Shown: positions 1 to 58,029 of the stretch, piece after piece
Layout: every line of letters starts with the position of its first letter
Numbering within the stretch: position 1 is the first letter of the stretch
NCBI GenBank assembly: GCA_003023405.1
Contig: PXST01000011.1
Coordinates: 7,650-65,678, forward strand
DNA: 58,029 bases
Source of the DNA: Halobacteriales archaeon SW_8_68_21
GTDB lineage: Archaea > Halobacteriota > Halobacteria > Halobacteriales > Haloferacaceae
Direction: 5' to 3'
The notes under the pieces: model-generated
Database searches by the model: none
Told to the model about the DNA's origin: nothing
Seen by the model: only the letters and a program-made list of their open reading frames with translations
Translations under genes and position numbers: made by a program

Positions 1-215
1 CGAAGGGGCAGCCGCGAGGGCGAAGGCGCGCGACGTAAGCACCGCAGGAGCGAACGGAGTGAGCGACGAGGAGCGCAGCGAGCGTCTGTCCACCTCGCGG
101 CTGGGGCTTCGGCGGTCTCGGTCGTGGAGTTTCGCGGCGAAAACACTCATGTACGGCCGAGCGACTGGGACTTCGGCGGTCTCGGTCGCAGCGAGTGAGC
201 GAATTACAGCGACCG
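1..215 (+). repeat. Partial dispersed structured repeat (copy A, cut by window start)
   Basis: This non-coding GC-rich stretch matches the 3' half of the element seen complete at about 37810-38185. It holds a long hairpin module whose arms (agccgcgagg near 10 and cctcgcggct near 93) enclose about 75 nt. Two tandem units follow, starting with ctggggcttcgg at 101 and ctgggacttcgg at 165, a spacing of 64. The 5' module lies outside the window. The open frame running through it into the thioredoxin gene is treated as an accident of GC bias. Confidence 0.75.
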
Positions 216-274
216 ACTGGATCGCGTTTGCCACCGTCACGCCGTTTAGGTATCCAGACGACGAACGATCGAGT

Positions 275-661
275 GTGACGCTCGAAACGCTCTCGCCCGC
301 CGACGACCTCGACGCGGACGCGTTCGACGAATCGGTTCTCGACGCGCTGGCGGCGGACGACTACGGCTTCAACGTGTGGGGCGGCGACTGGTGTGGCGAC
401 TGCCAGCGACAGCTACCCGCGTTCGGTGCCGCGCTCGCGGCCGCCGGCGTGTCCGACGACCGCGTCGAGGCGTACCCGGTCGTGAAGGGACCAAACGGCA
501 AGGAGGGAGAGTTAGTCGACGAGTACGACATCGAGCTGATCCCGACGGTCGTCGTCGAGGACGCGGACGGCGAGGAGCTTGCCCGGTTCGTCGAGGACGC
601 GGACATCTCGATCGCCGAGTTCTTGGCGCGACGGCTCGCTGACGCGGAAGCGACCGCCTGA
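275..661 (+). CDS. Thioredoxin-fold protein (WCGDC active site)
   Basis: This 128-residue cytoplasmic protein has a thioredoxin-like fold. Its redox motif is WCGDC, preceded by a FNVWGGD strand, and the later segment IELIPTVVV supplies the cis-Pro loop typical of thioredoxins. It probably works as a dithiol oxidoreductase or a relative of the TlpA/TrxA group; no partner is visible nearby. The frame is open upstream to 59, but that DNA is repeat sequence. The GTG at 275 is preferred because a TATA-like tttaggta lies about 27 nt upstream, as expected for a leaderless haloarchaeal transcript. The next gene is convergent, 15 bp away. Confidence 0.8.
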   Translation: MTLETLSPADDLDADAFDESVLDALAADDYGFNVWGGDWCGDCQRQLPAFGAALAAAGVSDDRVEAYPVVKGPNGKEGELVDEYDIELIPTVVVEDADGEELARFVEDADISIAEFLARRLADAEATA

Positions 662-676
662 GACGGCCCTCCGAAA

Positions 677-892
677 TCAGTCGTCCTCCGAGTTGACATC
701 GCCCGCGTAGTAGAGGGTGGTCATCACGACGCCCATTGTGACCGCCTGAAGGGTCGTCGACGTGCCGAGGACGACGCCAACCGCGAGGACCGACGTGGTC
801 ACCACGACGCCCGTGAGGAGCGCGTAGCGCAGTCTGGAGAGCCCGCGCGCCCAGTCGTCGGCGCGGCGGTACAGTCGGCGGGGACCTGCCAT
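677..892 (-). CDS. Small two-helix membrane protein
   Basis: This is a 71-residue protein with a basic N-terminus ([14 protein letters not shown]) and two hydrophobic segments at about residues 23-43 and 47-63, ending in an acidic tail (NSEDD). It looks like a small conserved haloarchaeal membrane protein of unknown function. The positive-inside rule puts the N-terminus in the cytoplasm. It stands alone, convergent with the thioredoxin-like gene and divergent from the ThuA-like gene. Confidence 0.65.
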
Positions 893-1002
893 GTGTTCGG
901 TCTCTCACGCGACTAACGACTATCTTCTGGTCGACCCGACATCTTCCGGCTGACCCCGACGCAGGGGCGAGCGCTCAAGTCCCTCCGCGGTCGACGCGGC
1001 GT

Positions 1003-1746
1003 ATGGCACGCGTCACGGTCTGGAACGAGTACCGACACGAGCGCGAGAGCGACACCGTCGCTGAGGTCTACCCCGATGGGATCCACGCCGTCGTCGCCGA
1101 CGCGCTCCGCGAGGGCGGTCACGAGGTCCGCACCGCGACCCTCGACGAGGGGCCGGACCACGGCCTCACCGAGGCCGTTCTCGACGAGACGGACGTGCTC
1201 GTCTGGTGGGGCCACGCCGCCCACGACGAGGTCCGCGACGCCGTCGTCGACCGCGTTCACGAGCGCGTCCTCGACGGAACGGGTCTCATTGTTCTCCACT
1301 CCGCGCACTACTCGAAGATATTCAAGCGGCTCATGGGAACCAGCTGTTCGCTGAAGTGGCGCGAGGCCGCCGAGCGCGAGCGGCTGTGGACGATCGAGCC
1401 GAGTCACCCGATCGCGGACGGGATCGGCGAGACGATCGAACTGCCGGAGACGGAAATGTACGGCGAGCGCTTCGATATCCCCGCGCCCGACACGCTCGTC
1501 TTCACCTCCTGGTTCGAGGGCGGCGAGACGTTCCGGTCCGGCTGCTGTTACCGTCGCGGGAGCGGGAGGGGGTTCTATTTCCGACCGGGTCACGAGACGT
1601 ACCCGATCTACCACGACGAGGACGTTCGACGAGTGCTGCGGAACGCGGTCGACTGGGCCGAACCGGGCGACGGACCGTCCCCCGAGTTCGGCAGCGCCGA
1701 TCCGATCGAGGACATCGACACGAGCGACGACCGGACGGTCCACTGA
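1003..1746 (+). CDS. ThuA-like domain protein
   Basis: This 247-residue protein matches the ThuA (trehalose utilisation) family, a class I glutamine-amidotransferase-like fold. An N-terminal strand ([12 protein letters not shown]) is followed by [12 protein letters not shown] near residues 66-77 and [18 protein letters not shown] near 94-111. The C-terminal part has the family segment [18 protein letters not shown]. Bacterial ThuA proteins act in sugar metabolism, but the biochemical role of archaeal members is not established, and no sugar genes lie nearby. The ATG at 1003 gives a family-length protein. A repeat element starts just downstream. Confidence 0.85.
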
Positions 1747-1754
1747 CTGGATCG

Positions 1755-1965
1755 GCGGTTTACAGGACATATAAAAGTAGATTGACACAAACACTCCCGA
1801 AGCCCCAGTCGCTCGGCTGTACGTCTCTGTTTATAAGCTGCTGATCGACACAAACACTCCCGAAGCCCCAGTCGGGTCCCGCCCCGCACAGCACCTCATC
1901 CCTCCCCAGCCTCGTCGGCCTCCCTACGGTCGGCCGACTCCCTCGCGCGTGCTCCTCGGCCGCAT
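1755..1965 (-). repeat. Dispersed structured repeat (copy B)
   Basis: Read on the minus strand, this is the same element as copies A and C but without the central 100-nt hairpin module. The 5' module (about 1965-1874) has inverted arms gtcggcc (1914-1920) and ggccgac (1932-1938). Copy C has gtcggtcgcc and ggcgaccgac at the same place, so both sides of the stem have changed together. Then come two tandem units with cores at 1873 and 1810, exactly 63 bp apart, each with ctggggcttcgggagtgttt and a TTATAA-like stretch. Between 1966 and the next gene at 2259 nothing recognisable is seen apart from an AT-rich patch at 1975-2030. Confidence 0.75.
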
Positions 1966-2258
1966 AAGTTATTGGTTCCGTCACTCGATCTATTTAAATA
2001 CAGTATTGTCGTCAGTTTATTGATTCCAACAGGGCGGAAAAACCGTCGAGCCGGCGGCTCGCGAGTGTAAAGCGACCGCCGCTACGGCGCGGACGTTGAA
2101 AGGCGACCACCTCACGCGAACGCGAGACGACTGGTTTGTGTCGCACGCCGGCGGCCGGTCAAGTACATGTCGGCCGCCCCTGCTTATAAACCCTCGTTCA
2201 CGTCGCCGCGAGCCGTCCGGGGCGGTTCGGCAGCGGTTCCGCGGCTGAAAAGAGCGAC

Positions 2259-3119
2259 TCACTCCGGCCGGTGGACCTCGCCGTCGCGCGAGTCGGCGTC
2301 CTTCCGGCGGACCGCGGCCGCCGCGTTGTTCGCATCGTAGCCGAAGAACACGTCCTTCGCGTACGCCTCGGCGACCTCGGTCGCGCCGATGAGGTCGTCG
2401 ACGTCGACCTCGACGGCGTACAGCTCCAGCGAGAACGGCGTCCCCGGCGGCGCGCCATGGAGGTCGTAGTCTCCGCCGAGCCGCGATCGGAATCCCCGTG
2501 CGATCGTCTCCAGCCAGTAGGTCGTCGCGTACGCCGTGTCGTACAGCGGGACGACGAACTCGTCGACGTGGTCGGCCAACCGGTCGAGGTCGAGGCCGGC
2601 GCGCTCGTAGAGGTGGTCGGGATACGGGTCGGGGTACAAGGTGAGGAGGAATCGCCCCGGGACCAGTTCCGCCGCCTCGGCGACGAACTCGGAGATGACA
2701 TCGGCGCGCCAGTCGGCGAACTCGTCGCGGTCGCTCTCGGCGAACAGGCGTTCACAACGGTCGCAGTGACAGAACCCCTCCCGCGGGAACCCAACGTCGT
2801 CCAAGCGCACGTTACCGTTCTCGGCGGCGCAGTCCGCGATGATCTCAAACAGTCCCTCGCGGTACTCCGGGTGGGTCGGGCAGATGTACGCCCAGTCGAA
2901 GTAGTCGCGGTCGCGGGTCGCCGGCTCGCCGCGCTCGTCGACCGGGACGAGGTCCTCGTTCTCGCTCGCGGCGGCGTTGTCGCCGAAACACGACACCATG
3001 TTCACGGCGTTCGGCAGCGGCTCTGCCGCGCGACCCGTGACATCTTTGACCTCGTAGAAGCCGAGGTCGAACGGCTCCATTTCGACCTCGTCGGCGTTGC
3101 GCGTGACGACCCCGTACAT
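2259..3119 (-). CDS. Glycosidase-like TIM-barrel protein with CxCxxC cluster
   Basis: This 286-residue protein resembles putative glycoside-hydrolase-like TIM-barrel proteins. The strand-end segment NVRLDDVGFPREGFCHCDRC (about residues 104-123) combines an acidic barrel residue with a C-x-C-x2-C group, as found where such proteins bind a metal in a barrel loop. ADHVDEFVVPLYDTAY near 181-196 looks like a later barrel strand. No signal peptide or membrane segment is visible, so it is probably cytoplasmic. A gttttta TATA-like box lies about 27 nt before the ATG, supporting this start. Substrate and pathway are unknown. Confidence 0.6.
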   Translation of the reverse strand: MYGVVTRNADEVEMEPFDLGFYEVKDVTGRAAEPLPNAVNMVSCFGDNAAASENEDLVPVDERGEPATRDRDYFDWAYICPTHPEYREGLFEIIADCAAENGNVRLDDVGFPREGFCHCDRCERLFAESDRDEFADWRADVISEFVAEAAELVPGRFLLTLYPDPYPDHLYERAGLDLDRLADHVDEFVVPLYDTAYATTYWLETIARGFRSRLGGDYDLHGAPPGTPFSLELYAVEVDVDDLIGATEVAEAYAKDVFFGYDANNAAAAVRRKDADSRDGEVHRPE

Positions 3120-3173
3120 GGAGTCAGATACGGGACAGGTCGGTAAAAACGGACGGTATCGCGGCGGTCGACG

Positions 3174-3256
3174 CGCGATGCGAGCCGGGATTGGTGCGGT
3201 TCGGTGGACGATGCGGGTCGGCGGGCGATGCGGGTCGGAGAACGATGCGGGTCTGT
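3174..3256 (+). repeat. Short imperfect tandem repeat, 17-bp period
   Basis: The word cgatgcgggtcgg recurs at 3209, 3226 and, with a changed end, 3243; a weaker copy sits at 3176. The array lies between the glycosidase-like gene and the TnpB element, and no gene is visible from 3120 to 3434. It may be slippage DNA near the element edge. Confidence 0.6.
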
Positions 3257-3320
3257 GGTCGGTCAGTTCGCGGCGGCGGCGCGAAGACGCCGTCCGGCGT
3301 TACGGAGGTGCGAGGAGAAA

Positions 3321-3341
3321 GCCCCGCCGTTCAGGGCGGGG
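3321..3341 (+). other. Orphan IS200/IS605-type terminal hairpin
   Basis: Stem ccccgcc (3322-3328) pairs with ggcgggg (3335-3341) around a six-base loop, followed by atgaatccgacaa. This resembles the right-end hairpin that closes the omega RNA of TnpB elements, here with no tnpB before it. It sits immediately upstream of a complete TnpB element, so it may be the last trace of an older insertion at the same place. Confidence 0.5.
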
Positions 3342-3360
3342 ATGAATCCGACAATCGACT

Positions 3361-4769
<1,409 letters not shown>

Positions 4770-4789
<20 letters not shown>

Positions 4790-4865
4790 GCTTGTCGCCG
4801 GCGAAGAGGAAGTACGCGAGCGCGACGAGCGACAGCACGAGGACGAGCTTTGCTTTCTTGCTCAT
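4770..4865 (-). CDS. Tiny single-helix membrane protein, 3' end at the IS border
   Basis: This 31-residue ORF starts MSKKAKLVLVLSLVALAY: a lysine-rich cytoplasmic start, one transmembrane helix (about residues 6-22) and a short polar tail (AGDKQPVEVD). It is read divergently from nothing and towards the TnpB element. Its TGA stop uses the complement of tca at 4770-4772, which are the last bases of the element, so insertion supplied the stop and probably removed the original C-terminal tail. The start is an ATG 90 bp from the pyrI stop. The function is unknown. Confidence 0.5.
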
Positions 4866-4955
4866 GCCGCGTCTCTCGGGCGGCGGGCGCTAAAATCTAC
4901 CGGAGCGAGGCGGTTGCGGAGAGTACGAGGCCGTCGCGCGGCGCGCACCGCCGCC

Positions 4956-5414
4956 TCAGACATCGATGTAGTCGGCGATGTCCGCGCGCAGGATCGTCGC
5001 ACAGTAGTCGCAGCGCACCCCGTCGGCGACGACGTCGAACCGGGTCTCGATCGGCTCGCCCGCGTTCGTGATACAGTTGCGGTTCGGGCAGGAGAGCACG
5101 CCGGTCACGGTGTCCGGACGAGTGACGCGGTTCTTCTCGACGACCTCGAAGTCGCGGACGATGTTGATCGTCGCCTCGGGCGCGATGAGCGACAGGACGT
5201 CCACCTCGGACTGCGACAGCTCTCGGTCCTCGACTTTCACGATGTCCTTGCGCCCGAGGCGGTCCGAAGGGACGTTCATCCCCACCGAGACGCCGAACCC
5301 CTCGGAGCCGTCGATGCCCAAGATTGCGAGGACGTTCAGCGCCTGCCCGCCCTCGACGTGGTCGATGACGGTGCCGTCGCGGATCTTCGAGACGCGGAGT
5401 TCGTGTTCGCTCAT
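4956..5414 (-). CDS. pyrI: Aspartate carbamoyltransferase regulatory subunit
   Basis: This 152-residue PyrI binds nucleotides at its N-terminal domain ([19 protein letters not shown]) and carries the zinc domain that bridges to the catalytic chains. The four zinc cysteines are C109, C114, C135 and C138, with spacing like E. coli PyrI. ATCase makes carbamoyl aspartate in pyrimidine synthesis. Its ATG overlaps the pyrB stop (ATGA), so the two are translated as one operon. pyrI itself is full length, although pyrB upstream is broken. Confidence 0.95.
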
Positions 5415-6279
5415 CGGTCCACCTCCGTCCCCTCGTCGCCGTCGGGACCCGCGTTCTCCAGCAGCGTGTCGAGCAGCGCCATCCGCACTGGCACGCCGTT
5501 GTGCGCCTGCTGGAAGTAGCGCGCGTGGTCCGTCTCGTCGACATCGGGCGCGATCTCGTCGACGCGGGGAAGCGGGTGCATCACGGTGAGGTCGGCGGTG
5601 GCGGCTTCGAGCGTGTCGGCCTCGATCCGGTACTCGCCCGCGACGCGGTGGTACTCGTTTTCGTCCGGGAACCGCTCCTTCTGGATGCGGGTGACGTACA
5701 GCACGTCGAGTTCGTCCAACACCGGCTCGATCTCCTCGTGTTCGCGGATCTGCGCGCCCGTCTGAGCGCGGCGGCCAGCGAGTGGACCGTCCGCCCGTAC
5801 TTCAGGTCGCCCATGATTCCGATCGTGAGGTCGTCAAGACCGTGGTCCTCGCGGATCGTGTGGAGATCGAGGAGCGTCTGCGAGGGGTGTTGGCCCGCGC
5901 CGTCGCCCGCGTTGACTACGGGCACGTCGACGCGCTCGCCGGCCAGCGTCGCCGCGCCCTCGCTCGGGTGGCGGAGGACGATCGCGTCCGCGTACCCCTC
6001 GATGACGCGGACGGTGTCGGACAGCGACTCCCCCTTCGAGACCGACGAGGAGTCGACATCGCCCATGTCGATGGTGTTCATGCCGAGGCGTTTGGCCGCG
6101 CTGTCGAAGCTCATTCGAGTTCGCGTACTCGGCTCGAAAAAGCAGAGCGCGAGTACGCGGCCGGCGTGCCGGTCCGCGTAGGCGGCGGGGTCGTCGGCGA
6201 CCGCTCGGGCCCGGTCGAGTACGGTCTCGATGTCATCCCGCGAGAGCTGGGTCGCGGTGATGAGGTGGTCCTGTCGCAT
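5411..6279 (-). pseudogene. pyrB: Aspartate carbamoyltransferase catalytic chain, internal deletion and frameshift
   Basis: The N-terminal part (from ATG 6279, [11 protein letters not shown]) has the carbamoyl-phosphate site STRT at residues 51-54 and the 80s-loop SKGES at 81-85, and runs to [13 protein letters not shown]. The reading frame is then lost near 5762. In another frame it resumes as [20 protein letters not shown] and continues through HPLPRVDEI to the normal C-terminus at 5411. Compared with E. coli PyrB, about 28 residues of the aspartate domain are missing between these blocks, i.e. some 82 bp. As written, no active catalytic chain can be made. The cause could be a real deletion or an assembly error. 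Confidence 0.85.
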
Positions 6280-6473
6280 CATCCGAGAACGGTATCGGCA
6301 GTATCTTGAATCCCTCGGCTCGGAGCGCGAAACCGATGTCCACGGACGTGGACACCGCCGAAGCGGCGGTTTCGAGATCCGCAACGCGACCCCGAACCGC
6401 CGGGAAACGCCGGCGACCGGACCGGCCGATCTCCGCCGCCGCGCATAAGCCGTCGCGGCCCAAACGGGATCGC

Positions 6474-6806
6474 GTGACCGACATCGACCCGGCCGACCTG
6501 CTGCCGAACGACCGCGTAAAGCGGGCGGCCCTCGACGGCGAGGTGACCCAACTCCACCGGGGGAACCGGTACGGCGACGAAGGCGACACCTTCGAGATCG
6601 ACGGTGTCACCTTCGAACTGACCGAGGTGACGGAGCGCACGCTCGGCGACATGACCGACGCGGACGCGAAACGCGAGGGGTCACCGTCTCTTTCGGCGTA
6701 CAAGGAGCGCATGGTCAGGGCACACGGCGGAAGCTTCGACTGGGACGACGACGCCGAGGTGGTTCGACACCGGTTCGAGCGGGTCGAGTCGGTGACCCGA
6801 GACTGA
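6474..6806 (+). CDS. ASCH-domain protein
   Basis: This 110-residue protein resembles small ASCH/PUA-like proteins of haloarchaea. It begins with [20 protein letters not shown], has a [16 protein letters not shown] strand pair and then [23 protein letters not shown] folds bind RNA or modified nucleotides, but this member's ligand is unknown. The frame is open upstream to 6306; GTG 6474 is chosen because the family block starts there and a cataag motif lies about 27 nt before it. It is divergent from pyrB. Confidence 0.7.
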
Positions 6807-6933
6807 ATCGCGAGCTTCCGCCTCCTCTGTGAGGACGCCCCGCTGGCCTCCGCTGTCGGCACCGCCGGCCGACCTGTCAGTCGTTGTGACCGTATCCAAC
6901 TATTTATTATGTGTGATTCTGGATACGGACGGT

Positions 6934-8436
6934 ATGGCAGCGAGTAGTGAGGCCGGCATCATCGAACGAATCGGATTCCGAATGTCAGAGATCGTCGAAC
7001 GATGGATGCCGAGTCCGTTCGTCTTTGCCATTCTGTTGACGTATATCGTCTACGGGGCCGGACTGCTGGCCACCGACTCGGGACCGGTGGAACTGTTGGA
7101 GTTCTGGTACGGCGGGTTCTGGGCGTTCCTCGGATTCTCGATGCAGATGGTGCTCATCTTGATGACCGGGTTCGTCATCGCGTACCACCCGCGGGTGAAC
7201 GCGATACTCCAGCGGCTCGCCGAGATCCCGAACTCCGGGGCGCAGGCGGCCGCGTTCGTCGGGTTCATCTCGATGTCGCTGGCGTGGGTCCACTGGGGGT
7301 TCAGCCTCATCATGGGGGCCATCTTCGCCCGCGAGATGGGGAAGGTCGCACACCGCAAAGGAATCACCGTCCACTACCCACTGCTCGCGGTCGCCGGGTA
7401 CATGGGACTCGGGCTGACCTGGCACTGGGGCATCTCCGGATCCGCGCCGCTCCAGTTGACCGACGCGAACAACATCGGCGGTGGGACCGGCTTCGAGTTC
7501 CTCGCGTCGACGGTGCCGGCCGCCGAGACCATCTTCCACCCGTACGCGCTCACGCTCACCGTCCTCTCCATCCTCTTTGCGAGCGGCGTGCTGTACGGCC
7601 TCGCGCCCTCCGGTGAACGCGCGAAGGGGATCACGGAGTACGTCGACGAGGCGGAGCTGTTCGACGCAAGTGCGGATGGGGGCCGCGCAACTGACGACGC
7701 GGCCACCGACGGGGGCCGCGCAGCGGACGACGCGGCCACCGATGGAGGCACCGACGCCGCCGAGGCCGCGGACCCGGTCGACGAACCGCCGGCCGATGTC
7801 GACAACGTCCCCGCGGAGCGGATGAACAACAGCCGGCTCGTCGGCGGGCTGGTCGCGCTGTCGGGCGTCGCCATCCTCGCGGTTCAGTTCGCCGGACAGG
7901 GACTCAATGCGTTCACGCTGAACGCCGTCAACTTCGGGTTCCTCTTCGCCGGCCTGCTGATCTACCAGCGCCCGGCGTACTACCGCGACCGGTTCAACGA
8001 GGCGGCCGGCGCGGCGGCGGGCATCGTCCTGCTTTTTCCCTTTTTCGCCGGCATTCAGGGGATCATGGCCGACTCCGGGCTGGCACTCCTGCTCGCCGAG
8101 GGGTTACTCGACGTGTCGACGGCGGCGACGTACCCCGTGATCGCGTGGGTCGTCGGCTCCGTCGCCAACCTGTTCGTCCCCTCGGGCGGCGGCGAGTGGC
8201 TCGTCGTCGGTCCGTCGGTGCTTCAGGCCGCCGAGGGACTCGGCGTCCCGTACGGGCAGGCCACCATCGCGTACGCGGTCGGCGACGCACACACGAACCT
8301 GCTGAACCCGTTCTGGGCGCTGCCGCTGCTCGCGATCACGAACGTCAAGGCGCGGGAGATGTTCGGCTACGCCATCGCCATGCTGATCGCGTTGATCCCG
8401 TTCCTCGCGGTCGCGCTGTACGCGGTGCCGTACTAA
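6934..8436 (+). CDS. atoE: Short-chain fatty acid transporter, AtoE family
   Basis: This 500-residue polytopic membrane protein is of the AtoE family, which takes up short-chain fatty acids. It shows at least ten hydrophobic segments and family blocks such as WVHWGFSLIMGAIFAREMG, GYMGLGLTWHWGISGSAPL and VGSVANLFVPSGGGEWLVVG. An acidic hydrophilic loop near residues 243-290 contains an 11-residue tandem repeat (unit GRAADDAATDG), not expected in the family core. ATG 6934 is chosen because tatttatta lies about 27 nt upstream; the frame is open from 6829. It appears monocistronic. Confidence 0.88.
   Translation: MAASSEAGIIERIGFRMSEIVERWMPSPFVFAILLTYIVYGAGLLATDSGPVELLEFWYGGFWAFLGFSMQMVLILMTGFVIAYHPRVNAILQRLAEIPNSGAQAAAFVGFISMSLAWVHWGFSLIMGAIFAREMGKVAHRKGITVHYPLLAVAGYMGLGLTWHWGISGSAPLQLTDANNIGGGTGFEFLASTVPAAETIFHPYALTLTVLSILFASGVLYGLAPSGERAKGITEYVDEAELFDASADGGRATDDAATDGGRAADDAATDGGTDAAEAADPVDEPPADVDNVPAERMNNSRLVGGLVALSGVAILAVQFAGQGLNAFTLNAVNFGFLFAGLLIYQRPAYYRDRFNEAAGAAAGIVLLFPFFAGIQGIMADSGLALLLAEGLLDVSTAATYPVIAWVVGSVANLFVPSGGGEWLVVGPSVLQAAEGLGVPYGQATIAYAVGDAHTNLLNPFWALPLLAITNVKAREMFGYAIAMLIALIPFLAVALYAVPY
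7672..7749 (+). repeat. 33-bp tandem repeat inside atoE
   Basis: About two and a third copies of a 33-bp unit encode repeats of GRAADDAATDG in a cytoplasmic or external loop of the transporter. The unit length is a multiple of three, so copy number can change without a frameshift. Confidence 0.75.
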
Positions 8437-8472
8437 GCGGTCGAGAACCGATCGGTCGAGAGCGCGCGTTTT

Positions 8473-8814
8473 TCAGTCGTCGTCCGCGGCCGCGCCGTCA
8501 CCGTCCTCGGCGGGGGTCACCGCGTCGTCCTCGATGCTCGGCGGGTACTTCCCGCGGTCGAGTACCAGGTCCGACTGCGGGCGGGCCATACAGGTGAGCG
8601 CGTACTCGTCGGCCTCCTCGTCGGTGAGCCCGCGGGCCGCCGGCTGGGTTACCTCACCGTCGACGATCTCGGCGGAACAGGCGAGACACATGCCGACGCG
8701 ACAGGAGTACTCCTGAGCGACCCCCTCGTCGAAGCAGGAACTGAGGATCGTCTCCGTGTCGGACACCTCGATCGTCTCGCCGGTGCCGACGAACTCGACG
8801 GTGTACTCGGTCAT
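8473..8814 (-). CDS. Plant-type [2Fe-2S] ferredoxin
   Basis: This 113-residue soluble electron carrier has cysteines C38, C43 and C46 in a C-x4-C-x2-C pattern (YSCRVGMCLAC) and C75 in LTCMARP, which ligate a [2Fe-2S] cluster as in plant and haloarchaeal ferredoxins. It lacks the helical insertion of the main halobacterial ferredoxin, so it is a second, shorter type. The acidic C-terminal tail (about residues 98-113) is halophile-like. The ATG at 8814 begins the beta-strand MTEYTVEFVG; nine more codons are open upstream but unlikely. It is convergent with atoE. Confidence 0.9.
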   Translation of the reverse strand: MTEYTVEFVGTGETIEVSDTETILSSCFDEGVAQEYSCRVGMCLACSAEIVDGEVTQPAARGLTDEEADEYALTCMARPQSDLVLDRGKYPPSIEDDAVTPAEDGDGAAADDD

Positions 8815-9190
8815 GGCGCGGAGTACCCACCGACCGGTCAAAAAGGGTTCCCCTCGAACGCGTCGCCGTCGCGGGGACGGAAGGGCTCGAACGCGTTGAC
8901 GATCTCCGCAGCCTCTCCCGCGAAGCTACCGACGTACGGGATCCGGAACCTCACCGCCGTCCGGGGCGACGCGTTTCTCCCGAGGTCATCAGCTACCTGC
9001 GATTGGGCGGCTCCACGACGCGTACGGCGTGACGCGTCTCGGGGGTACCCGCCGTACGCCATGACCGTATGTGACCCGCTCTCGGAGGACCGTGACGAGG
9101 CGTTGCCGCGCCCCGACATGTGGTCGTGACGACGAGTCAGGACGCGACCCGATGAGGGGATCGTGACGCCCGCATCCGCTCGACAGTCAG
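8815..9190 (-). other. 376-bp gap without a clear gene
   Basis: No convincing gene is seen. A minus-strand frame ending at 8838 finishes with a protein-like stretch (VRFRIPYVGSFAGEAAEIVN) from a possible GTG at about 8954. It could encode a 38-residue peptide or be a gene remnant. A palindrome-rich patch with repeated gcgtacgg and gacgcgtc words lies at 9015-9060. Confidence 0.4.
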
Positions 9191-12100
9191 TCACCGATCT
9201 CCCGAGGCGTCGGCCACCGGAAGATCGATCCGCACGATGCTCCCGCCCGAGGGCGACTCCTCGAACTCGAGTTTGCCGCCGTACCGGGTCACCACCCAGT
9301 AAACGATCCAGAGGCCGACCCCACTGCCGTGCTTGAGGGAAGTCTCTTCGCCCGCCGTCAGCACCGCGAGTTCGTATTCGGGGATTCCGGGACCGTCATC
9401 CTCGATTTCGATCGTACACCACCCGTCTCGCTCGGCTGCGCAGGCAGTCCGGACGCTGATCCGTGGCTCCTCGCTTTCGTTGTGTTCGACGGCGTTCGCC
9501 AGCAGCTGGTCGAACGCCGTTCGAAGCGGGTCGTCGGCAAGCACGTACTGCTCCTCGGGGAGATCGGTCCTTACCGTGACGTCGGACTTGGACCGGACCT
9601 GTTCGATCGCCTCCCGGAGCATGTCGACCGCATCGATCGGCCGCCGGACGACATCGCGGTTGATGAGGTCCGCGGCGTCGTTCACCGCGTCGGTGAGTCC
9701 CTGGAGGTCCTCAGCCGTCTCGAGAATGATGGCTGCCGAACTCTCGGCGTCTCCGTCGAGCGCCGTCATCAGAATCTCGGCGTGACCGAGTATCACGGAG
9801 AGGTCGTTCCGCAGGTTGTGCCGGATGATACGGTGGAGGACCTCGGACTGCTGTCGGCGCTCGCGGCGACTGGTGATCTCGCGGATAGTGGCGAGGTGGT
9901 GTCGCCTGCCATCGATTCTCACCGCCGTGGTGATCGTCTCGACCGGGACCGCCGAGCCGTCGGTCCGCACGTGTTCGGTCTCAGCCGCGCGCGTCTCTTC
10001 CGGGCTGAACGACGACCAGAACGCGTCGAACGCGCCCGCGTCGAGGTCGCTTATCACCTCCCAGACCGGCGTCGATCCGAGCGTCTCTCGGGTCGTGCCG
10101 AGCGTCTGCGCGTAGTGTTGATTGACGTACTCGAATCGCCCGTCCCGGTCGTACATCGTGACGCCGACCCCTGCCTCGTCGATGGCCTGCTGAAACACGG
10201 CGAGTTCCTCCTCGCGTCGCCGGCGCTCGCTGATGTCCCTCACCGCGCCGACGGTTCCGCGGAACTCGTCGTCGTCCGGCAGCAGCGACAGTTCGATCTC
10301 GACCGGACACTCGATCCCGTCTTCGCGACGGAGCGTCCCCTCGTACGCGCTGCTGGTCACGTCGGAGGCCACGAGGGTGTTAACCACCAGCTCCTGTCCC
10401 TCGGCGACGGTGTCTTCGGTGACGAACGACGAGACGTGTTCGCCGACGATCTCCGCCGGCGGCTTCCCCACGGCGTCCGCGAGGGGGTCAGAGACCATTT
10501 CGACGTACCCATTCGCGTCGGCGACGTACAACTTGTCCTGAACGGTCTCGAACAGCGTCTCGTACCGTTCTAGCTCCGCACGGCGCTCCGTCCGGTTGAG
10601 CGCCCGTCCCGCGTTCGTCGTCAAGAGCTCCGCCCGGTCGGTTTCGGCGGCATCGAACGAGGACGCGTCGCTGCTGCCCACGACGAGGACTCCTCTCTCG
10701 CCGAGGGGTAAAAACAAGAGCGAACGCACCGGTGCGACCGTCGCCGTCGGTACGTCCCCGCGCTCGGCCGCGTCGTCGACGACGACCGCCTCGGAGACGA
10801 CCGTCGGCTCTGGCTGGCCCGTTCGCTCTTCGTCCTCGAAGAGGTAGACGGCGTTGCGGTCGTGTTCGAGGATCCCGACGGCGGCGTCGGAGACGATCGG
10901 CGCGATCTCGCCCGGCGAGGAGGCGTCTATCAGGTCCTGAGTCGTCGCGAGCAGCTGCCGCCTGACCTCCCGGTTGCGATGCCGTTCGGTCACGTCGTAC
11001 TGGCTTCCGAGGTACCGGAGGAGCTCGCCGTCCTCGTCGTAGATCGGCGTCAGTTCCAGCCGGTTCCAGAACGGCGTGCCGTCGGCCGTGTAGTTCAGGA
11101 TCTCCGTCACAAGGGTCTCTTCGTTCGCTATCGCCTCCCGGAGTTCGGCAATCGATTCCGGATCCGTGTCGGGGCCTTGAAGGAAGCGGCAGTTCCGCCC
11201 GACGGCCTCGCTCGCGTCGTACCCGGTGAGCTCCTCGAACGCCTCGTTGACGAAGGCGAGCGGCGTGTCGGGCTCGTAGGGATCGGCTATTACGATCGGG
11301 ATCGACGCCTCCTGTATCGCCCGTTCAAGAATGTACAGCTCGCGTTCACGCTCTCTCCGGTCCGTCACGTCGGAGAAGTAGACAGAAAGCCCGTCAGGGT
11401 CCGGATACACACGAACCTCGAACCACGTGTCCATCGGGTCGTACCACTCCTCGAAGGTCGCCGGCTCCTGTGTGCGCATCGCCTCGTGGTAGCGGCGGTG
11501 GAACTCGGTGTCGACCAGCTCCGGGACCGCCTCCCAGATCGTCCTGCCGATCAGATCCTCGGCGTCGTGGTTCTCGCCCATCGCCCGCCTGAGTACCTCC
11601 GCTCCGGTCTCGTTGACGTACTGGATCCGCCATTCCTCGTCGAGGCCTAAGAAGCCGTCCGCCACGCGCTCGAACGTGTTTTCGAGGCGACGCCCCCTGG
11701 TCTCGACCTCATCGAGGTAGGTCCGTCGTTCCAACTCCTGTTCGAGCCACTGCGACATGTACTCCACCAGCGCGCGCTCGGTCTCAGTGAACGGCTCCGT
11801 GCGCGGGTCATCGTCGGCAAAACAAAGCGTCCCATACAGCGACCCGTCGACGGTTAGCTTCGCGCCGAGGTAACACTCCAACCCCCATCGCTCGTACGCC
11901 GCGTTACGCACCTCGTCGGCCTCCTCGGCGGACTCGGTCGCGTAGGTCGCCTCGTCGGTCGAGTCGACCGTCCACCGACAGTACGTCTCCGCGAGATCGC
12001 TCTCCGCGTCCGCTCGTAGGAGCGCGTGCTCACCGTACGCGTGCGAGACATGGAAGCCCCCGGACTCCTCGTCGATCTCGCCGAGGTACGCGATGTCGAC

Positions 12101-12913
12101 GCCGAGCTGCTCCGCGCCGAACTCGAACAGCGACTGCACCTGTTCGTCGAAGTCGCCGTCGGGGTTGCTCGTTATCTCTTGAAGCCGCTGTAGCCGCTCG
12201 CGGCTCGCTTTCAGCTCTCCAGTTCGTCGCTTCCGGTCGTTGATGTCTCGGACTGAGGAGACGACGTACCGTTTCCCCGCGAGCGTCGCGGCCTCGAGTT
12301 TGACCTCGACCCAGAGATCGCCGCCGTCGTTCGTCGGGTCGCGCCACTCAAAGGTACACGGCGATCCATCGGTGGCGGCGCGGATCCGCGACACGGCGTC
12401 CTCTCTCGTGAACGCGTCGTCGTCCGTGAGGTCGTCGAGGCCGATCTCGTCAGTCTCGGGATCGTACCCCAACATCTCGTAGAAGCGGTCGTTCGCCCGG
12501 TGGACCTCGCCCGTCTCCGGGTCGTGAACCAGGATGCCGTCGTTCATGTCGTCGAACAGGTCGCCGGCGAACCACCCGCTCCGGAACCGTCCGACGGTCT
12601 CGTTGATCTGCGCCGCGATAGCCGTCGCGTTGTCAGTCGCCGCGAGCGGGACGACCTCCGTCACGCCCGCGTCGTAGGCCGCCGCCGCGTCCACGTCGGG
12701 CCCGGCGACGATCGCCGGACAGCGCTCGGCGTCGACCGCCGTAGCCAGCAATCGAACCGCTCGCTCGCCAACGACGCCGCCGTCCGTCGCGTTGGTCGTC
12801 GCCAGTTCATCCCACGGGAACGGCTCGTCGTCCGTCGAGGAGAGGTAGACGACGCCTGCCGCCTCGTCGGTCTCGTCGGGCGTCGGTGCGTCGGCCGGCG
12901 AGGTCGTGACCAC
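9191..12913 (-). CDS. Large multi-sensor histidine kinase with a LOV domain
   Basis: This 1240-residue soluble kinase has these domains by eye: remnant receiver-like region (1-110), PAS (115-230), GAF (250-395), PAS (405-520), LOV-type PAS (525-645), GAF (655-775), PAS (780-895), PAS (900-1015), phosphoacceptor helix with H1032 in RIIRHNLRND, and an ATPase domain with N1140, DDGPG (1172-1176) and GSGVGLW (1196-1202). The LOV domain has the photoactive cysteine C575 in GRNCRFLQG and the flavin-binding NYTADGTPFWNRL, so blue-light sensing is likely. No response regulator is adjacent. The GTG at 12913 is the first start in frame, but a promoter and ATG lie upstream in another frame. Confidence 0.88.
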   Translation of the reverse strand: MVTTSPADAPTPDETDEAAGVVYLSSTDDEPFPWDELATTNATDGGVVGERAVRLLATAVDAERCPAIVAGPDVDAAAAYDAGVTEVVPLAATDNATAIAAQINETVGRFRSGWFAGDLFDDMNDGILVHDPETGEVHRANDRFYEMLGYDPETDEIGLDDLTDDDAFTREDAVSRIRAATDGSPCTFEWRDPTNDGGDLWVEVKLEAATLAGKRYVVSSVRDINDRKRRTGELKASRERLQRLQEITSNPDGDFDEQVQSLFEFGAEQLGVDIAYLGEIDEESGGFHVSHAYGEHALLRADAESDLAETYCRWTVDSTDEATYATESAEEADEVRNAAYERWGLECYLGAKLTVDGSLYGTLCFADDDPRTEPFTETERALVEYMSQWLEQELERRTYLDEVETRGRRLENTFERVADGFLGLDEEWRIQYVNETGAEVLRRAMGENHDAEDLIGRTIWEAVPELVDTEFHRRYHEAMRTQEPATFEEWYDPMDTWFEVRVYPDPDGLSVYFSDVTDRRERERELYILERAIQEASIPIVIADPYEPDTPLAFVNEAFEELTGYDASEAVGRNCRFLQGPDTDPESIAELREAIANEETLVTEILNYTADGTPFWNRLELTPIYDEDGELLRYLGSQYDVTERHRNREVRRQLLATTQDLIDASSPGEIAPIVSDAAVGILEHDRNAVYLFEDEERTGQPEPTVVSEAVVVDDAAERGDVPTATVAPVRSLLFLPLGERGVLVVGSSDASSFDAAETDRAELLTTNAGRALNRTERRAELERYETLFETVQDKLYVADANGYVEMVSDPLADAVGKPPAEIVGEHVSSFVTEDTVAEGQELVVNTLVASDVTSSAYEGTLRREDGIECPVEIELSLLPDDDEFRGTVGAVRDISERRRREEELAVFQQAIDEAGVGVTMYDRDGRFEYVNQHYAQTLGTTRETLGSTPVWEVISDLDAGAFDAFWSSFSPEETRAAETEHVRTDGSAVPVETITTAVRIDGRRHHLATIREITSRRERRQQSEVLHRIIRHNLRNDLSVILGHAEILMTALDGDAESSAAIILETAEDLQGLTDAVNDAADLINRDVVRRPIDAVDMLREAIEQVRSKSDVTVRTDLPEEQYVLADDPLRTAFDQLLANAVEHNESEEPRISVRTACAAERDGWCTIEIEDDGPGIPEYELAVLTAGEETSLKHGSGVGLWIVYWVVTRYGGKLEFEESPSGGSIVRIDLPVADASGDR

Positions 12914-13008
12914 CGCGTCCAGCGGTCGAGTCTCCAGCAGGCGTCGCCGATGACGAAAAGCGGACGGTCGCCCACGTCGAGGAGGTCGTTCGAGTTCGCC
13001 TCGATCAT
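12914..13008 (-). pseudogene. Out-of-frame 5' end of the LOV kinase gene
   Basis: An ATG at 13008 opens MIEANSNDLLDVGDRPLFVI, which looks like the first strand of a receiver domain, in a frame different from the kinase. In the kinase frame, RLLETRPLDAVVTTSPADAP follows at 12945 and looks like the later strand of the same domain. About 30-35 residues seem missing at 12935-12950. The rest of the gap up to the next gene at 13360 holds nothing recognisable. Confidence 0.5.
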
Positions 13009-13032
13009 TTGTTGGATTGGTAATTATTAGCT

Positions 13033-13045
13033 CGGGATAAAACTA
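13033..13045 (-). promoter_or_regulatory. TATA box for the LOV kinase
   Basis: On the minus strand the sequence reads agttttatcc, centred about 30 nt before ATG 13008. It fits the leaderless haloarchaeal pattern and argues that 13008, not 12913, was the original start. Confidence 0.55.
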
Positions 13046-13359
13046 TTGTTACTGTTCCCAGCCGGACGGCGTCGGCTCACCGAGTCCACTCGCGTCGGCG
13101 TCGAGCGGGGTTGACACCGACCCGCGTCCCCACTCGGTCACACCGGAGGTCACGAGACCGTCGCCGGCGCGAAGCGCCTCTATAGAGATCAACGCAGAGT
13201 GCCTCGGAGGGTTGACCCCGAGGTCGTTCAGCGATCGAGATTAGTGGGGAGTCGCCGTCTCCGAGCCCGACGACGCTCCACGCCGACCGGTCGTGCGGGC
13301 TCGTCGGTCGGTGCGGTCTCATCGCAACGACTAATCCCCCGCCGGACGCTTCCCGAGAC

Positions 13360-14358
13360 ATGACCGGCAAGGCCACCGCGCGAGCCCACCCGATCCAGGG
13401 GCTCGTCAAGTACCACGGGATGCGCGACGAGGAACTGCGGCTCCCGTACCACGACAGCATCAGCCTCTGTACCGCCCCGACCGCGACGACGACCACCGTC
13501 GAGTGGCAGCCCGACGCGAGCGGGGACGCCTACGTCATCGGCGGCGAGAAGGTCGACGGCCGGGCGGCCGAGCGCATCGACGCCGTCGTCGGCCACGTCC
13601 GCGATCTGGCCGGCGTCGACGCCGCGGTGCGCCTGGAAAGCGAGAACTCCTTCCCGTCGAACATCGGTTTCGGCTCCTCGTCGTCCGGGTTCGCCGCCGC
13701 CGCGCTCGCCTTGGTCGAGGCTGCCGGACTCGACCGCTCGCTCCCGGAGATCTCCGCGATCGCCCGCCGCGGTTCTTCCTCGGCGGCCCGCGCGGTCACG
13801 GGCGCGTACTCGCGGCTCGACGCCGGACTCAACGACGAGGACTGCCGCTCTCGCCGGCTCGACGTGGGCGTGAGCGAGGACGGCTTCGACCCCGAAGCGG
13901 ATCTTCGGATCGTCGCCGCGCACGTCCCCGCGTACAAGGAGACCGAGGAGGCGCACCGCGAGGCGGCCGCGAGCCACATGATGCAGGCACGGACCGCCCA
14001 CGTCCAAGACCAGTTGGTCGAGATGACCGACGCGCTCCGCGCGGGGGAGTTCGACCGGATCTTCGAGACGGCCGAACACGACTCGCTGTCGCTGACGGCC
14101 ACGACGATGACCGGCCCGTCGGGCTGGGTGTACTGGCAGCCCGAGACGATCGCCGTGTTCAACGCGGTCCGCGAGCTTCGCGAGTCGGGCGTCCCCGTCT
14201 ACTTCTCAACGGACACGGGGGCCTCCGTGTACGTCAACACGGTCGCGGACCACGTCGACGAGGTGGAGGGACGGATCGCGGAGATCGGTATCGACACCGA
14301 CGTGTGGGAGGTCGGGGGTCCCGCGCGCGTCCTCGACGAGAGCGAGTCACTATTTTAA
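13360..14358 (+). CDS. mvaD: Phosphomevalonate decarboxylase (GHMP family)
   Basis: This 332-residue enzyme is the haloarchaeal MvaD homologue. In Haloferax this protein decarboxylates phosphomevalonate to isopentenyl phosphate in the archaeal mevalonate pathway that feeds lipid synthesis. The GHMP phosphate-binding loop is NIGFGSSSSGFAAAAL (about 111-126), followed by ARRGSSSAARAVTGAYSRLD (about 138-157). YFSTDTGASVYVN near 285-297 carries the catalytic aspartate region. The protein is full length. A gactaatcc TATA-like element lies about 27 nt upstream. It is the first gene on this strand after the kinase, reading away from it. Confidence 0.9.
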   Translation: MTGKATARAHPIQGLVKYHGMRDEELRLPYHDSISLCTAPTATTTTVEWQPDASGDAYVIGGEKVDGRAAERIDAVVGHVRDLAGVDAAVRLESENSFPSNIGFGSSSSGFAAAALALVEAAGLDRSLPEISAIARRGSSSAARAVTGAYSRLDAGLNDEDCRSRRLDVGVSEDGFDPEADLRIVAAHVPAYKETEEAHREAAASHMMQARTAHVQDQLVEMTDALRAGEFDRIFETAEHDSLSLTATTMTGPSGWVYWQPETIAVFNAVRELRESGVPVYFSTDTGASVYVNTVADHVDEVEGRIAEIGIDTDVWEVGGPARVLDESESLF

Positions 14359-14414
14359 TCGCTGGCGGACGGACTTCTGATTCTTTTATATTGTCGCTGG
14401 GAGAACGCCGAGGC

Positions 14415-14777
14415 ATGTCGCCTATCTCCGAAACTGTCCTGACGTTCGACGGTCCCACCCCCAGAGTCGTCGCGGACCTACGGAGCGTCTCGTTCGGGGT
14501 CGAACACGTGCGCGAGGGCCTGAAAGACATCTACTCGGACCGCGACCTCGACGAGGCGTACCAGCTGGTGATGTCGAACCAGATCACCGGCAGCGACTTC
14601 AGGGAACTCATCGGCGAGAGCCGGTACGACGCCCAAACCCTGTTTTTCGACGACGTGCTGGTCTTTCTTTTCCTCTCCGACCGATACGACGCCGTCTTCG
14701 CGTCGTTCGACTACGACGGCGCGTTCCCGGTGAACGAGCTGATCGACGCGGTCGTCGGGGCGCAGGCAGCCGAGTGA
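14415..14777 (+). CDS. Small acidic protein, function unknown
   Basis: This is a 120-residue soluble protein with no motif I recognise. It starts MSPISETVLTFDGPTPRVVA, has a helical middle (DIYSDRDLDEAYQLVMSNQ) and ends in DYDGAFPVNELIDAVVGAQA. The ATG is supported by tttata about 27 nt upstream. A longer frame open from 13503 runs antiparallel in meaning to mvaD and is not real. It lies 56 bp after mvaD and is convergent with the photolyase gene. Confidence 0.65.
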   Translation: MSPISETVLTFDGPTPRVVADLRSVSFGVEHVREGLKDIYSDRDLDEAYQLVMSNQITGSDFRELIGESRYDAQTLFFDDVLVFLFLSDRYDAVFASFDYDGAFPVNELIDAVVGAQAAE

Positions 14778-14810
14778 GCGGCCGGCCCGGGACTGGTTCC
14801 CTCGGACCCG

Positions 14811-16241
14811 CTACTCCTCCGGATCCTCGCCGCGCGCCCGCTTGTACATCGCCAACGCCGCCTCACGGCGCTCCGAGTGATCGACGATCGGTGCCGGGTA
14901 GTCGGGCGCGGCGTTCGCGCGCTGGGTCGGCGACAGTTCGTGCCACTCGTGGATCAGGTCGGGGTCGAGATCGCGGAGCTCGGGGACGTGTTCTTTGATA
15001 TACTCCGCGTCGGGGTCGTAGCGCTCGCCCTGCGTCATCGGGTTGAAGATGCGGAAGTACGGCTGCGCGTCGGTCCCCGTCGAGGCCGCCCACTGCCAGC
15101 CGCCGTTGTCGTTGGCGGTGTCGTGGTCGGCCAGTTTCTCTCGGAAGTGGTCGTAGCCGTGCCGCCAGTCCGCGAGGAGGTCCTTCGTGAGGAAGGAGGC
15201 GACGATCATCCGCACGCGGTTGTGCATGAACGCCTTCTCGCGGAGCTGGCGCATGCCGGCGTCGACGATCGGGTACCCCGTCTCGCCGCGCTTCCACGCG
15301 GCGATCTCTTCGGGGTCGTCGCGCCACTCGATCCCCTCCTCGTACGCCTTGTAGTTCTCCGTCACCACCTCGGGGTTGTGGAACAGCACCTGCGTGTAGA
15401 ACTCCCGCCACGCGAGCTGCTGTTGGAACTCTTCGACCTGCTCGGGAGCGTCGTCGGAGCGGGCGTCGGACCCCGCCTCGCTCATCGCGTCGGCGGTCGC
15501 CGCGTACGCCTCCCGGACGCCGATCTCGCCGTACCTCAGGAACGCCGAGAGCCGGGAGGTCGACTCGCTCGCCGGGTAGTCGCGCTCCGCCTCGTAGGCG
15601 AACACCGCCTCGTCGAGGAACCCGTCGAGGCGCTCGCGGGCGGCCGCCGTGCCCGCCGGCCCGACCGCGGCGTCCGGCTCCGCGAAGCCGAGGTCGGCGG
15701 GAGTCGGGAGGTCACCGACGGCGACCCGATCGACCGGGTCGCCCCCGTCGGCGCGGGCTTCGGACCCCACTGCGGCCGCCAGCGCGTCGGCGTCGACGAG
15801 CCCCTCGGCGGTCGGCGCAGGCCTCGGATCGTCTTTCGCGCGGTCGGTCCACTTTTTCCAGTAGTAGCTGTACACAGAGTACGGGTCGCCCGCGTTCGTC
15901 CGGATCGCGTCGGGGTCGTGAAGGACCGCGTCGTGATGCGCCTCGCGCTCGGCGTCAAGGACGTCCGCGAGCCGCGGGAGGACGGTCTCGGGGTCGCCGC
16001 GGGCGACGAGCAGGTCGCTCCCGCGCTCGCGGTAGTCGTCGCGCAGCGCTGCGAGCCCGTCGAGCAGGCGGCGCACCCGCACGTCGCTCGCGTGGTCGAG
16101 CACGTCTGGGTCGAAGACGAACACGGCCGCGGCCGGTCCCCGATCGGTATCGTCGTCGGTCCCCGCCCCCGCCCCGGTCGCGGCCGCGAGCCCGACGTTG
16201 TCGGCGACTCTGAGGTCCCGCCGGTGCCAGAACAGCTCCAT
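14811..16241 (-). CDS. phr: Deoxyribodipyrimidine photolyase, internal in-frame deletion
   Basis: This 476-residue class I CPD photolyase repairs UV dimers with FADH and light. The FAD domain is present, including SRLSAFLRYGEIG, WREFYTQVLFHNP, YPIVDAGMRQL and DTANDNGGWQWAASTGTDAQ. The N-terminal antenna domain is abnormal: RLADVLDAE runs directly into REAHHDAVLHDPDAI. In E. coli PhrB about 32 residues, including the strand VTHLFYNYQY and the following helix, lie between the matching points. The loss is in frame and falls near 15950-15965. The enzyme may be unstable or lack antenna binding, or the sequence may be misassembled. It follows the helicase gene by 54 bp. Confidence 0.9.
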   Translation of the reverse strand: MELFWHRRDLRVADNVGLAAATGAGAGTDDDTDRGPAAAVFVFDPDVLDHASDVRVRRLLDGLAALRDDYRERGSDLLVARGDPETVLPRLADVLDAEREAHHDAVLHDPDAIRTNAGDPYSVYSYYWKKWTDRAKDDPRPAPTAEGLVDADALAAAVGSEARADGGDPVDRVAVGDLPTPADLGFAEPDAAVGPAGTAAARERLDGFLDEAVFAYEAERDYPASESTSRLSAFLRYGEIGVREAYAATADAMSEAGSDARSDDAPEQVEEFQQQLAWREFYTQVLFHNPEVVTENYKAYEEGIEWRDDPEEIAAWKRGETGYPIVDAGMRQLREKAFMHNRVRMIVASFLTKDLLADWRHGYDHFREKLADHDTANDNGGWQWAASTGTDAQPYFRIFNPMTQGERYDPDAEYIKEHVPELRDLDPDLIHEWHELSPTQRANAAPDYPAPIVDHSERREAALAMYKRARGEDPEE

Positions 16242-16295
16242 GGGATCCGTACGGGCGCGTCCAACGTGAAACCACCGGGATCGACGGAGGTCACC

Positions 16296-18758
16296 TCACC
16301 CGCCCGTTCGCGTCCCAGTGAGCGATTCGAGCAGGCTGACGGCGGGCGCTTTCGCCAGCGGGTCGTTCCCGTTGCCGCAGTGCGGCGACTGGACGCAGGC
16401 CGGACAGCCGCCCTCGCAGTCGCAGGAGTCGATGAGTCGAGCCGTCCGGGTCATCAGCTCCTCGATCCGACCGTGCCCGCGGCGCGTCAGTCCGACGCCG
16501 CCCGGGTACCCGTCATAGACGAAGACGGCCGGCCCGTCGGTGTGCGGGTGATGCGGCGTCGAGATGCCGCCGATGTCGGCGCGATCACACAGCAGGTGGA
16601 ACGGAAAAAGCGAGATGATCCCGTGTTCGGCCGCGTGGATCCCCCCGTTGAACGCGTACTCGCCGCCGGGAATCGGCTCGCCGTCGTCGCCGTCGGAGAC
16701 GGTCGGATCGTCGTCGATCGGGCCGCCGCCGTCGGTCTCCACGCTCGCCGCACCCTCCGCCCCGCCGTCCCCGTCAAGTGGGTCCCCCAACGCCCGCATC
16801 TGGCGTTCGACGTCCTCGGGGACCGGAAAGTACAGCGCCTTCGTCCGCAGCGTCGTCTCCGGGAGGTCGAGCGTCGACTCGCCGAGCGACTCGCCGGTGG
16901 CGGCGTCCTTCCTGACGAATCCCGTGATCTGTTCTGTCACCGTGACGTCCGCGAAGCGGACGGGGACATCTGGGCGGGCCGAGAGCGCGCGCTCGTCGAG
17001 GTCGTCGTTCACGACCATGTCCTTGTCGGAGCGTACCTGCGTGTAGTAGTCCGCCCACGACTGTTGGAGCTCGGCCACGTCGCGGTCGAGGTCCAGTTCG
17101 ACCACCTCGTAGGTGCGGCCCTGCTGGTGGTATATCGCGCCCGGGTGGGCGTCGCGGAGCGCGTCGGCGAAGCCGAGCGCCGCGATCGTCTCGCCGCTCG
17201 ACCGCTCGATCAGCGATATCTCGCGCTCCTCGGCGGTGCGGAGGTTCACGGACTGCTGCGGGCTGGAGCCGCCGGCGTGGACCCACCGGGTCCCCTTGGC
17301 GGCCTCGCGCCGTTTCAGGACGCCATCGTCGGTGAGGTCGGCGACGACGCCCGGGAACGAGTCGCCGAAGAAGCGCTCGTCCTTCGGCGAGAGCCAGCTC
17401 TCGTCGGCCGCGCAGGCGACGTGTCCGGGCATGAGCTGGCCGTTCTCCGGGTCGCAGATCGCGTCCTCCGGCGGCGCGTCGAAGAAGTCGCTCGGGTTGC
17501 GCATGAGGTACTGGTCGAGCTGGTCCTCGCCGCCGACCATCACGACGAGGGCGGGGTCGTCACCGCGGCCCGCGCGCCCGGCTCGCTGGTGGGCGGACAT
17601 GCGCGTACCGGGGTACCCGTCGAGCACCACGGCGTCGAGTCCGCCCACGTCGACGCCGAGTTCGAGGGCGCTCGTCGACCAGACGCCCCGGAGATCGCCG
17701 GCGTGGAGGTCGGCCTCGATCCCGCGGCGGCGGTCGTCGGTGAGCGCCGCCTGATACGCGCCGACCCTCCCGGCGAGGTCGCGCTCGCCCCGCTCGCGGA
17801 GGTCGCTCGCGCTGTCGGTCGCGTACTGCTCAGCGGTCTGGCGCGCGCGGGTGAACGCCAGGGTCTGCTGGCCCGCGGTGACGAGGTCGACGAACAGCCG
17901 CTTCGACTCTGTGTGGCTCGACTTCCGGCGACCGCTGCCGCGCTCCTGCCAGTCGTCGTCGTACTCTGGTGGGTTCCACAGCACCCAGTCGCGCGGGCCC
18001 CGCCCCGACGTGTCCTCGTCGACCAAGGCGATCCCGTCCGGGTCGCGGCCGGTGACGGTCGCGACGTGGTCGACGGGGTTGTTGATCGTCGCCGAACAGC
18101 AGACGAACTGCGGCGCGGAGCCGAACCGCTCGCAGGTTCGCGCGAGCCGGCGCAGCGTCAGCGCGACCTGCGAGCCGAACACGCCGCGGTAGCTGTGGAC
18201 CTCGTCGATGACGACGTACTCAAGCGACGAGAAGAACCAGTCCCAGAGCCGTCCGGCGTACGGCAACAGCGCGTAGTGGAGCATGTCCGGGTTCGAGAGG
18301 AGGACGGTCGGGCGGCGGTCGCGCACGTCGCGCTTCTCCGACCGCGAGAGCCGCCCGGTGTACGAGTCGACGGAGACGCGGCTCCCGAACCCGAGGCCGG
18401 TCGCCAGCTCCGAGAGCGACTCCTCTTGGTCCGCGATCAGCGCGTTCTGCGGCCCGACGTAGAGGGTCCGCGCGCCGCGGTCCATCGCGGCCTCGAAGGC
18501 GGGGACGGTGTACGCGAGCGACTTCCCGCTCGCCGTCTCGGTCGCGAGGACGACATCGTCGCCGTCGCGGACCGCCTCGATCGCGTCCGCCTGATGGCGG
18601 TAGAGCCGGTCGACGCCGCGCTCCGCGAGCGCGTCGGCGAGTCGGGGTTCGAGGTCGATGTCTGCGAACTCGGGTTCGCGGGCCGGGAGCCGCCGGTGGT
18701 CGGCGATCTGTCCCTCGTAGAAGGGGCGATTTTGCAGCCACTCGATGGCGTCGTCCAC
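16296..18758 (-). CDS. MrfA-type DEAD/DEAH-box helicase
   Basis: This 820-residue SF2 helicase resembles Bacillus MrfA (YprA), which repairs DNA damaged by mitomycin C. Motif I is ATETASGKS (72-80), motif II is DEVH (185-188) and motif VI is QRAGRAGRG near 415. The C-terminal DUF1998-like zinc domain has four cysteines in CDCEGGCPACVQSPHC (about 780-795). A linker near 675-705 is rich in D and G. The GTG at 18758 starts VDDAIEWLQN, the usual start for these proteins. With phr 54 bp downstream it may form a DNA-repair operon. Confidence 0.88.
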   Translation of the reverse strand: MDDAIEWLQNRPFYEGQIADHRRLPAREPEFADIDLEPRLADALAERGVDRLYRHQADAIEAVRDGDDVVLATETASGKSLAYTVPAFEAAMDRGARTLYVGPQNALIADQEESLSELATGLGFGSRVSVDSYTGRLSRSEKRDVRDRRPTVLLSNPDMLHYALLPYAGRLWDWFFSSLEYVVIDEVHSYRGVFGSQVALTLRRLARTCERFGSAPQFVCCSATINNPVDHVATVTGRDPDGIALVDEDTSGRGPRDWVLWNPPEYDDDWQERGSGRRKSSHTESKRLFVDLVTAGQQTLAFTRARQTAEQYATDSASDLRERGERDLAGRVGAYQAALTDDRRRGIEADLHAGDLRGVWSTSALELGVDVGGLDAVVLDGYPGTRMSAHQRAGRAGRGDDPALVVMVGGEDQLDQYLMRNPSDFFDAPPEDAICDPENGQLMPGHVACAADESWLSPKDERFFGDSFPGVVADLTDDGVLKRREAAKGTRWVHAGGSSPQQSVNLRTAEEREISLIERSSGETIAALGFADALRDAHPGAIYHQQGRTYEVVELDLDRDVAELQQSWADYYTQVRSDKDMVVNDDLDERALSARPDVPVRFADVTVTEQITGFVRKDAATGESLGESTLDLPETTLRTKALYFPVPEDVERQMRALGDPLDGDGGAEGAASVETDGGGPIDDDPTVSDGDDGEPIPGGEYAFNGGIHAAEHGIISLFPFHLLCDRADIGGISTPHHPHTDGPAVFVYDGYPGGVGLTRRGHGRIEELMTRTARLIDSCDCEGGCPACVQSPHCGNGNDPLAKAPAVSLLESLTGTRTGG

Positions 18759-18845
18759 GGTTACGGGAGACAGGGGTCGGCGAGGCCTAACGGTTGCGGT
18801 GGGGCCGCAGGCGGCGCAAGCGATCCGGACGCGACCGCAACGCCG

Positions 18846-19109
18846 TCAGTCGCCTCCGGGCGACCGCCCGGGTCCGGGGCCGCCGGCTGCCGCCCTGACG
18901 AGCGACCCGGTCGACCCGTCGCGGATCACCGGCGGCCACCTGACCCCGGTCGCGATCGGGTCGTCGAGGTCGAGCCGCATCCGGAGGTCGCCCAGCCGCT
19001 CGATTGCCTCGAACCCGACCGTCCGGTAGACGCTCCTTCCGGCGGGGTTACCGGTCTCGACGCCGAGGACGAGCCCGTCGCGGCTGCCCGCGGCGGCGTT
19101 TGCGATCAC
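18846..19109 (-). pseudogene. C-terminal fragment of a GNAT acetyltransferase
   Basis: The 87-residue frame contains LGVETGNPAGRSVYRTVGFE, which matches the acceptor strand and the last helix of GNAT N-acetyltransferases, but the acetyl-CoA-binding RxxGxG/A region is missing. Upstream of 19110 there is no continuation; instead a small palindrome tgaga-aataa-tctca sits at 19150-19164. It is therefore a remnant that kept only the last third of the gene. Confidence 0.6.
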
Positions 19110-19196
19110 GTGTCATGTCTCGATGTCGATCTCCCATTCGGATATAGAGTGAGAAATAATCTCATGCGATGAGAACGCCCCGCCCGGACGCACCAA

Positions 19197-20417
19197 TCAC
19201 CCGCGGAGAGACACCGTCACTGCGGTGCCGCCGAGGTCGCTTTCCCCGGCCCGCAGCTCGCCCCCGGACGCGCGGACGATCCACCGGACCAACCAGAGTC
19301 CCATCCCGGTGCTGTGGGTGAGCTTTGTCTCGTCCGACCGTGTCAGCACCTCGCGCTCGTGGGCCGGGAGCCCTGGACCGTCGTCCGCGACGGTGACGGA
19401 AGCGCGGTCCGGACCAGCGCTGACCGTCACGCGGACGCGGGGCGACGCCGACCCGTTGTGTTCGATCGCGTTCTCCAGCAGGTTATCGAGCGCGTACGGA
19501 AAGAGGTCGTGAGTCACGGCGTCGGCCTCGGCGGGGGCCCGAACGGTGACCTCCGCGGACCGGTGGGTCGCTCGGAGGTCGCCGGCCCGTCTCTCGACCA
19601 GCGCTGAGAGGTCGTGCGTCGTCCGGCTCGCCTCCGCGTCGGACTCCTGAAGACGTTCGAGCTGTCTCGCGGCGTCGCTCAGATCGATGACCCCGGCGAG
19701 CCGCTGTTCCATCGCCTCGACGTGCGGGTCGTCGTCGGGGTGGTCGGCGGCGAGCGCTTCGAGGTGTCCCGCGATGACGTTTACGTCATTTCTGACGTTG
19801 TGTCGCAGCACCCGGTTGAGAACGGTCAGCCGCTGCTCGCGCCGTTTCCGTTCGCCGATGTCGGTCGCGACGTACGTCGCTCCGGTGAACTCCCCGTTGC
19901 GGTCGCGAAGCGGTGCCGCCCAGAACCGGACATCGAGCTGCGACCCGTCGCGGTGCGGGTAGCGCGTCTCGACCCCGGTCAGCCGCTCGCCGCCCCTCAG
20001 CCGCGTCAGTGACGACCCGAGCGCGTCGGACGCCTCCGACTCCGACGAGACGAACCGCCGGCCGAGGACGTCCGACTCGGGCCAGCCGAAGAGTCGTTCG
20101 GCGCCGTCGTTCCACAGTTGAACCGTCCCGTCGGGGTCGACGACGACGATCGCCACGGGCGCGACCTCCACGACCGAGAGAAACCGATCGAGGAGGAACC
20201 CGATCGTGTCGGTTAGAACGTCGACACCCTCGCGACGGGTGAGCTCCTCGTTGAGGACGGCGACCAGCTCCGAGACGAGCCGTTCGATCAGTTCGTCGTG
20301 GTCGCCGGTCGCGTTCGACTCGTACGCACGCATCAGCAGTCGTCTGGTCTCACCGTGTTCTTCGGGATCGACGACGTCGAACAGCGCCCCGATGATCTGT
20401 TCCTCGTGTCCGTTCAT
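19197..20417 (-). CDS. PAS-domain histidine kinase
   Basis: This is a 406-residue soluble sensor kinase. An N-terminal helical region (1-75) carries no named domain. A PAS domain spans about 78-192 (APVAIVVVDPDGTVQLWNDG, then DIGERKRRE), the phosphoacceptor is H206 in RVLRHNVRNDVNV, and the ATPase domain has LLENAIEHN, DDGPGLP and STGMGLWLVRW. Haloarchaeal kinases with RHNxRND often act without an adjacent regulator, as here. A DtxR-like dyad lies directly upstream of the ATG, pointing to metal-dependent control. It lies 73 bp after mscS but has its own promoter. Confidence 0.88.
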   Translation of the reverse strand: MNGHEEQIIGALFDVVDPEEHGETRRLLMRAYESNATGDHDELIERLVSELVAVLNEELTRREGVDVLTDTIGFLLDRFLSVVEVAPVAIVVVDPDGTVQLWNDGAERLFGWPESDVLGRRFVSSESEASDALGSSLTRLRGGERLTGVETRYPHRDGSQLDVRFWAAPLRDRNGEFTGATYVATDIGERKRREQRLTVLNRVLRHNVRNDVNVIAGHLEALAADHPDDDPHVEAMEQRLAGVIDLSDAARQLERLQESDAEASRTTHDLSALVERRAGDLRATHRSAEVTVRAPAEADAVTHDLFPYALDNLLENAIEHNGSASPRVRVTVSAGPDRASVTVADDGPGLPAHEREVLTRSDETKLTHSTGMGLWLVRWIVRASGGELRAGESDLGGTAVTVSLRG

Positions 20418-20418
20418 T

Positions 20419-20432
20419 TTAGGTTGGCCTAA
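20419..20432 (-). promoter_or_regulatory. DtxR/IdeR-like operator
   Basis: The dyad ttaggttggcctaa (arms ttagg and cctaa) resembles half or more of the iron-regulator box ttaggttagcctaa. It lies 2-15 bp before the kinase ATG, between it and a catatacg TATA-like stretch at about 20446-20452. Binding would cover the leaderless transcription start and repress the gene when metal is bound. Confidence 0.5.
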
Positions 20433-20490
20433 ATATTGGCCCCGTATATGCGTTCCGTACTCGGGTTCGGTGCGGCGTCGGGACCGCTCC

Positions 20491-21279
20491 TCACTCCCGA
20501 ATCAGCACGATCCCGCTTCGGAACACTGCATGGTTCGGGACGACGTGTTCCTCGCCGTCGGTCTCGATGTGTGTGACGAACAGGTCGACCTCCTGAACGA
20601 CGCCCCGCTCGCCGGCGACCTGCACCTCGTCGCCGATGCCGTACGGCTGTCGGAGGAGGAGGAAGATGCCGGCCGCGGCGGAGGCGACAAGATCCTTCGT
20701 CGCGAGCGCGGCGAACAGCACGAGCGCGAACGCGTACGCCGCGAGCAACACGATGAGCGCGAGCGTCTGAACGCCGACCTGCCCGAACGCGATGAGCGCG
20801 GCGACGTACACCACGCTGTACTTCGCGAGCGTCGGGAGTACGCCGAGTTCGGGGAGCTTGATCCCGCGGAGCCGCTCGGTGACGAGCAGTTCGGTCTTGT
20901 CGCCGACGACGACCCCGACGATGAGCACGAGGGCCGCCACGAACAGCCGCGGGAGGAAGGCGGCGACCCCCGACCAGAACTGTTCGAGGTAGTTCACGTC
21001 CGCGACGGTTAGAGCGACGATGACGGTGACGGCGACGATGAAGTAGCTCGAAAGCTGCCCCAGGATTCGCACCGTCGAGGTGTCGAACTCGCGGGCCGTC
21101 CGCTCGAAGGCCGTCCCCTCGATCACCCCGGGGACGCCGGCGCGCCGGAGCAGTCGGCGGTTGACCACGCCGACGAGGTACGCCAGCACGAGTCCGACGA
21201 CGAGAACGAAAAGCGCCAGCCAGAGCCGGTCGGGAACCGCGCGAACGAACTCGGCGAGGGGGGTCTGGACCGCGGACAT
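20491..21279 (-). CDS. mscS: Small-conductance mechanosensitive channel (MscS family)
   Basis: This 262-residue membrane protein has four or five hydrophobic helices (about 15-40, 75-95, 105-128, 145-165 and 167-190). A beta-domain starts with LLLRQPYGIGDEVQVAGERG and VVQEVDLFVTHIETDGEEHV, the MscS hallmark. It releases osmolytes when the membrane stretches. The pore helix is atypical (LVASAAAGIFLLL). Its ATG is 3 bp after the dacZ stop, so it is translated with the c-di-AMP synthase. Confidence 0.85.
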   Translation of the reverse strand: MSAVQTPLAEFVRAVPDRLWLALFVLVVGLVLAYLVGVVNRRLLRRAGVPGVIEGTAFERTAREFDTSTVRILGQLSSYFIVAVTVIVALTVADVNYLEQFWSGVAAFLPRLFVAALVLIVGVVVGDKTELLVTERLRGIKLPELGVLPTLAKYSVVYVAALIAFGQVGVQTLALIVLLAAYAFALVLFAALATKDLVASAAAGIFLLLRQPYGIGDEVQVAGERGVVQEVDLFVTHIETDGEEHVVPNHAVFRSGIVLIRE

Positions 21280-21282
21280 CTG

Positions 21283-22092
21283 TCAGTACTCCTCCGGGTC
21301 GATCTCCAAGACGAGTTCGCCCGCTTTGAACGCCCGGACGAGACCGTCCGACTCGGAGAGCACGATCGCGGTCGCGTTGGTGTCGCGGGTGATCGCGCCG
21401 CCGGCCATGTGGCGCGCACCGAGCCCCTTCGGGATGTCGACGCCCTCAGCGGCGGGTTCGAGGTAGCGGTACGCCGAGACTATCTTCCCGGAGTCGGAGA
21501 CGACGAACGCCCCGTCGAGCCGCGAGAACTCCTTTAACATTACGTTCACGATGGGGTCGCCCACGTGGACGTGCGACTTCTCGAAGGGGTTGTACGACAG
21601 CGGTCGCGACTTGTTCATCACCTTCCCCGCGTCGCCGACGACGAACAGCGCGCCTACCGGCTTCCCCTTCTGTCCCTTCCGTCCGAGTTCGATCGCGACC
21701 TCGAACACGTCACGGATGACGCTCGGCTCCGCGCGGGAGTTGGCAAACAGGTCGTAGATGCCGGTGTGGATCCCCTCGTCGACGGTGACGCGGATCACCG
21801 CGTCGGGGCCGCCGTCGAACACGGAGGCGACGCAGGCGACCTCGTCGTCCTCCGCGAGCAGCCCCTCGTCCATCGCGCCCTCGATACCGAACCGGATCCG
21901 GTCTTTGACGTTGTCGAACGGGAGGGGAAGTTCGACGAACGTCTCGGCGTCGACATCGTTGTCGGGCGCGACGACGACGACATCGACCTCGTCGTCCGCG
22001 AACCGCTCGTGGAAGGAACTCGTCGGCGAGAACAGCAGCGTAGCGTCCACGTCCGCGACGAGGTCTGCCAGATGGTCGGTGAGCGAGGCCAT
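21283..22092 (-). CDS. dacZ: Diadenylate cyclase DacZ
   Basis: This 269-residue soluble enzyme makes c-di-AMP from two ATP. The DAC domain is C-terminal: DGA motif at 193-195 (RLDGAFVVSDSG) and the RHR-type motif as RHM at 227-229 (LGARHMAGG). The N-terminal half resembles the pyruvate-kinase-like domain of archaeal DacZ. In Haloferax DacZ is essential and tied to osmotic balance. ATG 22092 is chosen; two more ATGs lie just upstream. It is the first gene of a two-gene operon with mscS. Confidence 0.9.
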   Translation of the reverse strand: MASLTDHLADLVADVDATLLFSPTSSFHERFADDEVDVVVVAPDNDVDAETFVELPLPFDNVKDRIRFGIEGAMDEGLLAEDDEVACVASVFDGGPDAVIRVTVDEGIHTGIYDLFANSRAEPSVIRDVFEVAIELGRKGQKGKPVGALFVVGDAGKVMNKSRPLSYNPFEKSHVHVGDPIVNVMLKEFSRLDGAFVVSDSGKIVSAYRYLEPAAEGVDIPKGLGARHMAGGAITRDTNATAIVLSESDGLVRAFKAGELVLEIDPEEY

Positions 22093-22342
22093 TACCATGC
22101 GTGAAACGAGGAGTCCGTATAGTCGTTGCGTCGTGCGCACGTCTGACGCTCGTGTGGCGGGGTATGAGTCGCGAGGGTTCTGACGAGACCCTCAAGAGGT
22201 GATGGGGTCCAAGCTAGCAGCGGTCAATACACAATTTTTGTTGACCGGGTATTTCAGCAGAAGTCATATCGGAAGAATAGGGACACAACAGAGCTGTCAC
22301 GAGGTACCATCTTTTATGAGGATATCAGTCCCTTGAACGGAT

Positions 22343-22729
22343 TCACCGGTCCTCTGTCGGTTCCAACGGAAGGCGTTCGGGATCGGCGTCCTCGTACGCT
22401 TCGTCGGAACTCAAAACGGGGTGACTCCGGCTTTCGGCGGTGGCCGCGTGGAAGGAGTCGAACGCGGTCATCCCGTCCTCGAAGTACTTCACCGCCTTGA
22501 GTACGATCTGGCGTTCTTCGTCGGTCGCAACGGGGACGACCTCAAGCATGTTCGAGAACAGCTTGACGTAGTCGAACTCGTAGCGCTCACCGATGAGCAG
22601 AACTTCCAGATACGAATACGTAGCGGTGACGACATCGCGGGCTTCTAACGTCTCTTCTGCCCGGCTCTTGAGCCAGTCCGAGTCCTTGGCGAGCGCGAGG
22701 AGGTAGTCCGTCTCGACGTACACGGTCAT
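22343..22729 (-). CDS. vapC: PIN-domain toxin (VapC-like)
   Basis: This 128-residue ribonuclease toxin has acidic residues of the PIN active site at D8 (VETDYLLAL), E42 (SYLEVLL), D91 (TAFDSFHAA) and D109 (SSDEAYED). VapC toxins cut tRNA or rRNA. Its ATG overlaps the antitoxin stop (ATGA), so the pair is coupled. About 250 bp of AT-rich DNA without a gene separate it from dacZ. Confidence 0.88.
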   Translation of the reverse strand: MTVYVETDYLLALAKDSDWLKSRAEETLEARDVVTATYSYLEVLLIGERYEFDYVKLFSNMLEVVPVATDEERQIVLKAVKYFEDGMTAFDSFHAATAESRSHPVLSSDEAYEDADPERLPLEPTEDR

Positions 22730-23001
22730 TCGTCGTCGTCCTCCGACGCGCCGCTTCCTCGTTCGAACCCCGCTTCAGCGTCCCGTTTCGCCTGCTCGCG
22801 AACGCCGTCACGGAGTTCTGCTATCGACTTGCCCTCGAACGCGTCACCGGCAGCCTCCCGAATCGCCTCAAGCGGGTTCTCGTCGATGGGGACGAGTTCG
22901 AGACGGTCCTCGTATTCGACCACGTGAAACCGCTCGCCGTACTTCTGCCGGAGTTCCGAAGACAGGTACAGCCGCCCGTGTGAGTCCGTTTCCACTGACA
23001 T
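22726..23001 (-). CDS. vapB: AbrB/SpoVT-type antitoxin (VapB-like)
   Basis: This 91-residue protein has an N-terminal swapped-hairpin DNA-binding domain (VETDSHGRLYLSSELRQKYG and FHVVEYEDRLELVPI). The charged C-terminal tail (from about residue 50) should wrap the toxin. ATG 23001 is chosen because a TATA/palindrome lies 29 nt upstream; 20 more codons are open before it. It probably represses its own promoter. Confidence 0.85.
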   Translation of the reverse strand: MSVETDSHGRLYLSSELRQKYGERFHVVEYEDRLELVPIDENPLEAIREAAGDAFEGKSIAELRDGVREQAKRDAEAGFERGSGASEDDDE

Positions 23002-23024
23002 GTACGGCGGTACGTGTGGTACGA

Positions 23025-23060
23025 ACAAATATTTGTCCCAAAAATAGATTATTTGTGCCA
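23025..23060 (-). promoter_or_regulatory. Operator and TATA region of vapBC
   Basis: A perfect palindrome acaaatatttgt (23025-23036) contains the TATA-like core. Two direct copies of atttgtSCCA (S = C or G) start at 23031 and 23051, 20 bp or about two helical turns apart. This is the expected layout for an autoregulated toxin-antitoxin promoter. Confidence 0.5.
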
Positions 23061-23227
23061 CAACTGACCGTCCGCTTCGCCGGTGACCGGGAGTGATTCG
23101 GTCACCCCGTACGTCTCTCGTAGAGAGTCGCCGCCGGCTTCGGAAGACCGGCTCGGAAGAGCCACTCCGGACGGCGCGAAGCGGCCTCCCGCGCGACTTT
23201 TACCCGCGAACCGATTACGCCGGGCGT

Positions 23228-24340
23228 ATGGCGACCCGCGAGGCCCTCTGGGACTACCGGAACCGGTTCGGCGACGCCTTCGGGCGGACGTACTTCCGGC
23301 GGTTCGGCCCGGGCGTCGCCTCCAGCGTCGGTATCGGGACGTACCTCGGCGAGCCGACGCCCGCCGTCGACGACGCCTCGCGCGAGGCGATCGAGCTGGC
23401 GCTCCGGTCGGGGGTGAACCACGTCGACACCGCGGCCAACTACCGCTGTGGCCGCGCCGAGCGCGTCGTCGGCGAGGCGCTCCGCGATGCCCCCGTCGAC
23501 CGCGAGTCGGTGGTCGTCGCGACGAAGGGCGGCTTCCTCCCGTTCGACGGCGAGCGCCCGGCCGACCCGAGCGCGTTCGTCCGCGAGCGGTTCGTCGAGT
23601 CGGGGGTCGTCGACCCCGGCGACCTCGCGAACGGCGCGCACGCGGTGACGCCGGACTTTTTGGAGTGGTCGCTCGACCGCTCGCTCGACCGCCTCGGGCT
23701 GGAGACCGTCGACTGTTACTACGTCCACAACCCGGAGACGCAGCTCGCCGTCCGGTCGCGCAAGGAGGTGTACGACCGACTCGAAGCCGCCTTCGAGACC
23801 CTCGAACGCCGGCGCGCCGCGGGCGACGTCGGAGCCTACGGCGTCGCAACGTGGGACGCGTTCCGCGTTCCGCGAGACGACGACGCGTCCCTCTCGCTCG
23901 GGGCGGTCCTCGCGCGAGCCGAGCGCGCCGGCGAGGCGGTCGGCCCCGACGACGACCACGGGTTCGAGGCGATCCAGCTTCCGTTCAACATCGCGATGGC
24001 AGACGCGTTCACCCGCCGGAACCAGCCCGCGCCGCCCGGCTCCGGCGCGGAGAGCCCCCTTTCAGCGCTCTCGTTCGCCCACGAGGCCGGGCTCTCGGTG
24101 GTGACGAGCGCGAGCATCGGACAGGGCGATCTGGCGGTCGAGGGCGCGATTCCCGCCGACATCGACGCGACCCTCGCAGGAGAGACGCCCGCCCAGCGGG
24201 CGCTCAATTTCGCGCGAAGTGCGCCCGGCGTCACCTCGTCACTGGTGGGGACGACCGACCCGGACCACGTTCGCGAGAACGTCGCCGCCGGCACCTTCGA
24301 CCCGCTCGGCGCGTCGGCGTTCGACGCGGTGTTCGAGTGA
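23228..24340 (+). CDS. Aldo/keto reductase
   Basis: This 370-residue NAD(P)H oxidoreductase has a TIM-barrel fold. The catalytic tetrad is visible: D67 and Y72 in NHVDTAANY, K100 in VVATKGGF and H167 in CYYVHNPE. The C-terminal part NFARSAPGVTSSLVGTTDPD carries the family signature for cofactor binding. The substrate is unknown. ATG 23228 starts MATREALWDY, the usual start; the frame is open from 23093. It reads divergently from vapBC and is followed 49 bp later by a small gene. Confidence 0.9.
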   Translation: MATREALWDYRNRFGDAFGRTYFRRFGPGVASSVGIGTYLGEPTPAVDDASREAIELALRSGVNHVDTAANYRCGRAERVVGEALRDAPVDRESVVVATKGGFLPFDGERPADPSAFVRERFVESGVVDPGDLANGAHAVTPDFLEWSLDRSLDRLGLETVDCYYVHNPETQLAVRSRKEVYDRLEAAFETLERRRAAGDVGAYGVATWDAFRVPRDDDASLSLGAVLARAERAGEAVGPDDDHGFEAIQLPFNIAMADAFTRRNQPAPPGSGAESPLSALSFAHEAGLSVVTSASIGQGDLAVEGAIPADIDATLAGETPAQRALNFARSAPGVTSSLVGTTDPDHVRENVAAGTFDPLGASAFDAVFE

Positions 24341-24389
24341 GCGGGGCGGCGGCGGCGACGAGCCGAGGTCGGAGTCCGTCCGGCGACGG

Positions 24390-24935
24390 GTGTCCGGCAC
24401 GGAGACCGACCTGACCGTGTTGAAGATCCGGAACCCCGACCGGGAACGCGTCCTCGTCGACGGGAGCGAGGCGGACGACGATGGCGAGCCGACCCCGATC
24501 AGCCGCGAACTCGTCGCGAGCGCGGCTCGGGCGGACGACCTGCTGGTCGCCGAGGGCGTCGCCGACGCGGACCGCGACCGCGTTCAGTCGTTCCTCGACG
24601 AGACCGACTTCGACGCGGAGGCGGTGTACGTCGCGCCCGTCGGCGTCGAGTCGTGTGATCGCCTCGACATCCACTCCGTCTCGTGGCGGCCCGGACGCGT
24701 CGAGTACGAGTACTGTCGGGAGCTTAGACCGCCGGAAGAGGCGTGCGAGGCCGACGCGCGGGTCACGCTCGCGCTGGTCTTCCGGCTGCCGGTCGCGCTC
24801 GACGGCCGGCTCAGTGGCTACAGAGCAAAGGTGGTCGGCTTCGGGGCAAAGGCGGTCGGCTCCGGGGCGAAGGCGACCGCAGGGGGAGATCGGAGAGAGA
24901 GAGAGAGAGGGCGGTCGGTCAGCGAAGCTTCTTGA
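24390..24935 (+). CDS. Hypothetical protein with repetitive tail
   Basis: This 181-residue protein has a conserved-looking core: LTVLKIRNPDRERVLVDG, VYVAPVGVESCDRLDIHSVS and ARVTLALVFRLPVALDG. The last 40 residues are low-complexity and come from a 24-bp tandem repeat (AKVVGFG, AKAVGSG, AKATAGG) followed by a gagaga run, so the stop may have moved. I do not recognise a family. GTG 24390 is the likely start. Its end overlaps the convergent zinc-finger gene by 17 bp. Confidence 0.55.
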   Translation: MSGTETDLTVLKIRNPDRERVLVDGSEADDDGEPTPISRELVASAARADDLLVAEGVADADRDRVQSFLDETDFDAEAVYVAPVGVESCDRLDIHSVSWRPGRVEYEYCRELRPPEEACEADARVTLALVFRLPVALDGRLSGYRAKVVGFGAKAVGSGAKATAGGDRRERERGRSVSEAS

Positions 24936-25089
24936 ACCGGGCATCGCACTCCGGGCAGATCCGGACCGAGAACACCTCGTCGGGGTCGTTCTCCTTTTTT
25001 AGCACCTGATCGCAGTCGGCGCAGTTGAGCCGCTCGTAGGTGTCCTTGAGGAGGTCGCCGTCGCGGAGCCCCTTCCGCGTAGATTTCAT
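24919..25089 (-). CDS. Small zinc-ribbon protein (HVO_0758-type)
   Basis: This 56-residue protein starts MKSTRKGLRDGDLLKDTYER and has two CxxC pairs (NCADC and ICPEC), making one zinc ribbon. It matches the small zinc-finger proteins typified by HVO_0758 in Haloferax; their roles are mostly unknown. The ATG at 25089 and the length fit the family. It is divergent from the MFS transporter. Confidence 0.8.
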   Translation of the reverse strand: MKSTRKGLRDGDLLKDTYERLNCADCDQVLKKENDPDEVFSVRICPECDARFKKLR

Positions 25090-25262
25090 ACCCCGACGTT
25101 CGTCGTCGGGCCGGATAAAAACCCCGTACGACATCGGTCTGACGCGAGGGCGAAACCGACACCAGACGCGGTGACGCCGTCGTCGACGCCGGTGTGGCGT
25201 TCGGCGATGTCGCGTCCGGCCGCTTTCGCAACGCTTGTGTCTCGGCGCGCGGAACCGACGCC

Positions 25263-26447
25263 GTGTCACGGACCCGGCTGTTCGGATCGCTTTGCGCCAT
25301 CGTCTTCCTCGTTAACTTCGCGCGCGTCGTGTTCGCGCCCCTCGTGGGCGAGTTCATCGACGCGTTCGGGATCCGCGAGGGGACCGCCGGCCTCATCGTC
25401 ACGCTCGCGTGGCTCGGCTCGGCCGCGCCGCGGCTGCCGGCGGGGTGGGCGCTCACGCGGTTCACGCGGCGACGCGTGATCTTCGTCTCCGGCGCGATGT
25501 TGACCGCCGGCGCGCTCGGCGTCGCGCTCGCGCCGAGCGTGTTCGCGCTGATGGTCGCCGCTTTCGCGGTCGGGCTGGCCTCTGGCGTCTACTTCGTGGC
25601 CGCGAACCCCTTCATCGCGGAGCTGTTCCCCCAGCGCGTCGGGCGGGTGATGGGAGTTCACGGAATGGCGAGCCAGCTCGCCGCCGTCGTCGCCGCGCCG
25701 GCGGTCACCGTCGCGCTGTGGTACGACTGGCGGTACGCGTTCTACGGGCTGGCGGTCGCCGCGGCCGTCAGCACGGTCGCGTTCGTCGCGCTCGCAAAGC
25801 GGACCGACCTCCCGGACGCCGGCGCGGGCGACACCGACTTCCTCGGAGCTGCTCGCGGCGAGTGGAAGCTCATCCTCGCTGGCGTCGTGTTGATGGGACT
25901 CACCGGCTTCGTCTGGCAGGGGCTGTTCAACTTCTACGAGCTGTACATGATCGACAAAAACCTGCCGCGGTCGACCGCGCGGAACCTCCTGACGGTGATA
26001 TTCGCGGCCGGCGTCCCGGCGTTCCTCATCTCGGGCGATCTCGCAGATCGGCTCCCGCACGTCCCGTACCTGCTCGGCATCGTGACGACGTTTGTCGGCG
26101 GGGTAGTCCTCGTCGTCGTCGCCGAGGGCATAGCCGCGGTGATCGCGGCGAGCGTCGTTGTCGGCTTCGCCATCCACATGCTGTTCCCGGCCGGTGACAC
26201 GTACCTACTCGCGTCGCTGCCCGACGAGTCGCGCGCGTCGGCGTACGCGATGTTTTCCGCCGGGATGATGTCCGCGCAGGCGGCCGGGTCGTGGGTCGTC
26301 GGCGAGGCGATTGAGGCGGGCGTGACGTACGACGCCGTCTTCCTCGCGCTCGCCGGCGGGCTGTCGGTCATCGTGGTCGCGTACGCGGTTTTATATCGGC
26401 TCGGGCGCGTCCCCGGCGGCGCGGCGGGCGCGACGCGAGCGGCCTGA
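25263..26447 (+). CDS. MFS transporter
   Basis: This 394-residue protein has about 12 membrane helices in two six-helix halves, joined by a loop near 180-200. The helix 2-3 loop reads LPAGWALTRFTRRRVIF, related to the MFS motif GxxxDRxGRR. FLISGDLADRLPHVPYLLG is the matching loop in the second half. The substrate cannot be told. The frame is open to a GTG at 25194, but GTG 25263 (VSRTRLFGSLC) puts the first helix at the N-terminus and is preferred. It precedes a sugar-transferase gene by 131 bp, with no proof of linkage. Confidence 0.82.
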   Translation: MSRTRLFGSLCAIVFLVNFARVVFAPLVGEFIDAFGIREGTAGLIVTLAWLGSAAPRLPAGWALTRFTRRRVIFVSGAMLTAGALGVALAPSVFALMVAAFAVGLASGVYFVAANPFIAELFPQRVGRVMGVHGMASQLAAVVAAPAVTVALWYDWRYAFYGLAVAAAVSTVAFVALAKRTDLPDAGAGDTDFLGAARGEWKLILAGVVLMGLTGFVWQGLFNFYELYMIDKNLPRSTARNLLTVIFAAGVPAFLISGDLADRLPHVPYLLGIVTTFVGGVVLVVVAEGIAAVIAASVVVGFAIHMLFPAGDTYLLASLPDESRASAYAMFSAGMMSAQAAGSWVVGEAIEAGVTYDAVFLALAGGLSVIVVAYAVLYRLGRVPGGAAGATRAA

Positions 26448-26578
26448 CGCGTCTCGCGGACAGCCTACCGCGTCCCGCGAGTGGCCCGACGCGTCCGGCC
26501 CGAGTCGGCCGGTCGAAGCGCCGGAACCGGTCGGCGCTACCGCATCTGTTTTGAGCGTCGCTCTCGTGTGGCCGGTAG

Positions 26579-27778
26579 ATGGAGTACGTTCAGGAGCGCG
26601 TGACAACGCTTCACGCGTTGACCGACCACCGGCCCGACGCCCCGACGGACCGCGCGGCGGTCGTCGTGCCGATGACCGAACGCGAGTATGGGACGCTTGC
26701 GGCCGACCGCGTGCTCTCGACGCTTGAGGCCGTCGACCCCGCCAGGGTGATCGTCCCGCTGCGGGCGTCCACCGACCGCGCCGGGCCGTTCGCCGACTGG
26801 CTCGACAGGTTCGACCTCGACGTCGAGACGCTGTGGTGTGACGGCCCCCGACTCGCGTCGCTGCTGGACGCTCGGGGTCTTGATGGCGACCGCGGCAAGG
26901 GCCGCGACGTGTGGCTCGCCCTAGGGCGCGCGCTCGACGAGGAGTTCGTCGTCGTCCACGACGCCGACACGAAGACCTACTCGCCGGCGTTCGTCGACCG
27001 GCTGTTGTTCCCGCTGGGCCGCGGGTACGCGTTCTCGAAGGGGTACTACGCCCGCGTCGAGGACGGCTCGCTGTACGGGCGGCTGTTCCGGCTGTTCTTC
27101 CGGCCGCTCGTCCGCGCGCTCGGCGACGCCGCGCCTGGGAGGGAGCCGGACGTGCTGCGGTATCTCTCGGCGTTCCGCTACGCGCTCGCCGGTGAGTTCG
27201 CGGCGACGAGCGACCTCGTCTCCCGGCTCCGCGTCCAGCGCGGCTGGGGGCTGGAGGTCGGGACGCTCGGCGAGGCGTTCGGGCACGCCGGCTTCGCCGA
27301 CAGCGCGCAGGTGGACTTGGGTCGCTACGAACACGACCACCGGTCGGTCGAGGGGCCGACCGGTCTGGCCGACATGAGCCGGGCGGTCGGCGAGGCGACG
27401 CTGCGCGCGGTCGAGGACGCTGGCGTCGACGTGCGCTACGACGGACTCTCCGAGCGCTACCGGGAGGCCGCCGAGACGCTGATCGACGGGTACGCCGCCG
27501 ACGCCGCGTTCAACGGGCTCTCCTACGACGCGGCCGACGAGCGCTCGCAGGTGGCGACCTACGCCGAGGCGCTCGACGAGCCCGGTGCCGACACCCGGCT
27601 CCCGGCGTGGGAGAACGCGCCGGTCGACCCCGACGAGGTCCGGGAGGCGACGCGGGGCGACCTCGACGCGGTTCGCGGGGACGACCGGAGCATCGACAGC
27701 GCCGGCGTCGAGGGCGACGCGGTCAGCGAAGCGGTGACCGACGACGGACAGACGAGGCCGGCCCCGAGTGAGGACTGA
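26579..27778 (+). CDS. Glycosyltransferase, GpgS/MpgS-like
   Basis: This 399-residue protein has a GT-A fold and resembles glucosyl- and mannosyl-3-phosphoglycerate synthases. The metal-binding motif HDAD is at 127-130 (VVVHDADTKTYSP), preceded by GDRGKGRDVWLALG. GYYARVEDGSLYGRLFRLFF and RVQRGWGLEVGTLGEAF are strong family blocks. In other organisms the product is a compatible solute or its precursor. The C-terminal 60 residues are acidic and not conserved-looking. It is followed 2 bp later by the next gene, so the two are co-transcribed. Confidence 0.8.
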   Translation: MEYVQERVTTLHALTDHRPDAPTDRAAVVVPMTEREYGTLAADRVLSTLEAVDPARVIVPLRASTDRAGPFADWLDRFDLDVETLWCDGPRLASLLDARGLDGDRGKGRDVWLALGRALDEEFVVVHDADTKTYSPAFVDRLLFPLGRGYAFSKGYYARVEDGSLYGRLFRLFFRPLVRALGDAAPGREPDVLRYLSAFRYALAGEFAATSDLVSRLRVQRGWGLEVGTLGEAFGHAGFADSAQVDLGRYEHDHRSVEGPTGLADMSRAVGEATLRAVEDAGVDVRYDGLSERYREAAETLIDGYAADAAFNGLSYDAADERSQVATYAEALDEPGADTRLPAWENAPVDPDEVREATRGDLDAVRGDDRSIDSAGVEGDAVSEAVTDDGQTRPAPSED

Positions 27779-27780
27779 CG

Positions 27781-28311
27781 ATGGCCGGCGGAAGCGGTCC
27801 GAGCGTCGCCGCCCGCGACGATCTCGCCGGCATCGTCGACCTGTTCGGGTGGCTCACCCGGAGGGAACTCTCAGAGGCGCTCTCCGAACTGGCGTTCAAA
27901 CGGCGCGCCGAGGTCGACGAGGCGGCCATCGACGCCGCCATCAACCTCGCAGTCGCGGAGTACGCGCTCGTGCCGGCCCCAGAGGGGGCGCTCTCCGGCG
28001 ACGACGAGGCGGACGAACCGGCGGACGGGAGCGCGCTCGCGGTCGGCCCGGCCGCGTTCCCGACGCTCCCGGAGGGGGCCGAGGACCTCCCGCACATCCT
28101 CGACATCCCGGACCGCTCGGTCGACCGCGAGGCGCTCGCGGACGCGGGTCTTGACCGACTCCGCCGGGAGGCGGTCGACGCGATAGACGACGGCGACGCC
28201 GACCGTCTGGAGACGCTCGCCGACGTGACCTACGACGTGGAGGCGTGGGCCCCGGTCGACGTGGGACCGGTGCGAACGCGGATCGTCGCAGAACTCGACG
28301 GCGAAGGGTGA
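27781..28311 (+). CDS. Conserved haloarchaeal protein of unknown function
   Basis: This 176-residue acidic protein has helical blocks AGIVDLFGWLTRRELSEALS (17-36) and FKRRAEVDEAAIDAAINLAV, then VGPAAFPTLPEGAEDLPHIL and DVTYDVEAWAPVDVGPVRTR. It belongs to a family I recall only as haloarchaeal domains of unknown function. The winged-helix-like start suggests a regulator, but that is a guess. It is in an operon with the glycosyltransferase. Confidence 0.65.
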   Translation: MAGGSGPSVAARDDLAGIVDLFGWLTRRELSEALSELAFKRRAEVDEAAIDAAINLAVAEYALVPAPEGALSGDDEADEPADGSALAVGPAAFPTLPEGAEDLPHILDIPDRSVDREALADAGLDRLRREAVDAIDDGDADRLETLADVTYDVEAWAPVDVGPVRTRIVAELDGEG

Positions 28312-28436
28312 GAAACGGCGCGCGAGGGACTCGTAGGCGATCGAACAATAAGAGAGGCGTCGGTCCGAGACCGGATTCTCACAGTCGGAACATCTGAGCG
28401 CTTTTTAACAGATTGTGGTGGCGACGTGGGAATGTG

Positions 28437-28673
28437 ATGGATGACGGGAACACATTCGGCCCGCGTACAGCCTCCAGACGCAGCTTCCTCTCTGCGACGG
28501 CTGCGTTGGGGACCGTCGGACTGGCGGGATGCGGTGCCCCGCAGTCGGACGCCAGCAACGCCGCGGGGTCCGAGGGCGGGGACGACGGCGGCGAGGCGGC
28601 CCAGCAGGTCGACCATCGACCTCGACGAGCGGGACGGCGTGATCAAATGGATCTCGCGGGATACGAGGGCTAA
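28437..28673 (+). pseudogene. Truncated Tat lipoprotein (signal peptide plus fragment)
   Basis: The gene has a TATA-like tttttaaca about 30 nt upstream and an ATG start. An excellent Tat lipoprotein signal follows: ASRRSFLSATAALGTVGLAG with lipobox cysteine C, then a Ser/Gly/Asp linker. After GEAAQQ, only about 22 residues without protein character remain before the stop. In a neighbouring frame the stretch IDLDERDGVIKWISRDTRAN looks more protein-like, so most of the mature domain seems to be deleted and the frame lost. It was probably a substrate-binding lipoprotein. Confidence 0.6.
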
Positions 28674-28708
28674 TTTTCGGAAACGCGACCCTTCTCGGCC
28701 CCGCCTAC

Positions 28709-29161
28709 CTACCCGGAGAACTCGGATTCGCTCACCCGGACGACGACGGTCTCGTCGACATCGCGGAGGTCGTACTCGGGGGTTTCGCCCTGTCGCCGCT
28801 GGACGAACAGCGGCTCGACCGGGCGGCCATCGATGAGGCCGAACACCTTCAGCCGCTGGTCGGTCTCCTCGGGGGGAACGTCGCCGTCGCGGACCTCGCG
28901 GGCGAGGTCCCGCGAGAGCCACTCGTCGGGCGAGACGGACGGCTCCAACACCAGCGCCTCCTCGACGAAGCGGGCGAGATACCAGTCGAGGTCGTTCAAA
29001 AGCGAGACGGCGGCCCCGAGGCTCACCGTATCGACGGCGACGCTGTTCTCGAACGGCTCCTCGATCCGGTAGGTGGCGAGCGCGTCCCGCGCGGTCTCGC
29101 GGGAGAGCAGCTCGTAGGAGAGCTCCACGTCCGGGTCGCCGAGGAGACACGCCCGCGTCAC
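28709..29161 (-). CDS. DUF5804-like haloarchaeal protein
   Basis: This 150-residue soluble protein starts VTRACLLGDPDVELSYELLS and contains NSVAVDTVSLGAAVSLLNDL and FVEEALVLEPSVSPDEWLSR. It fits a conserved haloarchaeal family that I associate with DUF5804; no function is known. GTG 29161 is the start that leaves 47 bp to the SDR gene; the longer open frame (to 29350) reads into that gene. It is probably co-transcribed with the SDR gene. Confidence 0.65.
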   Translation of the reverse strand: MTRACLLGDPDVELSYELLSRETARDALATYRIEEPFENSVAVDTVSLGAAVSLLNDLDWYLARFVEEALVLEPSVSPDEWLSRDLAREVRDGDVPPEETDQRLKVFGLIDGRPVEPLFVQRRQGETPEYDLRDVDETVVVRVSESEFSG

Positions 29162-29208
29162 ACGTCGGCGGTCGCGCGGCGCGGTAAAATCGGTTGCGGT
29201 CGGTGACG

Positions 29209-29925
29209 CTACCACGAGATCCGCTCGCGGTCCTTCCAGAGGTGGCCGGCGGGGCTCCCAGGCGCGAACCGCGCGAGCCAGACCGGCGTCTCCGCGCCCT
29301 TCGACGGCGTCCGAGGCGCTTCGTCGCCGCCCATGTCCGTCCGAACCCACCCGGGAGAGACCGCGTTCGCGATGAGCCCGTCGTCACCGTACTCGCCGTC
29401 GAGGTACGCTGTCAGTCCGCCGACGCCGACCTTCGAGAGCCGGTAGGCCGGATAGCCGCCGTCCATCCGTCCCTCGGTGAACCGCCCCAGTCCCGACGAG
29501 AGCGTCACGACGCGGCCGCCAACCCCGTCGGTGAGCAGCGGCAGCGCGTGCTTGGTCACGGCGACCGGCCCCCGGAGGTTCACGGCCGTCGTCCGGTCGA
29601 AGTCGGCGAGGCTCATCTCGTGGAGCGGTCCAGACCGCGGGAACACGCCCGCGTTGTTCACGAGGAGGTCGAGCGCTCCCCGTTCGCGTTCGATCTGGTC
29701 GACGGCGTCCCGGACCTCGTCGTCCTCGGTCACGTCCAGCCGGACCGCGTGCTGGTCCGCGGCGGTGACGTCGTCGGGGTCGCGCGCGCCGGCGTAGACG
29801 GTCGCTCCAAGATCGGTCAGCTTCGCGGCGATCTCGGCCCCGATCCCGCGGGTCGCGCCCGTGACGAGGGCCACGTCGTCGGTCAGGTCGGTCTTAATAT
29901 CGACGCCGTTCGGCGTGTCTGCCAT
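29209..29925 (-). CDS. Short-chain dehydrogenase/reductase
   Basis: This 238-residue NAD(P)-dependent oxidoreductase is a classical SDR: cofactor loop TGATRGIG (22-29), NNAG (90-93), active-site serine in TLSSG (143-144) and YRLSK with Y161 and K165. The C-terminal SPGWVRTDMGG is the usual motif after the active site. The substrate is unknown; such enzymes are often annotated carbonyl reductase-like. It lies upstream of the DUF5804-like gene, in the same direction. Confidence 0.9.
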   Translation of the reverse strand: MADTPNGVDIKTDLTDDVALVTGATRGIGAEIAAKLTDLGATVYAGARDPDDVTAADQHAVRLDVTEDDEVRDAVDQIERERGALDLLVNNAGVFPRSGPLHEMSLADFDRTTAVNLRGPVAVTKHALPLLTDGVGGRVVTLSSGLGRFTEGRMDGGYPAYRLSKVGVGGLTAYLDGEYGDDGLIANAVSPGWVRTDMGGDEAPRTPSKGAETPVWLARFAPGSPAGHLWKDRERISW

Positions 29926-30005
29926 GTTGATCGGTACGACGCGTCGAAAGTAGAAACCCGGGGTCGGTCGGCCTCGGACCCGCGACCGCTCGGAACGGAC
30001 CGCTC

Positions 30006-31208
30006 TCAGAACGTCGAGACGTCGCCCTCGATTACGCTGCGGGTCACGTCGGTGACGTTCGCCAGCTCGTCGTCGACGATGGCGAGGACGTCCGCTTCGA
30101 TGTCGCCCAGTTCGACGCCCTCCTCGGTGACGATCTGCGCGTCGGCGACGTGCGGCTCGTCGATCGGCCGACCGATCTGCGAGAGCAGTCGGACCTGAAG
30201 ATCGCGGATGCCGTCGATCTCCGCAGTGACGGACTCGGCGACGCGCGTCGACAGCAGGTTGTAGATCTTCCCAATGTGGTTGACGGGGTTCTTCCCGGAG
30301 GTCGCCTCCATCGACATCGGGCGGTTCGGCGTGATGAGGCCGTTCGCGCGGTTGCCGCGGCCGACCGAGCCGTCGTCGCCCTGCTCCGCGGAGGTACCGG
30401 TGACGGTGAGGTAGACGGACCCCTCGTCGTAGTCGTCCGCGGTGTTGACCTCCACGTTGACCTCGCGGTCGGTGTACCCGCGGGCGAGGTCGTCGACGTA
30501 CTCGCGGACGTTCTCGACCGCGTCGTCGTACTCCTCTAAGCCGTCGACGTGGGCGTCGACCATCGCGGCAGCGACGGTGATGTCGATCCGGTCGCCCTCG
30601 CGTTTGCCCATGATCTTCACGTCGGGACCGAGTTCGGGATGGTCGTCGTGGTACGGCCCGTTGAGCGCGCTTTCTGCCTCGCGGACGATAGTCTCCGTCT
30701 CCGTAAGCGGCGCGTGGCCGACGCCGAAGGAGGTGTCGTTGGCCATCGGCACCTGCTGGGTCTCTTCACCGAAGACATCTTGGAGGTCGCCGGAGCCCTC
30801 GCCGAGCTTGGCGTCGACGACGATGTCGGTGCCGTACTCCAGTTCCGGGATCGCCTCGGAAAGGTAGTCGCGGGCGGCCGCGAGCGCGGTCGAGTCGACC
30901 GGGAGCTGTTCGCCGTCGTACTCCCTCGTGGCGCGGCCGACGATGAGGATGTAGATCGGTTCGACGACCTCGCCGCCGCCGAACGCGGGCGCGGCGCGGC
31001 CGGCGACCAGCTGCGTCTCGTCGGTGTTGTAGTGGAGTACCTTGCCGACGCGGTCCAGATAGAGCTGCGAGAGCGCCCGCGAGACCGACTCCGCGACGCC
31101 GTCGCAGATCGAGTCGGGGTGGCCGATCCCCTTTCGCTCGACAATCTCGACCTCCTGATCCTCGACCGCCTGCCGGTCGAGGCGACTGACCTGTATGTTT
31201 TGGTCCAT
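30006..31208 (-). CDS. metK: Archaeal S-adenosylmethionine synthetase
   Basis: This 400-residue enzyme makes SAM from methionine and ATP. It is of the archaeal type: [18 protein letters not shown] near the N-terminus, [20 protein letters not shown], and [20 protein letters not shown] and [15 protein letters not shown] in the C-terminal half. ATG 31208 starts [11 protein letters not shown]; a gttatacc TATA-like box lies about 27 nt upstream. The 194 bp before it hold a small inverted repeat (gaacgtctgatgttc, about 31259-31273) but no gene. Transcribed alone. Confidence 0.95.
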
Positions 31209-31402
31209 TGCCGGCGAATACTCCGTGGGCGACGGTATAACTTGCGGAAACCACCAGGGAACGTCTGATGTTCCGAGGTTATGCGAACAGTAATATTTGA
31301 CTCCGAACGGCGGACCTGCGACGGGAACTCGGAGCGGCGGGTCTGCGACGAAGGTTCCTCCCGCGGGCGAGACCGGCGGCGCGGCGGTCGACCGCCGCTT
31401 CC

Positions 31403-32524
31403 TCAGCGGATCGCCTCGGACGCCTCCCCCATCACGTCGAGCGCCTCCCGGAGCTGTGCCTCGTCGGTCGCGTACGAGATCCGCGCGTGGCCTGCCCCGC
31501 CCTCGCCGAACGCCTCGCCGGGAACGACCACCACGCCGCGGTCGAGACACTCGTCGACGAACCCGTCGGGGACGCGAGGCATCGCGTAGAACGCCCCCTG
31601 TGGCGTCGGGCAGTCGAGACCGATCTCGTCGAAGCCGTCGAGGAGGAGGTCGCGGCGACGCCGGAAGGAGTCGGTCATCTCCTCGACCACGTCGCGGTCG
31701 CCGCGAAGCGCGGCCTCCGCGGCGTACTGCGCCGGAGCGGACGCACAGGCCTGCGCGTACTGGTGGACGCGGAGCATGCGCTCGACGCGCTCCGTCGCGC
31801 CGTACACCCAGCCGAGCCGCCAGCCCGTCATCGAGAACAGCTTCGAGGCGGAGTTGACGACCACGACGTTGTCCGTCTCAGCGAACTCGATCGGCGACCG
31901 GTGTTCGCCGTCGAAGACGGTGTACTCGTACACCTCGTCGGAGACGCAGAGCACGTCGTGTTCGTCGGCGATGCGGGCGAACTCGCGCACGTCTCTCTCG
32001 GAGGAGACCGCGCCCGTGGGATTGCCGGGTGAGTTCACGACGAACGCCGCGGTGTCGTCGGTGATCGCCGCCTCGATCGCCGCCGGGTCGATCGTGAGGT
32101 CGTCGCGAAGCGGCACGGGGACCGGCTCGCCGCCGGTCAGCTTCGTCAGCGCGTCGTAGGAGACGAACCCGGGGTCCGGGATCAGCACCTCGTCGCCCGC
32201 GTCGACGTGCGCCTCCAGCGCGATGTGGAGCGCCTCGCTGCCGCCGGCCGTCGCGATGACATCGCTCGGGTCGAGCTGGATCCCTTGGTCGGCGCGGTGT
32301 TTCTCGGCGATCGCCTCCCGCAGCGACGGGGTCCCCTTGTTCTCGGTGTAGGCGTCGGCCTTTCCGGACTCGATGGCGTCGACGGCGGCCCGGCGCGCGT
32401 GGTCCGGCGTCGGGAAGTCCGGCTGGCCCAGCCCGAGGTTGATCGCGTCGTCGCCGGCCGCCTCGAACACCTCTCGGATCCCGCTTATTGAGATCCGCTC
32501 GACCCTGTCGGAGAACGTCGTCAT
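31403..32524 (-). CDS. Class I/II PLP aminotransferase (aspartate aminotransferase-like)
   Basis: This 373-residue enzyme is a fold-type I aminotransferase. The PLP lysine is K228 (VVNSASKLFSMTGWRLGWV), with N168 in NSPGNPTG and D196 in CVSDEVYEY contacting the cofactor. The C-terminal PQGAFYAMPRVP and GHARISYATDE complete the fold. Haloarchaea have several paralogues and this one is best called aspartate/aromatic aminotransferase-like. ATG 32524 is chosen (MTTFSDRVERI); 13 more codons are open upstream. Confidence 0.9.
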   Translation of the reverse strand: MTTFSDRVERISISGIREVFEAAGDDAINLGLGQPDFPTPDHARRAAVDAIESGKADAYTENKGTPSLREAIAEKHRADQGIQLDPSDVIATAGGSEALHIALEAHVDAGDEVLIPDPGFVSYDALTKLTGGEPVPVPLRDDLTIDPAAIEAAITDDTAAFVVNSPGNPTGAVSSERDVREFARIADEHDVLCVSDEVYEYTVFDGEHRSPIEFAETDNVVVVNSASKLFSMTGWRLGWVYGATERVERMLRVHQYAQACASAPAQYAAEAALRGDRDVVEEMTDSFRRRRDLLLDGFDEIGLDCPTPQGAFYAMPRVPDGFVDECLDRGVVVVPGEAFGEGGAGHARISYATDEAQLREALDVMGEASEAIR

Positions 32525-32596
32525 ACTCGTGTGGGCGCGCCGCCGAGAGTTAGTTCTTGTCACGTCGTTTCGGTCGACGACCCGGGACTTCCCGTC

Positions 32597-33661
32597 TCAC
32601 CATCGCCGTCGCTCCCACACCGGCCGACGGCCTTCCCGGCTCGCTTCGTGCCGGAGTCGGCCGTCCGCGTCGGTCGGCAGCCCGAACCGGCCCTTGAGGA
32701 CGCTCGGTACCTCCTCCGGCCGGGCGCGCAACAGCGCGTCGTCGACCGCGCGGAGTCGGAGCATCGGCCGCCCCGGTCCCATCGGGACCTTGATCGACTC
32801 GATCAGCTCCCGCTCGACGAGCGCCCGTCGGTCGCGGGTGAACTCCTGTGCCGGGGCGATCCCGACCCCCTTGGTCCCGACCCACCTGCGGAGGTCGCGG
32901 AAGAGGTGGTCGTGTCGCGCCGCGAGCGCGACGAGCAGCGTCCGGTCCGAGGGCTCGCCCGTGCGACCGAACTCGCCGGGCGCGATCGATTTCAGCACAG
33001 CGGCCACGTCGTCGGCGAAGCGGTCGTCGAGGATCTCGCGCGCCGCGGCGACCAGTCGCCGCCGCGAGGGCATCCCGACCGAGGCGGCCGTCGCCGCGTC
33101 GAATCGCGTCTCGGCGACGGCGGTCCCGTCGAACGTCTCCCGCGCGCCGGTCGCGGAGGCGGCCCCGGAGTCGTCGTCGGCCACCGTTGTCGCGAGCGTC
33201 CGATCCCCGGGAGGACCGACGACCGCGTCGACCCGGTCGGGACTCGCGAACAGCGTGCCGCCGGTGCCGTGATCGAGCGCCCGGCCGGCGCGGACCCGGA
33301 TCGCGTCCGTTTCGGCCGCCTCGGCGACCGCTGTACCGAGGACGAGCGCCCGGGAGAGCGCGTCGACGACGCCGGGTCGGCACGCGACTCGCCACGGCGG
33401 TCCCGACGACCGCTCGCGAGCCGCCAGAATCGACGGCAGCAGCCGGATCGGAACGCCGACCGCGACGACCCCGGAGCGGTCGGAGAGGGCCGCCTCGACC
33501 GCTTCGGCGAGCGGGTCGTCGTCTCGGGGGAAGCGGTCGGCGACTTCCGTCGCGTCACCGGTGGCGGGGAGAGCGCCGCTGGAGGCGGCGGTGTCGGTTG
33601 TGGCGTCGGTGTCGGTTGCGGCGTCCGGAGCGGTCTCGGCCCCGCTGTCGTCGTCGACCAC
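32597..33661 (-). CDS. TbsP-like transcriptional regulator
   Basis: This 354-residue protein has a C-terminal winged-helix-like segment, FRDLRRWVGTKGVGIAPAQE then ERELIESIKVPMGPGRPMLR, which matches haloarchaeal TbsP (DUF5821-like) regulators. The middle part (LAEAVEAALSDRSGVVAVGV, VRAGRALDHGTGGTLFASPD) is an alpha/beta sensor-like domain. The first 45 residues are an acidic Thr/Asp linker not seen in the family, so the true start may be further in. GTG 33661 is the earliest start that does not run into trmI. TbsP proteins sit upstream of stress or metabolic genes, but the target here is unknown. Confidence 0.6.
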   Translation of the reverse strand: MVDDDSGAETAPDAATDTDATTDTAASSGALPATGDATEVADRFPRDDDPLAEAVEAALSDRSGVVAVGVPIRLLPSILAARERSSGPPWRVACRPGVVDALSRALVLGTAVAEAAETDAIRVRAGRALDHGTGGTLFASPDRVDAVVGPPGDRTLATTVADDDSGAASATGARETFDGTAVAETRFDAATAASVGMPSRRRLVAAAREILDDRFADDVAAVLKSIAPGEFGRTGEPSDRTLLVALAARHDHLFRDLRRWVGTKGVGIAPAQEFTRDRRALVERELIESIKVPMGPGRPMLRLRAVDDALLRARPEEVPSVLKGRFGLPTDADGRLRHEASREGRRPVWERRRW

Positions 33662-33701
33662 ATCGACGGTGACAGCCGCGACCCGAAAGAGCGTTGCGGC
33701 G

Positions 33702-34442
33702 TCAGGGCGCTCGCGCGAACACGAGGTAGCCCGTGTGGCCGACGCCGGCAGTAGAGGGGCGCGAGCCGCGGTCGGAGAAGTCCATCTCGCGCTGGATCGT
33801 TTCGAGCGTCTCGACCCCGTCGAAGCCCGCCTCGCGGGCGGCGAGGGCCGCCTCCCGGGTCCCCTCCACGAACGGGGAGTAGACGGCGAGGCGACCGCCG
33901 GGGGCGAGCAGTTCGTCCGCGCGCTCAACCACGGCCGGGGCGTCGCCGGTGTCGAGCGTCAGCGCGTCGAACGGCTCGCCGTCGGCGAGCGCATCCAGCT
34001 CCTCGGTGAGGTCGCCGGTCCGCACCTCGACGCGGTCGGCGACGTCCGCGGTCGCCATGTTCTCGCGGGCGACCTCGGCGAACTCGGGGTCGACCTCGTA
34101 GGTGGTGACCTCGGCACCGGCGCGGCCGAGGTACGCGGCGAGGATGCCCGTCCCCGTGCCGGCGTCGAGGACCCGGTCGCCGCCGGACGCGCCGGTGTGG
34201 CCCATCACCAGCCCCACGTCGCGGGGCATCATTGGCGCGCCTGTGCGTTCGAGGTGATTGAACAGGTCCGGCCCGCGGAGCGCGCGGACCTCGAAGACGG
34301 TGCCGAGGTGGGTCTCGACCTCGTCACCGGCCGCGACGTCCTCGGGGACCTCGATCACGCCGAGGTCGGTGCCGAACTCCTCGCCCGGCTCCAGTAGGTA
34401 CTCCCGGTCCTCGTGGACGAGCAGGTACGCGGCGTCCGTCAC
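33702..34442 (-). CDS. trmI: tRNA (adenine-N1)-methyltransferase TrmI
   Basis: This 246-residue SAM-dependent enzyme methylates N1 of adenine 57/58 in tRNA. The SAM motif I is VLDAGTGTGILAAYLG, followed by EVTTYEVDPEFAEVARENM. The N-terminal beta domain and the linker RRGP-type block (ALRGPDLFNHLERTGAPMMP) match archaeal TrmI. GTG 34442 overlaps the nac stop (GTGA), so the two genes are coupled. Confidence 0.92.
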   Translation of the reverse strand: MTDAAYLLVHEDREYLLEPGEEFGTDLGVIEVPEDVAAGDEVETHLGTVFEVRALRGPDLFNHLERTGAPMMPRDVGLVMGHTGASGGDRVLDAGTGTGILAAYLGRAGAEVTTYEVDPEFAEVARENMATADVADRVEVRTGDLTEELDALADGEPFDALTLDTGDAPAVVERADELLAPGGRLAVYSPFVEGTREAALAAREAGFDGVETLETIQREMDFSDRGSRPSTAGVGHTGYLVFARAP

Positions 34443-34852
34443 TGCAGGTTCGAGATCGCCCGGGCCGGCTCGCCGTTGGCCGCCTCCAGCGCCTCTCGGG
34501 CGTCCGCCTTCGAGCCGCCGGCCTGCTCGGCGACGAGCCTGACGTCCTCCTCGGGGATCCTCTCGTCCGCGTCGTCGCCGTCGTCGAGGGCCGGGTCGTC
34601 CGCGTCGCCCTCGACTACGGTCGCGCCACCGCCCGCGCCCGCGTCGGCGACCGGGTCCGGCGAGCCGACGATCTGGTAGGTCTCCTGCCCCTGGGCGTCC
34701 ATCTTGGTGACCTGCGCGCCGTCGAAGACGAGGTCGTCGCCGTCGGCCGTCTCGATGACGACCCGTTCGGCGTCGAGCTCCTCGACGTCGATCCCCATCT
34801 GTTTCATCATCTGTTTCATCTTTCGCGGGTTCATGCCGCCGCCTCCGAACAT
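34439..34852 (-). CDS. nac: Nascent polypeptide-associated complex protein
   Basis: This 137-residue archaeal NAC binds new chains at the ribosome exit. It has the N-terminal MFGGGGMNPRKMKQMMKQMG, the NAC domain (VVIETADGDDLVFDGAQVTK), an acidic linker and a C-terminal UBA domain (IPEEDVRLVAEQAGGSKADA then EPARAISNLQ). ATG 34852 is the conserved start; 14 extra codons are open upstream. The nac-trmI pair is common in haloarchaea. Confidence 0.93.
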   Translation of the reverse strand: MFGGGGMNPRKMKQMMKQMGIDVEELDAERVVIETADGDDLVFDGAQVTKMDAQGQETYQIVGSPDPVADAGAGGGATVVEGDADDPALDDGDDADERIPEEDVRLVAEQAGGSKADAREALEAANGEPARAISNLQ

Positions 34853-34971
34853 GGTCGTCGGTTCGGCCGGAAGACACAAAAAGGGTGTCGACACGGGGCG
34901 AACGGCGGCTCCTCGGTGGCCGGTTCCGGCGGAGACGGCGGTTTGATACGTCCGGCCGGCGTCGTCGGGAT

Positions 34972-35676
34972 ATGTCCCTCGCGGACCATACCTGGCCGGA
35001 GCTGGGCGACGCGCTGTCGCCCGGCTCCGTCGCGCTCGTTCCGCTCGGATCGACCGAACAGCACGGCCCGCACCTACCGCTGGCGACCGACCACCTGATC
35101 GCCGAGGCGCTCGTCCCCGGGACGATGTGGGTCGACCCGCCCGAGTTCCGCGACTACGTCGAGTCGTTCACCCGAAATCTCGCGTACCACGGCGTCGACC
35201 GCGTGGTGTTCGTCAATGCCCACGGCGGTAACGTCCAGCACCTCCGGGAGGTCGGCCGACGGCTCCACGAGGACGAGGTCGCCTACGCCGTCGAGTGGAT
35301 GTGGGACGAGTCGATCCCGGAGCTGGTCGACGACCTGTTCGAGCGCAACGGCCCCCACGCCGGGCCGAAGGAGACGGCGATGATCACCCACATCGCGCCC
35401 GACCTCGTCCGCGAGGACCGGCTCGAAGACGCCCGCGACGGCGGGCTCGTCGACCTTGACGACGCCGACGTGACCGTCCACGGTGCGCGCACTTTCTACG
35501 ACGCGATCGACAACTCCGCGAACGGGGCGTTTGGCGACCCGACCGACGTGACGCCCGAGAAGAGCGAACGCCTGTTCGAGGCCGCGGCGGACCGACTCGT
35601 CCGGCTGGCCGAGTGGATTGGCGAGCGCGACCGCGACGCACTGTTCCCGGAGCCGCGAGTGGAGCGCGAGGATTAA
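34972..35676 (+). CDS. Creatininase-family amidohydrolase (ArfB-like), internal in-frame deletion
   Basis: This 234-residue metal-dependent protein of the creatininase family has the signature GSTEQHGPHLPLATDHLIAE, whose Glu, His and Asp bind metal, and VFVNAHGGNVQHLREVG. Family members normally have about 35-38 more residues between TDxxxAEA and the GTxW strand, including an H-x2-F-P-G-T loop. Here AEAL runs straight into VPGTMWVDPP near 35113. In archaea, creatininase-family ArfB deformylates a pyrimidine precursor of folate, riboflavin and F420; the neighbours mptE and folP fit that role. Activity of the shortened form is doubtful. Confidence 0.75.
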   Translation: MSLADHTWPELGDALSPGSVALVPLGSTEQHGPHLPLATDHLIAEALVPGTMWVDPPEFRDYVESFTRNLAYHGVDRVVFVNAHGGNVQHLREVGRRLHEDEVAYAVEWMWDESIPELVDDLFERNGPHAGPKETAMITHIAPDLVREDRLEDARDGGLVDLDDADVTVHGARTFYDAIDNSANGAFGDPTDVTPEKSERLFEAAADRLVRLAEWIGERDRDALFPEPRVERED

Positions 35677-36398
35677 TCGTCGCCGCGGTCGCTTTCTACC
35701 GCCTCGCCGAGGATTCTTTTCAGCGTCTCGTCCGCCGCCTCGCGTCGCCCGTCTAGGACGGCGAACCGCTCGTCGCGCCGGCGTTCGAGCCAGCGCAGCA
35801 GTCGGGCGGCCCAGTCGAGCTTCCGCGCCTTCATCGGGTCGACGCCGGGGTCGTCGAACTCCCACCCGGGGAAGGTCAGCGCGCCGGCACCAACGTGGTC
35901 CGCGAGGAACGCGGCGCGGTCGCCGTCGGTGAACCCGCCGACGTTGCGAACGGGACCGACCGGGGCCGCTTGCGTCGTCGCCAGCGTCCATTCGTCCGCG
36001 AAGCGCGGGAGCCACTCCCGGACCGCGGAGAGGTTGTCGCCGTGGGCGTGTGCGGCGACCGGGACGCCGTCGCGGGTCAGCGCCGCCGCAGTCTCCGGGT
36101 TTTTGTCGAGGTCCGTCACCATACAATCGACGGCGACGCCGTGGTCGGCGAGGACATCGACCGCGGTGGAGGCAGCGACGACGACGTCGGCGTCGCGGGC
36201 GAGTCCGATATCGTCGGTGAGACGAGGGGCCGCGCCCGCGACGGCGACGGTCTCGCCGCCCCAGTCGCCGAGGCGATCGAGGGGGAACGGCGTCGCGAGG
36301 CCGGCGGCGGCGTCGCGGGCGCGCTCGTCGGCCGCGCGGTCGAACCCGAAGTCGGCGAGGATCGCCTCGTAGGTCGGTTCGAAGGTCGGGAAGTTCAC
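35673..36398 (-). CDS. mptE: 6-hydroxymethyl-7,8-dihydropterin pyrophosphokinase MptE
   Basis: This 241-residue enzyme activates the pterin alcohol with ATP for pterin/folate synthesis. It has the archaeal MptE blocks GGETVAVAGAAPRLTDDIG, HGVAVDCMVTDLDKNPETAA (DLDKNP motif), AHAHGDNLSAVREWLPRF and ALTFPGWEFDDPGVDPMKAR. GTG 36398 is the likely start. It overlaps the convergent creatininase-like gene by 4 bp and lies upstream of nothing else, while folP follows on the same strand 163 bp away. Confidence 0.9.
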   Translation of the reverse strand: MNFPTFEPTYEAILADFGFDRAADERARDAAAGLATPFPLDRLGDWGGETVAVAGAAPRLTDDIGLARDADVVVAASTAVDVLADHGVAVDCMVTDLDKNPETAAALTRDGVPVAAHAHGDNLSAVREWLPRFADEWTLATTQAAPVGPVRNVGGFTDGDRAAFLADHVGAGALTFPGWEFDDPGVDPMKARKLDWAARLLRWLERRRDERFAVLDGRREAADETLKRILGEAVESDRGDD

Positions 36399-36560
36399 GG
36401 GCGGGTCACCTCCGAGGAGATCGTCGCGCGCGGCGCGGCACGGCGCTGCCGCTCGCCGGCTCGGATACGGTATGGACCGGAGTGGCACAGAGTACCCCTA
36501 CCCACGTGCCCCTCCGGCGTCCGGTCTATCGATTGTCTACACGAGGGCATAAACTTTCTC

Positions 36561-37730
36561 TTACCTTCCGTGTCGGCCGATCTCGTCGAGGACGGCGTCG
36601 AGATCTCCCGAAACGCCGGATACGTCGTCTCTGACGGCCGAGAGGGCGGTCGGCGTCCCGATCAGGAGCCCGCGGTGACCGGCGGCGGGCGCGTCGTCGG
36701 CCGTCCTGTCGCCGCCGTCGGTCGCCGAGGGGGTCGTCTCGCGCAGTTCGCGGTTCGGATCGCCGAGCGCGAACGCGGCGGCGGGGGCGTCGGGACCCGC
36801 AGTCGCGGCGCGGAGCGCGCCGACCGCCGGGTCGTCGAGCCCCGAGAGCTCGAAGGTGCGAACAACGGCGCTTTCGGCGGCGCTGCGGTCGCCCTGTGTC
36901 GCGCCCCCGGAGCGGTAGCGGTCGCGGGCGAACTCGGCCCCGACGAGCGCGGCGTCGCGCGTCTCGGCCACGTCGTGGGTGCGGACCACGTGCGCGCCGC
37001 GTTCGACCGCCATCGACGTGGCCGCGAGGGAGACGGGGAGCGCCTCCTCGGTGCTGCGGCCCGCGATGGTCTTGAGGAAGCTCTTGCGGTTGATCGAGAC
37101 GAGCAGGGGGCGGCTGTACCCCCGGAACTCGCGGAGCCGGTGGAACGTCTCGCGGTCGTCCTCGTGGGTCTTCTCGGCCGACCAGCCGCCGAACGCGGGG
37201 TCGAGGATCGTCTTGTCGGTGAACCCGTTCATCGAGAGCGCCTCGTAGATGTCATCAACGTCCTCGATCGCGCCCGGTCGTTCCAGATCCGGGGGCGACG
37301 CCATCTTCGAGACCGCCACGTCGTGTTCGCTACAGACGCGGGGCATCTCGGGGTCGGCGAATCCGCAGATGTCGTTGACCATGTCGAACCCCCGAGAGAG
37401 CGCTTCGTCGGCGACCTCGTGGTAGCGCGTCTCGATCGACCAGACGGCGTCGCCGGAGGTCGACTCCAGCGTCTCGACCGCGGTGTCGAGCCGCGCCAAC
37501 TCCTGTTCGGCCGAGAGCACGTCCAAGTCCTTGTTCGCCGACTCCAGCCCGACGTCGACGATGTCCGCACCCTCGCCGATCAGTTCCTCGTCGACGTACG
37601 TCGCGGCCTCGCCGGGGTCGTCGTACACGCTGGGATCGTACGGCGACTCCTCAGAGACGTTGAGCACGCCCATGATCCGGGGCGGGTGGTCGTCGCCGAT
37701 CCCCAGCCCCGCGGCGTCCACGTTTCGCAT
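36561..37730 (-). CDS. folP: Dihydropteroate synthase
   Basis: This 389-residue protein has the TIM-barrel signature of DHPS. RIMGVLNVSEESPYDPSVYD is the first conserved loop, with GADIVDVGLESANKD and DMVNDICGF following; RKSFLKTI binds the pterin/phosphate region. It joins pterin diphosphate to p-aminobenzoate. About 120 C-terminal residues form a low-conservation extension typical of haloarchaeal forms. ATG 37730 starts MRNVDAAGLG; the frame is open to 37808. With mptE it makes a pterin pair. Confidence 0.9.
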   Translation of the reverse strand: MRNVDAAGLGIGDDHPPRIMGVLNVSEESPYDPSVYDDPGEAATYVDEELIGEGADIVDVGLESANKDLDVLSAEQELARLDTAVETLESTSGDAVWSIETRYHEVADEALSRGFDMVNDICGFADPEMPRVCSEHDVAVSKMASPPDLERPGAIEDVDDIYEALSMNGFTDKTILDPAFGGWSAEKTHEDDRETFHRLREFRGYSRPLLVSINRKSFLKTIAGRSTEEALPVSLAATSMAVERGAHVVRTHDVAETRDAALVGAEFARDRYRSGGATQGDRSAAESAVVRTFELSGLDDPAVGALRAATAGPDAPAAAFALGDPNRELRETTPSATDGGDRTADDAPAAGHRGLLIGTPTALSAVRDDVSGVSGDLDAVLDEIGRHGR

Positions 37731-37809
37731 ACGCTCACCACGAGCGCGAGCGGTATAAACGGGGCGAGTACCCGACGCGCTCACCGGGGGATCGGCGACG
37801 ACTATCACT

Positions 37810-38185
37810 TATAAAAGCGGCGGTGCGGTGGCGCGTGCCTGCGAGCGGTCGCCCCCGGCGACCGCGACGCAGCACCGCGCGAGGGAGTCGGTCGCCGGAG
37901 CAACGCGGAGGCGACCGACGAGGCTGGGGAGGCGTGAGGTGCGGTCGCGGTGCTGTGGGGTGGGACTCGAAGGGGCAGTCGCGAGGACGCCAGAGGCGAC
38001 GTAAGTACCGGAAGGAGCGAGCGAAGTGAGCGACTGAGGAACGCAGCGAGCGTCTGGCGTCCTCGCGGCTGGGGCTTCGGGAGTGTTCGTGTCGATCGGT
38101 GATTTATAAGCAACTACGCACAGCCGAGCGGCTGGGGCTTCGGCAGTGTTCGTTTCGATCGGTGACTTATAAACCATCAGTCGCC
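37810..38185 (+). repeat. Dispersed structured repeat, complete copy C
   Basis: This is the longest copy. The 5' module has two nested stems: cagcaccgcg (37870-37879) with cgcggtgctg (37946-37955), and gtcggtcgcc (37887-37896) with ggcgaccgac (37910-37919). A central hairpin of about 94 nt follows, arms 37977-37991 and 38056-38070, 15 bp with one G.T pair. Two tandem 63-bp units start at 38065 and 38128, each with ctggggcttcgg and a TTATAA stretch. No protein frame with family character is present. The 469-bp gap between folP and the DUF192 gene holds only this element. Confidence 0.8.
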
Positions 38186-38199
38186 GGCCACGCAATCAT

Positions 38200-38781
38200 T
38201 TATAAATCGAACCGCAGCGAGTCACCGACTTCGACGCCGTGGCGGTCGGTCCATTCATAAGGAACCTCCAACACGTACTGGCCGGTGCCGTCGTACTCCT
38301 GTTCGCTTCCGTTCTCGTTCGGACCCGGTTCGGGCGCGTTGTGGATCCGGGTGATCTCGCGGTCGCCGTCGACGAAGACGATGTCGATCCCGAAGCTCAT
38401 GTTCGGCATAATGAACGTCAGATCGCGAGGCGAGCCGTAGGTGAACAGCATCCCGCCGTCCTCCGGGAGCGCTTCGGCGTCGCTGAGTCCGAGCGGTCTT
38501 TTGTCCCCGTCGTCCGCGATGGCAGCGGTCACCGACCCAAGTTCGTCGCCCTCGGGACTCTCGACTCTCACGGTCGTCGTCTCGTAGTCGGCGTACGTTC
38601 CGGTCGGCCATTCGATATCGGTTTCCTCACCGCCTCCGCCGCCCTCTCCGTCTCCCCCGCCGCCCTCTCCGTCTCCCCCGCCGGCGTCACCGCCGCCTCC
38701 CGTCGGGGCACCGCCCAGACAGCCGGCCACGCTCCCAGCGGTCGCGGCCGCGGTCAGCCCGAGGAGCCGTCGCCGTCGCAT
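38200..38781 (-). CDS. DUF192 lipoprotein
   Basis: This 193-residue exported protein has a twin-arginine signal MRRRRLLGLTAAATAGSVAG with lipobox cysteine at 21, then a Gly/Glu-rich spacer with repeats of GEGGGGD. The DUF192 domain (about 66-193) has KRPLGLSDAEALPEDGGMLF, LTFIMPNMSFGIDIVFVDGD and YVLEVPYEWTDRHGVEVGDS. DUF192 proteins are small beta-rich domains of unclear function. The start is the ATG at 38781. Confidence 0.9.
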   Translation of the reverse strand: MRRRRLLGLTAAATAGSVAGCLGGAPTGGGGDAGGGDGEGGGGDGEGGGGGEETDIEWPTGTYADYETTTVRVESPEGDELGSVTAAIADDGDKRPLGLSDAEALPEDGGMLFTYGSPRDLTFIMPNMSFGIDIVFVDGDREITRIHNAPEPGPNENGSEQEYDGTGQYVLEVPYEWTDRHGVEVGDSLRFDL

Positions 38782-38918
38782 GGTCGCGACGAAGGGCCGC
38801 GCATATATAAGCGACCGCGTCGCTCGCGCGAGACGGGAGCGGCGACCAGCGCGACGCAGCCTCCGTCGTCACGGCGCGCCTTCGGGGAGATTATGTCGGT
38901 GGACGACGACCGATAGAC

Positions 38919-39299
38919 ATGGTCGGTTCAAGCGACCGCGAGGCCCCTCGATCGGCGGCCGACAACGAGACCGTGGCCGGTGGTGCGGCGATCGTCATCG
39001 GGTCGGCGGTCGCGCTGTCCGGTCTCCTGTTGTACCAGGCGTCCGCACCCGGCGGAAGTCACGTCTCCGGGATCGGACTCGCCCTCGCGTTCGCCGGCGT
39101 CTTCGCGGTCGAGCGAATCAGTGGTCGTCTCGGGCTTTCGACGGAGACGCGGTATCGGTTGGCCCTCGGCTTCGGCGCGCTCGCGGCGGCGCTGACCCTC
39201 GCGTTCCTCGTCACCGAATACCCCGGCTTCTCGGGGGCGGTCGCCGGGTCGGGCAACGAGTCAGTGACGGCCGCGGTCCGGTCCCGGACCGCGGGGTGA
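38919..39299 (+). CDS. Small three-helix membrane protein
   Basis: This 126-residue protein has hydrophobic segments at about 21-41, 48-65 and 82-101. The first 18 residues are polar and charged, and the tail (GSGNESVTAAVRSRTAG) is polar. No family is recognised. It is divergent from the DUF192 gene, and followed 73 bp later by the next gene. Confidence 0.6.
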   Translation: MVGSSDREAPRSAADNETVAGGAAIVIGSAVALSGLLLYQASAPGGSHVSGIGLALAFAGVFAVERISGRLGLSTETRYRLALGFGALAAALTLAFLVTEYPGFSGAVAGSGNESVTAAVRSRTAG

Positions 39300-39372
39300 C
39301 GCGTCCCGCCGCGTGACGGACGCCCGATCCGGGAAGGACGCGCTTTTATCGCCGTCGGAGCGTAGCGTGACC

Positions 39373-39963
39373 ATGGCGAAAGTGAGCATCGGCCTCCGCG
39401 GATGGCGCTTCGAGGAGGACGAGATATTCACCGACGACGAGGAGCTGAAGCCCCTCGGCGAGATCCCCGAAGACCCCCGAAAGCGGCTCCTGCGGCTCGT
39501 CAGCCTCGTCGAGGAGCCCTGCGACGTCTGTTACCTCGACTACGGCGAGGCGGAGGTACACCGGTGTAACGAGGCGGAGATCGTGTACGGCGAGCCGGAC
39601 GGCGAGGTGCTGTGCTGCCCCGAACACGAGCCGGACCTGCTCTACTGGTTCCGCGAGGCGGGCGGCAGCGACCACAAGGGGTCCGTCGAGTTCGCCGACC
39701 GCTTCCACGAGTGGGTCGCGGCGGGCAACGAGGCCCCGGAGGGGTACGCCTCCGTCGAACACGTCGAGGAGGACCCCGACGGACTCCCCGACCTCCCCGA
39801 CCAGCAGGAGGTCCAGGAGCGGCTCGAAGAGGGGTTCGACGGCGAGCGGATCGACATCCTTGAACTCGCCGGCGAGCGGGCCGACGACGACCAAGCGGTG
39901 ACCGACGAGGAGGTCGCGGCGTCCGACCTCGACCTCTCGACCGACTACCCGTCCAACCGATGA
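39373..39963 (+). CDS. Cysteine-rich conserved haloarchaeal protein, trmJ partner
   Basis: This 196-residue soluble protein begins MAKVSIGLRGWRFEEDEIFT. Cysteines C50, C53, C65, C81 and C82 with H85 could form a zinc site (EPCDVCYLDYGEAEVHRC, then VLCCPEHEPD). The C-terminal half is acidic. The stop overlaps the trmJ start (ATGA), a tight coupling that suggests a role in tRNA or ribosome work, but the function is unknown. The ATG 39373 is the start of the conserved part. Confidence 0.75.
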   Translation: MAKVSIGLRGWRFEEDEIFTDDEELKPLGEIPEDPRKRLLRLVSLVEEPCDVCYLDYGEAEVHRCNEAEIVYGEPDGEVLCCPEHEPDLLYWFREAGGSDHKGSVEFADRFHEWVAAGNEAPEGYASVEHVEEDPDGLPDLPDQQEVQERLEEGFDGERIDILELAGERADDDQAVTDEEVAASDLDLSTDYPSNR

Positions 39964-40844
39964 GCGGCGAGAAAGCGGAGGGAACGACCGCGGCGACGGG
40001 AGACGAAGGCGCGGACCGCTCGGCCGCGGCGGCAGAGGACGGAGCCGTCGAAGGCTCGGAGACAACGAGCGACCGCCGGAAACCGGTCGTGGTCGTCGTC
40101 GAGCCGGAGACGCCGGGCAACGTCGGCACCATCGCGCGGGCGATGAAGAACTTCGGGCTCTCCGATCTCAAGCTGGTGGACCCGCCGGAGCTGAAGGAGG
40201 GCGGCGAGGCGTACGGCTTCGCCGGCCACGCCCGCGAGGACGTGCTGCCGAACGCCGAGGAGGTCACCTTCGACGAGGTCGTCGCGAACTACCACACGGT
40301 CGGGACCACCGCGATCACCGGCGAGGACGACCGCAGCCACGAGCGGTTCCCGTTCAAGACGCCCGTCGAGCTGCGAGAGTCGCTGAAGACGGTCGACGCC
40401 CCGACCGCGATCGTCTTCGGCCGCGAGGGACGCGGCCTCAACAACGAGGAGCTCTCACGGCTCGACGAGGTGTGTTCGATCCCGGCCGACGAGGACTACC
40501 CGGTGTTAAACCTCGGGCAGGCCGCCACGGTGCTGTTGTACGAACTTCGCGATCTGACAGTCGGGGAGACGCAGCTCCCCGACACCGAGGTGACCCGGGC
40601 CCCCGAACCGGACATCGAGCGCTTCCACGACTTTTTCGACGACTTCCTCGCGTCGACGGGCCAGCGCGACCACGTTCGAGAAAAGAACGCGCTCCTGATG
40701 CGTCGGCTCTTCGGGCGGGCGCATCCGACGGAACGCGAGATACACACGCTCCTCGGCACCTTCCGCAAGGCGAACACGAAACTGGAGCACGCCGACCGCC
40801 TCGCGGCCAAGTACGACGAGCCACCGTACCCGAGGGATCGGTAG
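39960..40844 (+). CDS. trmJ: tRNA 2'-O-ribose methyltransferase TrmJ (SPOUT)
   Basis: This 294-residue protein has a SPOUT knot. Motif 1 is VVVEPETPGNVGTIARAMKN, motif 2 IVFGREGRGLNNEEL and motif 3 CSIPADEDYPVLNLGQAATV. TrmJ methylates the ribose of position 32 in tRNA. The first 40 residues are an acidic extension. The C-terminal helical domain (HDFFDDFLAST to YPRDR) is family typical. Translation is coupled to the gene before and azlC follows by 2 bp. Confidence 0.92.
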   Translation: MSGEKAEGTTAATGDEGADRSAAAAEDGAVEGSETTSDRRKPVVVVVEPETPGNVGTIARAMKNFGLSDLKLVDPPELKEGGEAYGFAGHAREDVLPNAEEVTFDEVVANYHTVGTTAITGEDDRSHERFPFKTPVELRESLKTVDAPTAIVFGREGRGLNNEELSRLDEVCSIPADEDYPVLNLGQAATVLLYELRDLTVGETQLPDTEVTRAPEPDIERFHDFFDDFLASTGQRDHVREKNALLMRRLFGRAHPTEREIHTLLGTFRKANTKLEHADRLAAKYDEPPYPRDR

Positions 40845-40846
40845 CC

Positions 40847-41536
40847 GTGCGCGGGCCAGTTCTCGACGAGGACCTGCTCGCCGGCGTGCGGGACGTCTCC
40901 CCGCTCATGCTCGGGATCGTGCCCTTCGCGCTCGTGGCCGGCATCGCCGCCGTCGACGCCGGACTCGGACTCGCGGAGGCGGTCGGCATGTCGGTCGTCG
41001 TGTTCGCGGGCGCGTCCCAACTGGCGGCGCTGGAACTGCTCGGCGAGAGCGCCCCTCTCGCGGTCGTGGTCGGCACGGCCGCGGTGATCAACCTCCGGAT
41101 GCTGATGTACTCGGCCTCCATCGCGCCACACTTCGCCGACTACGGCCGGCGACTCCGCGCGGGGCTGGCGTACCTCCTCACGGACCAGGCGTATGCGTTG
41201 TCTGTCGCCGAGTTCGACGAGAACCCGGACCGCAGTCGGTGGCGCTACTACCTCGGCGCGGCCGCGTCGCTGTGGATCGTCTGGCAGATCGGGACGGTCG
41301 CGGGCGTGGTTCTCGGCGCGAACGTGCCGGACGTACTCGGTCTCACCTTCGCGGTCCCGCTCGTGTTCCTCGCGCTCCTCGTCCCCGCGATGAAGGACCG
41401 ACCGACCACCGTCGCCGGCGGCGTGGGCGGCGCGGTCGCGGTCGTTGCGACCGGACTCCCGTTGAACCTCGGCCTGCTCGTCGGCGCGCTGTGCGGGATC
41501 GCGGCCGGGCTGGCGACGGAGGTGACGGCGTCGTGA
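40847..41536 (+). CDS. azlC: AzlC-family branched-chain amino acid exporter subunit
   Basis: This 229-residue membrane protein has five or six helices. It has the family stretch GIVPFALVAGIAAVDAGLGL, VFAGASQLAALELLGESAP and INLRMLMYSASIAPHF. With AzlD it forms a small exporter of branched-chain amino acids in Bacillus; the archaeal substrate is not proven. The GTG at 40847 is 2 bp after trmJ. Confidence 0.9.
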   Translation: MRGPVLDEDLLAGVRDVSPLMLGIVPFALVAGIAAVDAGLGLAEAVGMSVVVFAGASQLAALELLGESAPLAVVVGTAAVINLRMLMYSASIAPHFADYGRRLRAGLAYLLTDQAYALSVAEFDENPDRSRWRYYLGAAASLWIVWQIGTVAGVVLGANVPDVLGLTFAVPLVFLALLVPAMKDRPTTVAGGVGGAVAVVATGLPLNLGLLVGALCGIAAGLATEVTAS

Positions 41537-41561
41537 GAGACGCCGCCGCGGAGGCGCGGGG

Positions 41562-41918
41562 GTGACGGGCGGACTCGAGGGACTCGTCGCCTCCCCGCGG
41601 GCCTGGGTCGCCATCCTCGCGATCGGTGCGATCACCTACGGCATCCGGTTTTCCTTCATCCACCTGTTCGGGCAGATCGACGGGGTCCCGACGCGGCTCC
41701 AGCGCCCGCTGCGGTACGTGCCGCCCGCGGTGCTTGCGGCGCTCGTCCTCCCCGAACTGGTGTCGTTGCGTCCGACGGTCGCCGCGACGCTGCTCGACGA
41801 GCGACTCGTCGCGGGCCTCGTCGCCGGCGCGGTCGCGTGGCGGACCGAGGACGTGTTCGCGACCATCGCGAGCGGGATGCTCACGCTGTGGCTGTTCCGG
41901 TTCGTCGTGTTCGCGTGA
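41562..41918 (+). CDS. azlD: AzlD-family exporter subunit
   Basis: This 118-residue membrane protein has four helices and the family motif ITYGIRFSFIHLFGQIDG and RPLRYVPPAVLAALVLPEL. It pairs with AzlC upstream (gap 25 bp). The GTG at 41562 is the first start after azlC. Confidence 0.88.
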   Translation: MTGGLEGLVASPRAWVAILAIGAITYGIRFSFIHLFGQIDGVPTRLQRPLRYVPPAVLAALVLPELVSLRPTVAATLLDERLVAGLVAGAVAWRTEDVFATIASGMLTLWLFRFVVFA

Positions 41919-41952
41919 GGCGGGCGGCCGGGTCGAATCGCGACGGAGCCGG

Positions 41953-42297
41953 TCAGCGCTCGCGGTCCGTGAACTCGGTCGTCGTCCGTGCCCGGTCGTC
42001 GTTCGTCTCGTCGCTCTCGACGCGGGTTCCGCCGTGTCGGCGGTCTCTCGTCGCGTCGACTTCACGCTCCTTCGCGGCCGCGAACCGCTGGGCTGCGTCG
42101 GCGATCGAGTCGAGGACGGCGATGGCATGGTAGGTGAGGTACGCTCCGACGGTGAGGCCCCCGGCGACGATCACGCCGAGCAGGATCTGCCCGGCGACGA
42201 CGAGCGAGTAGGCGGCCACGAGGAGGCTCACGGCCGCGAGGACGGTACCGATCGGAGTCCGGAGGGCCTCGGAGGGCGATAGCGGGTCGTGCGCCAT
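41953..42297 (-). CDS. Small membrane protein with charged tail
   Basis: This 114-residue protein has two hydrophobic helices (about 17-36 and 38-60) followed by a charged tail with a coiled-coil-like part (DSIADAAQRFAAAKEREVDA). No family is recognised. The ATG 42297 is chosen. It is convergent with azlD and lies just downstream of the oxidoreductase gene. Confidence 0.6.
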   Translation of the reverse strand: MAHDPLSPSEALRTPIGTVLAAVSLLVAAYSLVVAGQILLGVIVAGGLTVGAYLTYHAIAVLDSIADAAQRFAAAKEREVDATRDRRHGGTRVESDETNDDRARTTTEFTDRER

Positions 42298-42318
42298 AGG
42301 CGACGCTATCTGGGGCAT

Positions 42319-44223
42319 TCACTTAAAAACAAGTGGATGGCGAGTGTACCCGCGACGCGCTCGTTCAGTCGTCGGCGGGAGCCGCCGAGCGTCGACCCAG
42401 TCGCGGGTCTCGTAGTACTCGTCTTTTAGCTGGTCGAGTTCGACGAGTTCGCCCTCGCTCGCGCCCGTGCCGGGAATCGCGTCCGGATGGCCCTCGACGA
42501 AGCGGTTCGGTAGCGTGTCGTCCGCGCCGTCGAAGCCGACGAGATTGTTGTAGTAGCGTTCGAGGTTGTAGACGCGCTCGCCCGCCTCGAACAGGTCGTC
42601 CTCCGAGAGGTCGCGACCGGTCACACCGTTGTACTGGAGCACGTACTCCTCGATCCCCTCGGCGAACGCGCTGAACTTACAGATGTCGAACGAGTCCGAG
42701 ACGGCGTGGAGGTCCTGGAAGGTGGCGGTGAGTTCGCCTTTCCCCTCCCACTCGTACGGATCGACCTTCTCCGGGATACCGAGGATCTCGGCGGCCGGCG
42801 TGTACCCGCGCAGGTGGCAGGCACCGCGGTTGGAGGTCGCGTACGCGATCCCCATGCCCTTCATACAGCGCGGGTCGTAGGCGGCCATCGTCTGGCCCTT
42901 CACGGAGAGCTTGTTGCCGTGCGCGCCTTTCGCGTCCGCGACGCGCTCTGGACCCTCCGCGAGGAGGTCGCCGAGGTCCGACGACCGGTGGCCGATCTCG
43001 TCGATGAGGTCGACCATCGTCTCTGAGTCGCCCCAGTCGAGGCCGCCGACGCCGTCGAGTTTGCCCTCCTCGCTCATCTCCATCGCCATCGCCATCATGT
43101 TGCCGGCCTCGATGGTGTCGACGCCGAGGTCATTACAGCGCTGGAGCATCACGGCGATCTCGTCGCGGTCGGAGTGACCCGAGTTCGGGCCGAGCGCCCA
43201 CGCGGACTCGTACTCGTATGACTCCGTGCGGACGTTCATCTCCTGTCCCTTGTGGGTGACATCGACCTCGACCTCCTTTTTACACGCGACGGGACAGGAG
43301 TGACAGGTCGGCTCGTCGACGAGGATGTTCTCGCGGACGTTCTCGCCGGAGACGTGCTCCGCCTCGATGTCGACCCCCTCGGTCTCGTCGTACGCCTCCG
43401 TCGAGGTGTACTTCGCGTTCTTCGTCGGGAGCCCGTCCATCTCCTCGGTCGCGTTCATCAGGACGTTCGTCCCGTACATCGAGAGTCCGCCCTCGTTGGG
43501 CGCGGTGACGTCGGACTCGCGGATGACCTCCATCGCCTGCTGGTAGCCCTCCTGGAACGTCTCCGGGTCGGCGGGCTTGGGCATGTCGGTCCCCGACTTC
43601 ACGACGACCGCCTTGACGTTTTTCGCGCCCATCACAGCGCCGGTACCGCCGCGGCCCGAGGCGCGGTCGTCCTCGTTGATAACGCAGCCGTACCGCACTT
43701 GGTTCTCGCCGCCCTGACCGATCGTCATCACGGAGACGTCGCGGCCGACCTTCCCGTCGACCTCCTCGCCGATCTGGTCGATCGTGTCGTGGACGCCCTG
43801 TCCCCAGAGGTGCGAGGCGTCGCGTACCTCGATGTCGCCGTCCTCGACGAACAGGTAGACCGGCTCGTCGCTCTCGCCGTCGAGCAGGATGCCGTCCAGC
43901 CCGGCCCACTTGAGGCGCGCACCGGACCAGCCGCCGTGGTGCGAGTCGGTGACGGTGCCCGTCAGCGGGGACTTCGTCACCAAGGCGATCCGGCCGCTCA
44001 TCACGGTCTGTGTGCCCGTTAGCGGGCCGGTCATGAACGCCAGTCGGTTCTCCGGTCCGAGCGGGTCCACGTCGGGACCCTTGTCGAAGACGTACTTGAC
44101 GCCGAGCCCGCGCGCGCCGATGTACTTTTTCGCGTCCTCGTCGTCGATCCCACGATAGCTGACCTCGCCACCACCGAGATCGACCTGTGCCACACGGTCT
44201 CTGTAGCCGCCCATTTCAGTCAT
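42319..44223 (-). CDS. aor: Aldehyde ferredoxin oxidoreductase family (tungsten) enzyme
   Basis: This 634-residue enzyme is of the AOR family, which oxidises aldehydes with a tungstopterin and a [4Fe-4S] cluster and reduces ferredoxin. The cluster cysteines C307, C310 and C314 are in CHSCPVAC, with the fourth near C515 (FDICKF). The first domain has IGARGLGVKYVF, and RASGRGGTGAVMGAKNVKAV is a cofactor loop. The last 21 residues (ARRLPPTTERARRG...) look foreign; one more base near 42380 would give a short end at 42365 instead. ATG 44223 is chosen, and a gaataaacg element lies upstream. Confidence 0.88.
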   Translation of the reverse strand: MTEMGGYRDRVAQVDLGGGEVSYRGIDDEDAKKYIGARGLGVKYVFDKGPDVDPLGPENRLAFMTGPLTGTQTVMSGRIALVTKSPLTGTVTDSHHGGWSGARLKWAGLDGILLDGESDEPVYLFVEDGDIEVRDASHLWGQGVHDTIDQIGEEVDGKVGRDVSVMTIGQGGENQVRYGCVINEDDRASGRGGTGAVMGAKNVKAVVVKSGTDMPKPADPETFQEGYQQAMEVIRESDVTAPNEGGLSMYGTNVLMNATEEMDGLPTKNAKYTSTEAYDETEGVDIEAEHVSGENVRENILVDEPTCHSCPVACKKEVEVDVTHKGQEMNVRTESYEYESAWALGPNSGHSDRDEIAVMLQRCNDLGVDTIEAGNMMAMAMEMSEEGKLDGVGGLDWGDSETMVDLIDEIGHRSSDLGDLLAEGPERVADAKGAHGNKLSVKGQTMAAYDPRCMKGMGIAYATSNRGACHLRGYTPAAEILGIPEKVDPYEWEGKGELTATFQDLHAVSDSFDICKFSAFAEGIEEYVLQYNGVTGRDLSEDDLFEAGERVYNLERYYNNLVGFDGADDTLPNRFVEGHPDAIPGTGASEGELVELDQLKDEYYETRDWVDARRLPPTTERARRGYTRHPLVFK

Positions 44224-44488
44224 GTAATGTTCGTTCGTTATGTTCGTACCGCGCACGTTTATTCCTTCACACGGCAACGTAACCCGAACCAGTTACGCAA
44301 TTCCCCGGTCGTCGGTCGAGAGAAAATCATACCGACTGACGGACTCCGAGCGTCTGCGTACTGTGTCCGTGTATTGTGACGCTGCTGTCGTCCGAGCCAG
44401 CACAGCACGTTCGTGGATATATAGCGCTCGGTACCACCAATCATCCGCCATATAAATGTTTAATAGCGTCTCTCCGTCTTACGAAAGT

Positions 44489-46711
44489 ATGTCGAAAGAC
44501 ACGCGTTCGGAGGCGGTCGTCGATGAGACGCGTCGTCGCTTGCTGGCGGCGGCCGCGGGCGGGGTAACCGTCGGTGCCCTCGGAACCGGGGCGACGGGCG
44601 GCGTGGCGGCGCAAGACGACGGGACGCTCACGCTCGTCCACGACACCCACTTCCACGGTCGGTTTGAGGACGCGGGCAACGACGCGATAGGTATCGCGCG
44701 GTACTACGCCATCGTCGAAGAACTCCGCAGCGAACGCCCGAACACGGCCTTCCTCGGGAACGGCGACGACCTCGCGCCGTCGGTCCTCGGTCTCGAGTTC
44801 GAGGGCGAACACATGGTCGAGGCGCTCAACGAGATGGGACCGGACGCCATCGGTGCTGGGAACCACGAGTTCGACTTGGGCGTCGACACCGCGAGCGAGC
44901 GGTTCGAGGCCTCGGAGTTCCCGTGGGTGATCGCCAACCTCCTCACGCCGGAGGGGGAGCCGGTCCCCGGCACGGAGCGCTGGACGACCGTCGAGGTCGG
45001 AAGCCACACCGTCGGCGTCTTCGGGATGGGCACCACCGGCTTCTACGACATCACGGACTACCCCGAGGACTGGCAGGTGCTCGGCTACACGGAGGCCGCC
45101 GAGGCCGCCGTCGAGGCCTTGGAGCCGGAGACGGACTTCATCGTCTGTGCGTCGCACGTCTCCAGCGGCGTCCACGAGACGATCGCGGCGGTCGACGGGG
45201 TCGACGCCATCGTCGGGTCACACTCCAACGTAGTCTACGAGGAACCGGAGACCATCGAGGGGACGACGGTCGCCGAGTTCGGCGACGAGTTCGATCACAT
45301 CGGGCGGCTGACGTTCGACGTCGAGACGGGTGAGCTCTCGGAGTGGGAACGGATCGACCTGTACGACTCGGAGGCGCTCGACGAGGACGAGTCGCCGCCG
45401 GAGTCGACGGAAAACTACACGCCGCGTGACGTACAGTCGGTGGAGCGGAACCAGCCGGTCGCCGAGATCGCAGACGGCTACCTCTCGGATCTTGAGGAGC
45501 GCCTCGGCCAGCCCGTCGTCGAGACGGAGGCCGAGCTCAACGCCAGCTTCGACAACTACGAGATCGAGACGGGGTGGGGGAACCTGATGACCGACCTGAT
45601 GCGAGAGGTCGGCAACCTCGACGAAGAGATCGATGTCGCGGTCCAGAACGCCGGCGGCATCCGGTCGGGGTCCACGTACGGTCCCGGCGAACTCACCGGC
45701 AGCGACGTTATGAACATCCTCCCGTTCCCGAACGAGATCGTCGTCTACGAACTCACCGGCGAGCAGGTCCGGTCGTACGTAGAGGGGTCCGTTCGTCCGA
45801 TGCCGAGCGACTACGGGGCGCAGCCGGCGATTCAGGTGTCCGGCGTCTCCTACGAGTGGACCGGCCACGACGGGGAGGGACGGGTCCGGAACGTCTGGGT
45901 CGGCGGGGAGCCGCTCGACCCCGAGGCGACGTACCTCGTCTCGACGAACGACTTCGTCGCCGGCCGGAGCGAGGAGTTCGTCGAGGACTCCCGCGTGTTC
46001 AACTCGGGGCAGTTCCAGGGGCCGTTCGTCAAGGACACGCTCGACGCGGAGTACGACACGATCGCGCCGGAGCGCGAAGAACGGATGATCCGCGTCGACG
46101 AGGTGATCGAGGACGCGACCGTCGAGGGAGCCGAGGACACGCTCACGGTCTCGTTCGCGCCGACCGACGCGGTCTCGTCGGTCGTCGAGGACACCTACCG
46201 GCTCGTGGCTCCGGGCCACGGGACCGTCGAGGCGTCGTCAGTGTCCGGGGGCGAGGAGGTCGTCGTCGAACTGCCCGCCGAGGCGGTCGCGGAGGCGTTC
46301 GACGCCACCGAGGCCGACGCGCTGTCGCTCGTCGGCGGGTTCGACCCGAACAGCGAACACTACGGCTACGAGAACGACGACGGCGAGCTGATCGAACTTC
46401 CCGCCAACGCGAGCTACGACTACTACGAGCTGCGGACCTCGCTGTCGGGCGAGGACGTTCGGGCGACCGTCGGCGGCGACGACGGGAGCGACGGTGACGA
46501 CTCCGACGACGGCTCGGACAGTAGTGATTCGGACGACGGCTCCGACAGCGACGATGGGATGGACGGCGACGATGACAGCGATGGCGGCGACTCCGGCGGG
46601 GAGACTGCCGACGACACGCCCGGGTTCGGTCCGCTCGCCGGGGCCGCCGGCGTCTCGGGCGCGGCGTACCTCTACGAGAGGTACGGCGCAAGTGACGACG
46701 ACGAGAACTGA
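44489..46711 (+). CDS. Secreted 5'-nucleotidase/metallophosphatase, PGF-type C-terminus (1)
   Basis: This 740-residue exported protein has a Tat-like signal (ETRRRLLAAAAGGVTVGALG, cleavage after AAQ). The metallophosphatase domain has VHDTHFHGRFED, GNGDDLAPS, GNHEFDLG and GSHSN. The 5'-nucleotidase C domain has NAGGIRSGSTYGPGEL and FPNEIVVYELTG. A Ser/Asp-rich linker (about 668-710) leads to a PGFGPLAGAAGVSGAAYLY tail, the archaeosortase-type sorting signal. It would release phosphate from nucleotides at the cell surface. A TATA-like tttaata lies 27 nt before ATG 44489. The 265-bp gap to the AOR gene holds only the two promoters. Confidence 0.9.
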   Translation: MSKDTRSEAVVDETRRRLLAAAAGGVTVGALGTGATGGVAAQDDGTLTLVHDTHFHGRFEDAGNDAIGIARYYAIVEELRSERPNTAFLGNGDDLAPSVLGLEFEGEHMVEALNEMGPDAIGAGNHEFDLGVDTASERFEASEFPWVIANLLTPEGEPVPGTERWTTVEVGSHTVGVFGMGTTGFYDITDYPEDWQVLGYTEAAEAAVEALEPETDFIVCASHVSSGVHETIAAVDGVDAIVGSHSNVVYEEPETIEGTTVAEFGDEFDHIGRLTFDVETGELSEWERIDLYDSEALDEDESPPESTENYTPRDVQSVERNQPVAEIADGYLSDLEERLGQPVVETEAELNASFDNYEIETGWGNLMTDLMREVGNLDEEIDVAVQNAGGIRSGSTYGPGELTGSDVMNILPFPNEIVVYELTGEQVRSYVEGSVRPMPSDYGAQPAIQVSGVSYEWTGHDGEGRVRNVWVGGEPLDPEATYLVSTNDFVAGRSEEFVEDSRVFNSGQFQGPFVKDTLDAEYDTIAPEREERMIRVDEVIEDATVEGAEDTLTVSFAPTDAVSSVVEDTYRLVAPGHGTVEASSVSGGEEVVVELPAEAVAEAFDATEADALSLVGGFDPNSEHYGYENDDGELIELPANASYDYYELRTSLSGEDVRATVGGDDGSDGDDSDDGSDSSDSDDGSDSDDGMDGDDDSDGGDSGGETADDTPGFGPLAGAAGVSGAAYLYERYGASDDDEN

Positions 46712-46825
46712 TCGCCGCGTGGGAATTACCGGCGATCCGACGGTCCGTCCGATCCCGTCGGTATCCATATATATGGATATATTTTCGGTGAGATCCGCGT
46801 TACTAACTATTATCTGGCTGCGTTC

Positions 46826-48928
46826 GTGATCAAGACCGTGAACGAAGGTCCGACAGCAGACGACATCGACGAGCGGCGACGGGCGGTAGTCGGCGCGACC
46901 GCAGGCGGGCTGGCGCTCGGCGCGCTCGGGACCGGGAGCGTCGGAAGCGCCGCCGCACAGGATGGGGAGACGGTGACCGTGGTCCACGACACGCACTTCC
47001 ACGGGCGCTTCGAGGACGACGTCGCCAACATCGCGGAGTACTGGTGGCTGATCCAAGAGCTCCAGGCGGAACACGAGAACACGCTGTTCGTGGGCGCTGG
47101 GGACGAGTTCTCGCCGTCGCTCGCCGGGTCGTGGTTCGAGGGGGAGAACATCCTCGAAGCGCTCAACGAGATGGATCCGGACGGGGTCGCCGTCGGGAAC
47201 CACGAGAGCGACTTCGGTGCCGATCGGATGGTGGAGCTGTTCGCGGACAGCGAGTTCCCGTGGCTGGCGACGAACCTCGCCGGAGAGGACGGCGAGAGCC
47301 CGTACCCGGAGACGGAACAGTGGGTGACGACCGACGTCGGGGGGGTGTCGGTCGGCCTCCTCGGCTTCGTTCCCCCGGGCCGGGCACCCGAGGGAGGGAC
47401 CAGCCTCGACCTCGTCGAGTCGACGCAGGCCGCGATCGATCACCTCCGTCAGGAGGAAGGGGTCGACCTCGTCGTGGCGGGGTCGCACCTGGGAGGCGAG
47501 TCGCCGAAGCGGACGCTGGCCCGGGATGTCGACGGCCTCGACGCGATCGTCGGCGACCACTACGCGACGGTCGCCGAGGAGGTCCAAGAGGTCGAGGGGA
47601 CGGCCATCTCGCTGGCCGGCGACGAGTACGACCACCTCGCGACGCTGACGCTCGACGCCGACGGCAGGGTCGCCGACCGCACGCTCTACTCCCTCGCGGA
47701 GATGGAGCTGGAGGAGGACGACGCGATGGCCGCGATACGCGAGGAGTACAACTCGATCCTCGACGAGGAGCTCTCGGAGGAGGTCGCGTACGCGGGGCAG
47801 GACCTCGACGCGCGGTTCGACTCGAACTACAACCTGGAAAACGAGTTCGGGAACCTCGTCACCGAGGCGATGGCCGAGCAAACGGACGCCGAGATCGCGA
47901 TCCAGAACGGCGGCGGCATCCGGTCGAACCGGATCTACGAGCGCGGTCCGCTGGAGGCTGGCGACGTGTACGAGATCCTCCCGTTCCCGGACCCGGCGGT
48001 GAAGCTTGAGATCACCGGCGCTGAGCTGAAGGCGACGCTGGAGGAGGCCGTGGCGGTTCTGCCCGGCGCGAACTTCGGCGCGCAACCTCAGATACAGGTC
48101 CACAACATCCACTACGACTGGCACGGTATCGAGGAGCCGGTCGTCGAGAACGTCCACGTCGACGGCGAGCCGGTCGCGGACGACGAGACGTTCACCGCGA
48201 CGCTCTCGGGACCGAACTTCGGCCGGTGGCAGACCGCGACCGGAAACGAGGACGTCGGTCCCGCCGACGCGGGAGAAGAGACGGACACGATCGGGAACCT
48301 CGTGTCCGACCACGTCTCCGACCTCGGGTACCTCCAGCCGAAGCTCCACAACCGGATCCACCGCTTCGACGAGGATGCGGGCGAGCCGACGGCGGTCAAT
48401 GCGGAGGGCGGTGAAGTCGTCTTCGTCTATCCGATGCCGGAGCACGCGCTCACGGTCCACGAACAGACGTTCTACGCGGTCTCGCGGCACGGAACTCGGA
48501 TCGAGTCTACCGGAGTCGAGACGGACGAGGAGGCGGTCCGCGTCGCCTTCGACGCCGCGCAGTTCGAGACGCTGTCGACGGGCCCGGACGATCCGACGAT
48601 CCGCGTGTTCGGTGGGTTCGATCCCGACAGCGACGGGTACGATCTCGTTCCAGGGAGCGTCGACGTCGAATCGCTTCCCTTCGAGGTCGGAGCCGGAGAG
48701 GCGCAGTCGACCGACGGTGCGGACGGCGGGTCCGACGAGGGCAGTGCGGACGGCGGGTCCGACGGAGACGGTGAGAACGAATCCGACGCGGACGGCGGCG
48801 AGTCGGACACCAGCAGTAGCAGCGTCCCCGGTTTCGGCCCGATTTCCGGTGCGGCCGGCATCTCGGGCGCGGCGTACCTCTACGAGAAGTACGGCGGGGA
48901 CGGCGACGAACGAGGCGACAACGGCTGA
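46826..48928 (+). CDS. Secreted 5'-nucleotidase/metallophosphatase, PGF-type C-terminus (2)
   Basis: This 700-residue paralogue has the same layout as the gene before it: Tat-like signal (ERRRAVVGATAGGLALGAL), VHDTHFHGRFED, GAGDEFSPS, GNHESDFG, NGGGIRSNRIYERGPLEAGD and a PGFGPISGAAGISGAAYLY end. The metal-binding GSHSN is replaced by GDHYA, so its substrate or metal may differ. The two copies are well diverged, so the duplication is old. GTG 46826 is the first start after the palindrome ccatatatatgg (about 46765-46776), in a 114-bp gap. Confidence 0.88.
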   Translation: MIKTVNEGPTADDIDERRRAVVGATAGGLALGALGTGSVGSAAAQDGETVTVVHDTHFHGRFEDDVANIAEYWWLIQELQAEHENTLFVGAGDEFSPSLAGSWFEGENILEALNEMDPDGVAVGNHESDFGADRMVELFADSEFPWLATNLAGEDGESPYPETEQWVTTDVGGVSVGLLGFVPPGRAPEGGTSLDLVESTQAAIDHLRQEEGVDLVVAGSHLGGESPKRTLARDVDGLDAIVGDHYATVAEEVQEVEGTAISLAGDEYDHLATLTLDADGRVADRTLYSLAEMELEEDDAMAAIREEYNSILDEELSEEVAYAGQDLDARFDSNYNLENEFGNLVTEAMAEQTDAEIAIQNGGGIRSNRIYERGPLEAGDVYEILPFPDPAVKLEITGAELKATLEEAVAVLPGANFGAQPQIQVHNIHYDWHGIEEPVVENVHVDGEPVADDETFTATLSGPNFGRWQTATGNEDVGPADAGEETDTIGNLVSDHVSDLGYLQPKLHNRIHRFDEDAGEPTAVNAEGGEVVFVYPMPEHALTVHEQTFYAVSRHGTRIESTGVETDEEAVRVAFDAAQFETLSTGPDDPTIRVFGGFDPDSDGYDLVPGSVDVESLPFEVGAGEAQSTDGADGGSDEGSADGGSDGDGENESDADGGESDTSSSSVPGFGPISGAAGISGAAYLYEKYGGDGDERGDNG

Positions 48929-48996
48929 GGCCCGTCGGTACCCTCTTGCGGGGTGACCCCTAACCCGAGAATGACGCAAACGAGTTCACGACACGA

Positions 48997-50238
48997 ATGA
49001 CGCTTCCAGACCCCGACGCGGTTTCACGACGCGAGTTCTGTAAGGCCGCCGTCGCGCTCGGCGGGACCGCCGGCTTGAGCGCCTGCCTCGGCCGCGACGG
49101 CGGCGCGGACGACGCGTGGAACGACGCGCTCGACCGCGACGACGCGGGCAACGTCGTCCCGCCGACCCATCACGTGCTCCGGTACGTGGACGTCGACCGC
49201 GGCGACGCCACCCGGGCGGCGGCCCGGGAGCGGATCGAGGCCGCCCTCGCGGACCTCGAACGCACGTTCGAGCGCTCGCCCGCCGGACTGCTGTTCACCG
49301 TCGGCTACTCGCCCGCGTACTTCGACCGGCTGTCCGGCGTGCTCCCGGCGTCGGTCGACCTCCCGACGCCGCGACCGCTGACCGGGTTGGAGGACCCCTC
49401 GTTCGACGAGGCGGACGCGCTGGTCCACCTGGCCGCCGACGAGCCGGCTGCGGTCCTCGCGGCCGACGAGGCGCTGTTCGGCGAGGCGACCGCCGCCAAC
49501 GGCGTCAGGGTGACGGACGCGAGCGACCTGTTCGACCCCGTCGACCGCCGGACGGGGTTCATCGGACCGGGACTCCCGCGCGAACACCGCGACGCCGACG
49601 GGATCCCCGACGATGCGCCGGTCCCGGAGGGGGCGAAGCTGTTCATGGGCTTCTCGAACGGCTTCGCGGCGTCGCAGGCCACCGAAGACCGGGTGACGAT
49701 CGAGGCGGGGCCGTTCGCCGGCGGGACGACCGAGCAGGTCTCGACGCTGCGGACGCAGCTCGACGCCTGGTGGTCACAAGAGAGCCACGCACAGCGCGTG
49801 GCGAAGCTCTTCAGCCCTACCCACGCGGACGAGGAGCGCGTCGGCGAGTACGGGGAGCGGCTCGGCGACGACCCGGGCGTCGCGGACCTCCCGGAGGACG
49901 CGGTCGCGTACGCCCGCGAAGAGGGCGTCGTCGGCCACGCACAGAAGGCGGCCCGCGCCCGCGAGGACGGCGTCCCGCGGCTGCTGCGCCGCGACTTCCC
50001 GACGACGGACGGGGACCACACGGGGATCCACTTTCTCACGCTTCAGGAGTCGATCGGCGACTTCGTCGCCGTCCGCGACGCCGTGACCGGCGCGGATGTC
50101 GCGGACGAGACCGGGGTGGGGAGCCGGATCAACAACGGCATCCTCCAGTACGTGTTCGTTCGGAGCCGCGGGAACTTCCTCGTGCCTCCCCGCGGCCTGC
50201 GCGCGCTCCCCGACCCGGACCCGCGGGGCCAGCCGTGA
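48997..50238 (+). CDS. Tat lipoprotein with DyP-peroxidase-like fold
   Basis: This 413-residue exported protein has a Tat lipoprotein signal (SRREFCKAAVALGGTAGLSA, lipobox C30). The mature part resembles the haloarchaeal DyP-related family: PAGLLFTVGYSPAYFDRLSG, GAKLFMGFSNGFAASQATED, and VGHAQKAARAREDGVPRLLR near the heme-binding His. GDHTGIHFLTLQESIGDFVA is the last conserved block. True DyP enzymes bind heme; EfeB-type ones strip iron from heme or ferrous iron. It is the first of four genes read together. Confidence 0.75.
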   Translation: MTLPDPDAVSRREFCKAAVALGGTAGLSACLGRDGGADDAWNDALDRDDAGNVVPPTHHVLRYVDVDRGDATRAAARERIEAALADLERTFERSPAGLLFTVGYSPAYFDRLSGVLPASVDLPTPRPLTGLEDPSFDEADALVHLAADEPAAVLAADEALFGEATAANGVRVTDASDLFDPVDRRTGFIGPGLPREHRDADGIPDDAPVPEGAKLFMGFSNGFAASQATEDRVTIEAGPFAGGTTEQVSTLRTQLDAWWSQESHAQRVAKLFSPTHADEERVGEYGERLGDDPGVADLPEDAVAYAREEGVVGHAQKAARAREDGVPRLLRRDFPTTDGDHTGIHFLTLQESIGDFVAVRDAVTGADVADETGVGSRINNGILQYVFVRSRGNFLVPPRGLRALPDPDPRGQP

Positions 50239-50299
50239 CGCGACCGGAACGACGCGGAGCGGGTCCGAGTGCGCGTTCGGAGGGACGGAGACACCACAG

Positions 50300-51613
50300 A
50301 TGACACGCGACACGACGCCGACCGACCGGACCGAACCGCAGCGATCACACAGCCGTCGCCGAGTGCTCGCGCTCGGCGTGACCACCGGAACGGGCGCACT
50401 CGGGGGGTGTCTGACCGACTCCGGGAACGGAGACGCCGGCAGCGGCTCGGCGGGCGAGGGCGGTAGCGACCGAGACGGGGCGGCGAACGGGAGCGGAGAC
50501 GACGGCGGGACGTACGTCCCGACGCACTTCGAGGCGATGCGGCGGTTAGACCCCGTCGAGGCGGGCGACTACCTCCTCGAACCGATGCTCACGTACCCGC
50601 ACCGGTTCTGGAACGTGACCGGCGACCGGGTGGAGGAAGCGGCACCGACCGACGACCACGACATCCACCTGATGGTGACGGTTCGCGACGCCGAGACGGG
50701 GCGCGTCCTCCCGGCGGAGACAGGGCTGCGAGTGACCGTCGGCCGCGAGGGCGAGTCCGGGACGCCTCACACCCCGTGGCCGATGGTCTCACAGGAGATG
50801 GGGTTCCACTTCGGCGACAACCTCACGCTCGGCGGCGACGGCACCTACGAGGCGACGGTCCGCGTGGGGGCCATCGACGCCCGGAAGACCGGTTCGTTCG
50901 CCGGGCGGTTCGCGGAGCCGGCGACCGCGACGTTCGCCTTCGAGTACGATCAGGCGTTTCGCGAGTCGGTGGTCGGCGACATCGTCTACGTGCGGGAGGA
51001 GTCCGACTGGGGCGTCCGCGGCGCGATGGCGAACGGCTCGCTCGGCGACGGCGAGCGGAGCTACGGCGACGCCGACCACGAGGGCCCGGAGTTCGTCGAC
51101 GCGCAGCGACAGGACGCCGACCGCGATCACCGCGGCGAACCGCGCTGGGAGGCGCGCGTCGGCGACCGACGGTACGGGACCTACCGGCGCGGTCCCGAGG
51201 AGGGCGAACTGCCGCCCGCGGCGCACCTCCCCGGGCGACTTCTGGCCGAACCGGTCGTCGGCGACGCGCTGCTCGCGACTACCCTGCTCCCCGCCGGGTC
51301 GCGGTTCGTCGACGGCGACGAGCGCTACCTCATGGTCTCGCCGCGGACGCCGTACAACCGCTCGATGCTCCCGATGGCCGCGCTCGACTACGTCCTGCGA
51401 CGCGACGGAACCGCCGTCGCGTCGGGGGCGCTCGACGTCGCGCTCGACGACGCGGTCGGCTACCACTACGGGACCGCGCTCGACGACGTCGCGTCGGGCG
51501 ACCGCGTGACGCTCTCGGTGACGACCGCCCCGAACGTCTCGCGGCACGCGGGCTACGAGACGGCGCTTTTGGAGACGGGCGAGGCCACGCTGACCGCGGA
51601 GGTGTCGGAATGA
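50300..51613 (+). CDS. Tat lipoprotein with P19/Tp34-like iron-transport domain
   Basis: This 437-residue exported protein has the Tat lipoprotein signal SRRRVLALGVTTGTGALGGC with a Ser/Gly/Asp spacer. The segment ending WPMVSQEMGFHFGDNLTLGG resembles the M-P-M..H.G.N loop of P19/Tp34 proteins, which bind copper or iron in FtrABCD-like ferrous uptake. A second beta-rich half (RYLMVSPRTPYNRSMLPMAA) may be another such domain. ATG 50300 is chosen. It follows the DyP-like gene by 61 bp and its stop overlaps the next start (ATGA). Confidence 0.68.
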   Translation: MTRDTTPTDRTEPQRSHSRRRVLALGVTTGTGALGGCLTDSGNGDAGSGSAGEGGSDRDGAANGSGDDGGTYVPTHFEAMRRLDPVEAGDYLLEPMLTYPHRFWNVTGDRVEEAAPTDDHDIHLMVTVRDAETGRVLPAETGLRVTVGREGESGTPHTPWPMVSQEMGFHFGDNLTLGGDGTYEATVRVGAIDARKTGSFAGRFAEPATATFAFEYDQAFRESVVGDIVYVREESDWGVRGAMANGSLGDGERSYGDADHEGPEFVDAQRQDADRDHRGEPRWEARVGDRRYGTYRRGPEEGELPPAAHLPGRLLAEPVVGDALLATTLLPAGSRFVDGDERYLMVSPRTPYNRSMLPMAALDYVLRRDGTAVASGALDVALDDAVGYHYGTALDDVASGDRVTLSVTTAPNVSRHAGYETALLETGEATLTAEVSE

Positions 51614-52431
51614 GATCGGGGCGGCGGCGCGCCCGGACGGCGCTCGTCGCCCTCGTCGGCGCGGCGCTGCTCGTCGGTGCGGCCGGCGCGCTGGCGGCCC
51701 CGGCGAGCGCCGGCGACACCGCGGGCGCGCTCTCGGTGTCGCCGGAGTCGTTCGACGTCGAGCCGGGTGACACCGTCACCTTCGAGGTGGCGATGGTGAA
51801 CGACGGCGAGCGCGGCGACGACGGGGTGTACGGGATCACGCTCCGACTCGACTACCCCACCGAGTACCTGACGGTCACGGAGGTCGAGTCGGCGGACTGG
51901 TTCCGGGAGGCCCCCTCGGGCGACGACAGGTCGCAGCCGGACGCCGAGGTGTCCGAGTCGGTCGGGTACGACGACGAACACGGGGCCGCGCGGCTGGTCC
52001 AGTCGCTCGACGACCCGACGATGGGCGTCACCGGCGAGGCGGTCGTCGCGACCGTCACCGTCCGCGTGGAGCCGGACGCGGAGCCGGCGGTCGCCGAGGT
52101 CGGGACCCGGGAGACGAGCACGGACCTCACGAGCAGGCGCGACTACCCACAGCCGCTGGCGACCCCCTCTGTGACGTTCAACGTCTCCGGCGGCGACGGC
52201 GATGTCGTGACCCCGGACTACGACGAGGCGGCGTTCGCGAACGCCGGTGACGACGGGAGCGCAAGCGACGGAGATACGGGCGAGGGGGACGCAAGCGACA
52301 CCGCGAACGAGAGCGAGGTAGCAAGCGGGAGCGACGGGGCTCCCGAGGCGATCGGCGACGAGGCCCCGGCACCGGTCGGTGCGGCGGTCCTCGGCGTCCT
52401 CACGGCCGCGTTCCTCCTCGGCAGACGGTGA
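51610..52431 (+). CDS. Surface protein with cohesin-like domain and C-terminal anchor
   Basis: This 273-residue protein has a signal peptide (ARTALVALVGAALLVGAAGA). A beta-sandwich of cohesin-like type follows (LSVSPESFDVEPGDTVTFEV, ITLRLDYPTEYLTVTEVES, VVATVTVRV), then an acidic Ser/Asp-rich spacer. It ends with APVGAAVLGVLTAAFLLGRR, one helix and arginines, as in membrane-anchored halobacterial surface proteins. It may present or hold the upstream lipoproteins. Overlaps both neighbours by 4 bp. Confidence 0.72.
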   Translation: MRSGRRRARTALVALVGAALLVGAAGALAAPASAGDTAGALSVSPESFDVEPGDTVTFEVAMVNDGERGDDGVYGITLRLDYPTEYLTVTEVESADWFREAPSGDDRSQPDAEVSESVGYDDEHGAARLVQSLDDPTMGVTGEAVVATVTVRVEPDAEPAVAEVGTRETSTDLTSRRDYPQPLATPSVTFNVSGGDGDVVTPDYDEAAFANAGDDGSASDGDTGEGDASDTANESEVASGSDGAPEAIGDEAPAPVGAAVLGVLTAAFLLGRR

Positions 52432-52883
52432 AAAGCGCCGACGCGAGCCGATCGGCGACCGAGCGGGGCGGAGCGTGGCGACCGTTCCTCGCCGGGGCGG
52501 CGGTGGTCCTCGTCGCGTCGGCCCTCCCGGTGCCGGACGCGGCCGTCGGCTCCGGCGGCGAGGGCGGCGCGCCGGTCGGTCCCCTCGCGGCTCTCGCCCC
52601 GACCGCCGCGTTCCACGTGATCGGCTACGCCGGGTTGGCCGCGCTGGCGACGCAGGCGACGGGTTTCAAGCGCGGAGACGGCCGCGACGGGCTTCGGGAG
52701 ACGGGTGGCGTCCCGGCCGCGCTGGTCGCGGCGAGCGCGTCCGTCGGGGTCGGGTTCTGTGCGGAACTGCTTCAAGCGGCGCTGGCGTGGCGGTCGTTTG
52801 CGTGGGTCGACGCCGGAGTGAACGCGGTCGGTGCGGCCGTCGGCATCGCGACGGTCGCCGTCCTGCGGCGGGCCGCCGGCTGA
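52428..52883 (+). CDS. VanZ-like membrane protein
   Basis: This 151-residue protein has four hydrophobic segments (about 20-37, 54-70, 94-112 and 121-143). The stretch GFCAELLQAALAWRSFAWVD and DAGVNAVGAAVGI matches the VanZ pattern (E-x2-Q...D-x3-N-x2-G). The function of archaeal VanZ-like proteins is unknown. GTG 52428 overlaps the previous stop. Last gene of the four-gene set. Confidence 0.75.
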   Translation: MKSADASRSATERGGAWRPFLAGAAVVLVASALPVPDAAVGSGGEGGAPVGPLAALAPTAAFHVIGYAGLAALATQATGFKRGDGRDGLRETGGVPAALVAASASVGVGFCAELLQAALAWRSFAWVDAGVNAVGAAVGIATVAVLRRAAG

Positions 52884-52964
52884 GTCGATTCCGAACCGCT
52901 CGCCCGGCCGCCGGCGAGCGGCAATGACGACACCGCTTTACGCGCTCGGCCGCTTCCTTCGGTA

Positions 52965-54059
52965 ATGAGTCAGCCGAGCCCCGACGCGTACGAGCAGGGG
53001 CGCGGGATGGACGCGCACAACGCCGTGATGCGCGACATCCGCGCCGAGCGCTCGGAGACGTACGACCCGACGGAGCCGACCCGCGTGTGGATCGACGAGG
53101 ACAACACGCCCGACGGCGTGGTGAACTCCCTGACCATCATCTTGAACACCGGCGGGTGTCGGTGGGCCCGCGCCGGCGGCTGTACGATGTGCGGCTACGT
53201 CGCGGAGTCCGTCGAGGGCGGCAGCGTCGCCCACGAGGACCTGATGACGCAGATCGACGCGTGTCTCGACCACGAGCGCGAGGCGGCCGACGAGCCGGCC
53301 GAGCTGATCAAGATCTACACCTCCGGCTCCTTCCTCGACGAGCGCGAGGTGCCCGCGGAGACGCGGGCGGCGATCGCCTCCGAGTTCGCGGACCGCGACC
53401 GCATCGTCGTCGAGTCGCTGCCGGACTTCGTGAGCCGGGAGAAGATCGCCGACTTCGCGGACCACGGTATCGCGACGGACGTGGCGGTCGGGCTGGAGAC
53501 CGCGACCGACCGCGTCCGTCACGACTGCGTGAACAAGTACTTCGACTTCGCCGACTTCGAAGACGCCTGTGCGGAGGCCGCGGGCGCGGACGCGGCGTTC
53601 GACGCGGACGTGGGGATCAAGGCGTACCTCCTGATGAAGCCGCCCTTCCTCGCGGAGCCGGAGGCCGCCGCCGACATGATCGACTCGATCCGGCGCTGCG
53701 CCGACGTGGACGGCTGTCACACCGTCTCGATGAACCCGACGAACGTCCAGCGGTACACGATGGTCGACGAACTGTTCTTCGAGGGCGGCTACCGTCCGCC
53801 GTGGCTCTGGTCGGTCGCGCACGTGCTGGAGGAGACCGCTGACGCCGACGCCATCGTCGTCTCCGACCCCGTCGGACACGGGTCCGACCGCGGTGCGCAC
53901 AACTGCGGCGAGTGCGACGACCGCGTCCAGACCGCGATCAAGGACTTCGACAGGCGACAGGACCCAAGCGTCTTCGAGCAGGTGTCCTGCGAGTGCGAGG
54001 CGACGTGGGAGTACGTGATGGAGGCGGAGACGAGTTACAACATGCCGCTGGCGCGGTAG
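52965..54059 (+). CDS. raSEA: Archaeosine synthase radical SAM subunit RaSEA
   Basis: This 364-residue radical SAM enzyme works with the ArcS lyase to turn lysine-modified preQ0 into archaeosine at tRNA position 15. The cluster cysteines are C65, C73 and C76 (GGCRWARAGGCTMCGY), an unusual C-x7-C-x2-C spacing typical of this family. VGLETATDRVRHDCVNKYFD and SMNPTNVQRYTMVDELFF are further blocks, and GAHNCGECDDRVQTAIKDFD is the C-terminal zinc-like part. ATG 52965 is supported by the family start. It has its own promoter region. Confidence 0.9.
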   Translation: MSQPSPDAYEQGRGMDAHNAVMRDIRAERSETYDPTEPTRVWIDEDNTPDGVVNSLTIILNTGGCRWARAGGCTMCGYVAESVEGGSVAHEDLMTQIDACLDHEREAADEPAELIKIYTSGSFLDEREVPAETRAAIASEFADRDRIVVESLPDFVSREKIADFADHGIATDVAVGLETATDRVRHDCVNKYFDFADFEDACAEAAGADAAFDADVGIKAYLLMKPPFLAEPEAAADMIDSIRRCADVDGCHTVSMNPTNVQRYTMVDELFFEGGYRPPWLWSVAHVLEETADADAIVVSDPVGHGSDRGAHNCGECDDRVQTAIKDFDRRQDPSVFEQVSCECEATWEYVMEAETSYNMPLAR

Positions 54060-54271
54060 GCCCGGCGGCGGTCGAAGCGGCGAGCGAGGGGAAGGCGATC
54101 GGCGGTCTAATCGGGAACGATGGTGACAGTTGGTGATCAGTATTTTTTCGAATTTCGAAACCCTCGATCCGTTTTGGTCCGGTTCATAAAATATATCGGA
54201 ATTTTACCCCCGATCATACCGAACGATCAGGTCGAAAAAGACCCTTATAGCTCTGGCCCCTATCATCGAAC

Positions 54272-54475
54272 ATGAACGCAGACGCCACCGCTCCCCAATC
54301 CTCCCGCGGAAAGTCGGTCCTCTTCTGTGCGGAGTGTCGTTTCGAGAGCGCCCTGTCGGACGGGTGGCTCGTCGTCAGCGACGGCGACGAGCGCACCGTC
54401 GTCTGTCCCGAGTGCGGGCACGTCGCCGACCATCGGTCCGAGCGGTCAGCGCCGACGCCGCCGCACGCCGACTGA
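54272..54475 (+). CDS. Small zinc-ribbon protein
   Basis: This 67-residue protein has two CxxC knuckles (FCAECRFES and VVCPECGHVADH), so it should bind one zinc. It resembles the small haloarchaeal zinc-finger proteins. A cttatag TATA-like element lies about 27 nt upstream of the ATG. The 212-bp gap before it is AT-rich and has a near-palindrome ttcgaatttcgaa (about 54153-54165), a possible operator. Confidence 0.7.
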   Translation: MNADATAPQSSRGKSVLFCAECRFESALSDGWLVVSDGDERTVVCPECGHVADHRSERSAPTPPHAD

Positions 54476-54563
54476 CCGAGCCGAGCGAGTCCGGGTTTTC
54501 TCCGTCGTCGACCGCAACCTGTCACCATCAGCGGTCAGTCAGTTACAGTCCGCGACTCGCCGG

Positions 54564-55313
54564 TTACTCCGAGCCGGGCGCTCGCTCCCGAAGCACCGGG
54601 ATCACGTCCAGCCGCTCCACGTCGAGCGCGTCCCAGTCGACGCCGGACGGCCGGGCGTACGGCGCGTCGGTCCGCACCGTCCGCTCGGGCGTCACGACGA
54701 GATCGAGGGGAACGTCGTGGGCGTCGGGACTCGGACGCTCGGCGTCCCCGCCCACGGCGGACTCGGAGCCGTCGAGGACGGAGAGCTCGTGGACGGTCGT
54801 CGCGACCGTCGTACCGGTATCGACCGCGTCGAACTCGCTGAGGACCGCCCACTCCAGATCGCTGTACCCCTCGCCTTTTCCGATCCGGGCCCCGTCGGTC
54901 GTGACGCCGACGGAGCCGGCGACGATCAGGTCGACGTGCGCGACATCCTCGGGCGCGGTCGGCGTCCCGTACTCGGAGATGCCGGAGACGGTCGTCGCGT
55001 CGTCTATCTCTTCGGGCGGGATCTCCGCGGGGTCGAGCCGGAGGAAGGGGTCCGGGTCGCGGAGCCGCGGCTGCGCGACGTAGACGGCCTTCCCGGCGCG
55101 GAGCGCCGCCCGGCGAACCGGCAGCTGGGGCGCGTCGGGGTTGGCCTTCAGCGTCGCCGCCGACTCCCACGCCGCGGTCGCCGCGAGCCGCTCCGCCGCC
55201 GCGTCGGCCCCGGCAAAGTTGGGGATGCGGTCGTGCGGCGGGAAGGGGAATCGGGCTTGGTCCCCCTCGTCGAAGGCGTCCCACACCGCCTCGCGGACGG
55301 CCTGTTTGTCCAT
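54564..55313 (-). CDS. 5-formyltetrahydrofolate cyclo-ligase family protein
   Basis: This 249-residue protein has the family's fold: [20 protein letters not shown], then [20 protein letters not shown], and [20 protein letters not shown] with the glycine-rich phosphate/folate site. The bacterial enzyme converts 5-formyl-THF to 5,10-methenyl-THF with ATP. It may serve the same role here, together with mptE and folP elsewhere in the window. The ATG 55313 is the conserved start. It is divergent from engB. Confidence 0.85.
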
Positions 55314-55392
55314 ACCGACGGGTGGGCGGCCGTCGGTAAGTACCCGCCGCCGCGACGCGCCTTTTAAGCTGCTCAGGCGCGCACGGTCGGAT

Positions 55393-56013
55393 ATGTTCGA
55401 AGACCGGCCGGACCGCGACGCCGAGGTCGTCCTCGTGGGACGCTCGAACGTCGGCAAGTCCACGCTGATGCGCGAACTGACCGGCCACGACTTCTCGACC
55501 GGCGGCAAGCCGGGCGTCACCCGGCAGCCGAACCACTTCGACTGGGCCAGCGAGGGGTTCATGTTCACTGACCTCCCCGGGTTCGGCTTCATGTCCGGCG
55601 TCGAGGACGAACATCGCGAGCAGATCAAGACGGACATCGTCCGCTACCTAGAGGACAACGCCGACTCGATCCTCGCGGGCGTCATCGTGGTGGACGGGAA
55701 GGCCGCGGTGGACATCATCGACCGCCACCGCGAGCGCGGGAACATCCCCCACGACGTGGAGATGTTTGGCTTCTTGGAGGACGTGGGCGTCGACCCCATC
55801 GTCGCGGTCAACAAGACCGACAAGATCGACGACCTCGACGAGCGGCTGGACGCGATCTGCGACCGCCTCGGGCTGTACCCGCCGTGGCAGCAGTGGTCCG
55901 ACCAGGTGGCCCCGATCTGCGCGAAGCGCGGCGACATCGAGGCGTTAGAGGAGTGTCTGCGGACGCGCTTTCACGACCACAACCGCGACGACCTGCTGAA
56001 GTTCGTCTCATAA
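55393..56013 (+). CDS. engB: GTP-binding protein EngB
   Basis: This 206-residue GTPase has G1 GRSNVGKS (16-23), G3 DLPGFGF from D60, and G4 [10 protein letters not shown]. EngB proteins help ribosome assembly and are widespread in bacteria and archaea. The start ATG 55393 fits a short N-terminus. It is divergent from the cyclo-ligase gene, 79 bp between starts. The 155 bp after it contain no gene. Confidence 0.92.
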
Positions 56014-56168
56014 GTGGTTGAGTCGGACCGAAACGAGACCACCCAATCCTCAGCCACTCGGTCGGACGCGGCTACGGTCGACGACACGACCTCAGGTCGC
56101 TCGCAGGCACGCGCCACCGCGGATCGGTTTATAAGTCGTCGGGCAGCAGTCCGCCCGGTTCGCTGGTC

Positions 56169-57120
56169 TCAGAACTCGAAGCCGACCGCGTCGCGGCTCG
56201 GGCGGAGCGGACTCTCGGGGTACGGCGGCTCGGCGTCCGGGTCGTTGAACGCCCGCGGAGCCACGTCGTTCGGGCCGTCGGGGTAACAGAGCGCGGCGAC
56301 TGTCTGGATCGCGGTGCGCCCGCTCGCGAGTTCGAACTGGCCGCCGCCGTACAGCTCGATCCCCTCGCGGTCGCAGTAGGCGATCGTCTCGAACAGCGAT
56401 TCGAGGGTGCCGAATCTGGACGGTTTGACGTTACACCAGCCCGGCTCGACGGGGAGCGATTCGAGGCTCTCGACGCCGTCGATCGGGTAGTCGAAGGAGA
56501 GCCGGTCGGCCTGCGGCCCGACCAAGGCGCTCGTCGCCGGCGCGAACGCGGGGTCCTCGACGACCGCGGCCGGGAACGCCGCGAACACGTCGCGGTACAG
56601 CTCCGGGTCCGGCCTCCGGCGTCGGGTCAAGTTTGAACTCCTGATCGGGGTTGCGCGCGAGCAGTTCCTCGACGCGATCCGTCGACGGCGGGTCGCCGAG
56701 CCGCGTCGAGACGACGAACCGGACCGGCTCCGGCTCGATCCCGAGAAACTCGCCCAGCGACTCCTCGCGCTGTCTGAGCGCTAGGTCGAGCGCCGCACTC
56801 TCGACCGCCCAGCGGCGGTAGTTCCGCGAGGTCTCGCTCTCCGGCGGCGTTCCGTGGAACAGGTCGATCCCGTCGAGGTGCGTCGAGAGTTTGTCGATCG
56901 TCCACTCGCCCTCGACGTCGATCGGGTCCGTCTCGGCGAGCGCGTCGTGGTCGGCGGTCTCGTAGGTGACATCCTCGCCGCGACCGACGACGCCGTCGCC
57001 GGAGAGTCGGAACTCCGTGGTCGTCCGCTCGAAGCCGCTCGTCGTGTCCGCGGTGTGTCGCCGGCGAGCCACGGATTCGATCGTCACCGACAGGCCCGCA
57101 ATCCGCTCGTAGAGGCTCAT
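56169..57120 (-). pseudogene. Enolase-superfamily enzyme (MLE/OSBS-like), internal deletion and frameshift
   Basis: The N-terminal capping domain (from ATG 57120, MSLYERIAGLSVTIESVARR) and the first barrel part up to NPDQEFKLDPTPE are in one frame. From about 56615 the frame changes and continues as DPELYRDVFAAFPAAVVEDP, then DRLSFDYPIDGVESLESLPV, WCNVKPSRFG and YGGGQFELASG to 56169. Members usually have about 33 residues between, including a metal-binding aspartate strand. Both halves are recognisable, but no active enzyme can be made as written. Substrate unknown. Confidence 0.75.
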
Positions 57121-57221
57121 GTGCGATCCGACGGCGGCCGGTTACTTAAATCGGCGAGCGCAGTGGGACGGCGGTGCGGTGGCGAGACAGCACGGCGGCG
57201 AGACGGCACGCTGGGGGGCGG

Positions 57222-57929
57222 TCAAGATCGGGGGGCGACCGCGCGACTCCGAAGCGTCGCGATCCGCGTTCCGAGGGTCCAGAACAGCGGGACTACGGTG
57301 AGGACGACCGCACCGGCGGCCGCGACCTGTAACACCGTGGTGGTGAACCACGGCTCGGCGTCGGCGTACGGCAGCGCGGTGTGAGTCACCTCGCCGATCG
57401 CGGGGACGAAGTAGTCCATCAGCAGGTCGACGGCGTACCACGCGGTCGCGGCCGCAACGGCGCGGAGCGGGAAGTCGGTGATGCGGTGGAGGACGAACGC
57501 CTGGACGACCATCCCGAGGTGGCTCACGAGGAGGAACGCGTACAGCGGCGGTCCCGAGTTCGCGAGGAACTCCGGGGAGAAGACGACGAGGACGTACGGC
57601 GTCCACAGCCCGAGCTTGACGTTGCCGAAGAAGGCGAGGGCGGCGAGCGTGTCGCTCGACCGGCCGAGCGCCCACGCGCCAAGCGCGAGCGCGATGAGCA
57701 GCGTCGCACCGGGGCTGTCGGGGACGAAGACCCACATCTCGGTCGGGAGCGTCCGAAACTGGAACCGGTAGTACCAGAAGCCGAAGGCGGTGCCGACGAG
57801 GTTGATCGCGACGATGACCCACGCGAACCGGAAAGCGATGTCCTCCAGTCGCTTCGGGAGGGGCGCGACCCACCGCGGGAGCGACTCGCGGTCCGGCGGG
57901 TCGCGGCCGAGCGCGCCGACAATGTCCAT
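57222..57929 (-). CDS. DUF1405 membrane protein
   Basis: This 235-residue protein has six or seven hydrophobic segments (about 34-53, 72-92, 95-112, 125-147, 152-172 and 198-220). The stretches INLVGTAFGFWYYRFQFRTL, PDSPGATLLIALALG and GNVKLGLWTPYVLV match DUF1405 proteins, whose function is unknown. ATG 57929 gives the family length. The last 100 bp of the window hold no gene. Confidence 0.85.
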   Translation of the reverse strand: MDIVGALGRDPPDRESLPRWVAPLPKRLEDIAFRFAWVIVAINLVGTAFGFWYYRFQFRTLPTEMWVFVPDSPGATLLIALALGAWALGRSSDTLAALAFFGNVKLGLWTPYVLVVFSPEFLANSGPPLYAFLLVSHLGMVVQAFVLHRITDFPLRAVAAATAWYAVDLLMDYFVPAIGEVTHTALPYADAEPWFTTTVLQVAAAGAVVLTVVPLFWTLGTRIATLRSRAVAPRS

Positions 57930-58029
57930 ACCCTCGGCTCGGACCGGCCGGGCAAAGCCGTGGCGGTCGCGGCGGACGCGACCGCCGACGCGGTGGGCGA
58001 GACGGGGAACCTGCGACCCGGGGGCGAGG

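Follow-up and report, generated by a model that had tools for sequence, protein, structure and literature searches.

BOX elements of Streptococcus are modular intergenic repeats of about 100 copies in which the number of one module varies and which form stable stem-loops. The palindrome-associated transposable elements (PATEs) of Haloquadratum carry palindromes that match the ends of IS605-type transposons, and the SMRs of Haloquadratum are homogeneous repeats of about 110 bp that insert into other mobile elements (PMC3119063). REPs are 20-40 nt in size and are marked by tag tetranucleotides, GTAG or CGTC, and by RAYT transposases (PMC3116915, PMC2817692). Analysis of a haloarchaeal window (the whole stretch of 58,029 nt) revealed a repeat that is best read as a structured non-coding element of modular build, formerly mobile, in which selection maintains the fold of the G-rich strand.

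All three copies reported in the preliminary description were located in the sequence of the window (Table 1), and the tail-unit starts, measured again, gave the same spacings of 63 bp in copies C (38065/38128) and B (1797/1860) and 64 bp in copy A (102/166). Copy A is cut short by the assembly, its head lying upstream of the window and being interrupted by an N-run directly after which the window begins (L091). The long hairpin module said to be missing from copy B is indeed absent there, GGGACCCGACTGGGGCTTCGG standing in place of the P3 5' arm and loop, and the two P2 stems whose arms were said to have changed together are both present, with GTCGGTCGCC/GGCGACCGAC in copy C (37887-37896/37910-37919) and GTCGGCC/GGCCGAC in copy B (L091). 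Two further features were observed near copy B. The adjoining positions 2036-2165 hold a non-coding block, GAGCCGGCGGCTC...GACGTTGAAAGGCGACC...CGAGACGACTGG, which is strongly conserved in several Halorubrum species (L091-L107), gave no Rfam match beyond one weak chance hit and is a candidate structured RNA. A TnpB-type (PF07282) domain is encoded at about 4260-4451, some 2.3 kb from copy B, and the repeat is not at its borders.

Table 1. Positions of the repeat copies and of the parts of copy C in the window.
Feature	Position	Strand	Remarks
Copy A	1..215	+	P3 and two tail units
Copy B	1755..1975	-	Head with two tail units; deletion of P3 5' arm and loop
Copy C, TTATAA box upstream of head	37809..37814	+	Belongs to insert or target; restricted to Halorubrum
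Copy C, helix P0 (GGCGCGTGC..GCACCGCGC) around hairpin P1	37830..37880	+	Pairs changed on both sides
Copy C, hairpin P1 within P0	37846-37853/37857-37864	+	
Copy C, hypervariable hairpin P2 (GTCGGTCGCC/GGCGACCGAC)	37887..37919	+	
Copy C, constant G-rich linker GAGGCTGGGGAGGCGTGAGG...GGGACTCGAAGGGGC	37920..37977	+	
Copy C, long hairpin P3	37968..38079; arms 37968-37997 / 38050-38079	+	
Copy C, two tandem tail units (CTGGGGCTTCGG...TTATAA...) 63 bp apart	38065..38190	+	

On the G-rich strand, helix P0 is formed by GCGCGTGC/GCACGCGC, is extended by a strongly covarying three-pair segment and a CGAG/CGAG step, and is capped by hairpin P1. After these come the constant GCGAGGGA, hairpin P2, the constant GAGGCTGGGGAGGYGTGAGG, a G-rich linker ending in GGGYGGGACTCRAAGGGGC and the long hairpin P3, which is closed by CRAAG/CTTYG below an opposed GGG/GGG, near the hairpin base in copy C. 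The tail, like the variable module of BOX elements, differs in number, with one to seven tandem units each made up of the 3' end of P3 and a spacer; several unit types were found, and a TTATAA box is present in only some of them. The whole element spans about 270-400 nt, of which P3 alone takes about 112 nt in copy C, so that the 20-40 nt palindrome size class of REPs and REPINs was rejected. The family is built from two separable modules, the head (P0/P1, P2) and the P3 hairpin with its tail: P3 and tail modules were also found without a head, and in other genera P3 was seen singly, paired with a second P3 in divergent inverted orientation, or accompanied by an inverted head. These doublets of one palindrome have the arrangement of REPINs and are the only forms with terminal inverted repeats, the hallmark of MITEs, which were not found in the Halorubrum copies. 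Small double-hairpin repeats of roughly 70-110 bp were seen nested in P0, P2 or P3 loops of several copies from different genera (L093, L094, L096, L107, L358, L369, L170 and L184, and G016:C1 at about 541500, 634200 and 664700).

The repeat does not reflect chance, since blastn with the 376-bp query gave 61 matches in its own 2.44-Mb draft genome (G000), the best second copy at E 1.8e-78. Its occurrence in other Halorubrum genomes, mentioned in the preliminary description, was borne out in 22 of 22 relatives of the first search set, and the extent was far larger than had been claimed. A covariance model, the kind of search proposed there, was built for the head and run against genomes (E <= 1e-6), and matched 127 times in the nearly complete relative G016, a count close to a lower bound (150 candidates scored), and in 77 of 292 Halobacteria genomes belonging to 22 of 77 genera. 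Several other haloarchaeal families carry tens of copies, and in other genera the constant blocks stand in the same order with the same anatomy (P0/P1, P2, G-rich linker, P3 and tandem tails). An exact scan for GGGYGGGACTGAAAGGGGC across 84,980 species gave at least 80 loci, those listed being all haloarchaeal by title. Plasmid matches were few, two matches lay in viral contigs and none was found in the phages searched, on which grounds a plasmid or virus origin was rejected. No Rfam family matched, also when four copies were tried at E up to 0.5, and searches among open-licence papers did not find a description of the repeat.

Alignment of 73 heads revealed standard pairs in 94.2% of cells against 79.8% after shuffling, and both sides had changed in 231 cells against 64 in the shuffles, with a covariation score of 0.388 against 0.138. 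The six top covarying column pairs were all predicted pairs (6/6). Four column pairs, all of them helix pairs (4/4), exceeded the 95% maximum of a tree-based null, which consisted of alignments simulated without structure on the fitted tree in our own reimplementation and not in R-scape itself; the stems thus covary beyond phylogeny, as the preliminary description had supposed. Folding of copy C gave z values of -4.73 for the + strand and -4.08 for the - strand. Analysis of 92 distinct P3 stems from other genera showed 36 G.T against 6 A.C pairs (p 2.8e-6), the head helices showed 30 against 5, and at single positions the counts were 17 against 0 and 14 against 0. A G.T pair on one strand reads as A.C on the complementary strand, so duplex DNA would be indifferent between the two, and the excess of G.T therefore indicates folding of the G-rich strand by itself, as RNA or as DNA. 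Covariation and strand-specific wobble pairs together show that the G-rich (+) strand has a conserved fold. Tolerance of G.T would also fit a single-stranded DNA intermediate. GNA hairpin loops, which are of DNA type, accounted for 14 of 52 triloops.

Resident copies are conserved like coding positions. At four orthologous sites the columns constant in G016 were 94-97% identical between species and the remaining columns 54-65%, and in the genes beside these sites identity was 94-98% at codon positions one and two and 78-82% at position three, in a comparison in which orthologue detection favours intact copies and to which gene conversion, a process that could mimic purifying selection, could contribute. 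Orthologous sites carried differing P2 stems (10/10 at site A, 7/7 at B and 10/11 at C), and every P2 stem at these three sites retained at least five of six outer pairs. Identical P2 sequences at two sites within one genome (L105) suggest that this hairpin may be exchanged as a cassette.

Comparison of orthologous sites also showed that individual sites have gained and lost copies over species time; many species have a given site filled, in one and the same orientation, whereas others have it empty. Site C is empty in L137 and site A in L104, with only the tail left in L103; site D is filled in 11 of 18 cases, the rest including empty and decayed alleles; and G016 is without the copy of L003, its flanks there being 93% and 90% identical. 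The mobility proposed in the preliminary description is therefore upheld by filled and empty sites, and RNA, the molecule it had named, is on the sequence evidence the most likely object of selection. A search for target-site duplications gave nearly equal own and cross flank matches, and site C has TTATAA boxes on both flanks. In G013 (L129), about 900 bp of additional, AT-richer DNA with an open frame was found at site C right behind the tail. Where site C is without the repeat, mostly a different small gene is present (L122-L124, L127, L128, L130, L133, L135, L140, L143, L145-L147 and L149), and this intergenic spot is therefore an exchange hotspot.

Each 63-bp unit had been proposed to be a small transcription unit. 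This was not supported, since only 36 of 85 distinct copies have a TATA-like box within 75 nt of the start of the tail, other tail types being without one, and since copies outside Halorubrum have no conserved upstream AT box either. Within Halorubrum, the head in the filled alleles of site D is preceded, with variation, by TATTTAAA, about 33 nt, TTATAAA and about 12 nt, and such promoter-like boxes were not seen in the empty alleles. Of 45 Halorubrum copies with a TTATAA near the head, which include orthologues and are not all independent, 16 have a TTTAAA-like (TATTTAAA) box 22-42 nt upstream of it; in the genome such a box occurs at a rate of 0.0018 per 20 nt. Copies with a left box tend also to have a tail box (odds ratio 5.5, p 5e-4). 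A class-wide promoter was rejected because of the absence of the box outside Halorubrum, and a 3' UTR element because the upstream gene was in sense in just 17 of 37 copies, as judged with a gene caller made for this analysis. Gene orientation around the copies is mixed, and this, together with the missing box outside Halorubrum, indicates that a dedicated promoter is no general property of the family. Clustering of the ORFs beside the copies revealed no recurrent gene, the clusters consisting of open frames of the element itself and of genes unrelated to it.

Taken together, the non-coding element probably functions in folded form, as an RNA or a single strand, and not as inert repeat DNA. 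The fuller reading, to which we give even chances of being correct, is that of a haloarchaea-wide, high-copy, intergenic and structured family which acts as a + strand RNA, is bound by protein, spreads rarely by mobilisation in trans and exchanges its cassettes. The RNA would arise from transcription through the element, some Halorubrum copies using their own TATA-type promoter and others neighbouring promoters, and once folded would be bound by a putative protein. On rare occasions machinery acting in trans would carry copies to intergenic sites, where they would afterwards exchange hairpin cassettes with sister copies.

An element that bears palindromes and is moved by a Y1 (HUH) transposase in the form of single-stranded DNA, like PATEs and REPINs, would also show strand-specific pairing, its fold being that of one DNA strand during transposition. 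Divergent inverted P3 pairs about 25 bp apart, of which the ends AACAGCCAGAAAGCCCC/GGGGCTTTCTGGCTGTT change together, and the commonness of PATEs in Haloquadratum (PMC3119063) agree with this explanation. However, no Y1 transposase was found in G016 despite its 127 model matches, and a head was near only 3 of 37 TnpA/TnpB loci, about the chance level, so that IS605/PATE ends were rejected. The G016 chromosome moreover showed neither orientation clustering nor skew (65+/61- among 126 entered matches), and the candidate lagging-strand orientation bias was rejected, none being found along it. A purely selfish element also needs no conservation of old resident copies. We regard such a DNA transposon as unlikely, if a serious contender.

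An architectural or regulatory protein might instead bind the repeats as chromosomal DNA sites, similar to BIME or BOX elements, on whose G-rich strand a G-quadruplex/duplex hybrid could form in the potassium-rich cytoplasm. This would account for the location of all 127 G016 matches on the 2.96-Mb chromosome and of none on the second contig, for the rarity on plasmids and viruses, for the G-tracts GGGNGGGA, constant in 94 of 116 copies, and for the roughly even spread in both orientations. Duplex binding sites are not expected to show compensatory changes with strand-specific wobble, however, and site occupancy differs between species, which makes this proposal rather improbable. It is very doubtful that the repeats are mobile non-coding RNA genes spread through an RNA intermediate, a haloarchaea-wide, high-copy archaeal counterpart of SINEs with a promoter-like 5' box, structured RNA and tandem 3' tail and with no protein of its own. 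The already disfavoured view of inert, decaying repeats (dead MITEs) with structure left from an ancestral transposon fits the absence from G016 of near-identical copies of recent origin (mean identity 0.77, best pair 0.905) and the deletions and nested insertions in some copies, but is very hard to believe when 94% of cells still pair despite replaced stems and constant columns are conserved between orthologues as coding positions are.

With tens to more than 100 copies per genome in many haloarchaeal genera, each conserved individually, and with no Rfam entry and no description found, the structured family preferred here would amount to a major component of these genomes that has gone unrecognised. 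Its orthologous sites offer a natural experiment in which one locus carries, in different species, unrelated stems that all still pair. If the folded strand is RNA, an abundant and so far undescribed archaeal RNA class would be represented; if it is single-stranded DNA, a new route of spread would be indicated.

Comparison with the known systems showed that the element shares with BOX elements its modular intergenic nature, about 100 copies, variable module number and stable stem-loops, and differs in its terminal repeated module, several covarying helices, class-wide spread and occurrence in another domain of life. Like REP, BIME and REPIN sequences it contains high-copy extragenic palindromes, its P3 module being found singly and as inverted doublets, but it has a multi-helix head and does not need a RAYT-type Y1 gene. 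The inverted P3 doublets resemble SMR-A, which has inverted terminal repeats without a known transposon, and the nested small double-hairpin repeats resemble it also and may be its counterpart (PMC3119063). PATEs are likewise haloarchaeal, non-coding, palindromic, present in many copies and targets of small nested repeats, and they lack terminal inverted repeats as the Halorubrum copies do (PMC3119063); unlike them, the present element has palindromes that do not border TnpA/TnpB loci, is abundant in a Y1-free genome and is conserved across families.
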